From the NCBI RefSeq assembly GCF_015529805.1, contig NZ_CP064654.1, positions 1,178,001 to 1,242,000 of the forward strand: a stretch of 64,000 bases of DNA, in the 5' to 3' direction. The stretch is from Qipengyuania soli. GTDB lineage: Bacteria > Pseudomonadota > Alphaproteobacteria > Sphingomonadales > Sphingomonadaceae. Position numbers and translations under genes: made by a program. Shown here one piece after another: positions 1-64,000 of this stretch. Each line of letters begins with the position of its first letter. Positions within the stretch are counted from its first letter, which is position 1. The notes under the pieces were generated by a model, which had not been told where the DNA came from, did not search any database, and saw only the letters and a list, made by a program, of their open reading frames with translations.

Positions 1-112
1 GGACGGTGAGAAACAGAAACATCGAAAGGGGTACTCTTCAAGAATTCGGATCAGTCGCGCATCTAGGCGCGCACGAGCGAAACGACAAGGCCGTGCGGCC
101 CTGCCGCCCCGA

Positions 113-874
113 TCAGGCCTCTTCGGCTTCGGAAGCGCCGACGACGATGCCGAGGAAGCTCTCGGCGCTGAGGCTAGCGCCGCCAACGAGTGCCCCGCCG
201 ACTTCCGGCGTCGAAAGAATTTCGCGCGCATTCTCGGGCTTCACCGAACCGCCGTAGAGGATGCGGACCTGTGCGGAGACATCCTCGCCATAGGTATTGT
301 CGAGAAGCGCACGGATGGCTCGGTGCATCGCCTCGATGTCCTGTGCAGTGGCGGTGCGTCCTGTGCCGATCGCCCAGATCGGTTCGTAGGCGATGGTCAG
401 GCGCTCCGCCGGGTCACCGAACGCCGGCAACGCAGACTTGAGCTGGCGCAGAACGAAGTCCTCCGCATCTCCGGCATCTCGGGTTTCCAGCGTTTCGCCG
501 CAGCAAAGGATGACCCGAAGACCCGCTTCCAGGGCTGATTCGATCTTGGCGTTGATGAGCTTGTTAGTCTCGCCGTGGTCCTGGCGACGCTCACTGTGTC
601 CGAGAATTACGAACTTCGCTCCCGCGTCAGCCAGCATGGATGCGGCGATGTCGCCGGTGTGCGCACCTTCTGCTCCGGGATGGCAGTCCTGCGCGCCGAT
701 GCCGATCTGCTCAGCTTCGCGGTGGACCGCATGAATCAGCGTGTAGGGAGGAGCCAGAGCGACCTCGACCTTCATGTAGCGCTGTGCAGCGCGGTCAATG
801 GCGCGCGCTTCCGACAGCATGGCGCGCGTGCCGTTCATTTTCCAATTGCCAACGATGTAGGGCCGTTCGGCCAT
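113..874 (-). CDS. tpiA: Triosephosphate isomerase
   Basis: Interconverts dihydroxyacetone phosphate and glyceraldehyde-3-phosphate in cytosolic glycolysis and gluconeogenesis. The 253 residues match the normal family length. Visible signatures are GNWKMN at the N terminus with the substrate-binding lysine (K12), LGHSERR with the catalytic histidine, YEPIWAIGTG with the catalytic glutamate, and the C-terminal phosphate-binding YGGSVKPEN. The ATG start leaves the first beta strand (YIVGNWKMN) intact. It is divergent from the PpiD-like gene, with about 200 bases between them. The 112 bases after its stop, up to the window edge, hold no feature I can support. Confidence 0.98.
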   Translation of the reverse strand: MAERPYIVGNWKMNGTRAMLSEARAIDRAAQRYMKVEVALAPPYTLIHAVHREAEQIGIGAQDCHPGAEGAHTGDIAASMLADAGAKFVILGHSERRQDHGETNKLINAKIESALEAGLRVILCCGETLETRDAGDAEDFVLRQLKSALPAFGDPAERLTIAYEPIWAIGTGRTATAQDIEAMHRAIRALLDNTYGEDVSAQVRILYGGSVKPENAREILSTPEVGGALVGGASLSAESFLGIVVGASEAEEA

Positions 875-1077
875 TGCGAATTCCTGCGATGAATGGATGT
901 TTGCGGTCCGCTATAGGGGCCAAGGTGTAGGCTTCGCTAGACAAGCTTTGTTTGCGCGTCAAAACCCTTTCGCACCTGTTGCGGGGAGGTCGCAGGGCGG
1001 ATAAAGCGCCCACTCGACGAAGGGCCGCTCGCACATGGGAAGCCCGCCAATCAAGCTTACGGGATCGCCCGCAGACC

Positions 1078-3015
1078 ATGCTCCAGTTCTTCCGCAACAT
1101 GTTCAAGACCAAGCTGGGCCTCGCGCTCGCATTGGTTTTCCTTGGCCTCATCGCATTGGCCTTTGCCAGTGCCGACGTGTCCAGCACCGGGACCTTCGGT
1201 GGTGTGGCTGGCGGCGACCGGGTGGCGGTTGTCGGGGACCAGAAGATCGGCACCAGTGATCTAATCCGCGCTGCGAACAATGGTCTCGACCGGGTGCGCC
1301 AGGATCGCCCGACGATCACGATGCAGACCTTCGTCGCCGAGAAAGGTCTCGAACAGGTCCTGGATGCGCTCATCGACCGGTTTTCGCTCAAAGGCTTTGC
1401 CGAGAAATACGGAATCAGGGCCGGCGCGAACCTGGTGAACAGCGAAATCCGGACGATTCCGGCGTTCCGCGGTCCCGACGGAAATTTCAGCGAGACTGCC
1501 TATCGCCAGGTTCTCGCACAACAGCGCATTACAGACGCGCAGGCGCGTGACGACCTTGGTACTTCGCTTCTCTCGCAACAAGTGTTCATGCCGGCATCGT
1601 TCGGCGCGACGGTCCCGCAAAAGCTGGCCTATCGCTATGCCCAGCTATTCAAGGAGCGCCGCCAAGGGACGATCGCCCTGCTTCCTTCGGCTGCTTATGC
1701 GCCGAAGGGTCCCGTATCGGACAGCACGCTCAAAGCATTCTATGATTCGAACCGAGCGCTCTTCGTGCGCCCAGAGCGGCGCGTTATCCGTTTCGCCACT
1801 TTCGATGCCGCTGCGCTTGGAGATCGGGTCAATCCCACCGACGCGGAAATTGCGGCCCGCTACGAGCGCGACAAGGCGCAGTACGCTGCCAGCGAAACAC
1901 GCAATTTCACCCAGATCATCGTTCCGACAGAAGCAGCGGCAAAGTCGATCCGCCAGCGTGTTGAAGGGGGCGCATCGCTTGAAGCGGTAGCGCGTGAGGC
2001 AGGCCTTCGTGCTGCTCCGGTGACCGAGGTCGACCGCAAGGCATTGGCCGGCCAGGCTTCCGAAGCAGTGGCCAAGGCGTATTTCAGCGCAGCACGGGGA
2101 TCGGTCGCTCAACCGGCTCGCAGCTCCCTCGGCTGGCACGTTGCCCGGATCGATTCGGTCAATTCCAAGCCGGCTCGCACGCTCGCGCAGGTGCGCGGCG
2201 AGATCGAAGATGCCCTCCGCACAGAGAAGCGATCGACGGGCCTCGCCAACCTCGCCATCGAAATCGAAGATCAGATTAGCGACGGGGCAACGCTCAGTGA
2301 AATTGCTGAGGAGCGTGGTCTCGAGCTTACGACAACCCAGCCCGCTCTCGCCGACGGTCGCATCTATCGTTCGCCGAACGAGACGCTACCCGCAATTCTT
2401 GCACCTGCACTTTCGACCGCCTTCCAGATGGAGGAGGAAGAGCCGGAGATTGCACCCTTGGCCGGTGGTCAGGACTATCTCGTTTACGAGGTGAGCGACA
2501 TCACCCCAGCTGCGACTGCGCCCTTCGGGGAAATCAAGGAAGTCGTCGCGCAGAGCTGGCGCCAGGCCGAAGGCATGAAGGCAGCTCAGGCTGCTGCGGA
2601 CAGGATACTCAAAAAGGTGCGGAGCGGCACGACACTTGCTGCGGCCCTCGCGGCCGAAAAGGTCGCACTCCCGAGTCCCGACGCAGTCAATCTGACGCGT
2701 GAACAGCTGGCTGCAGAACGTGAGCGTCGCATCCCTCCTCCGCTGGCCCTCCTCTTCAGCATGGCGGAAGGAACCACGAAGAAGCTCGAAGGCCCCAACA
2801 AGGCTGGCTTCTATGTCGTGAACCTTGCTGATGTGACGATGGACAATCTTGCCAAGGACGATCCCCTGATCGCACAGGCACGAACCCAGATGGGGCCACT
2901 GCTAGGCGACGAGTTCGCCAAGCAGCTGAGCTTCGCCATGCGCGATGAACTGGGCGTCGAGCGCAACCAGTCGGCCATCGACGCCGTTCGCAAGCAGTTG
3001 CTCGGCGAGAATTGA
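1078..3015 (+). CDS. PpiD-like membrane-anchored peptidyl-prolyl isomerase / periplasmic chaperone
   Basis: A SurA/PpiD-type folding factor, expected to be anchored in the inner membrane and to act on proteins leaving the Sec translocon. The ATG at 1078 gives 645 residues beginning MLQFFRNMFKTKLG, then one hydrophobic helix at about residues 13-32, the usual start of sphingomonad PpiD homologs. An upstream in-frame start at 952 would add 42 non-conserved residues and was rejected. After the helix come a SurA_N-like helical domain (about 40-230), a parvulin-like PPIC segment (about 260-380) and a long C-terminal chaperone region. Parvulin active-site residues are not obvious, so catalysis is uncertain, as in many PpiD proteins. 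trpE begins 7 bases downstream, suggesting co-transcription. Confidence 0.87.
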   Translation: MLQFFRNMFKTKLGLALALVFLGLIALAFASADVSSTGTFGGVAGGDRVAVVGDQKIGTSDLIRAANNGLDRVRQDRPTITMQTFVAEKGLEQVLDALIDRFSLKGFAEKYGIRAGANLVNSEIRTIPAFRGPDGNFSETAYRQVLAQQRITDAQARDDLGTSLLSQQVFMPASFGATVPQKLAYRYAQLFKERRQGTIALLPSAAYAPKGPVSDSTLKAFYDSNRALFVRPERRVIRFATFDAAALGDRVNPTDAEIAARYERDKAQYAASETRNFTQIIVPTEAAAKSIRQRVEGGASLEAVAREAGLRAAPVTEVDRKALAGQASEAVAKAYFSAARGSVAQPARSSLGWHVARIDSVNSKPARTLAQVRGEIEDALRTEKRSTGLANLAIEIEDQISDGATLSEIAEERGLELTTTQPALADGRIYRSPNETLPAILAPALSTAFQMEEEEPEIAPLAGGQDYLVYEVSDITPAATAPFGEIKEVVAQSWRQAEGMKAAQAAADRILKKVRSGTTLAAALAAEKVALPSPDAVNLTREQLAAERERRIPPPLALLFSMAEGTTKKLEGPNKAGFYVVNLADVTMDNLAKDDPLIAQARTQMGPLLGDEFAKQLSFAMRDELGVERNQSAIDAVRKQLLGEN

Positions 3016-3022
3016 GGCGCGC

Positions 3023-4522
3023 TTGACCGGTTTGCTCGAAGGCGAAGGGCGGGCACGCGCCGAGCTGGAGGCAGGCCGCGCTGCGCTCGTCTGGCGCAAG
3101 GTCGTGGCCGATACAGAGACCCCTGTCGGTGCAGCCCTAAAGCTGTTCGAGGAGGGACGCGGCGACTTCCTGCTCGAATCCGTCGAGGGCGGCGAGGTGC
3201 GCGGACGCTACAGCCTCATCGGCCTCGATCCCGATCTCGTCTTTCGAGCGACGGGCCAAAACGCCCAGATCAATGCCGCTTGGCGCAGCAATCGCGAGGC
3301 ATTCGAGGCCTGCGACGCGGGCACCCTTGACGCACTCCGAACGCTCGTGCGTGATTGTCGCTGTGACGTGCCAGAAGAGCTGCCCCCTGCCCTCGCCTGC
3401 CTCGTCGGCTACTTCGGGTACGAAACGATCGGGCTTGTAGAGAAGCTACCCAGACCTGCGGATGAAGCGCTCGAGTTGCCCGACATGTTGTTCGTTCGGC
3501 CCACCGTCATCCTCATTTTCGACCGACTGAGCGATGCGCTCTACTGCATTGCACCAGTCTGGCAGGGTGGATCGGTCGAAATCGCAGCGGATCGCATCGA
3601 CGAGGTCCTCCGCAAGCTATCCCGTCCCACGGCGCTCGAACATGTCGACGCCAGCGCGCATCCCGAGCCGGCATTGTCGCCGACAATGCCCGCCGCAGAT
3701 TACGAGGCGATGGTCCTGCGTGCGAAGGAATACATCACTGCGGGCGACATCTTCCAGGTAGTGCTGTCACAGCGCTTCACCTCGCCCTTCGAACTGCCGC
3801 CGATGGCGCTTTATCGCTCGTTGCGCAGGGTGAACCCTTCGCCCTTCCTCTATCTGCTCGACCTGCCCGGCTTCGCAGTCGTCGGTTCAAGTCCTGAAAT
3901 TCTCGTGCGCGTCCGCGACGGCGAAGTGACCATTCGCCCGATTGCAGGAACGAGACCACGTGGCGCTACTGCTGCAGAAGATCGGCTTGCCGAACAATCG
4001 CTTCTGTCCGACCCGAAAGAGCGTGCTGAGCACTTGATGCTCCTCGACCTTGGCCGCAACGACGTCGGCAGGGTCGCCGAATCCGGCAGCGTTACAGTCA
4101 CCGAAAGTTTCACCGTCGAACGTTACAGCCACGTCATGCATATCGTCAGCAACGTCGTCGGTCGTCTGGCAGAAGATCGCGATGCGCTGGACGCGCTCTT
4201 CGCAGGTTTCCCTGCGGGCACTGTTAGCGGTGCCCCCAAGATTCGAGCGTGCGAAATCATCGCGGAGCTCGAGCCCAGCACCCGCGGCCCCTATGCCGGG
4301 GGCGTGGGGTATTTTGCGCCCGATGGTTCCGTCGACAGTTGTATTGTCTTGCGGACCGCAGTGGTGAAAGACGGCGAAATGCATGTGCAGGCAGGTGCAG
4401 GGATCGTCGCCGACAGCGAGCCAGCTTATGAACAGCGCGAATGCGAAGCCAAGGCGGGGGCCCTACTCGCTGCGGCAAGAGAGGCGGTTCGCCTAGCCCA
4501 GGAGCCCGGTTTCGGCCAATGA
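3023..4522 (+). CDS. trpE: Anthranilate synthase component I
   Basis: With TrpG, converts chorismate and glutamine to anthranilate, the first committed step of tryptophan synthesis. The reading frame is open further upstream into ppiD, but the TTG at 3023 lies 7 bases after the ppiD stop, has a GAGG at 3014-3017, and gives 499 residues, the normal TrpE length. The N-terminal domain has the feedback-site region (LLESVEGGEVRGRYSLIG). The chorismate-binding half shows DIFQVVLSQRF, PIAGTRPRG, DLGRNDVGRV, FPAGTVSGAPK and QAGAGIVADS. The stop overlaps the next gene by 4 bases (ATGA). I see no TRAP site or leader peptide; the gene is embedded behind ppiD, so the promoter is probably upstream of ppiD. 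Confidence 0.95.
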   Translation: MTGLLEGEGRARAELEAGRAALVWRKVVADTETPVGAALKLFEEGRGDFLLESVEGGEVRGRYSLIGLDPDLVFRATGQNAQINAAWRSNREAFEACDAGTLDALRTLVRDCRCDVPEELPPALACLVGYFGYETIGLVEKLPRPADEALELPDMLFVRPTVILIFDRLSDALYCIAPVWQGGSVEIAADRIDEVLRKLSRPTALEHVDASAHPEPALSPTMPAADYEAMVLRAKEYITAGDIFQVVLSQRFTSPFELPPMALYRSLRRVNPSPFLYLLDLPGFAVVGSSPEILVRVRDGEVTIRPIAGTRPRGATAAEDRLAEQSLLSDPKERAEHLMLLDLGRNDVGRVAESGSVTVTESFTVERYSHVMHIVSNVVGRLAEDRDALDALFAGFPAGTVSGAPKIRACEIIAELEPSTRGPYAGGVGYFAPDGSVDSCIVLRTAVVKDGEMHVQAGAGIVADSEPAYEQRECEAKAGALLAAAREAVRLAQEPGFGQ

Positions 4523-5349
4523 AGACGACGACTATCGCCATCCTTTCTCTGATGGCCCTGACGGCCTGCGAAGCGCAGCCCGAAGGGAAGCCCGTGGCGC
4601 GGACTCGGATTGACGGCAAGGCCGATGCCGCGACGCCGACACCCACTCCCAGTGTCGCGAGCGCTGTGGAAAGTGCCTGTCGCTCGATCATTTTCGAAGA
4701 TGCTCCCCTGACGCATTGCCTCGCAACGCCTTCGCGCCACACCATCTCGATGGATCTGGGTCCTAGCGGAGAAGCTCCCTATCGCAGCCTGAGCGAGTTT
4801 GCGAAAACGCATTCTCCCGACAAGGTTGCCTTCGCAATGAACGCCGGAATGTTCGACGACGAGGGCAAGCCGATCGGCTATTTCGTCGAGAATTCGGAGC
4901 GTCTGAAGGAGCTCAACACCGCCGACGGCGAAGGCAATTTCCACATGAAGCCGAACGGCGTGTTCTACGGTACCAACGGAGAATGGCACGTCCGTACGAC
5001 CGACGATTTTCTTGCCAACGTCAAGGACCGACCTGTCTTTGGGACACAATCTGGACCCATGCTGGTCGTTGACGGCAAACTCCATCCCGAAATTACCAAT
5101 GACGGCCCATCGCGTCTTGTGCGCAACGCAGTGGGCGTCGACGATCAGGGCCGCGCGCATTTCGTTATTTCCAATGCGCCGGTCTCTTTCGGCAAGATCG
5201 CGCGATTCTATCGTGACGAGCTCAAGGTGAAGAACGCTCTTTACCTCGATGGGACCGTCTCGCAGCTGTGGAACCCGGCGACCGACCGGCTCGATACGGG
5301 CGCCCCTATCGGTCCGATCGTCGTCGTTGAGAGGAAGGACGCGGAATGA
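4519..5349 (+). CDS. DUF2233 / phosphodiester-glycosidase-family lipoprotein
   Basis: A 276-residue predicted lipoprotein. The N terminus MKTTTIAILSLMALTAC is a signal peptide with lipobox LTAC and Cys17 as lipidation site, so it should sit in the periplasm or outer membrane. The mature part resembles the DUF2233/NAGPA family (phosphodiester glycosidase fold): AMNAGMFD, KPNGVFYG, GTQSGPMLV, RNAVGVD and LYLDGTVSQLW are the recognisable blocks. Some family members cleave sugar phosphodiesters; the substrate here is unknown. The ATG overlaps the trpE stop and the stop overlaps the pip start (ATGA both times), so it is translationally coupled inside the trp operon although nothing suggests a role in tryptophan synthesis. 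Confidence 0.85.
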   Translation: MKTTTIAILSLMALTACEAQPEGKPVARTRIDGKADAATPTPTPSVASAVESACRSIIFEDAPLTHCLATPSRHTISMDLGPSGEAPYRSLSEFAKTHSPDKVAFAMNAGMFDDEGKPIGYFVENSERLKELNTADGEGNFHMKPNGVFYGTNGEWHVRTTDDFLANVKDRPVFGTQSGPMLVVDGKLHPEITNDGPSRLVRNAVGVDDQGRAHFVISNAPVSFGKIARFYRDELKVKNALYLDGTVSQLWNPATDRLDTGAPIGPIVVVERKDAE

Positions 5350-6308
5350 CCCAGGAACGCCGCACGCTCTATCCCGAAATCGAGCCTTACGAGACGGGTA
5401 TGCTCGAGGTTGGTGACGGCCACACAATCTACTGGGAAAAGGTCGGTACGCCAGGTGGCAAGCCCGCGGTCTTCCTGCATGGCGGCCCCGGCGCCGGATG
5501 CAGCCCGGGCCAGCGTCGCCAGTTCGACCCGGCGCTGTACGACGTCTTGCTGTTTGACCAGCGTGGCTGTGGCCGCTCGACTCCGTTCGCCTCTCTCGAG
5601 CACAATACAACTTGGCATCTCGTCCGCGACATGGAGAAGCTGCGCGAGATGTGCGGGCATGAACAATGGCTCGTGTTCGGCGGCAGCTGGGGTTCGACGC
5701 TTGCGCTGTCCTATGCCCAGACCCATCCCGACCGGGTGAGCGAACTGGTCCTGCGCGGCATCTTCCTCGGCCGCCAGATCGAACTCGACTGGCTTTGCAC
5801 CTTTGGCGCGAGCGAACTCTATCCCGAGGAATGGGACAATTTCGTCGCCCATGTCGACGAGGACAAGCAGGACGACCTGGTCGAAGCCTATCGCGACCTG
5901 CTCGACGATCCCGATCCCGAAGTGCGCAAGGCCGCCGCTGCGGCGTGGAACCGCTGGGAGGGTGTGACCTGTACGCTCCTGCCGCAGGAAGACACGGTCG
6001 ACCACATGGCCGAAGGCGAGAACGCCGTCGCCACCGCGCGGATCGAGAACCACTATTTCCGCAATGGCTGTTTCCTTGAGGAAGGGCAGTTGCTTGATAA
6101 TGCATGGAAGCTGGCGGACATTCCCGGCGTGATCGTGCAGGGGCGCCACGACTGCTGCACCCCGCCCCGCTCGGCGTGGGATTTGAAGCAGGTGTGGCCC
6201 GAGGTGGAACTGCAATTGGTGCCCGACGGCGGCCACCTTTACACCGAACCTGGTATCACCGACGGGCTTGTGCGTGCGAGCGACAGGTTCGCTGGCAAGC
6301 AGGCGTGA
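5346..6308 (+). CDS. pip: Proline iminopeptidase (alpha/beta hydrolase)
   Basis: Removes N-terminal proline from peptides in the cytosol (peptidase family S33). The 320 residues match the family. HGGPGAGCSP is the oxyanion-hole motif, DQRGCGRSTP follows, GGSWGSTLAL holds the nucleophilic serine, the acid is expected near GRHDCCTPP, and the histidine is in DGGHLY. It has no signal peptide. The start overlaps the preceding lipoprotein stop by 4 bases. trpG begins about 60 bases downstream, so it is the second non-trp gene between trpE and trpG. A link to amino-acid scavenging is possible but is only inference. Confidence 0.93.
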   Translation: MTQERRTLYPEIEPYETGMLEVGDGHTIYWEKVGTPGGKPAVFLHGGPGAGCSPGQRRQFDPALYDVLLFDQRGCGRSTPFASLEHNTTWHLVRDMEKLREMCGHEQWLVFGGSWGSTLALSYAQTHPDRVSELVLRGIFLGRQIELDWLCTFGASELYPEEWDNFVAHVDEDKQDDLVEAYRDLLDDPDPEVRKAAAAAWNRWEGVTCTLLPQEDTVDHMAEGENAVATARIENHYFRNGCFLEEGQLLDNAWKLADIPGVIVQGRHDCCTPPRSAWDLKQVWPEVELQLVPDGGHLYTEPGITDGLVRASDRFAGKQA

Positions 6309-6367
6309 CGTCAGGTCCAGCTTATCTTGCTTGATAGAGCGGCCCCGCGCCGCCATTGACGCCACGA

Positions 6368-6982
6368 ATGACCGACAGCCGCACCATCCTTGTCATAGAC
6401 AACTATGACAGCTTCACCTTCAACCTGGTCCATTACCTCATGGAGCTTGGCGCAGGCGTGGAGGTGGTGCGCAATGACGCCATTTCGGCGGGGCAGGCGA
6501 TTTCCAGCGGGGCAGCGGGCTTCCTGATCTCGCCCGGACCATGCACGCCTAACGAGGCCGGCGTCAGTCTCGACCTCGTGGCGGCATGCGCCGATGCGGG
6601 CAAACCTCTGCTCGGCGTATGCCTCGGGCACCAGTCCATCGGGCAGCACTTTGGCGGCAATGTGGTCCGCGGCGGGCTGATGCATGGCAAGACGTCACCC
6701 GTGACGCATGACGGCAGCGGCGTCTTTGCCGGATTGCCGTCACCCTTCACCGCCACCCGCTATCACTCGCTGGTGGTCGAGGACATTCCCGACGATTTAG
6801 TCGTGAACGCGACAAGCGAGACGCCGGGCCTCGACGGCAGCAGCGTGATGGGATTCCGCCACCGCGAACTGCCGATCCACGGGGTGCAGTTTCATCCCGA
6901 GAGCATCGCCACCGAGCACGGCCATGCCCTGCTCGCGAACTTCCTCGCGCTCTGCGGGATCGAGGCGCGCGAAATCGCATGA
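6368..6982 (+). CDS. trpG: Anthranilate synthase component II (glutamine amidotransferase)
   Basis: Supplies ammonia from glutamine to TrpE. The ATG at 6368 gives 204 residues beginning just before [14 protein letters not shown], the family's usual start; a TTG 12 bases upstream is less likely. The class I amidotransferase triad is visible: Cys in [12 protein letters not shown], His and Glu in QFHPESIAT. The oxyanion region [13 protein letters not shown] is intact. There is no fused TrpD domain. The stop overlaps the trpD start by 4 bases. The sequence alone does not exclude sharing with PabB, as happens when a genome has only one such subunit. Confidence 0.96.
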
Positions 6983-7971
6983 AGCACCTGCCGCTTGCCG
7001 TTCCGCACATGACCGAAAGCGAGGCCGAGGAGGTCTTCGGCTGGATCCTCGACGGCGATGCCAGCGACGAGGAGATTGCTCGCTTCCTCCTCGCCATGAC
7101 CGAGCGCAGCGAGACCGCGGACGAGATTGCCGGTGCGGCGCGGGCCTTGCGCGCGCGTTACATTCCGGTGGCCGGGCCGGACAATGCGATCGACGTCTGC
7201 GGCACCGGCGGCGACGGGCACCACACGCTCAACGTCTCGACCGCAGTTGGCCTGGTGGTTGCGTCCTGCGGCGTACCCGTGGCGCGACATGGAAACCGGG
7301 CGATTTCCTCGCTTTCGGGTGTGGCCGACACGCTCGAAGTACTCGGGCTCGACATGGCGGCAGCAGGGCGGACCGCGGAAAAGACGCTGGCCGAACTCGG
7401 CATCTGCTTCCTCTTCGCACCCAATCACCATCCGGCGATGGTGCGCATCCAGCCTATTCGCAAGCAGTTGGGCCGTCGGACGATCTTCAACCTCATGGGG
7501 CCGCTGTCGAACCCGGTCGGGATCAAGCGTCAGCTGATCGGCATCGCGCGCCCGGGCTACGTCTCGATCTATGGCGATGCGACGGCGCGGCTCGGAACCG
7601 AGCGAACCTTCATCGTCTCGGGCGACGAGGGGCTCGATGAGCTGAGCCTCGCCGGCGGCAACGAGATGGCGGACGTCACCGGGCACGAATTTGCCATGAA
7701 GCGCGTCGATGCGACCATGGCGGGGTTGGATCACGCTCCGCTCGAGGCGATCCGTGGCGGGGATCCGGCACACAATGCGAAGGCACTGGCCGCGCTGCTC
7801 GACGGCGAACAAAGCGCCTATCGCGAGACGGTGAAGTTCAATTCCGCCGCCGCGCTGATGGTCGCCGGGCGTACTGACGACTGGGCCGAGGGTGCTGAGC
7901 TGGCGGCCGAAGCACTGGATTCGGGCGCTACGAAAAGACTCCTATCGCGCTGGATCGAGATGGCCCGATGA
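6979..7971 (+). CDS. trpD: Anthranilate phosphoribosyltransferase
   Basis: Joins anthranilate to PRPP, the second step of tryptophan synthesis. The 330 residues are standard. Recognised motifs are [17 protein letters not shown] (PRPP pyrophosphate loop), [28 protein letters not shown] and [10 protein letters not shown]. The ATG overlaps the trpG stop (ATGA) and the stop overlaps the trpC start (ATGA), so the three genes form a coupled block. Confidence 0.97.
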
Positions 7972-8753
7972 ACAAACTGATCGAAATCTGCGCCACCAAG
8001 CGCGAGGAAGTCGCTGTGCGCAAGGCGATGCGTTCACTTGCCGACCTTGCGGCATTGGCCAGCGAGCAATCCGCACCTCGCGGTTTCAGGACATCACTTG
8101 AGAAGGCGCAGGCTGATGGCTTCGGCCTGATTGCAGAAGTGAAGAAAGCTTCGCCATCCAAGGGATTGATCCGGGAAGACTTTCATCCGGCTCAGCACGC
8201 CCGCGACTACGCCGCAGGGGGTGCCGCTTGCCTCTCCGTACTGACCGATGCGCCGTACTTCCAGGGGCACGAGGATTACTTGGTCGAGGCCCGGGCTGCT
8301 TGCGGCCTTCCGGTCCTGCGCAAGGATTTCATGGTCGACCCGTGGCAAGTTGCCGAAGCGCGCGCCATTGGCGCCGACGCGATCCTGATCATCGTGGCTG
8401 CGCTCGAAGATGCGGAGATGCGCGAGATCGAAGCTGCCGCGATCGAACTTGGCATGGACGTGCTTGTCGAGGTTCACGACGAATCCGAAATGGAGCGAGC
8501 GTCAGCGCTCGAATCGCGCCTTATCGGAGTCAATAATCGTGATCTGCGGACGTTCGTCACCGACCTCGCGACTACCGAAAGGCTGGCTCCCCTGGCGCCA
8601 GAGGGCACCTTGCTGGTAGGGGAAAGCGGTATCGCAACGCATGCCGATTGTGTCCGGCTCGCTAGTGCCGGGGTGCGCAGCTTCCTCGTCGGCGAGAGCC
8701 TGATGCGACAGGGCGACGTCGCATCTGCTACGCGCGCACTGCTTTGCGGCTAG
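7968..8753 (+). CDS. trpC: Indole-3-glycerol phosphate synthase
   Basis: Closes the indole ring from 1-(o-carboxyphenylamino)-1-deoxyribulose 5-phosphate. It is a stand-alone TIM barrel of 261 residues with no TrpF fusion. Diagnostic blocks are [13 protein letters not shown] (catalytic lysine), [41 protein letters not shown] and LVGESGIAT. Its ATG overlaps the trpD stop. It ends the trp run; about 140 bases separate it from lexA. Confidence 0.97.
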
Positions 8754-8766
8754 CGGGACGTACCGC

Positions 8767-8778
8767 GAACACTTGTTC
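8767..8778. promoter_or_regulatory. Possible second LexA-like site (GAAC-N4-GTTC)
   Basis: A short inverted repeat GAAC-ACTT-GTTC lies just after trpC and about 115 bases before the lexA start. This spacing is the form bound by Gram-positive LexA rather than the alphaproteobacterial direct repeat. It may be chance; it is listed because a canonical alphaproteobacterial box lies nearby. Confidence 0.25.
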
Positions 8779-8838
8779 CACACCCGATAGCTCGAAAATG
8801 GCTGAATTGCTTGACTTGGCGATTCGAGTTGCCTAATT

Positions 8839-8867
8839 GTTCCACATTCGTTCACACGGTTGTGAAC
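8839..8867 (+). promoter_or_regulatory. SOS box (GTTC-N7-GTTC) and overlapping palindrome upstream of lexA
   Basis: GTTC at 8839-8842 and GTTC at 8850-8853 are separated by exactly 7 bases, the established LexA operator of alphaproteobacteria. It lies about 40 bases before the lexA start codon, as expected for autoregulation. The second GTTC also begins an inverted repeat, GTTCAC (8850-8855), ACGGTT, GTGAAC (8862-8867), which could let a dimer contact a second half-site. Confidence 0.8.
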
Positions 8868-8891
8868 AGGCGACACGGGAGTTTCGCAGTC

Positions 8892-9581
8892 ATGCTGACC
8901 GCCAAGCAGCACGAGTTGATCCGCTTCATCCAGCAGAAGCTGGAGGAGACGGGAATTTCGCCCAGCTTCGAAGAAATGAAGGAGGCGCTCGACCTCAAGA
9001 GCAAGTCTGGCGTCCACCGCCTGATCTCCGCGCTTGAAGAACGCGGGTTCATCCGGCGCCTGCCCAACCGGGCTCGTGCGCTGGAGGTCGTGAAGCTTCC
9101 GGAAGACGCAGTAACCAGCTCGTCACGCCCGCGGGCTGCAAATGACGCGGTGATCGCTGCTGCCGCACCTCGCGCTCCGGCCCCAGCTCCGGCCAACGAC
9201 ATCATTGACGTCCCGCTCCACGGCCGCATTGCCGCGGGCGCGCCGATCGAGGCCATCGAAGGTCAGTCGAGCATGCCTGTCCCGGCTGCACTGCTCGGTC
9301 CGGGTGAACACTATGCGCTCGAGGTGTCCGGTGACTCGATGATCGAGGCAGGGATTTTCGACGGTGACTTCGCCCTCGTCCGCCGCACGGACAGTGCTCG
9401 TGACGGAGAGATTGTCGTGGCCCTCGTCGACAACGAGGAGGCGACGCTCAAGTACCTGCGGCGTGAGGCGGGTCGTGTCCGCCTCGATCCGGCGAATGGG
9501 GCCTACGAGCCGCAGATTTACGAACCGCATCGGGTCAAGGTTCAGGGCAAACTCGCAGGCCTGCTACGACGCTACCATTGA
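8892..9581 (+). CDS. lexA: LexA repressor
   Basis: Repressor of the SOS regulon and self-cleaving serine protease. The ATG at 8892 gives 229 residues beginning [13 protein letters not shown], the conserved LexA N terminus. An in-frame start at 8811 would place the SOS box inside the coding sequence and was rejected. A winged-helix DNA-binding domain (about 1-65) is followed by an Ala/Pro-rich linker (about 75-105) and the S24 protease domain. The cleavage site is Ala115-Gly116 (IAAGAP), the nucleophile is Ser149 (SGDSM) and the general-base lysine is Lys187 (ATLKYLRR). It converges on comEC, with 29 bases between the two stops. Confidence 0.97.
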
Positions 9582-9610
9582 CCGGAGACGACACTGCGCT
9601 CGAAGGAAGC

Positions 9611-11872
9611 TCAGTGTCCGGCAAATGTCTTTGCGGGATTGCTTGCGGCGCGCTCTTCTTTCGGGAAAGGCGCGCCGTTCTTCTTCCAGGTTCGCTCGTG
9701 CGGTGACCACCAGCCATGCCCGCCTTCTGCTTGGGCGACCGTTTCGATCCGTTCGCCAGAAAGGTAGAGGGCAGTTCCACCCTCCCGATCGAGAAAGCGC
9801 CGATCGATCCGCACCCATCGCGGTTTGCACGAGCGCGGAAGGTATCTCGGCGCGATTACGATATCGACTTGTGCGCAGGCGGCCGCCAGCGCTCTTTCCT
9901 CGATCAGGTTACGGCTCCGGGCGATCAGCAATCGCCAATCGCGCCGCGATCGCTCGATCGTCACGATGCAGAAGTCATCGCTACATCTCGCTTTGTTCCA
10001 ATCCGCCAGAGCATTGGGCTCGCTCCTTGTTGCGGCGATCTCCATGAGGTTGTCCCGCGCGTAGCCGCCCTTGCTTTCGCGCAGGACGATCAGCGTTTCT
10101 CCTGCTTCCACAATGCCAAGGTCCTGCCCGTCGCGCGTGACCAGCACGTCGGGCATCGGGGCGACCAGCATCCAAAGCGTTCCAACCATGACCGGGACCA
10201 ACCCCCACAATCTCTTGTTCCCGTGCCACAGCGCCAGCCACAGCGCCCCGGCTACGAAGAGAAGCATGGCCGTCAGGGGAACCGGGGGCGAAAGCCGCAC
10301 GGCCCCTGGCTGGTCGGCCACGAAATGCGCGATGGCAAGCAAGGCCTCGATCGACTTGCCGGCGAGCCACCAAACCGGTGCCCCGGCTCCAACCACATCG
10401 AGCATCAGGGCCAAAGCAACCAGCGGCATGGAAACGAAGGTCACCAAGGGAATTGCCAGCAAATTGGCAAATGCGCCGTACACCCCCGCACGGTGAAAGT
10501 GGAACAACACCACCGGCATCAGCGCCAGTTCGATGACCATTCCGGTCACGAACAGCATGACCAGGCGTCTGCCCCATTTGCGCAGCAGCCCCTCGTCACG
10601 GGGAGTCAGGAATTGCTTCACCGGATCGCAGTTGTGCAGCGCTACGATGGCGATCACGGCGGCGAAGCTCATCTGGAAGCTCGGCCCGACGAGAGATTCT
10701 GGCCACAGTAACAGGACTGCCAGCGCTGCCACTGCGACCATGCGCATGGACAAAGGCTCGCGCCCCAATGCCAATGCGATCAGTACCAGCACTGCCCCGA
10801 TACAGCTGCGAACAGTCGGCACCTCCGCGCCTGTCAGCAACGTATATGCGATCCCCATTCCCGCACCGACAACCGCCGCCACCAATGGCAGACGGACGCG
10901 CAGGGCCAACCATGGCCACAGCGCAAGCAGCCGCAAGGTCAGGACATATGCAGCCGCGATGACTGCGCTGACATGCAATCCGCTGATCGAAAGCAAGTGC
11001 GTCAGGCCAGCATCGCGCATGGCCTCCTCGTCCGCTTCTGAGATGGCTCCGCGATCTCCGCTCGCAAGAGTAGCTGCAATAGATCCGGCCCCTCCGGAAA
11101 GCCGGGCCCGCACGAACTCGGAAAGGCCTCGCTGTATTCCAGCGAGGTTCGCACTTCCCTCCCCGGGGCTCTCAACCAGTTGCACATCGCCGGCCACCGC
11201 ACCAGTCGCAGACAATCCGTCGAACCAGGCACGCCGGGCGAAATTGTAGGCCCCGGGAACGATTGGCGGGGCCGGCGGCATCAGGCGCGCGGCAAAGCGT
11301 ATCCTTGCGCCCTCCCGGAAGGCCAAGGAGTCCCGCTCAAGGGGAAGGTTTATGCGATAGGCAAGCGCCCTGCCGGTCTCCGGATCACTCGCCGCGACCG
11401 TAAGGCGCACCCTTCCCTCGGCCGGTTGCTCATCGCGTTCGATTATCCGGGCGTCTATCCGCTCGAAGCGCGGTGAAGGAATGGGCTCGGCTCCGATCAA
11501 CTCCGAGCGCAGCCAGACCACCGCGATGCCGGCTACAATCGCCACAGCAACGGCAACCGTGGCATAGAGCAGGTGAGCGCGCCCATCCCGGCTCCGCCAC
11601 AATGCAATTGCAGCCGCGGAAAGGAGGGCCAGCATGCCCATGGCCGCCAACCATTGATAAGGCGAGGCGAGACCGAACCAAACCCCGATACCTGCTGCGA
11701 AACCAACGGTAATCCATGGCCCGCGATCGAACCTAGCCGACGCGAGCAACCCTTCCGCACCCTCCGCGAATCTGGACAAGAGCGCGCGCATGCGCCAAGG
11801 GCGCGGCACGACCCGACGGACGTGATCGTCCGCCTCCCCCATCGGTATCAAGGGCGTCCCCCGCGTCGCCAT
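9611..11872 (-). CDS. comEC: ComEC/Rec2 family DNA-uptake channel protein
   Basis: A large polytopic inner-membrane protein of the ComEC family, which in competent bacteria carries single-stranded DNA into the cytosol. From the ATG at 11872 it has 753 residues: an N-terminal soluble DUF4131-like region after two or three helices, the Competence domain (motif TGAEVPTVRSCIGA, then GPSFQMSFAAVIA), many membrane helices, and a C-terminal domain in the place of the metallo-beta-lactamase domain. That C-terminal part lacks a HxHxDH motif, as is common in alphaproteobacterial versions. Starts further downstream (MGEADD or MRALLSRF) are possible. Only 28 bases separate this start from divergent gltX. 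Confidence 0.9.
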   Translation of the reverse strand: MATRGTPLIPMGEADDHVRRVVPRPWRMRALLSRFAEGAEGLLASARFDRGPWITVGFAAGIGVWFGLASPYQWLAAMGMLALLSAAAIALWRSRDGRAHLLYATVAVAVAIVAGIAVVWLRSELIGAEPIPSPRFERIDARIIERDEQPAEGRVRLTVAASDPETGRALAYRINLPLERDSLAFREGARIRFAARLMPPAPPIVPGAYNFARRAWFDGLSATGAVAGDVQLVESPGEGSANLAGIQRGLSEFVRARLSGGAGSIAATLASGDRGAISEADEEAMRDAGLTHLLSISGLHVSAVIAAAYVLTLRLLALWPWLALRVRLPLVAAVVGAGMGIAYTLLTGAEVPTVRSCIGAVLVLIALALGREPLSMRMVAVAALAVLLLWPESLVGPSFQMSFAAVIAIVALHNCDPVKQFLTPRDEGLLRKWGRRLVMLFVTGMVIELALMPVVLFHFHRAGVYGAFANLLAIPLVTFVSMPLVALALMLDVVGAGAPVWWLAGKSIEALLAIAHFVADQPGAVRLSPPVPLTAMLLFVAGALWLALWHGNKRLWGLVPVMVGTLWMLVAPMPDVLVTRDGQDLGIVEAGETLIVLRESKGGYARDNLMEIAATRSEPNALADWNKARCSDDFCIVTIERSRRDWRLLIARSRNLIEERALAAACAQVDIVIAPRYLPRSCKPRWVRIDRRFLDREGGTALYLSGERIETVAQAEGGHGWWSPHERTWKKNGAPFPKEERAASNPAKTFAGH

Positions 11873-11900
11873 GTAAGTGTTTGAAAGGAAGCGAGAGACA

Positions 11901-13361
11901 ATGGCAAGCGATAGTGTGAGCGGCGCCGGAAAGACTGCCGGACAGGTCGTCACCCGCTTTGCTCCCTCGCCCACCGGATATCTCCATATCGGCGGTGCGC
12001 GCACGGCGCTCTTCAACTGGCTCTATGCCCGCCATCATGGTGGCCGCGTGCTGCTGCGGATCGAGGACACCGACCGCAAGCGCAGCACGCAGGACGCGAT
12101 CGACAAGATCATCGAGGGGCTCGATTGGCTCGGTCTCGATTTCGACGATGCGCCCATGTTCCAGTCTGATCGCGCGGAGCGTCATGCCGAGGTTGCCCAC
12201 CAGCTTCTCGCTGCCGGCCATGCCTACAAGTGCTTCGCCACGCCCGAGGAACTGGAGGCAATGCGCGAGCAACAGCGCGCCGCCAAGCTGCCCTTGCGCT
12301 ATGACCGCCGCTGGCGCGACCGCGATCCGTCGGAAGCGCCTGCGGGTGCGCCCTACGTTATCCGCCTGAAGGTGCCGACCGGAGGCGCGACCACAATCGA
12401 CGATGCGGTCCAGGGCAGGATCACCGTCCAGAACAACGAGATCGACGACTACATCCTGCTGCGCTCGGACGGCACGCCGACCTATATGCTGGCAGTGGTG
12501 GTGGACGACCATGACATGGGCGTCACGCACATCATTCGCGGCGACGACCACATCAACAACGCGTTCCGCCAGCTGCCAATCATCCGCGCCATGAACGCCA
12601 TCGAGGGCAACTGGCCGGATCCGGTCTACGCCCACGTGCCGCTGATCCACGGCCCCGATGGCGCGAAGATGTCGAAGCGTCACGGCGCAGTCGGTGTCGA
12701 GGCCTATCGCGACCAGGAAGGAGTCCTCCCCGAAGCGCTGTTCAACTACCTGCTGCGTCTCGGTTGGGGCCATGGCGACCGCGAGGAAATCACCAAGGAG
12801 GAAGCCGTCGAGCTTTTCGATCTCGACGGTGTCGGCAAGGGCCCGGCGCGCTTCGACATCAAGAAGCTGCAGAACCTCAACGGTCACTACATCCGCGAGG
12901 CCGATGATCGACGCCTGGCGCTGATCGTGGCCGAAAAGATCGGTCCGAAAGCGGATGCGGATTTGCTCACCAAGGCGATGCCCGTCCTGAAGCTACGTGC
13001 GAAGTCCACCAATGAACTTGCTGAAGGTGCTGCATTTCTCTTCGCAAAGCGGCCGCTGGCGATGACTGAGAAGGCGGCGGAACTTCTGGACGACAATGCA
13101 CGGGAACTTCTTTCCGGCCTTTCAAAAATGCTGCACCTGCAAAATGACTGGACAATCGAGGGACTTGAAGCCACTACGAAATCGTATGCGGAGACGCTTG
13201 GATTGGGTCTCGGCAAGCTCGCGCAGCCCATGCGCGCAGCATTGACCGGTACGACAACGTCGCCCGGTATTTTCGATGTGCTGGTCCTGCTGGGAAGGGA
13301 TGAGGCGCTCGCGCGGATCGACGCGCAGGCCCGCTCGGCAGAAGCAGCAAAGGAAGTTTGA
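11901..13361 (+). CDS. gltX: Glutamyl-tRNA synthetase
   Basis: Charges tRNA-Glu with glutamate, and in many alphaproteobacteria tRNA-Gln as well (non-discriminating). The ATG at 11901 is preceded by AAGGAA (11885-11890) and gives 486 residues. The class I signatures are visible: [17 protein letters not shown] (HIGH variant HIGG) and AKMSKRHG (KMSKS loop). The C-terminal anticodon-binding domain runs to the end. A GTG at 11877 is in frame but adds only eight non-conserved residues. gltA follows 10 bases after the stop, so the two are probably co-transcribed. Confidence 0.97.
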
Positions 13362-13371
13362 GGAGAAACGC

Positions 13372-14658
13372 GTGGCCGACAAGCAGGCAACTCTCGATCT
13401 CGGTGGCACGACCCACCAATTCCCGGTTCTTGAAGGCAGCGTCGGACCCGATGTCATCGACATCCGCAAGCTGTACGGCGAGACCGGCGCATTCACTTAC
13501 GATCCCGGCTACAAGTCGACCGCGAGCTGCGAGAGCGCGCTGACCTATATCGACGGTGAAGAGGGCGTCCTGCTCCACCGCGGCTATCCGATCGGCCAGC
13601 TGGCCGAGCATTCGAGCTTCATGGAAGTCAGCTACCTTCTGCTCAATGGCGAGTTGCCCTCGCAGAAGGAACTGGACGACTTCACCTGGACGATCAGCCG
13701 CCATACGATGCTGCACGAGCAGCTGGCGACGTTCTATCGCGGCTTCCGTCGCGATGCGCACCCGATGGCGGTGATGTGCGGCGTGGTTGGCGCCCTGTCG
13801 GCATTTTATCACGACAGCACCGACATCTCCGATCCGGAGCACCGCAAGATCAGCAGTCACCGCCTGATCGCCAAGATGCCGACGATCGCCGCGATGGCGT
13901 ACAAGTACTCCATCGGTCAGCCGTTCCTCTATCCGAAGAACGATCTCAGCTACACCGGCAACTTCCTGCGCATGACCTTCGGCGTGCCGGCCGAGGAATA
14001 CGAAATCCATCCCGCCATCGAGCGTGCAATGGATCGTATCTTCATCCTCCATGCCGACCACGAACAGAACGCGTCGACCTCCACCGTCCGCCTTGCCGGC
14101 TCGTCGGGCGCCAACCCCTTCGCCTGTATCGCCGCCGGCATCGCGTGCCTGTGGGGTCCGGCGCATGGCGGTGCCAACGAAGCAGCGCTGAACATGTTGC
14201 AGGAAATCGGCTCGCCCGATCGCATCCCGCACTACATCGAGCGCGCCAAGGACAAGAACGATCCGTTCCGCCTGATGGGCTTTGGCCACCGCGTCTACAA
14301 GAACTACGATCCGCGTGCGACTGTCATGCAGCAGACGCTGCGTGAAGTGTTCGAAGCGCTCAACGTCAATGACCCGGTTTTCGAAACCGCGCTGCGGCTC
14401 GAGGAGCTCGCGCTAAGCGACGACTACTTCAAGGAAAAGAAGCTTTTCCCGAACGTCGATTTCTACTCGGGCATCATCCTCAACGCGATCGGTTTCCCGA
14501 CGACGATGTTCACCGTGCTCTTCGCCCTTGCCCGCACCGTGGGCTGGGTCGCGCAGTGGAACGAGATGATTTCCGATCCCGGCCAAGTCATCGGTCGCCC
14601 GCGCCAGCTCTACACTGGTCCGACGGAACGCGATTACGTGCCCATCGGCCAGCGCTAA
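13372..14658 (+). CDS. gltA: Citrate synthase (type II)
   Basis: Condenses acetyl-CoA with oxaloacetate at the entry to the TCA cycle. The GTG at 13372 with AGGAGA (13361-13366) gives 428 residues beginning [12 protein letters not shown]; earlier in-frame starts lie inside gltX. The long N-terminal beta domain marks the hexameric Gram-negative type. Catalytic features are [34 protein letters not shown] and the aspartate of VDFYSG. An intrinsic terminator lies 23 bases after the stop. Confidence 0.97.
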
Positions 14659-14681
14659 TCGCAAGAGCAGGACAACGATCA

Positions 14682-14705
14682 AGGGGTGCTTCGGCGCCCC
14701 TTTTT
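14682..14705 (+). terminator. Rho-independent terminator after gltA
   Basis: An 8-base-pair stem, AGGGGTGC (14682-14689) with GCGCCCCT (14694-14701) and one G-U pair, closes a stable TTCG loop and runs into a T tract (14701-14705). It ends the gltX-gltA transcript and stands just before the convergent kinase-like gene. Confidence 0.9.
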
Positions 14706-14709
14706 CGTT

Positions 14710-16158
14710 TCAGCCACCGTTTTCGTCGTCCGCGCGCGGCACATCCTTGCCGGGGCCGTCGCGCATCTCGCCGCGCATGTCGTCGGCTGCGGGCACCGAC
14801 AAGGTAAACCGCGCTCCCTGCCCTGGCGCACTTTCGACAGTGAGGTCGCCATCCATCGCCCGTGCGATACGACGCGAGATGTAGAGGCCGAGGCCCGAGC
14901 CGCCATCGCCGCTGCGCCCAAGACGCTCGAACTTCTCGAACACCTTGGACTGCTGGTTCTGGTCGAGCCCCATGCCTTGGTCGGCCACGGTAATCAGCGC
15001 CCGGTTGCCGACCCGGTCGAGACGTATCCAGACCTGGCTCTGATCAGGTGAATAGCGGATCGCATTGCCGACAAGGTTGAGCAGGATCTGCAGGACACGG
15101 CGAAACTCGGCGATGGCCAACTGGCTCTCGCCTTCGACCGGCGGCACCAACGTGATACCCTTCTCCTGCGCACGCACCCCGAGGATGCCACAGGCTCGGC
15201 GCGCTACGTCAGCAAGCTCTATGCGGTCGGGCGCAGTTACGAACTCGTCCGATTCCACGACTTCCAGATCCGAAAGATCGTCGATCAGAGCGAGAAGGTG
15301 CTGCGCCGCCGTGGCAATGTCCGCGGCATAGGAACTGTATTCATCGGCAATGGGGCCGGCGAGCTTGGTTCGGATCGTCTCGGCATTGGCAATGATGCGA
15401 TTGATGGGCTGCCGCAGCACCGGCGTCAGGTCGCGACCGAAAGAGGCACCCTCGATGCCGCTGGGCGACGCGCTCTCTCCCGTAACGGGTTCTGGCGAGG
15501 AGGCCGTGAGGTAGAGCACGAAGCCGGCGCTGCCCGGCTCCATCTGGCCGAGCGGTTCGAGATGGGCAGTCCATTCGCGCCCGGATCCTTCTATCTGGCA
15601 GCGAGCGCCGTCGAGAAGCCGCCAATGGAGCGGTTGTTCGTGGCTGTTTCCCGGCAAGGTGACGAAATCGGTCCACGGGCGGCCTATCGCTTCGCGCGTC
15701 GCCTCGACGAATTGCGCGAGGTCCTGAGCTTCCGTCACGACCGACAGAATGCCTTGCTTGGGGTCCAAACGGGCCGTGCAGTCGGCGAGGTGGCGGTTGA
15801 TTTCGACCCGGCGGCGGGCGGCGTCGAGTTCGTTCTCGGGCGGCAACTCCTCGCTATTCCAGTTGACGACATCGATGGCACAGGCGGCAAAATTGCCTTG
15901 CTCATCGAACTCGGGTGCCAATTCGACCCATGCCGTAATCCGGTTATCGCCATCGACAGCCGAGAACTGGCGCGCGAGGCGCAGTCCGTAGTGCCGCGCC
16001 TTTTCCACCAGCGAGCGCAATTCGGGGACTGCAATGGTTTCACCAACCCGCCCCCCGCAGGCTTCCTGCAGGCCCGCCAAGGGTTCCTGGGCCTCAACGA
16101 GGCGACCTTCGGCATCTGCCCGCCCATGGGCGATATAGCGAGTCCCGACAGTGGTCAT
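14710..16158 (-). CDS. Histidine-kinase-like protein lacking the phosphoacceptor histidine
   Basis: A 482-residue soluble protein with no membrane segment. Residues about 1-230 look like two PAS-like regions. The dimerisation helix has LTPVLRQPINRI where kinases have SHELRTPLNAI: the histidine position is Pro246 (codon CCG, 15421-15423) and the following glutamate is valine. The second helix keeps a PdhS/DivJ-like pattern (YSSYAADI, HLLALIDDLSDL). The ATP-binding domain looks complete: N box NLVGNAIRYS (N361, N365), G1 DQGMG (393-397), F box FEKFER, G2 GGSGLG (419-424). It may therefore bind ATP or act as an allosteric partner, like Caulobacter DivL, which has tyrosine at this place. It starts 1 base after the stop of the upstream gene. 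Confidence 0.85.
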   Translation of the reverse strand: MTTVGTRYIAHGRADAEGRLVEAQEPLAGLQEACGGRVGETIAVPELRSLVEKARHYGLRLARQFSAVDGDNRITAWVELAPEFDEQGNFAACAIDVVNWNSEELPPENELDAARRRVEINRHLADCTARLDPKQGILSVVTEAQDLAQFVEATREAIGRPWTDFVTLPGNSHEQPLHWRLLDGARCQIEGSGREWTAHLEPLGQMEPGSAGFVLYLTASSPEPVTGESASPSGIEGASFGRDLTPVLRQPINRIIANAETIRTKLAGPIADEYSSYAADIATAAQHLLALIDDLSDLEVVESDEFVTAPDRIELADVARRACGILGVRAQEKGITLVPPVEGESQLAIAEFRRVLQILLNLVGNAIRYSPDQSQVWIRLDRVGNRALITVADQGMGLDQNQQSKVFEKFERLGRSGDGGSGLGLYISRRIARAMDGDLTVESAPGQGARFTLSVPAADDMRGEMRDGPGKDVPRADDENGG

Positions 16159-16159
16159 C

Positions 16160-17125
16160 TCAGCTCACCCCCAATGAGCCGGCTTCGGCCAGCAATTGTG
16201 CAGCTTCCGAAGCCGTAATCTCGCCAATCGCTCGCTGGGGATCGGCCTGTGGATGCAGTCGCATGACCTCGACTTCAAGCTGTTCGCGCGAAAGCCCTGC
16301 GGCCCTCAGACCAAGAGCAAGCCTCAAGACCTGCTTCTCGTTCGTGGACAGGACGGCCATGCCGCGCGACTGGCCGGAACGCGCACCGAGCGCGGTTAGG
16401 AAGAGTGCAACGCCTGCGCCCGTTACGTCTAGTGCGGCGGTCGCATCGTCAGCCATCCCGGAGACGAGGCGAGCCAGCAGGGCCAGGCGATTGGTGCTCT
16501 CGTCATAGCCATTGCGCAGTTTGGCCTCCGCCCGGATCATCGCATCCGAGCGACGCTGCCCGTTGAAGGTGCGCCAGGCCAGCAGCAAGGCGTGGAACAG
16601 GTCGCCGGGCAGTTCCGCGAGCGGCAGCTCCATGCGGCGTTGTGCCTGTGCGAAACGCGCTTGTGTTGCGAGCGCGGCCATGGCGGCGCTCGCCTGACTG
16701 CTCTCGGGAGAGGCGATCAGTTCCTGCAGCAATGGCGACAGCACGGGATCGATCCCGTACTGCTGCTCCATGCGCTCGCTCAGCTGCCACTCAAGCGCAA
16801 GCGCATGGCAGTGCGAGAGTATCGCGGGGCTGGCAAAGAAATGTTCGGCAAGATCCTCGCCATGGCGGTCGGCAAAGGCGTCCCTTCCCTTCTCTCCAGT
16901 CGCTTCGGCCTGCGCACGCAGGATTTGCCATGCCATGTCGTGGCACATGCCCCGAATACGCGCGACCAGCTCGTCACTGAACAACGAATGGTCGGGTGTC
17001 GCCAGGAGATGCGAGAGGATAGGTGCAACGCGTGCGAGCATGGCGTTACCCTGCGCCAATTCATCGCGCAGAGCCGCCGTCCGGGTCTTTTCGCCGGACT
17101 CAGGCACGGGGTCGTGCATCTTCAT
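16160..17125 (-). CDS. Unrecognised helical protein in the kinase cluster
   Basis: I do not recognise this 321-residue protein. It has no signal peptide or membrane segment and is rich in Ala, Leu, Glu and Arg, suggesting an all-helical cytosolic protein. Segments such as GDLFHALLLAWRTF and LSTNEKQVLRLALGLR have no motif I can name. The gene lies between the nucleotidyltransferase-like membrane gene (35 bases upstream) and the His-less kinase gene (1 base downstream), so it is almost certainly co-transcribed and may be a partner of the kinase-like protein. The DUF2336 family was considered, but I could not match it. Confidence 0.75.
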   Translation of the reverse strand: MKMHDPVPESGEKTRTAALRDELAQGNAMLARVAPILSHLLATPDHSLFSDELVARIRGMCHDMAWQILRAQAEATGEKGRDAFADRHGEDLAEHFFASPAILSHCHALALEWQLSERMEQQYGIDPVLSPLLQELIASPESSQASAAMAALATQARFAQAQRRMELPLAELPGDLFHALLLAWRTFNGQRRSDAMIRAEAKLRNGYDESTNRLALLARLVSGMADDATAALDVTGAGVALFLTALGARSGQSRGMAVLSTNEKQVLRLALGLRAAGLSREQLEVEVMRLHPQADPQRAIGEITASEAAQLLAEAGSLGVS

Positions 17126-17160
17126 GGGCTTACACTAGCACTTGCATGGTTAATTCGCCG

Positions 17161-18363
17161 TTATTCGCCGCTTGTCGGGGCGAAGAAAAGCGAGAGCATC
17201 ACCAATAGCACGAGAACGGCGGTCACCGGCTGCACTATACCGAGGAAGGCCGCGGGTAGCAGCAGTATCGAAAGTGCCACCCGATCACGATATGTCTCGC
17301 GAAATCTGGACCCTACCATGCGATGGCCAAGCCGGAGCAGGCCGAACAGGACAACAGGGACGAACAGGCGAAGCCATTCGGTATCTTCGGGCGATGCAAG
17401 GGCGATTAGGATGGCGAGAACCGGATCGGTCAGCCAGTCGATTGTCCTCGCCAATGCAGAGCGCCGCGCTGCGGCCTGGCCTGCCAGGGCAATTCGCTCG
17501 ACCGTTTCACCAGCTGCGCCCAGCATGGCCATCAGGGCACCGAAGCCCAGCGCAGTGATCTCCCATCCGAGCAAGGCCAGCGACATGGCAATAACGCCTG
17601 AAAGGCCCGCCAAAATGGCAGGCAGGCGTGCCCAACGCCCGCCCAGCACGTCTTTCGCCAGTCGCGCTCCAATGCGTTCGGATACTGCAAGGCCCGGTGC
17701 GGCGAAGCTGGCAGCAGCCGCGTGATCGCGGATCCATTGCTGTTCGCGCTCGTCGAGCTGCTCGACCGTCGGGTCGAGATGCCACCTGCCCACGTCAATG
17801 AGGCGCTTCTCTATCGGCTGGATCCGAACCCCCGATTGCAGCGCAATGCGCAACAAGGCCGAAATGACATCCGCGTCAGGTGGCAGCTCCGCCAGCCTTT
17901 CGACTGTACTGCCATGCGCGAGGAAAACTCCCGCCCAGGCGAATTCGGCGTCGATACGCTCATATCCCAGCGGCACGGCGTCCTCAGCGGGGAAGACCAG
18001 CACTGATGGACGTACAGAGTACTTGAGCACGACCTCGTCGGCGGGAAGCAGTCCCGCACCAACAACGAAAATCTCGTCCGCGGCCGATACAAGTCCGGAA
18101 AGTGGACGGGTTTCCTGCATGGCAACGAAACGGACGCCTGCGGCTTCGGCGCGCTTCTGGGCCTCTATCACTTCGCGCCCGATGCCATCGACGAGGCAAG
18201 CAATCGTGCCGCAATCGGCAGCCAGGGCGAGATCAACTTGCCTTTCGATGATCCGCGAACCTGCAAAATGGCGGAACGCAGGCCGGATCCGTCCCAGCGC
18301 GGGCGAATGGTCTAGTGTGGACAAGAGGGCGACGCGCAAGTCGTGCTCCGGCAGTTTCTTCAA
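17161..18363 (-). CDS. Membrane protein: nucleotidyltransferase-like domain plus degenerate CDP-alcohol phosphotransferase-like domain
   Basis: A 400-residue protein starting at a TTG (18363). An in-frame stop lies just upstream and the next ATG would remove about 80 residues, so TTG is the only sensible start. Residues about 10-190 look like a GT-A/MobA-type nucleotidyltransferase (SRIIERQVDLAL, VVGAGLLPADEV, AEFAWAGVFL). Residues about 245-395 carry several hydrophobic helices. Between them, GETVER (285-290) and DWLTD (309-313) loosely resemble the CDP-alcohol phosphotransferase signature DGxxAR...GxxxDxxxD, but the first aspartate is lost. The order matches archaeal-type inositol-phosphate cytidylyltransferase/phosphotransferase fusions. 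Activity is doubtful; this assignment is inference. Confidence 0.65.
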   Translation of the reverse strand: MKKLPEHDLRVALLSTLDHSPALGRIRPAFRHFAGSRIIERQVDLALAADCGTIACLVDGIGREVIEAQKRAEAAGVRFVAMQETRPLSGLVSAADEIFVVGAGLLPADEVVLKYSVRPSVLVFPAEDAVPLGYERIDAEFAWAGVFLAHGSTVERLAELPPDADVISALLRIALQSGVRIQPIEKRLIDVGRWHLDPTVEQLDEREQQWIRDHAAAASFAAPGLAVSERIGARLAKDVLGGRWARLPAILAGLSGVIAMSLALLGWEITALGFGALMAMLGAAGETVERIALAGQAAARRSALARTIDWLTDPVLAILIALASPEDTEWLRLFVPVVLFGLLRLGHRMVGSRFRETYRDRVALSILLLPAAFLGIVQPVTAVLVLLVMLSLFFAPTSGE

Positions 18364-18436
18364 CGACCCGTGGTGGTGTTTGCCGGTGTTCTAGGTATCC
18401 GGAGGCACAAGAGCCAGCCCAAAGGCGGCCTTACCC

Positions 18437-18742
18437 TCAGGCTTCGATGCGCAACTCGGTCACCAGTTCCGCCAGCCTCGTCAGGATCGTAGGCTCACCA
18501 GGGGCAGCACTCTGCGCATCATCGGCCAACTGGCGCAGTTCCTCGACATGGAAACTTCCGGCAATGGCGTGGAGCCTTTGCGCGGCAACGCTCCAGTTGC
18601 CGTCACAACGGGCGCGGCGCAGCAGGTCCAGCTGCCGCTCCACGCTCTCGACAAACGCAGCACGCAGCTCGGCCTGCAGCGCCGGGTCATCACCGGATGC
18701 TGCGCCAAGCGCCGCGAGAAAGGGTCCCTGCTGGTAAGTCAT
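18437..18742 (-). CDS. Hpt-like (histidine phosphotransfer) domain protein
   Basis: A small all-helical protein of 101 residues from the ATG at 18742. The segment RLHAIAGSFHVEELRQLADDAQ fits the Hpt core HxLKGS...G...L, with His58 at the phosphorylation position, followed by Gly62 and Ser63. The usual lysine after the histidine is alanine. It probably relays phosphate between a response regulator and another protein, or is a degenerate version. It is the first gene of a minus-strand set ending in the His-less kinase, with about 70 bases between it and the next gene. A TTG 9 bases upstream is an alternative start. Confidence 0.7.
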   Translation of the reverse strand: MTYQQGPFLAALGAASGDDPALQAELRAAFVESVERQLDLLRRARCDGNWSVAAQRLHAIAGSFHVEELRQLADDAQSAAPGEPTILTRLAELVTELRIEA

Positions 18743-18814
18743 TGGTCGCAAACCATACCAGCCAAAGGGTTAAAGTGGGTTTAAGCATGTCGTTTTCGTG
18801 ATAGCTTCACGCTC

Positions 18815-21433
18815 ATGAGAAAGCGCTCACTGATCCAGGCCGTCTCCGATGGGGACTCGTCGTCAACCGATGAAATCCTTCTTACAGAGGAGGTTGTCGA
18901 GGAAGCTTCAGACGATGTCTACGAGGCGACGGAGGTGTGGGAAGAGGAACAGCAAACCAATTCCACGCAATGGATTGCCCCCACGGTCGCGATCGTGGCC
19001 ATCGCCGCATGGACTGCTTTCTATGTCTGGGCAAACAGCGCCGCGATGTTCGTCGGCGCGACAGCCCAGCAATGGAGCGGCTGGATTACCTCATGGTCGA
19101 TCCCCGTTCTGCTGGTCGTTTCATTGTGGCTCCTCGCCATGCGCAACTCCACCCGTGAGGCCCAACGTTACGGCGAGGTAGCCTTGTCGCTGCGCGAAGA
19201 ATCGTCGCGGCTCGAGGAACGACTCGTCACTGTGAACCGCGAACTCAGCCTGGCGCGTGAATTCCTGACCTCGCAGACGCGCGATCTCGAATACCTCGGC
19301 CGATCGGCCTCCGAACGGATTTCCGAAAATGCCGATCGCCTCCAGGGCCTTATCAGGCACAATGGTGAGCAGGTCGACGCCATCGCCAAGGTCAGCGAAA
19401 CGGCGCTCGAGAACATGGACCGGCTGCGTGACAACCTCCCGGTCCTCGCTAATTCCGCGAAGGACGTCTCGAACCAGATCGGCAGTGCCGGACGGACCGC
19501 CAAGTCGCAGGTCGACGAATTGATTGAGGGCTTCAAGCGCCTCAACGACTTCGGAGCCGCAAGCGAACGCCAGGTTACTTCGCTGCGCACTCGCGTCGAT
19601 GAAGCGCTCGAAGCGTTCACCGAACAGACCGAACAGCTGGGCACCGTCGCCGACGCACGCTTTGCAACCTTGCGCGAACAGAGCGAGGTTTTCCGTGCCG
19701 ACCTCGACAGCCGCGAAGTCGATGCACTCGCTTCGATTCGCGCGCGCGCCGATGCGCTTCGTGCCGAACTGGAATCGGCGCGCGTGGCTGCCGATGCGGA
19801 ACACGAGGCCGCGCTCGCTACCCTGCGCGAACGGATCCAGAGCCTCCAGCTGGAATCCACACGCATCTCTATCGGTGTGAGAGACGGAGAGAAGGCGGCG
19901 ATCGAAGCATGGGGCAGTCAGGTCAACGCGATGGCCGACCGTCTTCGCGAAGCTATCGAGGAGATCCGCAAGATCGACGAATCCGCCCTGGTTGCCGCAA
20001 ATACCAAGCTCAAGGCGTTATTCGAGGAGGCGACTGCGGTCGACGAACGCATCACCGAGCGCAACCGCGCCTTCGACGAACAGAATGCCAAGCGTCGGGT
20101 CGAACTCGAGGAGGCCGAGCAGGCGGCCATCGCCGCGATGCGTTCGCGCCTCGAGACTCTCGACGCCGCGCTCGAGGATCGCCAGCGCTCGCATGCCGAA
20201 AGCGCCCAGGCGCTCGTGCGTGAAGGCGAAAACCTCGTGGCCCGCCTAGCCGAGCTGGGTTCGAGCTTTGCCAAGGTCGAAAGCCAGGGCCGCGAAGCCA
20301 GCGGTGCCATTGCCGACAGCGTCGACGCACTGAACGCCAAGCTGTTGGAAAGCCGCGAGGCCCTTGATGGCACCGACATGGCGGTCGCTGCACTGACCGA
20401 CGCAAGCGTGCGGCTTCTCGAACTCATCCAGGCGAGTGCCAAGCAGGGTCGCGAAATCCTGCCTGAGGCGATGGCGTCGAGTGAACAGCGCCTCACTGCA
20501 ATCGAAACACGCGCCCGGGATATCAAGGCTCTCCTCGAGACTGCCGGCGCTGCAGGCTCGGATGCTGCGGCAAGCATGGAGCTGACCGACCAGCGGGCCC
20601 GCTCTGCAATTGCCGAAATCGAGGCATTCCAGTCCCGATTCGCCGAAACCGCAACCGCGCAAATTGGTAGCATCGAGCGCTTGCGAGACAGCGTTTCTGC
20701 GCTGGGCAGCGAAAATGAGGCCGTTGCCGAGAGAGCTAAGAACGAACTGCGCGCAGCTATCGAACAACTCGAAAGCAGCGCTCGCGACGCGATTGCGGCG
20801 ATCGAGACCGAGCAGGGAGATCGCCTTGCGAAGATCGCCGACCGTGTCGGCGAACAAAGCGCGCAGGCCATCGATCGCGCGCTGGCCGAACATACCGAAC
20901 AGGCGCTGGGCAAGATCGACGAGGCGACCTCTCGTTCGACCAATGCTGGCCGCGAAACTATCCGCATGATGCGCGACCAGCTGGCCAAGGTGAACGAGCT
21001 GACCGGCAATCTGGAAAGTCGCATTGCGCAGGCACGCGAACGTGCGAGCGAGGAGGTCGGGAACGACTTTTCGCGTCGTGTGGCGCTAATTACCGAGAGC
21101 CTGAACTCGAATGCCATCGACATCGCCAAGGCGCTGAGCACCGAGGTAACCGACACCGCCTGGGCGAGCTACCTGCGCGGGGATCGGGGCATCTTCACTC
21201 GCCGTGCGGTACGACTGCTGGACAACACCGAGGCGCGCGAGATTGCCGAGCTTTACGACACCGACCACGATTTCCGAGAGCATGTCAGCCGCTACATCCA
21301 TGACTTCGAATCGATGCTGCGCACCATGCTCTCGACCCGCGACGGTCACGCACTCAGCGTGACGCTGCTGTCGAGCGACATGGGCAAGCTCTACGTGGCG
21401 ATGGCGCAGGCACTGGAACGCCTGCGGCAATAA
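18815..21433 (+). CDS. Large coiled-coil inner-membrane protein
   Basis: An 872-residue protein with an acidic N-terminal segment (about 1-50, many Glu and Asp), two transmembrane helices (about 53-75 and 90-110), then about 600 residues of nearly continuous coiled coil rich in Ala, Glu, Arg, Gln and Ser. A compact C-terminal domain of about 110 residues is not coiled coil (WASYLRGDRGIFTRRAVRLL, YDTDHDFREHVSRYIHDFE). Topology suggests a long cytoplasmic rod anchored in the inner membrane. I do not know its function. It is divergent from the Hpt gene with 72 bases between them. It resembles the signalling region of chemoreceptors only in composition; no MCP hairpin signature is present. Confidence 0.85.
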   Translation: MRKRSLIQAVSDGDSSSTDEILLTEEVVEEASDDVYEATEVWEEEQQTNSTQWIAPTVAIVAIAAWTAFYVWANSAAMFVGATAQQWSGWITSWSIPVLLVVSLWLLAMRNSTREAQRYGEVALSLREESSRLEERLVTVNRELSLAREFLTSQTRDLEYLGRSASERISENADRLQGLIRHNGEQVDAIAKVSETALENMDRLRDNLPVLANSAKDVSNQIGSAGRTAKSQVDELIEGFKRLNDFGAASERQVTSLRTRVDEALEAFTEQTEQLGTVADARFATLREQSEVFRADLDSREVDALASIRARADALRAELESARVAADAEHEAALATLRERIQSLQLESTRISIGVRDGEKAAIEAWGSQVNAMADRLREAIEEIRKIDESALVAANTKLKALFEEATAVDERITERNRAFDEQNAKRRVELEEAEQAAIAAMRSRLETLDAALEDRQRSHAESAQALVREGENLVARLAELGSSFAKVESQGREASGAIADSVDALNAKLLESREALDGTDMAVAALTDASVRLLELIQASAKQGREILPEAMASSEQRLTAIETRARDIKALLETAGAAGSDAAASMELTDQRARSAIAEIEAFQSRFAETATAQIGSIERLRDSVSALGSENEAVAERAKNELRAAIEQLESSARDAIAAIETEQGDRLAKIADRVGEQSAQAIDRALAEHTEQALGKIDEATSRSTNAGRETIRMMRDQLAKVNELTGNLESRIAQARERASEEVGNDFSRRVALITESLNSNAIDIAKALSTEVTDTAWASYLRGDRGIFTRRAVRLLDNTEAREIAELYDTDHDFREHVSRYIHDFESMLRTMLSTRDGHALSVTLLSSDMGKLYVAMAQALERLRQ

Positions 21434-21437
21434 GACT

Positions 21438-21710
21438 TCAGCGGGCGTCGGGGCCGAAGAAGATCAGGTCCTGCGGGACGATCCAGCCATTGATGTAATT
21501 GAGGACGTAGGCGGTTGTCAGAACCGCCGCGATGATCATTGCACGCAGCATCAGGCGGCCCGGACGAAAATCGACCGGCGCGCTATCGGCCTGTCCGGGG
21601 ACCTTCTCCGCACCGACCTCATCATGGGTTTTCACCCCGAACGGGAGCAGCAGGAATGCGCTGAAGACGAGGAAGAGGAAATAGATCGCGAGGATACTGG
21701 TCCACTGCAT
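21438..21710 (-). CDS. DUF1467 family small membrane protein
   Basis: A 90-residue inner-membrane protein with two hydrophobic helices (about 5-27 and 58-80) and the family-like segment LPFGVKTHDEVG. The ATG at 21710 lies 7 bases after the rnj stop, making it the last gene of the nuo-birA-coaX-rnj run. DUF1467 genes commonly follow this set in sphingomonads (from memory). Function unknown. Confidence 0.85.
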   Translation of the reverse strand: MQWTSILAIYFLFLVFSAFLLLPFGVKTHDEVGAEKVPGQADSAPVDFRPGRLMLRAMIIAAVLTTAYVLNYINGWIVPQDLIFFGPDAR

Positions 21711-21717
21711 GGCCGGC

Positions 21718-23367
21718 TCACATGTTGGGGAGGATGACGCGAACCTGCGGACGCTTGCCCGACCAGCGCTGTGCCGCACGGCGGGCCGCGAGCCTTGCCG
21801 CTTCGTGGATCGATCCCGGCTCCTTGCGGTCCTTGCCCTTCAGCTTGCCGAGCGCCTCGCTAATGTCGTTCTGCGCCTCCGCGATGAACTCGGGATAGTC
21901 CTCGTCCAGCGGGAGGCCGAGGCTGTCGATGCGAGGGTTAAGATTGCCGTCGAGCGCCACGATAACCACACCTTCGCGCATGATCCGGCGCCGCATGGCA
22001 ATCGCTTCACCGTCTGCCGGCACTATAATGTCGCCGTCGAGAACGAGCCGCCCTGCCCTTACCTCAGCAATCTTTCCGGGTGCCCCCGGTGCGAGGCGCA
22101 CGAGATCGCCGTTCTGCTGCACGACCTGTGCCGGGATGCCCGTCGATTTCCCGAGACGTCCCTGCTCCTGCATGTGGCGCATCTCGCCATGAACGGGCAC
22201 AAGGATGTCGGGGCGCAGCCATCCGTAGAGCGCCTCAAGTTCCGGTCGCCCAGGGTGACCCGAAACATGGATCATGCTCTGCCGGTCGGTGACCATGGTG
22301 ATGCCGCGAGCGGCCAGACGGTTCTGGACTACGCCGATGGAGATTTCATTGCCCGGGATCTGGCGGCTGGAAAACAGCACCACATCGCCTGCTGAAAGCT
22401 CGAGCGGATGGTTCTCCTCGGCAATGCGGGCAAGCGCGGCTCTTGGCTCGCCTTGCCCGCCTGTGGCAAGGATGAGCAGTTCGCCACGCGGCAAGCGCAT
22501 GGCCGTGTCGAAGTCGACCGGTTCGGGGAAATCGGTGAGATAGCCATTGTCCTGCGCCACCTCGATGATGCGGTCGAGCGATCGACCGGCGACGCAGACC
22601 TTGCGCCCGGTCTCTCGCGCGACCTCGCCCAGAGTCTGGAGACGAGCGACATTGCTAGCGAAAGTCGTGACCAGCACGCGCTTCCCCGAGTGCCTCCCGA
22701 CTTCCTCGAGCAGGCCCTTGTAGACAGCACCTTCCGAGCCGCTCGGAGCCGGATTGAAGACATTGGTGCTGTCGCAGACCAGCGCCAGAACACCCTCGTC
22801 GCCGATGGCAGTGAGTTCTTCCTCAGTGGTCGGTTCGCCGATGATGGGATCTTCGTCGAGCTTCCAGTCGCCGGTATGGAAGATGCGGCCGTGGGGCGTT
22901 TCGATCAGTAGAGCATTGCCCTCGGCGATCGAGTGCGCGAGCGGGATGTAGGTGATGCCGAACGGACCCACCTGGAGCCTACCGTGATCGTCCTCGATTA
23001 CGTGCAGTTCGATGTCATCGGCGATCCCCGCTTCCTCGAGCTTGCGCAGGACCAGGTCAGCCGTAAACGGCGTCGCGTAGATCGGCACGCCGAGGTCGGC
23101 GGCAAAATAGGGCACGGCGCCGATGTGGTCCTCGTGTGCATGGGTCAGGACGATGGCGTCGAGCTTGTCCGAACGCTCCTCGATGAACTGCAGGTCGGCG
23201 AAAACGAGATCAACGCCAGGATACTGGTCACCCGAGAAGGTCATACCAAGATCCACCATGATCCAGCGGCCCTGGCAGCCGTAGAGGTTCACGTTCATGC
23301 CGATCTCGCCCGACCCGCCGAGGGCCAGGAACAGCAGTTCGTCTTCCGGGGTGAAATCCTTCTTCAA
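21718..23367 (-). CDS. rnj: Ribonuclease J
   Basis: Metallo-beta-lactamase/beta-CASP ribonuclease with 5'-3' exonuclease and endonuclease activities in RNA maturation and decay. The 549 residues match the family. The metal site [22 protein letters not shown] at the N terminus, the beta-CASP part ([18 protein letters not shown]) and [10 protein letters not shown] are visible. Its ATG overlaps the coaX stop by 4 bases. The window also encodes RNase E, so both degradation enzymes are present, as is normal in this group. Confidence 0.96.
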
Positions 23368-24137
23368 GCGCAGCGCTCCGCAAGGATGGCCAGCCCGTCC
23401 AAAGTCAGGTCGCTGTCGACTTCGTCAAAGAGCTCGGTGTGCTCGTCGAACAGGAGGGCAAGACCTCCCGTTGCGACAACCTTTGCCGGACGACCGATTT
23501 CCTTCTTCATTCGCTCGATGAGTCCTTCGATCAAGGCGACATAGCCCCAGAACACCCCGATCAGCATCTGGTCTTCGGTGTTGCGGCCAATGACCGAGTT
23601 ACTGGTCGGTTTCTGGATGGCAATCCGCGGCAGCTTTGCGGTATTTCCGACTAGCGCATCGAGTGAGAGGTTGATGCCGGGTGCAATGATGCCGCCCTTG
23701 TAGGCACCCTTGAAATCGACGGCATCAAAGGTCGTCGCAGTGCCGAAATCGACCACGATGAGGTCGCCCTCCCACTTCTTGTGCGCGGCGATGGCATTGA
23801 GCGCGCGATCTGCACCAAGCGAACTCGGCAGATCGACGTCGATCTCGATCCCCCATTCGGCCCTGCCCTGCCCCGCGATCAGCGGCGTTACGTCGAAGTA
23901 TTTCTCCGCCAGAACGGTGAGATTGTGGATCGAACGCGGAACGACGGAACCAATGATGATCTGCGTCACGTCCTCGCGCGAATAGCCCTCGATTTCGAGC
24001 AGCTGGAGCAGCCAGACTGCGTATTCGTCGCCTGTTCGGCGCGGATCCGTGGCGATGCGCCAGCGGGTCTTGATCTCGCGCCCGTCGAATAGGGCGAAGA
24101 CCACGTTCGTATTGCCGACATCGGCTGCGAGCAGCAT
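23364..24137 (-). CDS. coaX: Type III pantothenate kinase
   Basis: Phosphorylates pantothenate in the first step of coenzyme A synthesis. The 257 residues begin [19 protein letters not shown], with the phosphate-binding DxGNT motif. [12 protein letters not shown] holds the second conserved motif, and [12 protein letters not shown] and [10 protein letters not shown] complete the ASKHA fold. It lies 3 bases downstream of birA and overlaps rnj by 4 bases. Confidence 0.96.
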
Positions 24138-24140
24138 CGC

Positions 24141-24863
24141 CTATCTCTCCTCGGTAGCGAGCATCACGTCACCGGCGTGGATGGCACGGGTTGAGCCATC
24201 CGCCAAGCGCAGCATCAGCGATCCATCGGGTGCAAGGCCTGCAAAAGCGCCTTCGAGTGGCCGCTCGCCGGGCGGATGGACGGTCAGCGCGGTCCCTGGT
24301 GGATGCGCGACGCTTTCCCAACGCCGAACAAGCGGTTCGATGCCATAGGTCCGCCAGCGTTCCAGTTCGCGGTCGAAAGCTGTCGCAAGATTTGCGGCGA
24401 ACCCATCGCGATCCGGTGCCGGACCAAGCGCCGAAAGAGCCACCGTGCGGCGGTCCGGCAGCTCAGGGGCCCGGGCAAGATTGATGCCCATGCCGACGAT
24501 TATTGCGTCGCCTTCGCGCTCGAGCAGGATCCCTGCAAGCTTCGCTCCGCCGAGCAAAAGGTCATTGGGCCACTTCAGTTGCAGTGCACCGGGCTCGACG
24601 AGGTAAGGCACAACCGCCTCATACGCCGCCAGCCCCGCCACGAGCGCAAGCGACGCCGGCGCCGGATCACGGCTCCCGAGGCGCACGACGGTCGAGCCCA
24701 TGAAATTCCCTGTCCCGTCGAACCAGGTGCGTCCCTGGCGTCCCCTGCCCGCAACCTGCCAGTCGGCGACGAGCCAGTCCCCTTCGCGCACAGCCTCGCC
24801 AGCGCGCAACTGCGCGGCGAGGTCCGAATTGGTCGAGCCGGTTTCGACGAGTGTGCGGATCAC
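24141..24863 (-). CDS. birA: Biotin--[acetyl-CoA-carboxylase] ligase
   Basis: Attaches biotin to biotin-dependent carboxylases. The GTG at 24863 gives 240 residues beginning M-IRTLVETGSTNSD and makes a GTGA overlap with the nuoN stop. A TTG at 24902 would extend 39 bases into nuoN and is less likely. The biotinyl-AMP loop GRGRQGRTW and KWPNDLL are intact, as is the C-terminal domain (GTALTVHPPGE). There is no N-terminal winged helix, so this form is an enzyme only and not a repressor. Confidence 0.94.
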   Translation of the reverse strand: MIRTLVETGSTNSDLAAQLRAGEAVREGDWLVADWQVAGRGRQGRTWFDGTGNFMGSTVVRLGSRDPAPASLALVAGLAAYEAVVPYLVEPGALQLKWPNDLLLGGAKLAGILLEREGDAIIVGMGINLARAPELPDRRTVALSALGPAPDRDGFAANLATAFDRELERWRTYGIEPLVRRWESVAHPPGTALTVHPPGERPLEGAFAGLAPDGSLMLRLADGSTRAIHAGDVMLATEER

Positions 24864-26323
24864 ATCGCGAGCGTGAAGGATGCCGCTGCCTGCGCTGCCC
24901 AATTGCCGAGCGGGATCGTGAGCAGGTAACCGAGCGGCGAAATGACCGCGACACTAAGGCCCAGCACGATCCAGTGGCTGATCGGGCTTTCAGTCTCCAC
25001 CTCGCGGGTCGGTTCGTCGAAGAACATCACCTTGATGAACTTGAGGTAGTAGAACGCGCCGATCACGCTCGCCGCGATACCGATGGCAGCGAGCGGGACG
25101 AGATTGGCCTGCACGGCAGTCTGGAACACAACGAACTTGCCCCAGAAGCCGAACAGCGGCGGGATACCGGCAAGGCTGAACATCAGCGCGAGCAGGCACC
25201 ATGCGAGCGCCGGACGCCTGGTCGAGAGGCCGGAAATATCGGCAAAGGTTTCAAGCTGGTTCCCCATCGGATCGCGCAGCATGAGGAGCGCAGTGAAGCT
25301 TCCGACGGTCATCGCGACATAGATCGCGAGATAGGTGAGCACTGCTGCGACACCCGCTGGACTTGCTGCTACCAAGCCAATGAGGATGAAGCCGACATTG
25401 TTGATCGACGAATAGGCGAGCAGTCGCTTGAGGTTTTGCTGAGCGATAGCCCCTGCAGCGCCGATCAGGATCGATGCGAGCGCCATGAACCCCACGATCT
25501 GGCGCCAGCTGTCGACTTCGCCCGCGAAAGGCTCCATCGCCATGCGCACCAGCATGCTCATCGCTGCCACCTTGGGGGCGCTGGCGAAGAACGCGGTGAC
25601 CGGTGTCGGGGCGCCCTCGTAGACGTCCGGGGTCCACATGTGGAACGGCACCGCACTGACCTTGAAGGCAAGCCCGGCAAGCACGAACACGACACCGAAC
25701 AGCGCGCCGGACGAGAACTGTGTCTCGAAAGCAGCGCGAATGCCCTCGTAGTTGGTACTGCCGGTGAAACCGTAGATCAGGCTCACACCATACAGGATGA
25801 TGCCCGAGGCCAGCGCGCCGAGGACGAAGTACTTGAGGCCTGCCTCGTTCGAGCGGGCATCCTGCTTGAGGAAGCTCGCCAGCACGTAGCTCGACAGGCT
25901 CGACATCTCGAGACCGATATAGAGCGTCATCAGGTCGGTGGCCGAAACCATCATGCCCATGCCGATGGCATTGAAGAGCATCAGCACCGGGTATTCGACC
26001 CGATAGGCATTGCCCTGCGCGAAGAAGCGCGGGGTAACGACCAGCACGGCAGCGGTCGCAACGTAGATGAGGATCTTGGCGAAGCTGCCGAACGCGTCGG
26101 CCCGGTAGAGGTCGCCGAACGCGCGGCCTGCGACTTCGCCGGTCGCGAGATCGAACAGGTGCGCGCTGAAGGCGGTGGCGCCGAGCAACGCGACCACGGC
26201 TGCTGCGGTCACGGCGCGCGCGGTCTTGGTGCCACCCCATGCCGCAACGAGCAGCAATACGAGGCCGGTGAGCGAAAGACCGACTTCGACGCCGGTAAAG
26301 TAGAGCGAACTAGCGTAGGACAT
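24860..26323 (-). CDS. nuoN: NADH-quinone oxidoreductase subunit N
   Basis: Antiporter-like proton-translocating subunit of complex I. The 487 residues form about 14 membrane helices. Typical blocks are AYSSINNVGFILIG (which follows the broken-helix lysine region LKRLLAYSS), SAVPFHMWTPDVYEGAPTP and LAGIPPLFGFWGKF. It overlaps the nuoM stop by one base and birA by 4 bases. Confidence 0.97.
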   Translation of the reverse strand: MSYASSLYFTGVEVGLSLTGLVLLLVAAWGGTKTARAVTAAAVVALLGATAFSAHLFDLATGEVAGRAFGDLYRADAFGSFAKILIYVATAAVLVVTPRFFAQGNAYRVEYPVLMLFNAIGMGMMVSATDLMTLYIGLEMSSLSSYVLASFLKQDARSNEAGLKYFVLGALASGIILYGVSLIYGFTGSTNYEGIRAAFETQFSSGALFGVVFVLAGLAFKVSAVPFHMWTPDVYEGAPTPVTAFFASAPKVAAMSMLVRMAMEPFAGEVDSWRQIVGFMALASILIGAAGAIAQQNLKRLLAYSSINNVGFILIGLVAASPAGVAAVLTYLAIYVAMTVGSFTALLMLRDPMGNQLETFADISGLSTRRPALAWCLLALMFSLAGIPPLFGFWGKFVVFQTAVQANLVPLAAIGIAASVIGAFYYLKFIKVMFFDEPTREVETESPISHWIVLGLSVAVISPLGYLLTIPLGNWAAQAAASFTLAM

Positions 26324-27894
26324 CAGTGCGCTCCCTCCTCGGCTGCGGCGGGTTCGCCATGGGTCTCACCATGCGAGGCGGCAATGTAATTGGCATTATG
26401 CTCTTTCGGAGTGCCGACCTTGTTGTCGGAATCGTAGTCTGGCGCGGCGCGCGCAATGCGCGCTTCCAGCGCTGCGATGTCCTGGCGCATCGGGGCAAGG
26501 AAACTTTCCGGATACACGCCCATCCACAGCACCGCTGCTGCGATCGGGGCAAGCATGGCCCATTCACGCGCATTCAGATCGAGCATGCGTGCAGCATCGT
26601 CGTTGACCTGCGCCCCGAAGGCCACGCGGCGATAGAGGTACAGCATGTAGGCCGCACCAAGGATAATGCCGGTGGTGCAAACCAGCGTCACGAAGGTCGA
26701 AACCTTGTAGATGCCGGCCAGCGCCAGGAATTCTCCGACGAAGTTGCTCGTGCCAGGAAGGCCGACCGAGGCCATGGTGAAGAGCATGAAGAACAGCGCA
26801 TATTTGGGCATGTTGATCGCCAGCCCGCCGTAGCGCGAGATCTCGCGGGTGTGCAGGCGGTCGTAGATCACGCCGACGCAGAGGAAGAGCGCGCCAGACA
26901 CCAGGCCGTGACCGAGCATGACCATCATCGCGCCTTCGAGGCCCTGCGAATTGAAGGCGAACAGACCGACGGTCACAATCGCCATGTGCGCGACCGAGGA
27001 ATAGGCGATGAGCTTCTTCATGTCGTGCTGCACCAGCGCGACGAGCGAGGTGTAAACCACCGCAATCATCGACAGGGCGAAGATGAGCCATGCGAACTGC
27101 GCGGAAGCATCGGGGAACATCGGCAGGCTGAAGCGGATGAAACCGTATCCGCCCAGCTTCAACAGGACGCCTGCCAGGATCACCGAACCTGCGGTCGGCG
27201 CCTGCACGTGGGCGTCGGGGAGCCAGGTGTGGACCGGCCACATCGGCATCTTCACCGCGAAGCTGGCGAAGAAGGCCAGCCACAGCCAGGTCTGCGCCTG
27301 CGGGCTGAAGTCGTAGTTGAGCAGCGTCGGGATGTCGGTGGTGTTCGCCTCGTTCACCATCCACATCATCGCGATCAGCATCAGCACCGAGCCGAGCAGC
27401 GTGTAGAGGAAGAACTTATACGAGGCGTAGATGCGGTTATCTCCGCCCCACACGCCGATGATCAGGTACATCGGGATCAGGCCGGCCTCGAAGAAGATGT
27501 AGAACAGGAACATGTCCTGCGCGGCGAAAACGCCGATCATCAGTACTTCCATTAGCAGGAAGGCGGCCATGTATTCGCCCACGCGCTTGGTAATCGCGTC
27601 CCAGCTGGCAAGGATGCAGATCGGCATCAGGAAGACGCTGAGCATGATCAGCATCAGCGCGATGCCATCGATGCCGAGGGCGTAGCTGAAACCGGCGAAA
27701 ATCTCGGCCCGCTCGGTGAACTGCCACTGCGCGCCGCCGATGTCGTAGTTCAGCCACAGCAGGATGCCGAGCGCGAGGTCGAACAGGGTTGCGCCGAGCG
27801 CCACCATGCGCGCGCTCTGCGCACCCAGGAAAAGACAGGCAATGGCACCGGCAAGCGGAACCGCGAGCATCAGAGAGAGGATGGGGAACTCCAT
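26323..27894 (-). CDS. nuoM: NADH-quinone oxidoreductase subunit M
   Basis: Second antiporter-like membrane subunit of complex I, 523 residues. Recognised segments are EAGLIPMYLIIGVWGG, KMPMWPVHTWLPDAHVQAPT, KKLIAYSSVAHM and GLPGTSNFVGEFL. The C-terminal 60 residues are charged and Glu/Ala/His-rich (ending AAAEEGAH), longer than in E. coli and apparently a cytosolic tail. It overlaps nuoL and nuoN by one base each. Confidence 0.97.
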   Translation of the reverse strand: MEFPILSLMLAVPLAGAIACLFLGAQSARMVALGATLFDLALGILLWLNYDIGGAQWQFTERAEIFAGFSYALGIDGIALMLIMLSVFLMPICILASWDAITKRVGEYMAAFLLMEVLMIGVFAAQDMFLFYIFFEAGLIPMYLIIGVWGGDNRIYASYKFFLYTLLGSVLMLIAMMWMVNEANTTDIPTLLNYDFSPQAQTWLWLAFFASFAVKMPMWPVHTWLPDAHVQAPTAGSVILAGVLLKLGGYGFIRFSLPMFPDASAQFAWLIFALSMIAVVYTSLVALVQHDMKKLIAYSSVAHMAIVTVGLFAFNSQGLEGAMMVMLGHGLVSGALFLCVGVIYDRLHTREISRYGGLAINMPKYALFFMLFTMASVGLPGTSNFVGEFLALAGIYKVSTFVTLVCTTGIILGAAYMLYLYRRVAFGAQVNDDAARMLDLNAREWAMLAPIAAAVLWMGVYPESFLAPMRQDIAALEARIARAAPDYDSDNKVGTPKEHNANYIAASHGETHGEPAAAEEGAH

Positions 27895-29885
27895 CAGAAC
27901 AGCACCCAGGTGATCGCGGCGACGAGCCCGAGGAGCATCACCAGCGCATAGCTATAGAGATATCCGGTCTGGAACTTGCGTGCTCCTATCGAGCCCTGCT
28001 CGACCACCCAGGCAATGCCGTTGGGGCCGAAGCGGTCGATCGTGCCGATGTCGCCAAGTTTCCAGAACTGGCGGCCCAGCCAGAAGGCGGGGACGACGAA
28101 GAGGTAGTGGTAGAGCTCGTCGAAATACCACTTGTTGTAGAGGAAGCGGTACACCGGACCGAGCTGCTCCACGGCCTTGCCCGGGATGCTGGTGTCCTTG
28201 ATGTAGGCCATCCAGGCAGTGAACAGGCCGAGCAGCATGACGACGGTCGCCGCCAGCTTCACCCACAGCGGAACGCCGTGCATGGCATGCATCAGGCCCT
28301 GGTTGTAGAAGATCGAGCCGCCCCAGAATTCCGGGCTTTCGAGGAAGTAGGGGCTGAAAACCCATCCTGCGAACACTGCACCCAGGCTGAGTATGCCCAG
28401 CGGGATCAGCATGGTCAGCGGGCTTTCGTGCGGGTGGTATCCGCCAGTAGTGTCTTCCCCGGCCTCTTCGGGCGTCTTGTGGACGCTGTGCTGGATGTGC
28501 TCGCTCTCGATCCAGCGGGCCTTGCCCCAGAAGGTGAGGAACATCAGGCGCCAGCTGTAGAAGCTGGTCAGCAGTGCAGCGAAGGCGCCCATCCAGAAGG
28601 CGAAATTGCCCAGTTCGGTGCCACGCGCGAAGGCGGCTTCGAGAATCGCATCCTTCGAGTGGAAGCCGGCGAACCCTGCATGGATCCAGTAAATGCCGAC
28701 GCCGGTGATCGCCAGCGTGCCGGCCATCATCGCCCAGAAGGTCAGCGGGATGTGCTTACGCAGGTCGCCGTAATAGCGCATGTCCTGCTCGTGGTGCATC
28801 GCGTGGATGACCGAGCCGGCACCGAGGAACAGCAGCGCCTTGAAGAAGGCGTGCGTGAACAGGTGGAACATGGCCGCGCCATAGGCACCGACGCCCGCAG
28901 CAAAGAACATGTAGCCGAGCTGCGAGCAGGTCGAATAGGCGATGACGCGCTTGATGTCCCACTGCGTCGTGCCGACGGTCGCGGCAAAGATACAGGTGGC
29001 GGCGCCGACGAAGGTAACCATCGAGAGTGCGACGGGCGCCGTCTCGAACATCGGCGACAGGCGGCAGACCATGAACACGCCTGCGGTCACCATGGTCGCG
29101 GCGTGGATCAGCGCGGACACCGGCGTCGGGCCTTCCATGGCATCCGGGAGCCATGTGTGGAGGCCCAGCTGCGCCGACTTGCCCATCGCACCGATGAACA
29201 GGAGGATGCAGAGCACATCCATCGTGTGGACGCGATAGCCGAGGAAGCCGATGGTCGCCCCGCTCATGCCGGGCGCGGCCTCGAGGATCGCAGGGATGGA
29301 CACCGTTCCGAATACCCAGAAGGTGCCGAAGATGCCCATCATGAAGCCAAGATCGCCGACACGGTTGACCACGAAGGCCTTGATTGCGGCGGCGTTGGCG
29401 CTGGGCTTCTTGAACCAGAAACCGATCAGCAGGTAGCTCGCGAGGCCCACGCCTTCCCAACCGAAGAACATCTGGACGAGGTTGTCGGCGGTCACCAGCA
29501 TGAGCATGGCGAAGGTGAAGAGCGAGAGGTAGGCGAAGAACCGCGGCTGGTCCGGATCTTCCTCCATGTAGCCCCAGCTGTAGAGGTGGACGAGCGCCGA
29601 GACGGTGGTGATGACCACCAGCATGACCGCAGTCAGCGTGTCGACGCGCAATGCCCAGTCGAAGGCGAGGTCGCCCGAAGCCACCCACTTGAGCACGGGA
29701 ACCACGGCCGGTTCGTAGGAGCCGCCGACGAAGCCGAGGAAGATCGGCCAGCTCAGCGCACAGCTGACGAAAAGCGCGCCGGTTGTCAGCCCCTTGGTGA
29801 AGACGCTGGGCGCGGACTTGTTGACCAGCCCGCCGACGATTGCGGCGAGCAGCGGCAGGAAGACGATTGCGATGATCGGATGCAC
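27894..29885 (-). CDS. nuoL: NADH-quinone oxidoreductase subunit L
   Basis: Largest antiporter-like subunit, 663 residues, with the C-terminal extension that carries the long lateral helix of complex I. Visible motifs are [59 protein letters not shown] and [18 protein letters not shown]. It starts 6 bases after the nuoK stop. Confidence 0.97.
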
Positions 29886-29891
29886 CGTGGC

Positions 29892-30197
29892 TTACCCCTT
29901 CAGCCGGTCGACGTCGTCGACCGCGATGGTGCCGCGGCCACGGAAATAGATGACAAGGATGGCAAGCCCGACGGCTGCCTCGCCCGCTGCCACGGTCAGC
30001 ACGAACATGGCGAAGACCTGGCCGACCAGGTCGCCAAGGAAGGCGCTGAAGGCGACGAGGTTGATGTTCACGCTGAGCAGGATCAGCTCGATCGCCATCA
30101 GGATGACGATGATGTTCTTGCGGTTGAGGAAGATGCCCAGCACGCCGAGCACGAACAGGATCGCGCTGACGAAGACATAGTGTTCGATGCCGATCAC
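29892..30197 (-). CDS. nuoK: NADH-quinone oxidoreductase subunit K
   Basis: Small subunit of 101 residues with three membrane helices. The conserved glutamates needed for proton transfer lie in [15 protein letters not shown] and [12 protein letters not shown]. Its ATG overlaps the nuoJ stop by 4 bases. Confidence 0.97.
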
Positions 30198-30817
30198 AGC
30201 TCGACCCCCTGCCCGATTTCGGGCTGCTTCATGACGGTTGCTTCCTCGGGCCGGCGACGGACCTGCTTGGAAATGTCCTGCTGGCCGCGCGCGCCATCGG
30301 GGCGCTGGCGGTGGGTGAGGACGATCGCGCCGACCATCGCGACGAGCAGGATGATCCCGGCCGCCTCGAACAGGAACAGGTAGTCGCGGTAGAGGACCGC
30401 ACCGATGCTCTCGATATTGGCACGGTCGGCAATGGGTGCAGCAGCGCCGCTGGCAGTGCCGAGTTCAAGTGCGCCGATCTTGTAGGCGCCGATGCCGACC
30501 AGCAGTTCGACCAGCAGGACCAGCGCGATGGCGATCCCGAGCGGAAAGTTCTTCACGAAGCCTGCCCGCATCTCCGAAAAGTCGATGTCGAGCATCATGA
30601 CCACGAAGAGAAAGAGCACCGCGACTGCGCCGACGTACACGATGACCAGCAGCGCAGCGATGAATTCGGCGCCGACAAGGACCATCAGCCCCGCCCCGTT
30701 GAAGAAAGCGAGGATCAGCCACAGTACCGAATGCACCGGGTTGCGCGCCGTGATCACCATGACCGCGCTGGCGGTCACCATGACGGCGAAGAGATAGAAG
30801 GCGAGCGTCTGGATCAT
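30194..30817 (-). CDS. nuoJ: NADH-quinone oxidoreductase subunit J
   Basis: Membrane subunit of 207 residues. Helices one to four carry [18 protein letters not shown] and [16 protein letters not shown], the latter being the family signature. The last 35 residues are polar and cytosolic. It lies 12 bases after nuoI and overlaps nuoK by 4 bases. Confidence 0.97.
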
Positions 30818-30829
30818 TGGCGCGGCCCC

Positions 30830-31318
30830 CTATCGATACGGTGCATCGGCTTCAAGGTTCGCGGCGATGGCACGCTCCCACTTGTCACCATTGGCGAGCA
30901 GCTTGGCCTTGTCGTAAAGCAGCTCCTCGCGGGTTTCGGTCGAATATTCGAAGTTCGGACCCTCGACGATTGCATCGACCGGGCAGGCTTCTTGGCAGAA
31001 GCCGCAGAAGATGCACTTGGTCATGTCGATGTCGTAGCGCGTGGTGCGGCGGCTGCCGTCCTCGCGCGGTTCGGCTTCGATGGTGATGGCCTGTGCCGGG
31101 CAGATCGCCTCGCACAGCTTGCACGCAATGCAGCGTTCCTCGCCATTCGGATAGCGACGCAGGGCGTGCTCACCGCGGAAGCGCGGGCTCAGCGGGTTCT
31201 TCTCGAAGGGGTAGTTGATCGTCGCCTTGGGCTTGAAGAAGTACTTCAGCGTGAGGGCATGCGCCTTCACGAACTCCCACAGGGTGAACGACTTGATGAG
31301 ATGCGCGACGCTGGTCAT
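30830..31318 (-). CDS. nuoI: NADH-quinone oxidoreductase subunit I (two [4Fe-4S])
   Basis: Peripheral-arm subunit carrying clusters N6a and N6b. The 162 residues contain two ferredoxin motifs, [15 protein letters not shown] and [33 protein letters not shown] is the usual lead-in. The ATG overlaps the nuoH stop by 4 bases. Confidence 0.98.
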
Positions 31319-32397
31319 GCGAAATGCCCCGTGGCCATCAGGTAGCCACTGATAAGAACGACAAAGAAGAGGCTCAGCGGGAGGAATACCTTCCAGCCCA
31401 GGCGCATCAGCTGGTCATAGCGATAGCGCGGGACGGTGGCCTTCACCCAGCTGAAGATGAAGAAGAAAATGAAGATCTTGCCGAACAGCCAGATCCAGCC
31501 CGGGACATAGAATCCCGGAAGCAGGTCGACGTTGAGCGGCGGCAGCCAGCCACCCCAGAACAGGATGGCGTTGAGCGCGCACATCAGCAGCACGTTGGCA
31601 TATTCGCCCAGCCAGAAGAGCGCGAAGCTCATCGAGGAATATTCGGTCTGGTAACCGGCGACGAGCTCGCTCTCCGCCTCGGTCAGGTCGAAGGGGGCAC
31701 GCGCGGTTTCGGCCAGCGCCGAGATCAGGAACATCACCCAGAGCGGGAACAGCAGCGGGTTGAAGCCGAAGCCGTTGAACAGGCCCAGGACATGGCCTTC
31801 CTGCGCCATGACGATGCCGTTCATGTTGAACGTGCCCGCCCACAGGACGACGCAGATCAGGATGAAGCCGATCGAGACCTCGTAGCTGATCATCTGCGCT
31901 GCTGCGCGCATGGCGGAGAAGAACGGGTACTTCGAGTTCGAAGCCCACCCGCTCATCACCACGCCGTAAACGCCGAGCGAGCTGATCGCGAGGATGTAGA
32001 GCAGACCGACATTGATGTCCGAAAGCACCGCCTCGGGGCCGAACGGCACCACTGCCCAGGCGAGCAGAGCCACGGTGAAGGTGATGATCGGCGCAATCAG
32101 GAAGATGCCCTTGTTGGACGCCGTCGGGATGATGGTTTCCTGCAGGAAGACCTTGAGACCGTCAGCGAAAGACTGGAGCAGGCCCCAGGGGCCGACAACG
32201 TTGGGACCGCGGCGAAGCGCCATGGCGGCCCAGATCTTGCGGTCGACGTAGATGATCATCGCCACCGCCAACATCAGCGGCAGGGCAATCAGCAGGATGC
32301 CGGAGATGGTCGCCCAGAACCAGGCAGCCTCATACGACAGGTTCCAATCCCAAGGCCCCCAAGGCGTCCAAAATGGTAGTTGAAATGCTTCGGTCAT
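31315..32397 (-). CDS. nuoH: NADH-quinone oxidoreductase subunit H
   Basis: Membrane subunit of 360 residues that forms part of the quinone chamber. [20 protein letters not shown] and the Glu-rich loop [20 protein letters not shown] are diagnostic; about eight helices. It overlaps nuoG and nuoI by 4 bases each. Confidence 0.97.
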
Positions 32398-34402
32398 TCC
32401 GCAGCCTCCGCCAGGGCGCCGCCGTGGAGCAGTTCTGCCGAGCAGCGCTGCATCACCTCGCTGGCGCGGGCGATCGGGTTGGTGAGATAGAAGTCCTTGA
32501 TCGGATAGCCGGAAATCACGCCTTCTGCCTTGGCCTTCTTGTCCGCCTTGGGCAACGCGCCGTAGCTGGCGAGACCTTCCTCGCCCAGCGCAGGCACTTC
32601 CGCGATCATAGCCGACTGCAGTTGCGCAAAGCTGTCGAAACCGACGTTCACGCCCAGCGCATCGGCAAGCGCACGCAGGATCGTCCAGTCTTCTCGCGCG
32701 TCACCCGGAGCGAACACTGCCTTCTCGGCGAACTGCACGCGGCCTTCGGTGTTGACGTAGGTTCCGTCCTTCTCGGCAAAGCTCGCGCCCGGCAGGATGA
32801 TGTCCGCCGCGTGCGCGCCCTTGTCGCCATGGTGGCCGATGTAGACCTTGATCGCGTCGGCGAAGGGTTCGAAGTCCATCTCGTCCGCGCCGAGGCTGAT
32901 GACCACCTTGGGCTTGGCCGCCACAATGTCCTTCATCCCGCCCTTCTGCGCGTAACCGAGCATAAGACCGCCCATGCGCGCGGCGCTGAAGTGCATGACG
33001 TTGAAGCCGTTCCAGCCATCCTTCACGAGGCCGAACTGCTCGGCGAAAGCGAGGCCTGCGCCAAGTGCGCCGCGAGCCAGTGCCGCACCGCCCATGATGA
33101 TCGCGGGACGCTCGGAACCCTTGAACACTTCGGCCACTTCCTTGGGCAGGTCGCCGAGGACCGAGAGATCGTCACCGAGGAAATGCGCGGGGTAGGTCGT
33201 GTCCCAGAAGGGCCCGACCACGAATACCTGCGCACCGCGCTTCACCGCCTTGCGGATGCGCACGTTGACCAGCGGCGCTTCCCAGCGGACGTGGCTGCCG
33301 ACGATCAGGATCGCATCGGCGGTCTCGATCCCGGCGAAAGTCGAATTGAAATTGACCGCGGCGAGGTTCGACACGTCGTAATCCATGCCGGTCTGGCGGC
33401 CTTCGAGGAGGTTCGACCCGCAAGCCTTCAGCAGTGCCTTGGCGGCGAACATCGTCTCGCAATCGACCATGTCACCGGCAATCGCGGCAATGGCCTTGCC
33501 CGGCTTGGCCTTGGCGATGGCCGCGAAAGCCTCGTCCCAGGTCGCGGGCTTGAGGCCGCCCTTCTTGCGCATGAAGACCTTGTCGAGGCGGCGCTTGGTC
33601 AGGCCGTCAACCATGTAGCGCCCCTTGTCGGACAGCCATTCCTCGTTGACGTCGTCATTGATCCGCGGAAGCGCGCGCATGACTTCGCGGCCGCGGCTGT
33701 CGAGGCGGATGTTTGCGCCGACCGCATCGGACACGTCGATGCTGAGCGTCTTCTTGAGTTCCCACGGCCGCGCCTCGAAGGCGTAGGGCCGCGAGGTGAG
33801 CGCGCCGACCGGACACAGGTCGATCACATTGGCAGACAGCTCGTGCTCCGCTGCTTGCTCGAGATAGGTCGTGATCTGCATGTCCTCGCCGCGACCGACC
33901 GCGCCGATCTCGTCCACGCCCGCGATCTCCTCGCTGAAGCGCACGCAACGGGTGCAGTGGATGCAGCGGGTCATGACAGTCTTGATCAGCGGGCCCATGT
34001 ACTTCTCGGTCACGGCGCGCTTGTTCTCGTGATAGCGCGAGCCGCCACGGCCATAGGCGACCGACTGGTCCTGCAGGTCGCATTCGCCGCCCTGGTCGCA
34101 GATCGGGCAATCGAGCGGGTGATTGATGAGGAGGAACTCCATCACCCCTTCGCGCGCGGTCTTGACCATCTGGCTGTCGGTGCGGATTTCCTGACCTTCG
34201 GTAGCCGGGAGCGCGCAACTTGCCTGCGGCTTCGGCGGTCCGGGCTTCACCTCGACCAGGCACATGCGGCAGTTGCCGGCGATGCTCAGCCGCTCATGAT
34301 AGCAGAAGCGCGGGATTTCCTTTCCGGCAAGCTCGCAAGCCTGCAGGACGGTCGCCCCGTTGGGAACCTCGATTTCCTGACCGTCTACGGTGACTTTAGG
34401 CA

Positions 34403-34403
<1 letters not shown>
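32394..34403 (-). CDS. nuoG: NADH-quinone oxidoreductase subunit G
   Basis: Iron-sulfur subunit of the peripheral arm, 669 residues from the ATG at 34403, which overlaps the nuoF stop (TAATG). The frame stays open far upstream through nuoF in another phase, but the conserved protein starts at [16 protein letters not shown]. Ligands are visible for the [2Fe-2S] cluster ([17 protein letters not shown]) and [4Fe-4S] clusters ([24 protein letters not shown]). The C-terminal molybdopterin-oxidoreductase-like part carries no catalytic function in this family. Confidence 0.96.
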
Positions 34404-35694
<1,291 letters not shown>

Positions 35695-35695
<1 letters not shown>

Positions 35696-35835
35696 CAGGC
35701 GAAACCTCCCTGCGAGAGGAAATAGAGGGCGCCGACGAGGACGACGGCGATCAGCCCGAACTTGATGATGCCGGTCAGCACCTTCCAGGCGATGAAACAG
35801 ACGACCAGCGCGATCAGGACGGTAACGATGCTCAT
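35695..35835 (-). CDS. 46-residue membrane protein between nuoE and nuoF
   Basis: A tiny gene giving a 46-residue, almost wholly hydrophobic protein, [14 protein letters not shown]... to ...LSQGGFA, with two probable membrane helices (about 2-20 and 24-41) around a single Lys-containing turn ([11 protein letters not shown]). Its ATG overlaps the nuoE stop and its stop overlaps the nuoF ATG, both as TGATG, so it is tightly coupled to the peripheral-arm genes. I do not recognise it as a canonical complex I subunit. A role as an assembly factor or accessory subunit is inference; a translational spacer is also possible. Confidence 0.75.
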
Positions 35836-36503
35836 CACCATTCCTTCCGGTAGTCGTGATTGGCCGAGACCATGTCCTTGAGCGTGGTCGGGCCGCCTTC
35901 GGGCTCGCTGGTCTTCTTGCCCGGGACCTGCGTGCCGGTCTTCGGCTGCTCGCCCCTGGCCAGCGCATCGAGGATTGCGTCGAGGCTCTCGGGCGTGAGG
36001 TCCTCGTAGTTGTCGTCGTTGATCTGGACCATCGGCGCGGTGGCGCAATTGCCCATGCACTCGACCTCGGTAAGGGTCCAGAGGCCGTCGTCCGAAACGT
36101 GACCCTTGCTCATGCCGCGCTTCTTGCAGGTTTCGAACAGCCCATCCGAGCCGCGCAGCATGCACGGCGTCGTGCCGCAGACCTGCACGTGGTACTTGCC
36201 CACGGGCACGAGGTTGTACATGAAGTAGAAGCTGGCGACCTCGAGCACGCGGATCACCGGCATGTCGAGATAGTCGGCGACATATTCGATCACCGGCAGC
36301 GGCAGCCAGCCCTGCGTATTGGTCTCTTCGCCGACCTGGCGCTGGGCAAGGTCGAGCAGCGGCATCACTGCCGAACGCTGGCGCCCCTCGGGATAGCGCG
36401 CGATCGCGCGGTCAGCCTTCTCGCGATAGGCATCGTTGAACTCGAAGCCACCCCAGCGTTCGCGCAGCTCGGGTGTATCGGGTGCGGGGTTACGGTCGGC
36501 CAT
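35835..36503 (-). CDS. nuoE: NADH-quinone oxidoreductase subunit E
   Basis: Thioredoxin-fold subunit with [2Fe-2S] cluster N1a, 222 residues from the ATG at 36503. The ligands are in [12 protein letters not shown] and [15 protein letters not shown] 12 bases upstream was not used because the ATG makes the TAATG overlap with nuoD. The C-terminal 50 residues are a polar extension, as often seen in alphaproteobacteria. Confidence 0.96.
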
Positions 36504-37720
36504 TAGCGGTCGCACTCCCCGAACACGACGTCGATGGCGCCGAGGATGGCGGTGGCATCAGGCAGCATGTGGCCCTTCGACATGAAATCCATTGCTTGCA
36601 GGTGGCTGAAGGCCGTGGGACGGATTTTGCAGCGGTAGGGTTTGTTCGAGCCGTCGCTGACGAGATAGACGCCGAATTCGCCCTTGGGGCTTTCCGTGGC
36701 GACGTAGACCTCGCCCGCGGGCACGTGGAAGCCCTCGGTATAGAGCTTGAAGTGGTGGATTAGCGCTTCCATCGACTGCTTCATTTCGGCGCGCTTGGGC
36801 GGCGCGACCTTGCGGTCGTCGGAGCAGATCGGGCCTTGCGGCATCTGCGCAAGGCACTGCTTGATGATCTTCGCGCTCTCGTAGACTTCCTTCACGCGGA
36901 CCATGAAGCGGTCGTAGCAGTCCGAATTGGTGCCTACGGGAATGTCGAACTCCATCCGGTCATAGACGTCGTAGGGCTGCGACTTCCTGAGGTCCCACGG
37001 GATGCCGGCGGCGCGGATCATCGGGCCGCTGAAGCCCCATGCCAGCGCATCGTCCTTGCTCACCACGGCGATGTCGACATTACGCTGCTTGAAGATGCGG
37101 TTGTCGAGCACCAGGCTCATCGCGTCGCCGAACAGTTCGGGCAGGCGCGTGTCGACCCAGTGACCGATATCGACCAGCAGCTTCTCGGGCACGTCCTGGT
37201 GGACGCCGCCAGGACGGAACCAAGCCATGTGCATGCGCGCACCGGCGGCCCGCTCGAAGAAGTTGAGGCAATCCTCGCGCAGTTCGAACACCCACAGGTT
37301 CGGCGTCATCGCGCCGACGTCCATCACGTGACTGCCGATGTTAAGCATGTGGTTGCAGATGCGCGAAAGCTCGGCGAAGAGGACACGCAGGTACTGCGCA
37401 CGTTCGGGCACCTCGAGGTTGAGGAGCTTCTCGATCGCGAGCACGTAGCTGTGCTCCATGTTCAGCGGCGAACAATAATCGAGGCGGTCGAAATACGGCA
37501 GCGCCTGGAGGTAGGTCTTGTTCTCGATCAGCTTTTCGGTGCCGCGATGCAGCAGGCCGACGTGCGGGTCGATCCGCTCGATGATCTCGCCGTCGAGTTC
37601 CATGACCATGCGCAGCACGCCGTGCGCCGCTGGGTGCTGGGGCCCGAAGTTGATCGTGTAATTGGTGATGACCTCGTCGCCGGTGGTCGGCGATTCTTCG
37701 ATCTGGAAGGCACTGCTCAT
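36503..37720 (-). CDS. nuoD: NADH-quinone oxidoreductase subunit D (49 kDa)
   Basis: Forms the quinone-binding site with NuoB. The 405 residues start at the ATG at 37720, which overlaps the upstream lipoprotein stop (ATGA). [41 protein letters not shown] and the C-terminal [13 protein letters not shown] are diagnostic. NuoC and NuoD are separate proteins here, unlike the E. coli fusion. Confidence 0.97.
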
Positions 37721-38259
37721 GCGCAAATCCAATTGCCGGAGTAGCTTTGCGACTTGCCCGATGCATCAGTCACGCTGACCTTCGCGGGGCGGCTCTGTGC
37801 CTGGCCGGCAGCAGGCGAGACCTGGACCTTGAAGCCTTCGCCGCTGAAGGTCGTGCCCGCCTTGATTGCAGCGAGTCCACCGGGACCGGAATCGGCCATC
37901 ACAAGCGTGTCACCCACCCGGACCACGGCCTTGCCCGGCAGCGACGGCTCTTTCATGCCCACGGCGATCAGCATCTCCTGCTCACCGACCATTAGAGTGC
38001 AGCCACCTTCACGCGGGCCGAGGTTGACGCCGCCGACGTCACCCAACTGCTGGAGCGTGGTGAGATCGACATTGGCCGGAGGAGCGGCCTGCGCAACATT
38101 CGGCGCATTGGGATCAGGCTGCGACGGGTCGAGCTGGCCCTGCGCGGCCCCGCCCTGCTGGCCGATGCGGTCGGCGAAATCGTCTGCGCTCTCCTGCTCG
38201 GCGGAAGGCTGCGAGCAGGCGGCAAGCGCGAATATGGCGATGGGCAGGAGGCGACGCAT
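37717..38259 (-). CDS. Lipoprotein of unknown function between nuoC and nuoD
   Basis: A 180-residue predicted lipoprotein: [15 protein letters not shown] has a lipobox ending at Cys15. A Gln/Pro/Asp-rich linker (about 16-70) follows, then a small domain (about 72-180) with [15 protein letters not shown] and a C-terminal segment ending in a second cysteine (NWICA), which could pair with the Cys of GGCTL. Its ATG overlaps the nuoC stop (TGATG) and its stop overlaps the nuoD start (ATGA), so it is made together with complex I. I recognise no family. It should be periplasmic, whereas NuoC and NuoD are cytosolic, so a direct subunit role is unlikely. Confidence 0.82.
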
Positions 38260-39173
38260 CACTTCTCGTCCTTCTTTGCGGCAGGCTTGCGCTTGGCCGC
38301 AGGCTTCTTGGCGGCAGGCTTCTTTGCCGGCGCCTTCTTCGCCTTGGGTTCGGTAGCGGCCTTGGTGCCGCTGGTCTTGCCGGCACGCTTGGCGCGAGCG
38401 GGTCGCGTCTCGGTCGGCTCGGGCGCCGGTGCGTCCTTGCCGCCGTCCTTGGCAGCCGGAGCGTCGGCAACCTTGTCGGCAGCCTTCGCGTCGGTCTTCG
38501 CCCCTGCCCCGGTGTCGGCGGGCTTTTCCGTGGTCTTGGGTTCGGCGACTGGCGGGGTTGCAGCCTTCTCGTCACCCGGAAGCACATAATCCGCACCTTC
38601 CCACGGCGACATGAAGTCGAACTGGCGCAGGTCCTGCGCCAGCTTCACGGGCTCGTAGACGACACGCTTGAGGTCTTCCGAATAGCGCAGCTCGGTATAG
38701 CCGGTCAGCGGGAAGTCCTTGCGGAAGGGATGACCTTCGAAGCCGTAGTCGGTGAGGATGCGGCGCAGGTCGGTGTTGCCGGCAAAGAGCACGCCGTACA
38801 TGTCGAACACCTCGCGCTCGAGCCAGCCCGCGTTGGGCCACAGCGTCGTCGCGGTCGGAACCGGGGTATCCTCGGCCGCCATGCACTTGACCATGATGCG
38901 GCTGTTCCTGGTGACCGACAGCAGCATGTAAACGACCTCGAAACGCTCTGCGCGTCCCGGGTAGTCGACGCCCGCAATCTCCATCAGCTGCTGGTATTCA
39001 TGATTGTCGCGCAGGATGCGAAGCGCGTCCTCGACCGAGGAACGCTTGACCGTGAGCAGCAGCTCGCCGTGCTCTTCGTGTGCCTCGACCAGATGGTCGC
39101 CGAGCGCGGTTGCCAGCGTGTCCTTGAGGCCCTCGATCACGGTAAAGCGGGGCGCGGAATGAAGCGTTGCCAT
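38259..39173 (-). CDS. nuoC: NADH-quinone oxidoreductase subunit C with a histone-H1-like C-terminal tail
   Basis: Residues 1-200 are a normal NuoC (30 kDa subunit): [29 protein letters not shown] contains the signature, followed by [11 protein letters not shown]. Residues about 201-304 are an unusual low-complexity tail rich in Ala, Lys, Pro, Glu and Asp, ending in repeated KKPAAKK-type units. Such tails resemble histone H1 or AlgP-like proteins and are highly basic at the end. The tail is in frame without a break, and the next gene overlaps its stop, so it is real coding sequence. Its function is unknown. The gene lies 7 bases after nuoB. Confidence 0.93.
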
Positions 39174-39180
39174 GGCGCCC

Positions 39181-39735
39181 TTACCTCTCGATCGTGCCCG
39201 AGCGGCGGATCTTCCGCTGCAGCTGCATCACGCCGTAGAGCAGCGCTTCGGCAGTCGGCGGACAACCCGGCACGTAGATGTCGACCGGAACGATCCGGTC
39301 GCAGCCGCGCACCACGCTATAGCTGTAGTGATAGTAGCCGCCACCGTTGGCGCAGCTGCCCATGCTGATGACGTACTTGGGGTCCGACATCTGGTCGTAA
39401 ACCTTGCGTAGCGCCGGGGCCATCTTGTTACAAAGTGTGCCCGCAACGATCATCACGTCCGACTGGCGCGGGGAGGCGCGCGGTGCGACGCCGAAACGCT
39501 CCATGTCATAACGCGGCATGTTCACGTGGATCATCTCGACCGCGCAGCAGGCGAGGCCGAAGGTCATCCACCACAGCGATCCGGTGCGCGCCCACTGGAA
39601 CAGGTCTTCGGTGCTGGTGACGAGGAATCCCTTGTCGTTCACCTCGGTCTGGAGCGCGTTGAAATAGTCGGCATCCGGCTGGCGGATGTCACCCGGCTGG
39701 GCCGCGGGCGGGATGATGATGCTCTGCTGGCTCAT
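39181..39735 (-). CDS. nuoB: NADH-quinone oxidoreductase subunit B
   Basis: Holds cluster N2, the last iron-sulfur cluster before quinone. The 184 residues start at the ATG at 39735, 4 bases after nuoA. The four cysteine ligands are in [18 protein letters not shown] and [15 protein letters not shown]. In-frame upstream codons would extend into nuoA and were rejected. Confidence 0.97.
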
Positions 39736-39739
39736 CGGA

Positions 39740-40126
39740 TCACTCCCACTCCAGCGCGCCGACCTTCCACGCATAGGCGAGGCCGACGGCGAGTTCGAAG
39801 AGGAACACCATCATGGTGATCCAACCCGGCCAACCGGTCAGGTCGAGGCTGACCGCCCAGGGGAACAGGAAGGCCGCTTCGAGATCGAAGATGATGAACA
39901 GGATGGCGATCAGGTAGAAGCGCACGTCGAACTGGCTGCGCGGATCTTCGAAGGCGGGAAAGCCGCATTCATACTCGCTGAGCTTCTCTGCATCGGGGTT
40001 GTGCGCGCCGGTCAGGCGGGCAACGCCCATCGGCAGGAACACGAAGAGTGCCGACAGGCCGAGTGCGATGAACAGGAAGATCAGGATCGGGAGATATTGC
40101 TCTAGGTCGACCACGCGTGATTCCAT
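39740..40126 (-). CDS. nuoA: NADH-quinone oxidoreductase subunit A
   Basis: Membrane subunit with three helices, 128 residues from the ATG at 40126. [20 protein letters not shown] and [16 protein letters not shown] are diagnostic. It is the first gene of the nuo operon; an upstream in-frame start at 40177 gives an Arg-rich, non-conserved extension. Confidence 0.96.
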
Positions 40127-40249
40127 CCGGGGGCTGGGTTCGCGCCCGCCTCTAGGCCGCTCGCTTGCGAGGTGCAAGGGTGCGGATAGCGCAAATCCCG
40201 CACAAACGATTGCGCGGGATGCGACATCAGTCGAGAAGGGCGCGCGCCC
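40127..40249. promoter_or_regulatory. Leader region of the nuo operon, downstream of the aldehyde dehydrogenase gene
   Basis: This is the only gap before the roughly 18 kb nuo run, so the operon promoter is expected here or just upstream; I cannot assign -35/-10 boxes with confidence. It holds a hairpin, ATCCCGC (40195-40201) with GCGGGAT (40214-40220). A perfect 16-base palindrome (40236-40251) covers the end of the aldehyde dehydrogenase gene. Neither is followed by a T tract on the minus strand. Confidence 0.4.
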
Positions 40250-41680
40250 TTACTTCATCATGGTCTTCACAGCCTTCTCGGTCGCCGCGCCATAGGGCGG
40301 CTTGAACCCGCCGAGCTTGGCGATATCGATCTTCGGCTGCGTATAGACGCTGCGCGCATGGCTGAACTCGCGGAAGCCCTCTACCCCGTGATAGCTGCCC
40401 ATACCCGAGGGGCCGACGCCGCCGAAGGGAAGGTCTTCCATCGAAACGTGGAAGATAACGTCGTTCACCGTGACGCCGCCGCTGATGGTCTTCGTCAGCA
40501 CCTTCTCGCGTTCGGCACTGTTCTCGCCGAAGTAATAAAGGCCGAGTGGACGGTCGTGCTCGTTCACATAGTCGATCGCCTCGTCGATGTGCTTATAGGT
40601 CTTCACCGGCAGGACCGGGCCGAAGATTTCCTCCTGCATCGCCTTCATGTCCTCGGTGACGTTCTTGAGGATGGTGAGCGGCATCTTGCGGCTGTTCGTG
40701 CTCGAGAAGTCCTCGTTGCCTGGATTGACCTCGATCACTTCTGCGCCCTTGTCGCGCGCGTCGGCGACCAGCGACTGCAAGCGATCGAAATGGCGGTCGG
40801 TCACGACGCTGGCATAGTCCTCGTTCTCGAGCAGTGTCGGATACATGTTGGCCGTGCCCTGCCACACGCCGTGGATCGCCTCGTCCTGCTTGCTTTCGGG
40901 GACATAGAGGTAGTCCGGTGCGAGACAGATCTGCCCGGCGTTCATCATCTTGCCCAGCGCCACGCGCTCGCCCGCCTTGGCGAAGTCGGCGCTCTCGCCC
41001 ATGAACACCGGGCTCTTGCCGCCGAGTTCGAGCGTGACCGGAACAAGGTTTGCGGCGGCGGCCTCCATCACCTTGCGGCCGGTCGCGGTCGAGCCGGTGA
41101 AGACGAGGTGGTCGAACGGCAGCGTACTGAAGGCATGAGCCACTTCGGGGCCGCCGGTGAAAACCGCGCACTCGTCGGCGGTGAAGTATTCCTCGACCAG
41201 CTCCCTCATCAGCAGGCTGGTCTTCTCGGTGAATTCCGATGGCTTGATCATCGCGCGGTTGCCCGCAGCGAAGACCTGCATAAGCGGCCCGAAGCTGAGA
41301 TTGACCGGGAAATTCCAGGGACTGAGGATACCGACCACGCCCTTGGGCTCATAACGCAGTTCCGCCTTCGCGCCGAGCAGGCCGAGCGGGAACTGGACGT
41401 GGCGTTTCTCGGTCCGGCACCACTTGTCCATGTTCTTGAGGCAGTATTTCCCGAAACCGACCGTGCCGGCAATGTCGGTAATCATCGACTGGTGCGGGCT
41501 ACGGCTGCCGAAATCGGCCGCCATTGTCTTGCACAGGTCCTCGCCGTGCTTCTTGAGCAGGTTCATCGCCCGTTCGATGCGGTCCTTGCGCAGAGACATC
41601 GGCTCAGGGCGCATCTGGTGATGGGCAGCGCGCTGCTTCCTGAGAACGGCTTCCATTTCAGCCTTGCGATCGTCTGCCAT
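40250..41680 (-). CDS. Aldehyde dehydrogenase, class 3 / coniferyl-aldehyde type
   Basis: Oxidises aldehydes to acids with NAD(P). The ATG at 41680 gives 476 residues. Conserved features are SPWNFPVNLSFGPL, the P-loop-like FTGSTATGRKV, the glutamate in VTLELGGKSP and the catalytic cysteine in NAGQICLAPDYL. Overall it fits the class 3 group that includes coniferyl aldehyde dehydrogenases (CalB), without the long N-terminal domain of class 1. The actual substrate cannot be told. It is divergent from the thiolase gene with 88 bases between the starts. Confidence 0.93.
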   Translation of the reverse strand: MADDRKAEMEAVLRKQRAAHHQMRPEPMSLRKDRIERAMNLLKKHGEDLCKTMAADFGSRSPHQSMITDIAGTVGFGKYCLKNMDKWCRTEKRHVQFPLGLLGAKAELRYEPKGVVGILSPWNFPVNLSFGPLMQVFAAGNRAMIKPSEFTEKTSLLMRELVEEYFTADECAVFTGGPEVAHAFSTLPFDHLVFTGSTATGRKVMEAAAANLVPVTLELGGKSPVFMGESADFAKAGERVALGKMMNAGQICLAPDYLYVPESKQDEAIHGVWQGTANMYPTLLENEDYASVVTDRHFDRLQSLVADARDKGAEVIEVNPGNEDFSSTNSRKMPLTILKNVTEDMKAMQEEIFGPVLPVKTYKHIDEAIDYVNEHDRPLGLYYFGENSAEREKVLTKTISGGVTVNDVIFHVSMEDLPFGGVGPSGMGSYHGVEGFREFSHARSVYTQPKIDIAKLGGFKPPYGAATEKAVKTMMK

Positions 41681-41768
41681 CGTATTCTCCCATGGTCCAT
41701 GTTGCGCCGCAGCGACGCCTGTCCTATCTCGACCGCGAGATATTCCAGAACCCGAGGACTTGCACAAG

Positions 41769-42965
41769 ATGACCCAGTTCAGCGCCGCCGATCCCGTCGT
41801 GATCCTTTCCTACGCCCGCACCCCCATGGGCGGCATGCAGGGCGCGTTGTCGGACGTATCGGCGACCGATCTTGGCGCAACAGCGGTCAAGGCGGCAGTC
41901 GAGCGCTCGGGCGTCTCGCCTGAGAAGTTCGATCGTACCTACATGGGCTGCGTGCTCCCCGCAGGCCTGGGCCAGGCCCCTGCCCGCCAGGCGACGATCA
42001 AGGCTGGCCTGCCCAAGTCGGTCCAGGCGACCACGGTCAACAAGGTCTGCGGCAGCGGCATGCAGACGGTCATCATGGGCGCCGAAGCACTTGCCAGCGG
42101 CACGGTCGACTATGTCGTCGCCGGCGGCATGGAGAGCATGACCAACGCGCCATACCTCCTCAAGAAGCACCGTTCGGGCGCGCGCATCGGGCACGACACT
42201 GCCTATGACCACATGTTCCTCGACGGTCTCGAAGACGCCTACGATGAAGGCCGCGCGATGGGCACCTTCGCGCAGGACACCGCCAACGAGTACCAGCTCA
42301 CGCGTGAGGACATGGACGGCTATTCGATCGAATCGCTGCGTCGCGCCAATGCCGCAATCGAGAGCGGCGCATTCGATGGTGAGGTCGTTCCGGTGACTTT
42401 CGCCACTCGCGCGGGCGAAGTGACGGTCGAGCATGACGAGCAGCCCGGCAAGGGCAAGCCCGACAAGATCCCGACCCTGCGTCCCGCCTTCGCCAAGGAC
42501 GGCACCATCACCGCCGCCACCTCCTCGTCGATTTCGGACGGTGCGGCTGCTGTCGTCCTGACCCGCGAGAGCCTTGCCAGCGCCAACGGCCAGCAGCCGG
42601 TCGCGAAGATTGTCGCCATGGCCGCGCATGCGCAGGAGCCGAAGGACTTCACCGTAGCCCCCGTGGGCGCGATCAAGAAGGTACTCGACAAGGCCGGCTG
42701 GTCGACCGACGACGTCGACCTGTGGGAAGTGAACGAGGCTTTCGCCTGCGTCGCCATGTTCGCAATGCGCGACATCGGCATCCCGCACGACCGGATCAAC
42801 GTCAACGGCGGCGCAACCGCACTCGGTCACCCGATCGGCGCCAGCGGGACGCGCATCATCGTGACGCTTCTCAACGCCCTCAAGCAGCAGGGCAAGAAGC
42901 GCGGCGTGGCTTCGCTCTGCATCGGCGGTGGCGAAGCAACCGCGGTGGCTGTCGAGCTCGTCTAG
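41769..42965 (+). CDS. Acetyl-CoA C-acetyltransferase (thiolase)
   Basis: Catalyses thiolytic cleavage or condensation of acyl-CoA; the short-chain biosynthetic type best fits. The ATG at 41769 gives 398 residues. Catalytic residues are Cys94 (NKVCGSGMQT), His354 (NGGATALGHPIG) and Cys384 (ASLCIGGGEA). An in-frame start upstream lies in the promoter region shared with the aldehyde dehydrogenase gene. A role in polyhydroxyalkanoate or ketone metabolism cannot be decided without phaB or a similar neighbour. Confidence 0.95.
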   Translation: MTQFSAADPVVILSYARTPMGGMQGALSDVSATDLGATAVKAAVERSGVSPEKFDRTYMGCVLPAGLGQAPARQATIKAGLPKSVQATTVNKVCGSGMQTVIMGAEALASGTVDYVVAGGMESMTNAPYLLKKHRSGARIGHDTAYDHMFLDGLEDAYDEGRAMGTFAQDTANEYQLTREDMDGYSIESLRRANAAIESGAFDGEVVPVTFATRAGEVTVEHDEQPGKGKPDKIPTLRPAFAKDGTITAATSSSISDGAAAVVLTRESLASANGQQPVAKIVAMAAHAQEPKDFTVAPVGAIKKVLDKAGWSTDDVDLWEVNEAFACVAMFAMRDIGIPHDRINVNGGATALGHPIGASGTRIIVTLLNALKQQGKKRGVASLCIGGGEATAVAVELV

Positions 42966-43007
42966 GCCCAGGCCACAGCTTTGCGGTACATCCCGCATGC
43001 CTCCTAT

Positions 43008-43035
43008 GCTACGCAACCGGTCGGGTTGCGCTAGC
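43008..43035 (+). other. Hairpin between the thiolase and lipoprotein genes
   Basis: GCTACGCAACC (43008-43018) can pair with GGTTGCGCTAGC (43024-43035) with one bulged C, around the loop GGTCG. It has no T tract and ends only a few bases before the Shine-Dalgarno-like AGGGGAGA of the next gene. It could be a weak terminator or a leader structure. Confidence 0.4.
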
Positions 43036-43052
43036 ACAAGGGGAGATGGGAT

Positions 43053-43466
43053 ATGCGCAAACTGATCATGTTGGCAGGCGCGTTAGCTCTTGCGGCTTGC
43101 TCGCAGGAGCCGGCTGAGGACACCGCAACCGCCGAAGCACCGGTGGAAGAAGCCGCACCGGCGGGAGCCGTCGCTAACGGTTCGCCTGCCGGCGTCTACG
43201 AAGTCACCAACGCCGATGGCTCGAAGATGACTGCCAATATCAACGCCGACGGGACCTATTCCGACGTCGCTGCCGATGGAACAGTTGCGGAAGAGGGAAC
43301 TTATGCCGTCGTTGACGGCAAGACCTGCTTCACACCGACCACCGAAGGGGCGAAGCCCATGTGCTTTACCGAAAGCGCGCCGGGCGACGACGGCTCATTC
43401 ACGGCAACTCCGGACGAAGGCGATCCCGTTACCGTCCGACCGGCAACTGCGGCCACTACCGAATAG
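43053..43466 (+). CDS. Small two-cysteine lipoprotein, copy 1
   Basis: A 137-residue predicted lipoprotein: MRKLIMLAGALALAAC places the lipid on Cys16. An Ala/Glu/Pro linker is followed by a domain of about 80 residues with YEVTNADGS, NADGTYSDV, EGTYAVVDGKTCF and MCFTESAPGDDGSF. The two remaining cysteines could form a disulfide. The next two genes encode clear paralogs with the same layout. The AAGGGGAGATG before the start is a good ribosome-binding site. Function and family are unknown to me. Confidence 0.85.
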   Translation: MRKLIMLAGALALAACSQEPAEDTATAEAPVEEAAPAGAVANGSPAGVYEVTNADGSKMTANINADGTYSDVAADGTVAEEGTYAVVDGKTCFTPTTEGAKPMCFTESAPGDDGSFTATPDEGDPVTVRPATAATTE

Positions 43467-43481
43467 CGCGCGATAGCGATC

Positions 43482-43512
43482 GGGGCGGGAAGGCCGGTAA
43501 CCTCCCCGCCCC
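43482..43512 (+). terminator. GC-rich hairpin after lipoprotein copy 1
   Basis: A 12-base stem with one mismatch, GGGGCGGGAAGG (43482-43493) with CCTCCCCGCCCC (43501-43512), closes a 7-base loop 15 bases after the stop codon. There is no T tract, so it may stop transcription weakly or protect the 3' end. Confidence 0.5.
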
Positions 43513-43644
43513 TCCTGCGGCAACGACCGCCGGGACCCTGCATTGCATCAGCGTCATTGGAAGCGCATACAGCGCCCGATCCGACAGAAGATCGACCGGT
43601 TCGCGTCCAGGGTTCGCGTTACAAACGGTTGAGAGGATACATTC

Positions 43645-44061
43645 ATGAGGAAACTGTTTGCCTGCGCCGCAATTGCGGCGCTTGCCGCCTGTTCGCAACC
43701 AGCTCCGGAGCCCGCCGCGGAAGAAACAACCGCCGCCGCACCAGAACCCGCAACCGATGCCGGGGCTCCCGTACCGGGCGACTACACCGTCACCTACGAA
43801 GATGGCACCGCGACTCCTTTCACAGTGAATGCGGACGGTACCTGGTCGGGCACAAATCCTGCGGGTGAAGCGAGCAAGGGAACTTATACCTTCGCCGACG
43901 GGAAGACCTGCTTCACCAGTGATCCGCCCAACGAGAACGATACCTGCTGGACCGCATCTCCTGCCGCGGCCGACGGCACATTCTCGTCGGTGAGTGACAA
44001 GGGAGTTACGGTGTCAGTCAAACCAGCAGCTGCGCAAGCTGGCGAGACCGCTGCCGAATAA
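43645..44061 (+). CDS. Small two-cysteine lipoprotein, copy 2
   Basis: A 138-residue paralog of the preceding lipoprotein. MRKLFACAAIAALAAC puts the lipid on Cys16; a Glu/Pro/Ala linker follows. The domain shows YTVTYEDGT, NADGTWSGT, KGTYTFADGKTCF and TCWTASPAAADGTF, matching copy 1 position by position, including both cysteines. It has GAGAGGA before the ATG and its own strong terminator, so it is probably a separate transcription unit. Confidence 0.85.
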   Translation: MRKLFACAAIAALAACSQPAPEPAAEETTAAAPEPATDAGAPVPGDYTVTYEDGTATPFTVNADGTWSGTNPAGEASKGTYTFADGKTCFTSDPPNENDTCWTASPAAADGTFSSVSDKGVTVSVKPAAAQAGETAAE

Positions 44062-44077
44062 CCGCGAATATTTCGGG

Positions 44078-44109
44078 AAAGGGGGTGGCTCGGGAGCTAT
44101 CCCCTTTTT
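44078..44109 (+). terminator. Rho-independent terminator after lipoprotein copy 2
   Basis: AAAGGGGGTGGCTC (44078-44091) pairs with GAGCTATCCCCTTT (44094-44107), with two G-U pairs and a tiny loop, and is followed by further T. It begins 16 bases after the stop codon of copy 2. Confidence 0.85.
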
Positions 44110-44186
44110 CCGTCGATGCGGGACCATTTCCGGCAACCGCACGTTGCATCTTCATCGAAGTGTCCAACAAATGGGAGGAATTTCCG

Positions 44187-44612
44187 ATGAAGTACGCAAT
44201 CTTGCTGGCAGCCACAGCTGCCCTCGCCGCCTGCGGTTCGAAGGAAGAGGCACCGCCCACGCCCGTTGAGACGACGGCAGCGGACACCACCATGGATGCG
44301 ACTGCGACCGGCGACATGGCCGGATCATACGAGATCAAGATGGCCGACGGCACCGTGGTCATGGAAACGATCAATTCCGACGGAACCTATGTCGACGCCA
44401 CCGCCGACGGCACGGAGACCGAGCGTGGAACATGGCGCCAGGATGGCGCGAAGATGTGCTTCGATCCTGCGGGCGATGCCCCCGAAGCGTGCTTCACAGG
44501 CGGCGCCCCCGGCCCCGACGGCAGCTTCCAGGTGACCGACGGCGACGGCAAGGTCGTCTCGACCGTGCGCAAGGTCGATGCCACCGCCGCGGCCCCGGCT
44601 CCGGCGGGCTGA
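44187..44612 (+). CDS. Small two-cysteine lipoprotein, copy 3
   Basis: Third paralog, 141 residues from the ATG at 44187, which has the excellent ribosome-binding site GGGAGGAA (44173-44180); an in-frame ATG near 44085 lies within the preceding terminator region and was rejected. MKYAILLAATAALAAC gives lipidated Cys16. The domain repeats the pattern: YEIKMADGT, NSDGTYVDA, RGTWRQDGAKMCF and ACFTGGAPGPDGSF. Unlike the others it ends in an Ala/Pro tail. It has its own terminator. Confidence 0.85.
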   Translation: MKYAILLAATAALAACGSKEEAPPTPVETTAADTTMDATATGDMAGSYEIKMADGTVVMETINSDGTYVDATADGTETERGTWRQDGAKMCFDPAGDAPEACFTGGAPGPDGSFQVTDGDGKVVSTVRKVDATAAAPAPAG

Positions 44613-44635
44613 GCATTTCCAATACCAAGGCAGAG

Positions 44636-44661
44636 CGGGCGACCTACGGGTCGCCCGTTTT
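44636..44661 (+). terminator. Rho-independent terminator after lipoprotein copy 3
   Basis: A perfect 9-base stem, CGGGCGACC (44636-44644) with GGTCGCCCG (44649-44657), closes the loop TACG and is followed by TTTT (44658-44661). It sits between two convergent genes. Confidence 0.88.
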
Positions 44662-44664
44662 CGT

Positions 44665-45132
44665 TCAAGGTTCGCCTGCGCCCCACAATCGCTTTTCGAG
44701 AATCCAACCGCCGCGATTCCCGACGGTGAATTCGCACCAGCCATCGTCGCAATCGCCAAGTGTTCCGACGACACCTGGTTCGACGCGCCACTTCACGGGA
44801 GCATCCGCTTCCGGATCGAGCCGCAATTCGGTCTGCCCCTTACCGACGACGATCGCTCCACGGTCGGGGCTGAGGAGCCGCGCGACCACCCAGCCCTTGT
44901 CGCCATCGGGATCCTGGATCAGGCGCCAGCCCTCCATGACGCGAATGACCTTCACCGGCAGCCCCGGCCTGCGATAGACCCAGTCGACCTTGTAGTCCGC
45001 ACTGGGTCCAACGCGCATGTTCAGTTCCTTGGCCCGCACGGTCGCCCAATAGGGAACCTCGCGGTCCTGTGCGTGTGCCGGGGTCACGAGCAGCGCCAGC
45101 AGGGAAACAAGGGACAAGAGCCTGACAATCAT
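44665..45132 (-). CDS. Exported SH3-domain protein
   Basis: A 155-residue secreted protein from the ATG at 45132: a signal peptide (MIVRLLSLVSLLALLVTPAHAQ, cleavage after AHA) and two bacterial SH3-like repeats, the first with RAKELNMRVGPSADYKVDWV and the second ending DGWCEFTVGNRGGWILEKRLW. This fits the SH3_3/DUF1058-type family of periplasmic proteins, some of which bind cell wall. The reading frame is open further upstream, but the signal peptide fixes the start. It is divergent from the dehydrogenase gene. Confidence 0.85.
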   Translation of the reverse strand: MIVRLLSLVSLLALLVTPAHAQDREVPYWATVRAKELNMRVGPSADYKVDWVYRRPGLPVKVIRVMEGWRLIQDPDGDKGWVVARLLSPDRGAIVVGKGQTELRLDPEADAPVKWRVEPGVVGTLGDCDDGWCEFTVGNRGGWILEKRLWGAGEP

Positions 45133-45237
45133 GGCCTTGTTCCTACCCGATTCGCCCTGCCCGCGGCAACATGAGCGGTGCAAGTCATGCGCAACCGCTT
45201 GACCCGCAGCCATCGCTCGCCGTAGCGCTGGCACAAG

Positions 45238-46254
45238 ATGGAAAGCACCAGCGACACAGTCGAGAAACGGCTCGAGCGAACCCCGCGCGTTTTCGTGACG
45301 CGACACCTCATGCCTTCGGTAGAGGAACGCTTCGGCGAACTGTTCGAAGTCACGCTCAACCGGAGCGACACGCCACTGTCGCGAGAGGAACTGGTTGCCG
45401 CGATGCAGCGATGCGATGTCCTGGTCCCGACCGTCACCGACAAGATCGATGCCGACATGATCGCGGCAGCAGGTCAGGACCTGCGCCTCATCGCCAACTT
45501 CGGGGCCGGGACAGAGCACATCGATCTAAAGGCCGCCGGTCGCCACGGCATCATGGTCACCAACACCCCTGGCGTATTCACCGACGACACGGCGGACCTG
45601 GCCATGGCCGGGATCATCGGCGTTCCCCGCCGGATTCGCGAGGGCGTGGAGCTCATCCGCAGCGGCAAGTGGACCGGTTGGACGCCAACCGCACTGCTCG
45701 GCACCAAGCTGGCCGGCAAGGTTCTCGGCATCGTCGGCATGGGCCGCATCGGGCAGGCCGTCGCCCACCGGGCGCGCGCCTTCGGGCTCGAAATCGCCTA
45801 TCACAACCGCAAGCGCATGCCCGAGGCGGTCGAACGCATGTTCGCCGCGCGTTGGGTAGAAACGCTCGACGAGCTGATGGCGCAGGCCGACATCCTCACC
45901 CTTCACTGCCCCGCTGGTCCAGACACCCACCACATGATCGACGCCCGCCGGATCGGCCTGATGAAGGACGGTGCCTGCATCATCAATACGGCCCGCGGCG
46001 ACCTCGTCGACCAGGAAGCGCTGATCGCTGCTCTGGAAAGCGGCAAGCTCGCCGGGGCGGGCCTCGACGTCTATCCCGACGAGCCTAACGTGGACCGTCG
46101 TCTGATCCGCCATCCTAACGTCATGACCCTGCCCCATATCGGCAGCGCAACGCGTGAGGGGCGCGAGGATTCGGGCCTCAAGGTTATCGCCAATATCCGC
46201 ATGTGGGCGGACGGACACCGCCCGCCCGACCAGGTTCTCGAGGGTCTGGTCTGA
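45238..46254 (+). CDS. D-2-hydroxyacid dehydrogenase (glyoxylate/hydroxypyruvate reductase type)
   Basis: Reduces 2-keto acids such as glyoxylate or hydroxypyruvate with NAD(P)H. The 338 residues carry the Rossmann motif VLGIVGMGRIGQAV, and the catalytic arginine (INTARGDLVDQEAL), glutamate (DVYPDEPN) and histidine (LPHIGSATREGR). FGAGTEHIDL is the substrate loop. The ATG at 45238 leaves about 15 residues before the first strand (RVFVTRHL). It stands alone, convergent with the GNAT gene. Confidence 0.92.
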   Translation: MESTSDTVEKRLERTPRVFVTRHLMPSVEERFGELFEVTLNRSDTPLSREELVAAMQRCDVLVPTVTDKIDADMIAAAGQDLRLIANFGAGTEHIDLKAAGRHGIMVTNTPGVFTDDTADLAMAGIIGVPRRIREGVELIRSGKWTGWTPTALLGTKLAGKVLGIVGMGRIGQAVAHRARAFGLEIAYHNRKRMPEAVERMFAARWVETLDELMAQADILTLHCPAGPDTHHMIDARRIGLMKDGACIINTARGDLVDQEALIAALESGKLAGAGLDVYPDEPNVDRRLIRHPNVMTLPHIGSATREGREDSGLKVIANIRMWADGHRPPDQVLEGLV

Positions 46255-46280
46255 GCGCAGCTGACGTGCCGCTTCGGCTT

Positions 46281-46751
46281 TCAAAGCGTCAGGGCGTAGA
46301 ACCGGTTGTGGTCGGAGGCCGCATATTGCGCGAACGGTCCCGTCGGGATGAAGCCGGCTGACGAATAGAGCCCGTTCGCCGGCACGTAGTCGGGCGTGGT
46401 CCCCGTTTCGAGCCGCATCGTTACTGCCCCTCGCTTGCGAGCCTCGGCAATGAGGTGATCGAGGATCAGGCGCCCGTAGCCCTTGCCGACATTGCCTGGG
46501 GCGACACGCATCGACTTCACTTCGAGTTCGTCATTGCCCAGTTCGCTCAGCGCACCGAGCGCGACGAGTTCGTCGCCAGCATAGACCCCGAAGAGGGTGA
46601 TGCCCGGCTTTGCCAGCGCCGAATGATCGAGGGCGAAGGAATAACCGGCCTTCGTACCTGTCCGCGCCGCATGCAGATGCAGGTCCAGCAATGCCGACAC
46701 TTCGGGCTGCGATGGATGCACAGTGCGGATCGAAACGTGCTGGGCAGTCAT
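46281..46751 (-). CDS. GNAT family N-acetyltransferase
   Basis: A 156-residue acetyltransferase. VKSMRVAPGNVGKGYGRLILDHLIAEA contains the acetyl-CoA pyrophosphate loop of the GNAT fold, and LYSSAGFIPTGPF is the usual C-terminal strand-turn. It resembles the YafP/PhnO-like stand-alone group; the substrate is unknown. It lies 27 bases downstream of the nitronate-monooxygenase-like gene and could be its operon partner. Confidence 0.88.
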   Translation of the reverse strand: MTAQHVSIRTVHPSQPEVSALLDLHLHAARTGTKAGYSFALDHSALAKPGITLFGVYAGDELVALGALSELGNDELEVKSMRVAPGNVGKGYGRLILDHLIAEARKRGAVTMRLETGTTPDYVPANGLYSSAGFIPTGPFAQYAASDHNRFYALTL

Positions 46752-46778
46752 TGCGATGCCGATCCCTGCGAAAGTGAC

Positions 46779-48185
46779 CTAGTCGCCCGTCAAGATCCGC
46801 TCGACCAGTTCCTTCACCGTCGGAGTGAAGTTGTTCGAGTAGAACGGGTCCTGCTTGAAGCGATAGGCAGCGTGGCCGGCAAAGGCGAGGTTCTCGTCCG
46901 GATCGCCACCGTGGGCGATGTCCTGCAGCGTCTTCTGGATGCAGAAGCTGCGCGGGTCGGCGAGACGGCCGGTGGTATGGTCGTCGTGATCCTTCCAGCT
47001 CGAAAACTGGCAGTGCGACAAGCAGCCCATGCAGCCTTGCTGGTCGGCACGGATCTGCTCGGCACTTTCGGAAGTGACGAAGACAACCGTGTCGTCCGGA
47101 GTCTTGAGCGCTTCGGTGAAACCTTCATGCATCCACGCCAGCGCCTTCCGCTGGTCGCCGGGGTGAACGAAGAAGTACTTCGCCTTGCCGTGGTCGGCGA
47201 GCGGAATGGTGCCTTCTTCCTGGTCGCGCTTGAAGATCGGGATCTGGCGCTCCGAACGGTGCATCAGGTCGTAAAGGAAGGGCGTCTTCACCGCGCTCGA
47301 ATAGAAGCCAGTGGGCGAAAACTTGTGCAGCAGGACATCGCCCGGCTCGACCGTGCGCAGCATGTCCTTCCAGACCTGCGGAATCGGGCTTTCGTGCGTC
47401 AGCAACGGGCGGGTACCGAACTGGAACAGGACCTTGCCCAATTCGGGATTGTCGATCCAGTTTTCCCACTCGCGCAGGAACCAGACGCCGCCAGCCATGA
47501 CGATGCCGGTATCCTCGCTCACACCCTCGGCGCGCATCGTTTCGCGCAGCGCCTTGACGCGGGGATAGGGATCTTCGGGAACCAGCGGGTCTTCGGCATT
47601 GGACAGGCCATTGTGCCCGCCTGCCAGCCACGGATCCTCGTAGACCACGGCGGCCATCAGTTCGGGGACCTTGGAATAACTGCGCTTCCACAGCGCGCGG
47701 AATGCGCGGGCCGAGGAGATGATAGGCAGGTAGTGGACGTTGTGCTTCGCCGCGATCTCGGCGAGCTTGTAGGGCATGCCCGCACCGCAGGTGACGCCGG
47801 TAATCAGGCCCTTGCAGTTCTCCAGCACGCCCTCGAGGACCTGCTGAGCCCCGCCCATTTCCCACAACACGTTGATGTTGATCGCGCCCTTGCCGTTGGC
47901 GATCTCGTAGGCCCGTTTCACCTGTTCGGTGGCGCCATCGATGCCATAGCGGACGAGCTGCTCGAAGCGCTCCTTGCGGGTCGCTTGCGGATAGACCTGA
48001 GGGATCGGGTTGCCGTCCTCATCGTAGCTGTCCGCGTTGACCGCGCTGACCGTGCCGATGCCCCCGGCTGCCGCCCATGCGCCCGAACTCTGGTGATTCG
48101 TCGCCGAAACACCCTTGCCCCCTTCGACCAGCGGCCAGACTTCCTTGCCACCGTAAACAATCGGGCTCAGACCCTTGAAACTCAT
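46779..48185 (-). CDS. Nitronate monooxygenase-like flavoprotein with a cysteine cluster
   Basis: A 468-residue TIM-barrel flavoprotein of the nitronate monooxygenase / enoyl-reductase-like family. The N-terminal GGKGVSATNHQSSGAWAAAGG and the barrel segments INVLWEMGGAQQ, VTCGAGMPYK and IVMAGGVWF fit FMN-binding family members. It is longer than classic enzymes. The extra C-terminal part has C385-x2-C388-x3-C392 (GCMGCLSHC) and C415 (SFCIQKTL), a spacing that could bind an iron-sulfur cluster. The natural substrate is uncertain. Its ATG overlaps the stop of the methyltransferase gene (TAATG). Confidence 0.83.
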   Translation of the reverse strand: MSFKGLSPIVYGGKEVWPLVEGGKGVSATNHQSSGAWAAAGGIGTVSAVNADSYDEDGNPIPQVYPQATRKERFEQLVRYGIDGATEQVKRAYEIANGKGAININVLWEMGGAQQVLEGVLENCKGLITGVTCGAGMPYKLAEIAAKHNVHYLPIISSARAFRALWKRSYSKVPELMAAVVYEDPWLAGGHNGLSNAEDPLVPEDPYPRVKALRETMRAEGVSEDTGIVMAGGVWFLREWENWIDNPELGKVLFQFGTRPLLTHESPIPQVWKDMLRTVEPGDVLLHKFSPTGFYSSAVKTPFLYDLMHRSERQIPIFKRDQEEGTIPLADHGKAKYFFVHPGDQRKALAWMHEGFTEALKTPDDTVVFVTSESAEQIRADQQGCMGCLSHCQFSSWKDHDDHTTGRLADPRSFCIQKTLQDIAHGGDPDENLAFAGHAAYRFKQDPFYSNNFTPTVKELVERILTGD

Positions 48186-48943
48186 TATGCTTTCTCTCTC
48201 TCGGTCAGGCGCATCTGCGCCTCTTCACCCTGCGCGGACTTGTCGCCGCGACATGGCTTGATCTCTCCCGGCTGCGGCCTCCTAGCCGCCGCCTTGAACT
48301 GTGCATAGTAGCCCGACAACTCGGGCGCATCCTTGAAGGCGACAAGCTCGTAGCCAACGCGCTCGAATTCGCACGAGAGCAGCAGCGGGTCGATCCCGTG
48401 CGCATCGGTCGGGCGGTCGACGTCGACAACCACCACCTGTCCGCCGGAACGCAGCGCCGGCCACATTCGCCAGAGGAATTCGTAGGGTTGTTCGATCTCA
48501 TGGTACATGTGGACCATGAAGATGCGGTCAAAGCTGTTGTCGGGAAGCTTGGGATCGGCAAATTCGCCGAGGCGGATCGAGACGTTATCCAGTCGCTGTC
48601 GCTCGACGCGCCTCGCCAGCCCGGCAAGCGCTTCGCGATCGATATCCTGCGCAAGGACACGGCCGGTCTTGCCGACACGTTCGGCGAGACGCACTGTATA
48701 ATAGCCATTGCCTGCGCCGATATCCGCGACCGTCATCCCAGGTTCGATTTCGGCAAGTTTCATCACCGTCTCGGCCTCGCCACGACTGTCACGCTGGTCT
48801 TCGGTCGAGAATTGGTTCGAACCGGCAGTGGACACCGGGCGATCGGGCTTGGGAAACTTCTCATCGGCTTCGGACGACGCGCCCATATCGCAGGCCGTTA
48901 CCAGCACTGCGAGGGGAAGGAGGAGAGCGAGGCTACGCCTCAC
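48185..48943 (-). CDS. SAM-dependent methyltransferase with lipoprotein signal
   Basis: A class I methyltransferase-like protein, 252 residues from a GTG at 48943 that overlaps the prfB stop (GTGA). Motif I is VADIGAGNGYYTVRLAE, followed by RVLAQDID, LPDNSFDRIFMVHMYHE and GGQVVVVDVDRP. The N terminus reads M-RRSLALLLPLAVLVTAC with lipobox VTAC and Cys18, so it looks like an exported lipoprotein. S-adenosylmethionine is not expected in the periplasm; the fold may serve another use or the start may be wrong, but no alternative start removes the hydrophobic segment while leaving a good ribosome site. Confidence 0.82.
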   Translation of the reverse strand: MRRSLALLLPLAVLVTACDMGASSEADEKFPKPDRPVSTAGSNQFSTEDQRDSRGEAETVMKLAEIEPGMTVADIGAGNGYYTVRLAERVGKTGRVLAQDIDREALAGLARRVERQRLDNVSIRLGEFADPKLPDNSFDRIFMVHMYHEIEQPYEFLWRMWPALRSGGQVVVVDVDRPTDAHGIDPLLLSCEFERVGYELVAFKDAPELSGYYAQFKAAARRPQPGEIKPCRGDKSAQGEEAQMRLTEREKA

Positions 48944-50067
48944 TCGGCGTCCTCCACCTCGACCGTTTCGCCGGTAACGCGCTGCGCCAGGGCAGCCGAA
49001 ATGAACGGGTCGAGATCGCCGTCGAGGACGTCGTCGGGCGTCGGCGAAGTCACGCCGGTGCGCAGGTCCTTCACCATCTGGTACGGCTGGAGGACGTAGC
49101 TGCGGATCTGGTGCCCCCAACCGATGTCGCTCTTTTCCTGATACTCGCCCGACGCCGCAGCTTCACGTTCGGCCATCTCGCGTTCGTAGAGCCGCGCCTT
49201 GAGCATGTTCATCGCGATATCGCGGTTCTTGTGCTGGCTGCGGTCCTGCTGGCTGGCCACGACGATTCCGGTTGGCTGGTGGGTGATGCGGACGGCAGAG
49301 TCGGTCGTGTTGACGTGCTGGCCGCCTGCACCCGAGGCGCGGTAGGTATCGATCTTGAGGTCTGCCGGATTGATCGCGATCTCGAAGCTGTCGTCGATCA
49401 CGGGATAAACCCAGACCGAGCTGAAGCTGGTGTGGCGACGCGCCGAGCTGTCGTAGGGGCTGATGCGGACCAGGCGATGAACACCGCTTTCCGTTTTGGC
49501 ATAGCCATAGGCGTTCTCGCCCTTGAGCAGCAGCGTCGCGGACTTGATGCCGGCCGCTTCACCCGCCTGGTATTCGACAGTCTCGACCTTGAAGCCTTTC
49601 CGTTCGGCCCAGCGGCCGTACATGCGGAACAGCATCTCGGCCCAGTCCTGACTTTCGGTCCCGCCCGCGCCGGCATGGATTTCGAGATAGGTGTCATTGC
49701 TGTCGGCCTCACCCGAAAGCAGCGCCTGGACCTTGTCGCGGTCTGCGCGCTCGGCAAGGCCTGCCAAGCTGGCAAGTCCCTCGGCGACCACCTCGTCATC
49801 GCCCTCGGCTTCGCCCATTTCGACGAATTCGACAGCATCCGACATCTCGCTCTCGATCTCGCGCACGGTGTTGATCGCGGTTTCGAGGCGCTTCTGTTCC
49901 TGCGTGATCGCCTGAGCCTGCTTGGGATCGTCCCACAGCTTGGGGTCCTGGACGCGGGCGTCGAGTTCGTCGAGGCGGCGCAATGCGCGCTCCCAGTCGA
50001 GCGACTGGCGCACAAGCTGCAGTGCGGCGACGATCCTGTCGATGTGGGCCTGCCCTTCGGCACGCAT
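48940..50067 (-). CDS. prfB: Peptide chain release factor 2
   Basis: Recognises UGA and UAA stop codons and triggers peptide release. The 375 residues contain the catalytic GGQ (RASGAGGQHVNTTDSAVR) and the codon-recognition loop as SPY (VRISPYDSSARRHTSF), the usual alphaproteobacterial form of SPF. The frame is continuous, so there is no programmed +1 frameshift as in E. coli. The stop overlaps the methyltransferase start by 4 bases. Confidence 0.96.
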   Translation of the reverse strand: MRAEGQAHIDRIVAALQLVRQSLDWERALRRLDELDARVQDPKLWDDPKQAQAITQEQKRLETAINTVREIESEMSDAVEFVEMGEAEGDDEVVAEGLASLAGLAERADRDKVQALLSGEADSNDTYLEIHAGAGGTESQDWAEMLFRMYGRWAERKGFKVETVEYQAGEAAGIKSATLLLKGENAYGYAKTESGVHRLVRISPYDSSARRHTSFSSVWVYPVIDDSFEIAINPADLKIDTYRASGAGGQHVNTTDSAVRITHQPTGIVVASQQDRSQHKNRDIAMNMLKARLYEREMAEREAAASGEYQEKSDIGWGHQIRSYVLQPYQMVKDLRTGVTSPTPDDVLDGDLDPFISAALAQRVTGETVEVEDAE

Positions 50068-50142
50068 GGGAATATTCCTTCAGATTTGCTGGCCCGCCCC
50101 TAACGTGCGGGCGGCGATTGTAAAGCTGCGCGGGGAAAGCGG

Positions 50143-52644
50143 TTAATAGACGCCGCCCTGTTCCTCGACGAAATCGCCGGGACGCGTCGCATTGCTTTCC
50201 TTCGCTTTCGACTCCGCGGATGGCCCCTGACGGGCGCGCCGGATCAGCTCGAGGATTTCGTTGCGCTTCGCGGCAATCGCGTCGGAACGCGTGGCGCGCG
50301 GCGGTTCGGTATCGGGCTTGAACGCCTCCCAGATGATCGATGCCTTGGGATCGTCGGTCGGCGTGCCCTCGAAAACGCGCTTGCCAGTGACACGGTCGAT
50401 CTTGACCATGCGCACGCCCGGGGGGGCGACAAAGTCTTCCGCAATCCAGCGGTCCTTCGTCTTCTGGACGAATTCCTTCATGATCGGCGCGGCGGTATTG
50501 CCGCCCTGTACCCACCCGCCGAGGTTTCGCGGCTGGTCGAAGCCCACGTACATGCCGGCGACGATGTCGGGAGAACCGCCGACGAACCAGGCGTTGGTCG
50601 GGCCGTTTGTCGTCCCCGTCTTGCCGAACAGCGGGAGATTGAGATCGCGCAGGCGCACGGCTGTGCCGCGCGTGACCACACCCTGCAGCATGTGGACAAC
50701 CTGGAACGCCGTGCGCGGGTCGAGAACCTGTTTGCCTGACGGTTCGAAGCGCGGCATCGGCTGCCCGTCCCACTGCTCCATGTTGCAGCCCGTGCAGTTG
50801 CGCTTGTCGCTGCGGAAAATGACCTTTCCGCGGCGGTCCTGGACATAGTCGATGACCGAGCCTGCGTTCTGGCGACCCCAGTTGGCCAGCGCGGCATAGG
50901 CATTGACCATGCGCGCAACCGTGGTGTCACCAGCACCGAGCGCGAAGGAATAATACGGGTCGTAGCTGCCGATTCCGACACGCTTGAAGGTCTTGATGAC
51001 GTTGTCCATGCCGGTCGTATCGGCGATGTGGACCGTCATCAGGTTGCGCGACTGCTCAAGGCCCCAGCGCATTGTGTGAACCCCGCCGCCGCCGCCGCCG
51101 AAGTTGCGGAAGCACTTCTCGCCCAATCCCGCACCCTGGTAGACGCAGAAGGTCTGGTCCGGGACCTGCGTCGCCGGGGTCATGCCCTGGTCGAGCGCAG
51201 CGGCATAAACGAAAGGCTTGATGGTGGAACCCGGCTGGCGCAGTGCCTGCGTCGCACGGTTGAAGGCGCCGAGGCGGCTATCGAAGCCGCCCTGCATGGC
51301 GAGGACACGGCCGGTCTGCGGTGCTTCGGCAAGGAATGCACCGGACACTTCCGGAATGGCGCGCAGGCGGAAGCCATTGCCGCTCTTCTCCGCAGCGACC
51401 ACATCACCTGTCTTGAGCGTCGAGGGCGCATCGACGATCGGGTACTCTTCGCCGTCGGAAAAACCGATCCGGCCCGGTGCGACCACGACGCCGACTCGCC
51501 AGCCCTTGTAGTTGATCGAGAGGTTCGAAGAGGCCAGCTGCGAAGTGAGATCGCCGTTATCCGGATTCAGCGTCGCAACCGGACCGGTGAAGCCGCGATT
51601 TCCATGATAGCGCAGCAACGCGCCGCGCAACGCATCGCGACCGGCATTTTGCAGCTCGATGTCGAGCGAGGTGCGTACCCACAAGCCGCCGGCATAGACG
51701 CTGTTGCTGCCTTCTTCGGCGGTCTCTCCGAATTTGTCGATCAGCTGGCGGCGCACTTCCTCGAGAAAGTATCCGGCGTCGGCCGAACGTTCGCTACGCT
51801 GCTGCACCAGGCCCAAGGGCATTGCCTTGGCTTTGGCCGCATCGGCTGCCGAGACGAAGTCATTGGCAACCATCTGGTCGAGCACGAAATTGCGCCGCGC
51901 AATGGCCATTCCTTCGAACTTCTTGCGGCCATATCGCTCGGGCGCCTTTGGCAGGATTGCGAGGAATGCAGCTTCATGGAGGGCAAGATCACCGACGTCC
52001 TTGTCGAAATAGGCGCGTGCGGCAGCCTGGACGCCGAAGCTGCGGCGGCCGAGCGGGATTTCGTTGAGGTACAGCTCGAGGATTTCCTTCTTCGTCAGCA
52101 CGCCTTCGATGCGTGTCGCGAGGATCATTTCCTTGAGCTTGCGGGTGACCGAATACTCGTCACCGAGAAGCAGGTTTTTCGCAACCTGCTGTGTAATCGT
52201 CGAACCGCCGACCGCACGACCTCTGCGCATCGGGTTGGCGTAGTCGATCACGGCACCCAGCGTGCCGGTCAGATCGACACCGCCGTGGCGGAAGAATGTC
52301 TTGTCCTCGGCAGAAAGGAACGCCTCGATCAGGCGCGCCGGGAAATCGACATATTGTAGCTGTACGCGTCGTTCGCGAGCGTAGGAATGGACGATCTCGC
52401 CATCGACGCCGCGAACCACGGTGGGCAGCGGGGTTTCGTAATCAACGAGCGATTCAGCGTCAGGCAGGTTCCGCGCCAGGGTCGCCCAACCCAGCACGAT
52501 CATCACCACCCCGAATCCGGCAATGTAGCTCGCCACGCGAAGCCGCTGGCTGTGCGCCCAATTGACCGTGAACCACGCACGCAGGCGCTGCGGGTCGTTC
52601 ATCAGGCGATGGCGATAATAGTCGAGAGTGGATTGTTCGAGCAT
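50143..52644 (-). CDS. mrcA: Penicillin-binding protein 1A (bifunctional transglycosylase/transpeptidase)
   Basis: Builds peptidoglycan at the inner membrane. The ATG at 52644 gives 833 residues; an ATG 42 bases downstream (MNDPQ) is an alternative. One helix (about 36-58) anchors it. The GT51 glycosyltransferase domain has EDKTFFRHGG (Glu113) and GGSTITQQVAKNLLL. The transpeptidase has Ser473-x-x-Lys476 (PGSTIKPF), SRN (LEQSRNLMT) and KTGTT. An OB-like insert lies between them. It follows the amidase gene by 63 bases, suggesting a cell-wall operon. Confidence 0.96.
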   Translation of the reverse strand: MLEQSTLDYYRHRLMNDPQRLRAWFTVNWAHSQRLRVASYIAGFGVVMIVLGWATLARNLPDAESLVDYETPLPTVVRGVDGEIVHSYARERRVQLQYVDFPARLIEAFLSAEDKTFFRHGGVDLTGTLGAVIDYANPMRRGRAVGGSTITQQVAKNLLLGDEYSVTRKLKEMILATRIEGVLTKKEILELYLNEIPLGRRSFGVQAAARAYFDKDVGDLALHEAAFLAILPKAPERYGRKKFEGMAIARRNFVLDQMVANDFVSAADAAKAKAMPLGLVQQRSERSADAGYFLEEVRRQLIDKFGETAEEGSNSVYAGGLWVRTSLDIELQNAGRDALRGALLRYHGNRGFTGPVATLNPDNGDLTSQLASSNLSINYKGWRVGVVVAPGRIGFSDGEEYPIVDAPSTLKTGDVVAAEKSGNGFRLRAIPEVSGAFLAEAPQTGRVLAMQGGFDSRLGAFNRATQALRQPGSTIKPFVYAAALDQGMTPATQVPDQTFCVYQGAGLGEKCFRNFGGGGGGVHTMRWGLEQSRNLMTVHIADTTGMDNVIKTFKRVGIGSYDPYYSFALGAGDTTVARMVNAYAALANWGRQNAGSVIDYVQDRRGKVIFRSDKRNCTGCNMEQWDGQPMPRFEPSGKQVLDPRTAFQVVHMLQGVVTRGTAVRLRDLNLPLFGKTGTTNGPTNAWFVGGSPDIVAGMYVGFDQPRNLGGWVQGGNTAAPIMKEFVQKTKDRWIAEDFVAPPGVRMVKIDRVTGKRVFEGTPTDDPKASIIWEAFKPDTEPPRATRSDAIAAKRNEILELIRRARQGPSAESKAKESNATRPGDFVEEQGGVY

Positions 52645-52707
52645 GATGTGGAATGCGCCTCTAGCACGCCAATTCGGCAAATCGCCAGAACGAACAGCGC
52701 GGCTTTT

Positions 52708-53565
52708 TCAGCTTTCTTTCTGGCGGGCGAAATAGATGCGGATGGCCCGTGCCATTGTTTCGGCGAAACGACGCTGTCCTTCGGGTGAAGACAACCGCGC
52801 AGCCTCGTCCTTGTTGGTAATGAAACCGCTTTCGAAAAGGACCGAAGGCACATCCGGTGCGCGCAACACCTTGAGAGCGGCCGACCTTTGCGGTTGGGGA
52901 TGGAAGCCGAGCCCGACCTCCCGTCCTTCGCGCAAAATAAGGCGCGACAGTTCTCCCGATTGCTCCTGCGTGCGCCGTTGCGAAAGTTCGACGAGGATGT
53001 TGCTGACCGTGTCGCTCTGGTCGCCCAACTCAACGCCGTTGACCCTGTCCGAGGCGTTCTCCCGCTCGGCAAATCGCGCGGCTGCCTCGCTCGATGCCTC
53101 GTTGGATAGCGTATAGATGCTGGCTCCCGCTACGTCGCTCGCATCGCCAGCGCTGTCTGCGTGGATCGACACGAACAGCGATGCATCGAGCCTCCGGGCA
53201 ATTTCGAACCGCTCGGAATGAAGCAGGTAACGGTCATCGTCGCGGGTCAGCGCGACGCGCACGTCACCATCCTTTTCGAGCTGATCGCGAAGGGCCAGCG
53301 CCAGCTTCAGTACGAGATTCTTCTCGACCAGGCCCTGGCCCGCAGCGCCGGGATCGTGCCCCCCGTGTCCGGCGTCGATAACGACCAGAGGCAACCTGCT
53401 GTCACCCCTCACTGTCGGCAGGACATAGCCCTGCGTCGCCTCCGGCAAGGTAATGCGCTGCGTGTAGCCCTTGGTGGAAAAGGCCCACCAGTAGACGGCC
53501 CCTGCGACCGCGACCGCGAGGCCGAGAACCAGAAGCAGGACCGTGAGTTGCGCGCGCCGTGACAT
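52708..53565 (-). CDS. N-acetylmuramoyl-L-alanine amidase (Amidase_3)
   Basis: Cleaves peptide stems from peptidoglycan, usually at division. The ATG at 53565 gives 285 residues with one N-terminal membrane helix (about 8-28), a signal anchor or uncleaved signal. Zinc ligands and catalytic residues are visible in VIDAGHGGHDPGA (His), SLFVSIHADS (His) and VLFESGFITN (Glu), with NLVLKLALALRDQL near the first. There is no AMIN domain, so it is shorter than E. coli AmiC. It is divergent from rne. Confidence 0.93.
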   Translation of the reverse strand: MSRRAQLTVLLLVLGLAVAVAGAVYWWAFSTKGYTQRITLPEATQGYVLPTVRGDSRLPLVVIDAGHGGHDPGAAGQGLVEKNLVLKLALALRDQLEKDGDVRVALTRDDDRYLLHSERFEIARRLDASLFVSIHADSAGDASDVAGASIYTLSNEASSEAAARFAERENASDRVNGVELGDQSDTVSNILVELSQRRTQEQSGELSRLILREGREVGLGFHPQPQRSAALKVLRAPDVPSVLFESGFITNKDEAARLSSPEGQRRFAETMARAIRIYFARQKES

Positions 53566-53962
53566 TGCAGCGCCGGGGTTAGGGCTATGTTGTCGTTCCG
53601 CGCAATATGGTTGCCCATCGAAACCCACGGTGCTAGCGATGCCGCATCGGCAATCCTGTGCCCCCGCATACGGGCTAAGCACCGAAGGATAGCCAAGAAT
53701 TACAGGTTGATGCAGGATATGCTCCGTCCCTCCCCGACATTCGCAATGCAGGCAGAAGCCAGCAGCGCGTTTGCGTCGGGCCGGTCAGCGCAGGACATGC
53801 GCATGAGCACTCCCGCAGTCACGAATACCCGGCCCCGCTCCATCGAGCGATCCGGTCGGTCCGCAAACGCCGCGCCCATCGCAGAGGGACGCGGAATCCC
53901 CAACATGATGCGCCGCGCGAAGGCAGGGTCCGCCCCGCCCCGCAGCGGCTGGAGTATATTAC
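53566..53962. promoter_or_regulatory. Intergenic region between the amidase gene and rne, probable rne leader
   Basis: A gap of about 400 bases between two divergent genes. It holds no convincing gene: the open frames crossing it have no ribosome site or family-like sequence. RNase E messages often have long leaders through which the enzyme regulates its own synthesis, so much of this region may be the rne 5' untranslated region. I could not find a conserved structure by eye. GGAG about 10 bases before the rne ATG is the ribosome site. Confidence 0.4.
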
Positions 53963-56620
53963 ATGGCAACGCGCATGCTTATCGATGCGCGCCACCAGGA
54001 AGAAACCCGGGTGGCGGTCCTCAAGGGAAACCGGATTGAGGAGTTCGATTTCGAATCTGCCGATCACAAGCAGATCAAAGGCAATATCTATCTCGCGAAA
54101 GTAACCAGGGTCGAACCGTCGCTTCAGGCGGCCTTCGTCGACTTCGGCGGCAACCGCCACGGGTTCCTCGCTTTCAGCGAAATCCATCCCGACTACTACC
54201 AGATTCCCAAGGAAGACCGCGAAGCCCTGCTCGCGGCCGAAGCGGAAGTGGCCGAGGAAGAGGCTCGCCTCCGCGAGGAGGAAGAAGACCGCGGCGAAAT
54301 GCCCGGCGACGAATACGACGCCGAGGATGAAAGCGCTGAAAGCCTCGTCGAGGACCTTGCCGAAGACGGTCTGGAAGAGGTCGATACCTCCGAAAAGGAC
54401 GATGTCGCCACGATCGAGGAAGGCCACGTCGACGGCAATGGCGACGACGAGGACGATTCGGACGAGGAAGAAGACGAAACCGCCGAAGACGGCGAAGACC
54501 GCAGTCGTGGCCGGGGCCGCAAGGGCCGCGGACGCCGCCAGGGCAAGGGTGGCCGTGCCCGCGCGAAGGGTGTCGACGACGCCCGCGCACGCCGCATGGA
54601 ACTGCGCCGCCGCTACAAGATCCAGGATGTCATCCAGCGCCGCCAGGTGCTGCTCGTCCAGGTCGTCAAGGAAGAACGCGGCAACAAGGGCGCGGCCCTC
54701 ACCACCTATCTCAGCCTTGCCGGCCGCTACACCGTGCTCATGCCGAACAGCAGCCACGGCGGCGGCATCTCGCGCAAGATTTCGAGCGCCAGCGACCGCA
54801 AGCGGCTGAAGCAGATCGTCTCCGACCTGACGCTGCCCAAGTCGATGGGCCTGATCGTCCGCACCGCCGGCCTCAGCCGCACGAAGCCGGAAATCAAGCG
54901 CGACTTCGACTACCTTGCCCGCCTGTGGGACGAAATCCGCGAGAAGACCCTCGCCTCGGCCGCGCCTGCGCTGATCCATTCGGACAGCGATCTGATCAAG
55001 CGCGCCATCCGCGACATCTACAACAAGGAGATCGAGGAAGTCGTCGTCGAGGGCGAAAGCGGCTACAAGTCGGCCAAGGAATTCATGAAGTTGTTGATGC
55101 CCAGCCACGCGCGCAGGGTTAAGCAGTATGCCGACCCGGTGCCGCTGTTCCAGCGCTATGGTGCGGAAGACCAGTTGAAGGCAATGTACGATCCGGTCGT
55201 GCAGCTTAAGAGCGGCGGCTACCTCGTCATCAACCCGACCGAAGCCCTGGTCTCGATCGACATCAACTCGGGCCGCTCCACCAAGGAGCACAATATCGAG
55301 CAGACCGCGCTCTCGACCAACCTCGAGGCCGCGCGCGAGATTGCCCGCCAGCTCCGCCTGCGCGACATGGCCGGCCTGGTCGTGATCGACTTCATCGATC
55401 AGGAGCACCACTCGAACACCCGCAAGGTCGAGAAGGCCATGAAGGAGGCGCTCAAGAACGATCGTGCGCGCATCCAGGTCGGCCGCATCTCCAGCTTCGG
55501 CCTCATGGAAATGAGCCGCCAGCGCCTGCGCACCGGTGTGCTCGAAGCTACCACCCGCGATTGCCCGCATTGCGACGGCACCGGCCTCGTGCGCACTGCC
55601 TCTTCGGCGGGCCTCTCGGCGCTACGCCTCATCGAAGAGGAAGCGGCCAAGGGCAAGGGAACGATCATCACCCTCGGTGCCAGCACCGAAGCGGCGGTCT
55701 ATCTCCTGAACGAGAAGCGCGCCGACCTGATGGAGATCGAGGAGCGCTACGGCGTGACCGTGGTCGTGCGTCCGGAAGGCGAGGACGAAGGCGCCAAGAT
55801 GAGCGTCGGCAGCTCGGGCCCGCGTCCGACCAACGCCCCGCGTTTCGAAACCATCGCCGTCGAAGAAGACGATGACTACGACGTCGAGGAAATCGACGAG
55901 GACGAGGACGAGGAAGAAGCCGAAGCGCGCGACGACGATCGCTCGCGAGACAAGAAGCGCCGCCGCCGTCGTGGTGGACGTGGACGCAACAAGCGCCGCG
56001 ACCGCGAGGAAGGCGATGAAGGCAGCGAGGCCGAAGAAGCAGAAGGCGAGGAAGCCCCCGCCGAACGCGGCGATGAAGACGGCGAGGATCGCCCGAAGAA
56101 GCGTCGCCGTCGCGGTGGTCGCCGCCGGGGCGGTCGCGGTCGCGGTCGCGGTTCGGACGAGGTGACGGCGGAAGACGCCGAAAACCTGGCCGAGGTATCC
56201 GAACAGGTGGTCGACGACATGGCCGTTGTCGCAGGACCGGAAGGCTCGCCCGAAACCGCCGAAGCAGCTGCGGAGGAAGAGGCGCCCAAGCCCAAGGCCA
56301 AGCGCACGCGCAAGAAGAAGGTCGAGGAGCCAGCTCCCGAGGCAGAAGTCGAAGCCGAGGCACCTGCCGAGGAAAAGCCCAAGGCCAAGCGTACGCGCAA
56401 AAAGAAGGCCGAAGAGCCTGCAGCCGAAGCCGCCGAAGCCGAGGCTCCCGCAGAAGAGGCGCCCAAGCCGAAGCGTACTCGCAAGAAGAAGGCGGAGCCT
56501 GCTCCCGAAGCAACGGGCGATGCTCCTGCCGAAGAAGCACCGCAGGCTGAAGACGCCGCACCGACCGATGAAGGCGGTTCGCCGCGTCGCGGGTGGTGGC
56601 AGCGCACCTTCGGCGAATAG
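53963..56620 (+). CDS. rne: Ribonuclease E
   Basis: Endonuclease and scaffold of the RNA degradosome, 885 residues. The start MATRMLIDARHQEETRVAVL matches the family. The S1 domain (about 35-250) is split by an insert of about 120 residues, first very acidic then Arg/Gly/Lys-rich, as is typical in alphaproteobacteria. The catalytic core has the DNase I-like metal site (VSIDINSGRST, LVVIDFIDQ) and the zinc link CPHCDGTG. After about residue 620 the tail is disordered: two Arg/Gly patches (RRRRRGGRGRNKRRDR; RRRRGGRRRGGRGRGRGS) and three tandem units built on PKAKRTRKKK. The very end, GWWQRTFGE, may be a short protein-binding motif. Confidence 0.96.
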   Translation: MATRMLIDARHQEETRVAVLKGNRIEEFDFESADHKQIKGNIYLAKVTRVEPSLQAAFVDFGGNRHGFLAFSEIHPDYYQIPKEDREALLAAEAEVAEEEARLREEEEDRGEMPGDEYDAEDESAESLVEDLAEDGLEEVDTSEKDDVATIEEGHVDGNGDDEDDSDEEEDETAEDGEDRSRGRGRKGRGRRQGKGGRARAKGVDDARARRMELRRRYKIQDVIQRRQVLLVQVVKEERGNKGAALTTYLSLAGRYTVLMPNSSHGGGISRKISSASDRKRLKQIVSDLTLPKSMGLIVRTAGLSRTKPEIKRDFDYLARLWDEIREKTLASAAPALIHSDSDLIKRAIRDIYNKEIEEVVVEGESGYKSAKEFMKLLMPSHARRVKQYADPVPLFQRYGAEDQLKAMYDPVVQLKSGGYLVINPTEALVSIDINSGRSTKEHNIEQTALSTNLEAAREIARQLRLRDMAGLVVIDFIDQEHHSNTRKVEKAMKEALKNDRARIQVGRISSFGLMEMSRQRLRTGVLEATTRDCPHCDGTGLVRTASSAGLSALRLIEEEAAKGKGTIITLGASTEAAVYLLNEKRADLMEIEERYGVTVVVRPEGEDEGAKMSVGSSGPRPTNAPRFETIAVEEDDDYDVEEIDEDEDEEEAEARDDDRSRDKKRRRRRGGRGRNKRRDREEGDEGSEAEEAEGEEAPAERGDEDGEDRPKKRRRRGGRRRGGRGRGRGSDEVTAEDAENLAEVSEQVVDDMAVVAGPEGSPETAEAAAEEEAPKPKAKRTRKKKVEEPAPEAEVEAEAPAEEKPKAKRTRKKKAEEPAAEAAEAEAPAEEAPKPKRTRKKKAEPAPEATGDAPAEEAPQAEDAAPTDEGGSPRRGWWQRTFGE
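56280..56530 (+). repeat. Three tandem Lys/Arg-Ala-Glu repeats in the RNase E tail
   Basis: Three imperfect coding repeats of about 28-30 residues, each starting with KPKAKRTRKKK or KPKRTRKKK and followed by an Ala/Glu/Pro stretch. They lie in the disordered C-terminal part of RNase E and probably provide RNA-binding charge. Confidence 0.8.
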
Positions 56621-56622
56621 GC

Positions 56623-57603
56623 TTGCACGGATACCCCGCCGACGACGCGACGCGCCCTGCGCATCACCGCGTCGGCGGGGGTTTCCGCAATCCCCCCGGA
56701 AGTCCGCGCCAGGACGCTACACTTCGCGATTTCCTGCGCTTCCTGCTGCTCGACATGCGGCGCGCCAAGCTGCCGCCGGTACCCGATGGGCACGTTGCCG
56801 CTGATCCGCTGGATCTCGCCAACCTCCCTGAAAATCACGTAGCCTGGCTCGGCCATGCCTGCTTCGCCATGCGCATGTCAGGCAAACTCGTCCTTACGGA
56901 CCCCTACCTCAGTCGGACTGCCGGACCGCTGGGATTCGGCCCGAAGCGATTCATTCCGGCGGCGGTCGCCGCGGCCGAACTGCCCAGAGTCGACCTGATT
57001 GCGATCAGCCACAACCATTACGACCACATCGATGTGCGGGCCCTGCGCAGCTATCGCTGGCGCAGCGAAACCCCCGTTGTCTGCCCTCTAGGCGTCGGTA
57101 GGCTGATGTCCCGGCTCGGCTACCGACACATCGTGGAACTCGACTGGTGGCAGGACTGGCAGCTCGACTCGCTCACCCTGAGCTGCCTGCCTGCGGTCCA
57201 CTTCTCGGGACGTGGCCTGTTCGACCGTAACCGGACACTCTGGTGCAGCTTTGGCTTTGCCTCCTCCGATCGCAACGTCTGGTTCGGCGGAGATACGGCA
57301 CCGGGCGCCGTGTTCAGCGAAATCGGCCAGCGAGCGGGCCCGTTCGACCTCGCCATCGTCGGTATCGGTGCCTACGAACCGCGCAGCATCATGCAGGCAA
57401 GCCACGCCACGCCCGAGGAAGGCATTGCCATCGCCCGCGACATCGGGGCAAGCGCGGCGCTCGGCATGCACTGGGGGACGGTGATGTTGACACCGGAGGA
57501 CCCGTTCGAAGCACCGGAACGATTCCGGCGAGCAGCGCTGGAACAGCAATATGGCGAGGCGAACGCGTGGACACTGCCGATAGGCGGCGTGCGCGCCTTC
57601 TAG
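56623..57603 (+). CDS. MBL-fold metallo-hydrolase (NAPE-PLD-like)
   Basis: A metallo-beta-lactamase-fold hydrolase resembling the N-acyl-phosphatidylethanolamine phospholipase D / UlaG-like group. The metal site HNHYDHID is clear; later ligands are in VWFGGDTAPG and GMHWGTVML. WLGHACFAM and LVLTDPYLS are the usual opening strands. I chose the TTG at 56623 (326 residues) because the conserved-looking HHRVGGGFRNPPGS precedes any ATG; starting at the first internal ATG would remove it. The substrate is unknown. It has no signal peptide. Confidence 0.82.
   Translation: MHGYPADDATRPAHHRVGGGFRNPPGSPRQDATLRDFLRFLLLDMRRAKLPPVPDGHVAADPLDLANLPENHVAWLGHACFAMRMSGKLVLTDPYLSRTAGPLGFGPKRFIPAAVAAAELPRVDLIAISHNHYDHIDVRALRSYRWRSETPVVCPLGVGRLMSRLGYRHIVELDWWQDWQLDSLTLSCLPAVHFSGRGLFDRNRTLWCSFGFASSDRNVWFGGDTAPGAVFSEIGQRAGPFDLAIVGIGAYEPRSIMQASHATPEEGIAIARDIGASAALGMHWGTVMLTPEDPFEAPERFRRAALEQQYGEANAWTLPIGGVRAF
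56634..56680 (+). terminator. Strong hairpin just after rne
   Basis: CCCCGCCGACG (56634-56644) is perfectly complementary to CGTCGGCGGGG (56670-56680), followed by GTTTCC. It starts 14 bases after the rne stop and probably limits or stabilises the rne transcript. It also overlaps the 5' end of the next gene if that gene starts at the TTG at 56623. Confidence 0.45.
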
Positions 57604-57610
57604 GCGAAGG

Positions 57611-58246
57611 CTACATCCCTTCCTTGCGGGCGACGCCCCATTCCATCCAGCCCATGACCTTGGGCGCCTTGTCGAGATAGGCCTGCCCGAGCGGCTCGAC
57701 CGAAAAACCGGCGCCGCGCAGCGCCGAACCAATCGGACGTGTCAGGTGGCAGCCACCGGCGAGGGGCTTCCATATCGGCTCGATCCGGTCCTGCCATTTG
57801 GCGACACTCGCATCCGGCGCACGGCCATGTTCGAGAAACAGCAATTTGCCCCCGGGCCGAAGGATCCGGCGCATCTCGGACATCACCTGCGCCGGGTCCT
57901 GTACCGAACACAGCGTGTAGGTGCACACGACCGTGTCGAACATGCCGTCGCGGAACGGAATGTCTTCGCCCACTCCCTGGCGGATATCGACATCCCAGCC
58001 CTTGGCCGCCGCCTGCGCCCGTGCGCCCTCTAGCAGCTTTTCATGCGGGTCGATGCCGGAGAAACTGGTGACGAGATCGGTGTCGTATAACGCCTGGTTC
58101 AGGCCGCCGCCGCAGCCGAGTTCGAATACCTTGCCCTCGGCCAATGGCACAATCTCGCGTCGCCGTTTGGCGATGCCTTTCTGGCCGCATGCCAGCGTGA
58201 TCATGCGCGGCATGACGTGGCGATCGTAAAACTGCCGCAAGCCCAT
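57611..58246 (-). CDS. Class I SAM-dependent methyltransferase (UbiE-like)
   Basis: A 211-residue methyltransferase from the ATG at 58246. VFELGCGGGLN is motif I, GIDPHEKLL follows, then PFRDGMFDTVVCTYTLCSV and LRPGGKLLFLEHG. This fits the Methyltransf_11 group close to phospholipid or small-molecule methyltransferases; MPRMITLACGQK at the N terminus is typical of a subgroup sometimes linked to phosphatidylethanolamine. The substrate cannot be assigned. It converges on the MBL gene with 7 bases between the stops. Confidence 0.87.
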   Translation of the reverse strand: MGLRQFYDRHVMPRMITLACGQKGIAKRRREIVPLAEGKVFELGCGGGLNQALYDTDLVTSFSGIDPHEKLLEGARAQAAAKGWDVDIRQGVGEDIPFRDGMFDTVVCTYTLCSVQDPAQVMSEMRRILRPGGKLLFLEHGRAPDASVAKWQDRIEPIWKPLAGGCHLTRPIGSALRGAGFSVEPLGQAYLDKAPKVMGWMEWGVARKEGM

Positions 58247-58318
58247 CCTTGCCGCTCCTCCCCTCAAAGGAGCTGTTATTATGCCTGAAACTTCACCGGT
58301 GGGAACTGGAAATCGGTG

Positions 58319-59071
58319 CTATGTTGCGGTTCTCGCAAGATAAGCGCGAATGTCCTGCAGGTCCTGCGGCTTGTCGACGTCGACTGCGGCGAGACCATTG
58401 GATGCCCGGACAAGGCGCGCTTCGATTCCGATGCGCTTGCCGAGCCTTTCGATCCCCTGTGCGAGGCCAAGTCGCCCGAATGCGTAGGACACGAGGGTTC
58501 CGAGCCCGAGCCTACCAGCAATTCGCCACGGACGCTTGCGATCCGCCTCGACGCTGCGCCACGTGGCCAGCGCCGCCTGGGCGCGGGGTGTGCGAAGGTA
58601 GAACAAGTTGCAGCCCGACCACGCGCCGTCGGCAAAACGCAGATAGGTGCGCTTGGAACCCGGCACGGCGGCTTCGATATCCTCCTGCCTGGCGAGAGCC
58701 ACGCCGAGATCGGCATCAGCGGGTGTATTCGTGACCAATTCGGTCACCCACGCTGCCTGCAGCAGGGCGTGATCGGCAGTTGTGATGACAATCGGCGCTC
58801 CCAGCGATGCGAAGGCTATGCTGGCACTCTCGCTAGGCCCCGTGCCGGTAGGGAGGACTTCGCACCCGAGCGTGCGTGCCAAGTCAGCGACCGGACCTTC
58901 GTCGCACGAGACACCGATGCGTTCGATGTTTGCCCCACGCAGTGCAGTGACCACGCGATCCAGCAGCGCCCTCCCCTCGATTTCAATCAGTGCCTTGTGG
59001 GGCTTGCCTTCCGCGCCCGCCAGCGGGTCACCGCCCGGCCGCGTTCCCGCCAGCACCAGAGCCGAGGTCAC
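58319..59071 (-). CDS. MobA-like nucleotidyltransferase
   Basis: A 250-residue NTP-transferase. The GTG at 59071 overlaps the flippase stop (GTGA) and begins M-TSALVLAGTRPGG, the nucleotide-binding strand-loop; KPHKALIEIEGRALLDRVV follows with the conserved lysine, and TTADHALLQ holds the metal-binding aspartate. It probably makes an NDP- or CDP-activated precursor for the neighbouring glycan genes, but the sugar or polyol is unknown. The last 50 residues (GIERLGKRIGIE, DVDKPQDLQ) complete the fold. Confidence 0.85.
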   Translation of the reverse strand: MTSALVLAGTRPGGDPLAGAEGKPHKALIEIEGRALLDRVVTALRGANIERIGVSCDEGPVADLARTLGCEVLPTGTGPSESASIAFASLGAPIVITTADHALLQAAWVTELVTNTPADADLGVALARQEDIEAAVPGSKRTYLRFADGAWSGCNLFYLRTPRAQAALATWRSVEADRKRPWRIAGRLGLGTLVSYAFGRLGLAQGIERLGKRIGIEARLVRASNGLAAVDVDKPQDLQDIRAYLARTAT

Positions 59072-60414
59072 TGCGCGCGCTCCGCCCTCACGAGGCCCCG
59101 CATCACGCGCCAGACAGTCGCGCTCATGAGCATCCACAACACCGCCATGCCGCAGGCGACAGCGATACCCACGCCGATCGGCCCCATGGGCGACAATGCG
59201 AGGATGCCGATACCGAGCACGGAAACTGCGATCAGTCGGATGGCCAGTGGATATTGCGCATGGCCGGTCGAATAGAGCATCGGTTCATAGGTAACGGAGG
59301 CCAATTCGAAGGATGCCGCTACCGCCAGCGGGATCAGGATGACTGCGCCGCGCGTGTAGGCGTCCCCGCCGATGAGTGTCAGCAAGGGCTCGCCGAGGAA
59401 GACCGCAACAAGCGTCACAACCGCACCCGCCAGCGCGGCGATAACCGTTACCTGGCGAACCAGCTTGCGGAAGAGATCGATCGATTGCGTGGTCCGCGCG
59501 ACGGCGAACTCGGGGAAGATCGCACGGGTGAGCATGCCCGAGAGCTTGCCAATGCCTTGTCCCAGCTGGTCGGCAAGGCGGTAGAGTCCCGCCGCGCTGG
59601 TCCCGAGAAGATAGCCCACCGCCAGCACCGGCCCCTGTTTGTAGATCGCATCGAGCGTGGAGCTGGCATAGGTGATGCCGAAGAACTTCGGCACTTCGGG
59701 ATTGCTCGTCAGCGTTTCGCGGAAATGGCCGAAATTCTCGCGACTGAGCGCCTTCGGCACGAGCCGCCAGGCGACAAGCCAATAGAGAGCTCCCGTCAGA
59801 AGGTCGAAGAAGGCCCAGGCGAAGAGAAAACGCCCGACTGTCGGCCCCCATAGGATGATAACCAGCGAAGCGATCAGGCGACCCGCCGGGACCACCGCCT
59901 CGACATAGGTGCCCAGATCGAAGCGATCGAGGACACGGACGATGCCGTTGGGAGTGGTCATGCGCGACCACAGCAGCGCGACATTGAACCAGAAGGCCAT
60001 GTCGATGAATTCGGGGTTGAGATCCAGCGCGCCGCCGAAACCGTAATAGACCACATAAGCGACGATGGTGCCGACTATCGCGCCCGACACGTCGATTGCG
60101 CCGCACAGCCAGACCAGGCGCCCGAAATTCCGCCAGTCCTTCCGGTGCGCAGGATCGGCGCCGAATTTGACGACAGTCTGCCACGTCTGGAAGCTCGCCA
60201 GGGCCACCAGCGCGAGACCGGTCGCAAAGATCAGCGAGAAGTGGCCGAAGTTCTTGAGGCCCAGAGAGCGCGACAGAATCGCGAGATAGGCAATGGAGCA
60301 AACCGCCCCGAAGCCCTTCCCGCCCATCAGCCAGGCGACATTCTTGAGGATGTTGAGCAGACCGCCGCGCCGGGGCTCGCCGGGCCGGTCCGTCTCCATG
60401 TCCGCAAGTTCCAT
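59068..60414 (-). CDS. Lipopolysaccharide/polysaccharide flippase (oligosaccharide flippase family)
   Basis: A 448-residue polytopic membrane protein of the MATE/MVF (MOP) superfamily, similar to Wzx-type exporters. About 12 to 14 helices are visible. NVAWLMGGKGFGAVCSIAYLA near the N terminus and YRLADQLGQGIGKLSGMLTRAIFPEF in the middle are typical. It should move a lipid-linked glycan across the inner membrane. The ATG at 60414 opens the protein just before the first helix. It overlaps the nucleotidyltransferase gene by 4 bases and is divergent from the transferase gene at 60543. Confidence 0.9.
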   Translation of the reverse strand: MELADMETDRPGEPRRGGLLNILKNVAWLMGGKGFGAVCSIAYLAILSRSLGLKNFGHFSLIFATGLALVALASFQTWQTVVKFGADPAHRKDWRNFGRLVWLCGAIDVSGAIVGTIVAYVVYYGFGGALDLNPEFIDMAFWFNVALLWSRMTTPNGIVRVLDRFDLGTYVEAVVPAGRLIASLVIILWGPTVGRFLFAWAFFDLLTGALYWLVAWRLVPKALSRENFGHFRETLTSNPEVPKFFGITYASSTLDAIYKQGPVLAVGYLLGTSAAGLYRLADQLGQGIGKLSGMLTRAIFPEFAVARTTQSIDLFRKLVRQVTVIAALAGAVVTLVAVFLGEPLLTLIGGDAYTRGAVILIPLAVAASFELASVTYEPMLYSTGHAQYPLAIRLIAVSVLGIGILALSPMGPIGVGIAVACGMAVLWMLMSATVWRVMRGLVRAERAQ

Positions 60415-60542
60415 TACAAATCCCGAAGCGGCACGCGGCCCGATACTCGGCAGCGCGGTAGCTGCTGGCGCGTATGTAGGCAATCGGCGCGCGGCTGCAA
60501 TTCACTTTGCATCGACGAGTCGTTGCCCTATCCGCGCGGCCC

Positions 60543-61715
60543 ATGTCCCGGGCGGTCTTCCTGTTCAACCACGATGCGGCACACCAGGTCGCCCACCTTG
60601 CCCCGGTCGCAGGCGCAATGGCACGCCTCCATCCGGAAGTGGAAACGGTCGTCGCCTATGCCAGCGACGCCATCCGCGCGCGGGTAGAGGAGCTCTTGCG
60701 TCCCGGGGATGCGGAACGGATTGTCTGGCAGGAACTGTCGCTGCCACCCGTGGCAAGAGCCGTCAGCAGCCTTCTGGACAAGATCGCCCCGGTCACGCGA
60801 CTGGCGCGCCTGCGGGTCCACCAGCCGCTGTTTGCCGCGAGCGATGCGGTTATTTCGACCGAGCGGACGTGTCTTCGGGTAAAGAAGCGTCTCCACCCGC
60901 GCACGGCACCGCTCTTCATCCGCGTACCCCACGGCACGGGTGACCGCAGCGTCACCTTCCACCCCGACCATCGCAAGTTCGACCTCAGCCTCGTCGCGGG
61001 ACCCAAGATGAAGGAGCAGCTTGTCGCCAATGGCGTCGATGCGGCGAAGATCCAGGTCACCGGCTATTCCAAGTTCGAAGGGGTCGACATCGACGCGCGG
61101 CCCGACTTCTTCGGCAACGGCCGCCCGACCTTCGTCTACAATCCGCATTTCGACCCGCACCTGTCGAGCTGGTACGATGCCGGTCCCGACCTGCTGCGGT
61201 GGTTCGCGAGCGATCAGGGTCAAGCCTACAACCTGGTCTTTGCGCCGCATGTCATGCTGTTCCGCAAGTCGATGCACATTTCGCCCGAATACAAGGTCGG
61301 CAGGATGCGCCCGGAGATACCCGAAGAGGACCTCGCAGCTTCCAACGTGCTCGTCGATGTCGATGGCCCGCGACTGTTCGACATGTCCTACATGCTTGGC
61401 GCGGACGGTTACATCGGTGATGCATCGAGCCAGCTTTACGAATTCCTCGTTCGCCCGCGGCCGGTATTCCTGCTCGATCCCAATGGTGCGCTGGGTTCGC
61501 AGGGTGAAGAAACCCTGCCCTTCCTGCGGACCGGGGAGCGGGTCGAGAGCATCTCGGCCCTCGCCGCGGCATTGGCCGACTGGGAAGAAAGCGGTCGAAA
61601 ATATCGCCCCGAGCAGGAGCAACTGATCGCCCATACCTTCGCGCTTTCCGACACGCCCGCGTCGGAACGTGCCGCGAACGCCATCGCCGAAGCCATCGCG
61701 CGGCGGAGGGGGTGA
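60543..61715 (+). CDS. CDP-glycerol glycerophosphotransferase-like / GT-B transferase
   Basis: A 390-residue cytosolic protein that looks like the TagB/TagF-like glycerophosphotransferase fold: VYNPHFDPHLSSW, LVFAPHVMLF and GADGYIGDASSQLYEFLV correspond to the conserved C-terminal block (D...S...E) of that family. In Gram-negative bacteria such enzymes add phosphoglycerol or similar groups to surface glycans. The ATG at 60543 (MSRAVFLFNHDAA) matches the first strand; an earlier ATG at 60507 adds 12 non-conserved residues. It is followed 3 bases later by the GT4 gene. The actual donor is unknown. Confidence 0.8.
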   Translation: MSRAVFLFNHDAAHQVAHLAPVAGAMARLHPEVETVVAYASDAIRARVEELLRPGDAERIVWQELSLPPVARAVSSLLDKIAPVTRLARLRVHQPLFAASDAVISTERTCLRVKKRLHPRTAPLFIRVPHGTGDRSVTFHPDHRKFDLSLVAGPKMKEQLVANGVDAAKIQVTGYSKFEGVDIDARPDFFGNGRPTFVYNPHFDPHLSSWYDAGPDLLRWFASDQGQAYNLVFAPHVMLFRKSMHISPEYKVGRMRPEIPEEDLAASNVLVDVDGPRLFDMSYMLGADGYIGDASSQLYEFLVRPRPVFLLDPNGALGSQGEETLPFLRTGERVESISALAAALADWEESGRKYRPEQEQLIAHTFALSDTPASERAANAIAEAIARRRG

Positions 61716-61718
61716 CGG

Positions 61719-62813
61719 GTGCGCATAGCCTATGTGATCAATTCGATGGAAGGCGGCGGGGCGCAGACCCCCCTCCCCAAGATCGTGCGCGCGCTCGAGA
61801 AGGCTGGTGCCGAGGTTCTGGTCATGGCCCTCACTCGCCGCAATGGGCTCGCCATCGAGCGGCTTCGGGCGGAGGGGATCGAGCCGCTTGTCCGCGACGG
61901 AGGCGAAAAGGACCAACTGGCCGCCTATCGCTGGATCAGGGACGAAGCGCGTCGATGGAATGCTGACGTCGTCTGGACATCGCTGACCCGGGCCACGCTG
62001 CTCGGCCAGGTCGCGGGCCGCACGCTGGGCGTCCCGGTCGTCAGCTGGCAGCACAATGCGTTCCTCAAGCCGTGGAACGAACGCCTCCTTCGCTGGCGGG
62101 CGAAGTCGGCCGACATCTGGGTTGCCGATAGCGCGCAGGTGGCTGCCCTGACCACGGAGCGCCTCGGCATTCCTGCGGCGAACCTCGTAACCTGGCCGAT
62201 CTTCGCTGCCGAACCCGATGCACCGCAGTCTAGGCCCTGGCAGAAGGGCGAGACTGTGAGGATCGGCAGCCTCGGTCGCCTGCACCCCAACAAGGGCTAC
62301 GACATCCTCATCGAGGCCCTCGCGCTGATGCATTCGCGGGCCGATGCGCCGACGACGCCCTACAGGATCGAAATTGCCGGCACCGGCGCTGACGAGGCGG
62401 ACCTGCGTGCGCAGGCGAAGGCGCGCGGCATCGACACCATCGACTTCATCGGCTTTGCCAGCGACCCCGCCGAATACCTCGCCGGCCTACACCTCTACCT
62501 CCAGCCGTCGCGCCGTGAAGGGTTCTGCATCGCCGCGCACGAGGCAATGCAGGCGGGCCTACCGGTGATCGTGTCGCGTACGGGAGAGATGCCATTCACC
62601 GTCGACACGCCAGCCATCGGTCGGGTGGTCGAGGTGGGCGATGCGCAATCGCTGGCCGCTGCACTCGCGGAGCTGCTCGCCGAACCGGAAAAGCTTGCCG
62701 CACTGGGCCAGGCTGCTCGGGCACGGGTCCTCGAAAAGTTCTCGCAGGACCGCTTCGATGCCGTGGGGGCAGAAATCGTGGGCCGGCTCGAAAAACTGCT
62801 CAATCCGCGCTGA
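61719..62813 (+). CDS. Glycosyltransferase family 4
   Basis: A 364-residue GT-B glycosyltransferase with a GTG start at 61719. The N-terminal acceptor domain opens MRIAYVINSMEGGGAQ; the donor domain has IGSLGRLHPNKGYDILIEAL, FIGFASDPAEYL and the EX7E block SRREGFCIAAHEAMQAGLPVI. It probably transfers a sugar onto a lipid-linked glycan made by the neighbouring cluster. Its stop overlaps the 3' end of the convergent phosphatase gene by 14 bases. Confidence 0.92.
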   Translation: MRIAYVINSMEGGGAQTPLPKIVRALEKAGAEVLVMALTRRNGLAIERLRAEGIEPLVRDGGEKDQLAAYRWIRDEARRWNADVVWTSLTRATLLGQVAGRTLGVPVVSWQHNAFLKPWNERLLRWRAKSADIWVADSAQVAALTTERLGIPAANLVTWPIFAAEPDAPQSRPWQKGETVRIGSLGRLHPNKGYDILIEALALMHSRADAPTTPYRIEIAGTGADEADLRAQAKARGIDTIDFIGFASDPAEYLAGLHLYLQPSRREGFCIAAHEAMQAGLPVIVSRTGEMPFTVDTPAIGRVVEVGDAQSLAAALAELLAEPEKLAALGQAARARVLEKFSQDRFDAVGAEIVGRLEKLLNPR

Positions 62814-63447
62814 TCACCCGCCAGCCGCGCGCTTTTGCCCTGGTTCGCTTGCCCGCGCTCATACTCACGAATATCGCCTCGTCGGCCAGTTCCAGGAGCG
62901 GCGCATCGGCGAAGCTGTCGCTTACGAAGCGCAGCTCCGACTCTTCCAATGAGAGGCCCTGTTCTGCCGCCCATGCGCGCACGCGGGCGAGCTTGGTCTC
63001 GGCATAGCAATTGCCGCCAGGGATCGTGTGCCCGTCCCAGCGCGTCCCGATCAGTGTCTCGATCCCGAGGTGGTCGGCAAATGCGCGGGCGTAGAATTCG
63101 AACGCAGCGGTCGCGACAAGGATTTGGGCACCCTTAGCACGATCCTCTTCAAGAAATGCCAGGGTCGCAGGCATGAAGCCTCCGTTGCGGGCACGATGCG
63201 CAGCAAATTCACGACCTGCCTCCTGCAGCGTCGCGACCGGTGCATTGCCCAGCATAAGCCGCATCCCGCGGGTCTTGAGCATTGTGCGGTCGTATAGCCC
63301 GATGCGATAACCGATCATCATCGCCACCCAGACCGGCAGAAGCGCCAGCCTCCACGGGGCAATCCGGCGCGCCGCAAAGACGAGGAAGGGCGTAAAGGTC
63401 GCCCGTCGCGTCAGCGTGTTGTCGAGGTCGTAGATGGCGATCCGCAT
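62800..63447 (-). CDS. HAD-IB family phosphatase
   Basis: A 215-residue phosphoserine-phosphatase-like hydrolase. MRIAIYDLDNTLTRRATF carries motif I (nucleophile Asp7, acid Asp9); motif II is in ILVATAAFEF, the lysine in ETKLARV, and the metal aspartates in FVSDSFADAPLL. A hydrophobic cap segment (PWRLALLPVWVAMMIGYRIG) might touch membrane, as in HAD enzymes acting on lipid phosphates. The substrate is unknown. It is 36 bases downstream of the dehydrogenase gene on the same strand and overlaps the convergent GT4 gene. Confidence 0.87.
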   Translation of the reverse strand: MRIAIYDLDNTLTRRATFTPFLVFAARRIAPWRLALLPVWVAMMIGYRIGLYDRTMLKTRGMRLMLGNAPVATLQEAGREFAAHRARNGGFMPATLAFLEEDRAKGAQILVATAAFEFYARAFADHLGIETLIGTRWDGHTIPGGNCYAETKLARVRAWAAEQGLSLEESELRFVSDSFADAPLLELADEAIFVSMSAGKRTRAKARGWRVISAD

Positions 63448-63483
63448 GTGGCGCGAGTGCCAGCGCAGCAGGACGCAATCAAG

Positions 63484-64000
63484 TCAGGGGGCGATTTCCT
63501 CACCCTTCCAGTCGAAGACCTTGCCGCTGTCGGCCGGCGTCAAGGCGTCAATCACGCCGAGAAGGTTTCGTGCCGCATCTTCGGGCTTCCTCAGTTGCCC
63601 CTCGGGCAAACCGGACTGGAACGGTGCGGAAAGCCTGGTATCGACCGTCCCGGGATGCAGGGCCGCCACGACGGAGCGCTTGTGGGTCCGCCCCATCTCG
63701 ATGGCGAAATTGCGCACCAGCATGTTGAGCGCCGCCTTGCTCGCCCGGTAGCTGTGCCAGCCGCCAAGCCGGTTGTCGGAGATCGAGCCAACCCGTGCAG
63801 ACAGCGCCACGAAGGCACAGCGTCCTTCGCGCGGGAACAGGGGCAGCATGTGCTTGGCGATGAGTGCAGGACCGATGGTGTTGATGCGGAACATCTCTTC
63901 CATGACGGCCGCGTCGATCTGGCGCAGGCTGCGTTCGGGACTACTTCCTCCGCTGAGCGTCAGGACTCCGGTGGCCGCGATGACGAGGTCAGGCGGAGTT
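63484..64000 (-). CDS. Short-chain dehydrogenase/reductase, 5' end cut by window
   Basis: Partial gene running off the right edge: the frame is open from the stop at 63484 to base 64000. The visible 171 residues include DLVIAATGVLT (NNAG-region equivalent), FRINTIGPALIA, the catalytic serine in VALSARVGSI, and YRASKAALN with the Tyr-x-x-x-Lys pair. Absence of the usual NNAG and the RSLRQI insert fit the C-factor (CsgA)-like subgroup. The nucleotide-binding N terminus lies outside the window. The substrate is unknown. Confidence 0.88.
   Translation of the reverse strand, partial: TPPDLVIAATGVLTLSGGSSPERSLRQIDAAVMEEMFRINTIGPALIAKHMLPLFPREGRCAFVALSARVGSISDNRLGGWHSYRASKAALNMLVRNFAIEMGRTHKRSVVAALHPGTVDTRLSAPFQSGLPEGQLRKPEDAARNLLGVIDALTPADSGKVFDWKGEEIAP

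Follow-up and report, generated by a model that had tools for sequence, protein, structure and literature searches.

A PdhS-type kinase family of sphingomonads without its phosphoacceptor histidine, possibly one half of a split histidine kinase

A gene of Qipengyuania soli encodes a kinase-like protein in which proline stands in place of the phosphoacceptor histidine, and we tentatively propose that this protein and an unlinked homologue together form a split, heterodimeric HisKA-type kinase under CtrA control. The gene lies on the minus strand at positions 14710 to 16158 of the 64,000-nucleotide stretch of DNA that was analyzed (hereafter the window). As judged from its sequence, its 482-amino-acid product is a His-less PdhS-type kinase with the architecture PAS-PAS-DHp-CA, an assignment drawn from the open reading frame, Pfam matches, an AF2 model and fold matches in the PDB. 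The two proteins are homologous along PAS, DHp and CA domains, each retains parts that the other has lost, they occur together among genomes, and the window gene belongs to a conserved operon with conserved CtrA-like boxes.

Pfam assigns residues 353–457 (positions 14788 to 15102, minus strand, as are the other kinase features given below) to the CA domain (HATPase_c, E = 1.3e-27), with intact N, G1, F and G2 boxes. HisKA is matched with E = 9.5e-6 at 26.0 bits, just under the cut-off of 26.9, in an alignment that begins at residue 248; the same domain reaches 29.5 bits, above the cut-off, in a six-frame search. The AF2 model, made with 62 sequences, has a mean pLDDT of 89.4 and a pTM of 0.52, and its fold matches in the PDB include the transmitters of HK853, DivL (4q20) and RetS. 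In this model, helix 1 of the DHp domain (residues 240–264; positions 15367 to 15441) is unbroken across residue 246, and helix 2 spans residues 272–302 (positions 15253 to 15345). Residues 10–219 (positions 15502 to 16131) probably form two PAS-like domains, by our reading of the predicted secondary structure, and Pfam PAS_4 is matched in 6 of 62 members of the window family.

The register of the acceptor site was set by aligning 19 PdhS-type kinases, 18 of which carry SHELRTPLNAIIGF and one SHELKTPLNAIIGF. The kinase motif is GRDLTPVLRQPINRIIANAETI, such that residue 246, encoded at positions 15421 to 15423, is the first proline of PVLRQPIN and residue 247 is valine, exactly as the initial annotation had read them. 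The same alignment supports the resemblance of helix 2 to the PdhS/DivJ family that had been proposed there. The window family shares this helix 2 pattern with the PdhS family (DivJ, PleC, PdhS), which also supplies its nearest His-bearing relatives in the order and its neighbor in the tree described below. It differs in that the PdhS acceptor motif HELRTPLNAIIGF has become PVLRQPINRIIAN, with both the acceptor and the acidic residue beside it gone and the phosphatase threonine present in only 8 of 190 orthologues.

These 190 orthologues were obtained from 198 by counting kinases with identical last 230 residues once; some organisms are present twice, as a genome and as a named record. The acceptor column holds proline in 124 and histidine in two; in the other 64 it holds R, Q, A, G, K, S, E, T, N or D. 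Because 188 of the 190 lack histidine here, Pro246 is not a sequencing accident. The loss of histidine is therefore fixed, although proline itself is not, and homologues with histidine, which would have spoken against a His-less family, amount to only the two. The column counts indicate that proline is usual in one part of the family and that the site drifts in the rest. The ATP site, by comparison, drifts nowhere: N361, N365, D393, G395, F407, G420, G422 and G424 are each present in 190 of 190, which bears out the earlier description of the ATP-binding boxes as intact. Column 247 holds neither Glu nor Asp in any orthologue, and RIIANAETI in helix 1 is kept well despite the drift at the acceptor position. 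The two sequences with histidine (L112 and L114) come from one genus (g46) and place it in the context DHSFKP, not HELRTP; their sister L111 has arginine at this column, and all three derive from 2.1-Mb genomes with loci of 42–44% GC.

A relocated acceptor was considered and rejected. His287 is histidine in 185 of 190 orthologues, and no other column within residues 236–303 has histidine in more than 10 of the 190. However, the equivalent residue is also histidine in 19 of 19 ordinary PdhS-type relatives, so that His287 belongs to helix 2 in general and is no relocated acceptor.

Our search for kinase homologues covered the order. Among the matches listed, those that cover the N-terminal half belong, within the order, only to the window's own family, in which all named members are sphingomonads, and those from other families of the order are to the transmitter only. 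Beyond the family, the best match was read in 19 genomes of the order, and in each it is an ordinary kinase that carries SHEL(R/K)TPLNAIIGF and lacks an adjoining citrate synthase gene. A quick tree, made from 56 rows without bootstrap, places the 31 family rows on one side of a branch with SH-aLRT 99. It joins them to 18 of 19 PdhS-type rows at SH-aLRT 85 and carries long-branch warnings for the outgroups; the two DivL rows, also under a long-branch warning, failed to group. By this quick tree, the window family appears to be a clade of its own adjoining ordinary PdhS-type kinases.

The initial annotation had suggested that the protein may be a regulator independent of DivL, and the data support that it is not the DivL orthologue: the genome encodes a separate 803-amino-acid protein with MSYEFRTPL, in which tyrosine takes the place of histidine and which matches DivL best in the PDB (E = 2.7e-29). 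Orthology of the window kinase to DivL is rejected on this ground, and its separate clade agrees. Like the window protein, DivL of Caulobacter crescentus has PAS domains, a DHp domain with its histidine replaced and a retained CA fold. DivL differs in using tyrosine, as opposed to proline and other residues in the window family, and in keeping ELRTP. We know of no reciprocal partner of DivL.

The kinase gene is the last of four in an operon whose order is Hpt-like protein (104 amino acids; positions 18437 to 18751), 400-amino-acid protein (17161 to 18363), DUF2336-related protein (321 amino acids; 16160 to 17125) and kinase, all on the minus strand; the stop of the DUF2336-related gene lies one base before the kinase start codon. 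This operon is convergent with two plus-strand synteny markers, the genes for citrate synthase (13276 to 14658 as the longest open reading frame; PDB match with E = 2.3e-207) and glutamyl-tRNA synthetase (11877 to 13361; PDB match with E = 8.7e-126). Among 80 named loci, the DUF2336-related gene directly precedes the kinase in 79, the last three genes occur together in 77, and the Hpt-like gene is found in 63, with some loci ending before its position. In 60 divergent loci, the DUF2336-related gene is found in 52 and the 400-amino-acid gene in 56. The Hpt-like gene is found in 32 of these (34 less two wrong open reading frames) and is thus less constant than the other genes of the operon. Named relatives that carry the kinase include Qipengyuania, Erythrobacter, Novosphingobium, Sphingobium, Sphingopyxis and Sphingomonas.

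The Hpt-like protein has also lost its histidine, with Gln58 at the phospho-His position. At E ≤ 1, Pfam recognizes Hpt in 25 of 32 members of its family, and a PDB sequence search with the family profile gave chance-level matches alone (best E 0.06). The register was taken from the Hpt motif HxLKG and from the Hpt domain of the organism's own hybrid kinase (VHKLAG), the latter aligned with very low probability. In this register, 95 of 96 rows carry a residue other than histidine (M in 36, W in 20, L in 20), leaving out L067 and L087 as wrong open reading frames and, in alignment A1, also L099; the one row with histidine is L089. The sequences thus read describe a bacterial pseudo-Hpt family without phospho-His. 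The plant protein AHP6 likewise has an Hpt fold without the acceptor histidine, and differs from the present family in that the latter is bacterial and shares an operon with a His-less kinase.

The DUF2336-related protein is predicted to be all-helical (pLDDT 94.0). The DUF2336 domain is matched in 8 of 21 family members and is absent from the window's own member; Foldseek against the PDB returned nothing at E ≤ 0.001, and a full-text search of one open-access library for DUF2336 found no paper. The 400-amino-acid protein, which is probably membrane-bound, belongs to a family with Pfam traces of NTP-transferase in 4 of 21 members and of CDP-alcohol phosphotransferase in 1 of 21. The strict catalytic pattern of the latter enzyme occurs in 0 of 193 family members, although by eye L117 nearly has it, and catalytic motifs have apparently been lost in nearly all members. 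In a class-wide search (385 genomes, at most four candidates scored in each), near full-length matches to this protein were found in five genomes, all from the window's family, and the remaining 43 genomes with a match show one domain only. On the other side of the operon, a divergent plus-strand gene for an 872-amino-acid protein (18815 to 21433) is kept beside it. By eye, its N-terminus shows membrane segments and a long coiled coil is also present, and no Pfam family exceeds its cut-off; the protein may resemble polarity proteins such as TipN.

Two CtrA-like boxes accompany the operon, both read on the minus strand. One, TAAACCCACTTTAACC (positions 18768 to 18783), is upstream of the Hpt-like gene in a region shared with the divergent gene, and the other, TAACGGCGAATTAACC (positions 17148 to 17163), is upstream of the DUF2336-kinase pair and overlaps the stop of the 400-amino-acid gene. 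For comparison, the CtrA consensus is given as TTAA-N7-TTAA and TTAACCAT (PMC6180460). Within 150 bases upstream, TTAAC is present for the Hpt-like gene in 55 of 61 loci and for the DUF2336-related gene in 73 of 79. The corresponding counts are 2 of 80 for the kinase, 2 of 65 for citrate synthase, 1 of 60 for glutamyl-tRNA synthetase and 16 of 73 for the 400-amino-acid gene, and shuffled sequence from upstream of the Hpt-like gene contains TTAAC in about 15% of cases. Spacing is also kept, with TTAAC 27–30 bases ahead of the Hpt-like start in 50 of 57 loci and 27–31 bases ahead of the DUF2336-related start in 61 of 73, taking the nearest Met as the start. Strict CtrA patterns show no genome-wide enrichment (5 against 7 in a reversed control; 8 against 9 for TAA-N7-TTAACC). 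The argument for CtrA control is instead made from conservation across loci and from the fact that two of the eight TAA-N7-TTAACC sites in the genome are the two boxes of this operon, to which CtrA would bind. Another of the eight (G000:C1:549966-549981, L331) precedes a gene for a CcrM-like methylase, which scores 601.6 bits (E = 3.8e-181) against the CcrM methylase model, under the model cut-off of 830.

A listing of HisKA and HATPase domains across the genome contains one HisKA protein without a HATPase match. This candidate partner is a 591-amino-acid protein encoded at G000:C1:705133-706905 (L337), outside the window and unlinked to the kinase gene, and it keeps LLHELRTPVNAMQGYSE, with HELRTP, in front of a degenerate CA domain. 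We scored identical box patterns on the last 260 residues of three sets of proteins. In the partner family (70 genomes, distant ones included), the His box is present in 69, the N-box in 0, G1 in 2 and G2 in 0. The window family of 190 is the reverse, with the N-box in 188, G1 in 189, G2 in 188 and the canonical His box in 0, and the 19 PdhS-type controls have the His box, G1 and G2 in all 19 and the N-box in 16. Pfam gives the same picture: HATPase_c is matched in 62 of 62 scanned window-family members versus 0 of 29 partners, and HisKA in 57 of 62 versus 29 of 29. The residue adjoining the partner histidine is Glu in 71 of 71 rows, one genome being present twice. A single partner (L394) has lysine in place of the acceptor histidine.

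Comparison of the two family profiles yields E = 2.4e-21 over 323 columns that include the PAS domain adjoining the DHp domain. In NCBIfam, the DHp domain of the own-genome partner best matches PdhS and DivJ, and that of two distant partners best matches PhoR. Scores on a PdhS DHp profile are 57.6 bits for the window protein, 42.9 for the DivL-like protein, 38.8 for the partner and 36.4 for a PhoR-like kinase; the case for descent of the partner from PdhS is thus weak, its score being below that of the DivL-like protein and barely above that of the PhoR-like kinase. CtrA-like sites do not mark the partner gene (TTAACC in 11 of 70). The phosphotransferases ChpT and Spo0B also combine a His-bearing DHp domain with a degenerate CA domain, and the partner could instead be a protein of this type fed by another kinase. 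Unlike these, the partner matches HisKA alone in Pfam (29 of 29) and keeps HELRTP. HPTransfase, the ChpT-type Pfam family, is matched by 0 of 29 partners and, weakly, by 2 of 62 window-family members.

The two families occur together. Among 199 genomes of the taxonomic family, both are found in 146, either one alone in 5 and 5, and neither in 43, at thresholds of E ≤ 1e-45 for the window family and E ≤ 1e-25 for the partner and with both searches taken as the same draw of 199 genomes. Each protein is thereby present in 151 of 199 (Fisher p 2.9e-32, without phylogenetic correction); many of the genomes counted as having neither may be too divergent for these thresholds. Four of the ten mismatches are assemblies of 66–87% completeness, and the others are 90–100% complete. 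Both sequences could be read in 51 genomes, and in 51 of 51 a kinase without histidine is paired with a partner that has it. Mirror-tree analysis gave a partial r of 0.784 in a first set of 23 genomes (a second set has just 5), and with controls in 25 genomes the signal is not specific to the pair, the partner correlating with the DUF2336-related protein at 0.899 and with the kinase at 0.890.

A split kinase is the most economical reading of these data, because a co-conserved homologue has exactly the parts that the window protein is missing. The window protein would be the ATP-binding half, descended from a PdhS-type kinase that lost its acceptor, its acidic neighbor and, mostly, the threonine, and the partner would be the acceptor half, with HELRTP kept and its CA domain dead. 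Were the two to form a mixed DHp dimer, the CA domain of the window protein would phosphorylate the partner histidine, which would then serve a receiver. The Hpt-like protein, lacking histidine, might bind receivers or DHp domains as a non-transferring decoy. Given the operon and its CtrA-like boxes, such a kinase would couple to the CckA-ChpT-CtrA network. Because eight ATP-site residues are retained in 190 of 190 orthologues, ATP is probably used and does not serve scaffolding alone. Conversely, autokinase or phosphatase chemistry on the protein's own DHp domain is unlikely, since the acceptor, the acidic neighbor and mostly the threonine are lost. Counting against a split kinase are the exceptions to the pairing noted above, the two window-family members with histidine and the partner with lysine, as well as the lack of linkage between the genes. 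A precedent for dividing ATP-binding and His-bearing functions between two proteins is CheA3/CheA4 of Rhodobacter sphaeroides (PMC3591291). That system is of CheA type and arose by loss of whole domains, as opposed to the point loss and CA decay in two homologues of HisKA type seen here.

Ranking close behind is a possible, if more doubtful, role as a DivL-like allosteric pseudokinase, in which the DHp domain binds a phosphorylated receiver or kinase, the output is conformational, ATP is structural and no phosphoryl group is transferred. The loss is of the same kind, and the DivL transmitter, itself reported to be repurposed as a sensor of a phosphorylated receiver (PMC4211667), is among the fold matches of our model; conservation of RIIANAETI beside a drifting acceptor position is also in keeping with such a role. 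Against it, the window protein is not the DivL orthologue, a separate MSYEFRTPL protein exists, an ATP site unchanged in 190 of 190 exceeds the needs of a scaffold, some alphaproteobacteria are reported to have a DivL without a kinase domain (PMC2877005), and the reciprocal partner is left unexplained. Since the Hpt-like protein has lost its histidine and a reciprocal protein is co-conserved, phosphorylation in a mixed dimer is at least as likely as pure allostery. The two readings would be compatible in a mixed dimer that senses a receiver as well. RetS heterodimerizes with an intact kinase and blocks it, and a negative regulator of this kind, acting for example on the 928-amino-acid hybrid kinase of the same genome, seems unlikely. 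The RetS kinase region is among the fold matches and the hybrid kinase DHp is the best of the tested own-genome open reading frames against the PdhS DHp profile, but nothing points to a specific partner.

Other readings have less in their favor. Autophosphorylation at another histidine, namely His287, or action on a Ser/Thr/Tyr substrate, as in PDK-type GHKL kinases, is improbable: the intact ATP site and the near-constancy of His287 would allow it, but the equivalent histidine of the PdhS-type kinases and an N-box like that of ordinary histidine kinases argue otherwise. Phosphorylation of the Hpt-like protein in trans, in the manner of CheA, was also considered, as the two proteins share an operon wherever the Hpt-like gene is found. 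We dropped it as very improbable, because the Hpt-like protein is itself His-less in 95 of 96 rows, and its gene is present in only 32 of 60 divergent loci. Least credible is a decaying gene without function. Catalytic residues have indeed been lost from the kinase, the Hpt-like protein and, seemingly, the 400-amino-acid protein. Nonetheless, decay is ruled out by conservation: the gene is present in 37 of 37 genomes examined from the genus and in most of those from the family, its ATP site is invariant, and in 7 of 7 pairs its dN is 0.12–0.18 versus a dS of 1.3–2.3, the latter near saturation. With dN far below dS and gene order kept, the gene is not decaying. A phenotype also argues against decay, as CRISPRi of the Zymomonas unit ZMO1961-ZMO1962, which spans both genes and lies at this place by gene order, is reported to have an oxygen-specific effect (PMC10746277).

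This unit is the window locus as matched by gene order alone, with ZMO1963 being citrate synthase and ZMO1964 glutamyl-tRNA synthetase (PMC4033097). ZMO1962 is listed with lower protein on hydrolysate (PMC12502597) and as one of the genes that are lower at high temperature (PMC8237431); in print it goes under putative histidine kinase or two-component protein. In our search of one open-access library, neither a lost histidine nor a split kinase was found described at this locus; the partner has no name that could be searched. We advance with some reserve the broader proposition that a HisKA kinase has been divided by reciprocal degeneration into an obligate heterodimer, with ATP catalysis on one chain and the phosphoacceptor and phosphatase residues on the other, fixed, along with the pseudo-Hpt of a CtrA-controlled operon, across most sphingomonads. 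This would amount to a natural intragenic complementation that sets ATP-driven input apart from the output histidine. If true, it would to our knowledge be the first split kinase of the HisKA family kept by evolution. Even the pseudokinase reading alone would provide a second family-wide loss of the acceptor histidine, independent of DivL and with a fully constrained ATP site, and the operon would still add a pseudo-Hpt. In sphingomonads, the DivJ-PleC-DivK layer has been reported as degenerate or lost (PMC2877005), and a split kinase, if confirmed, would give these bacteria a different input into CtrA.
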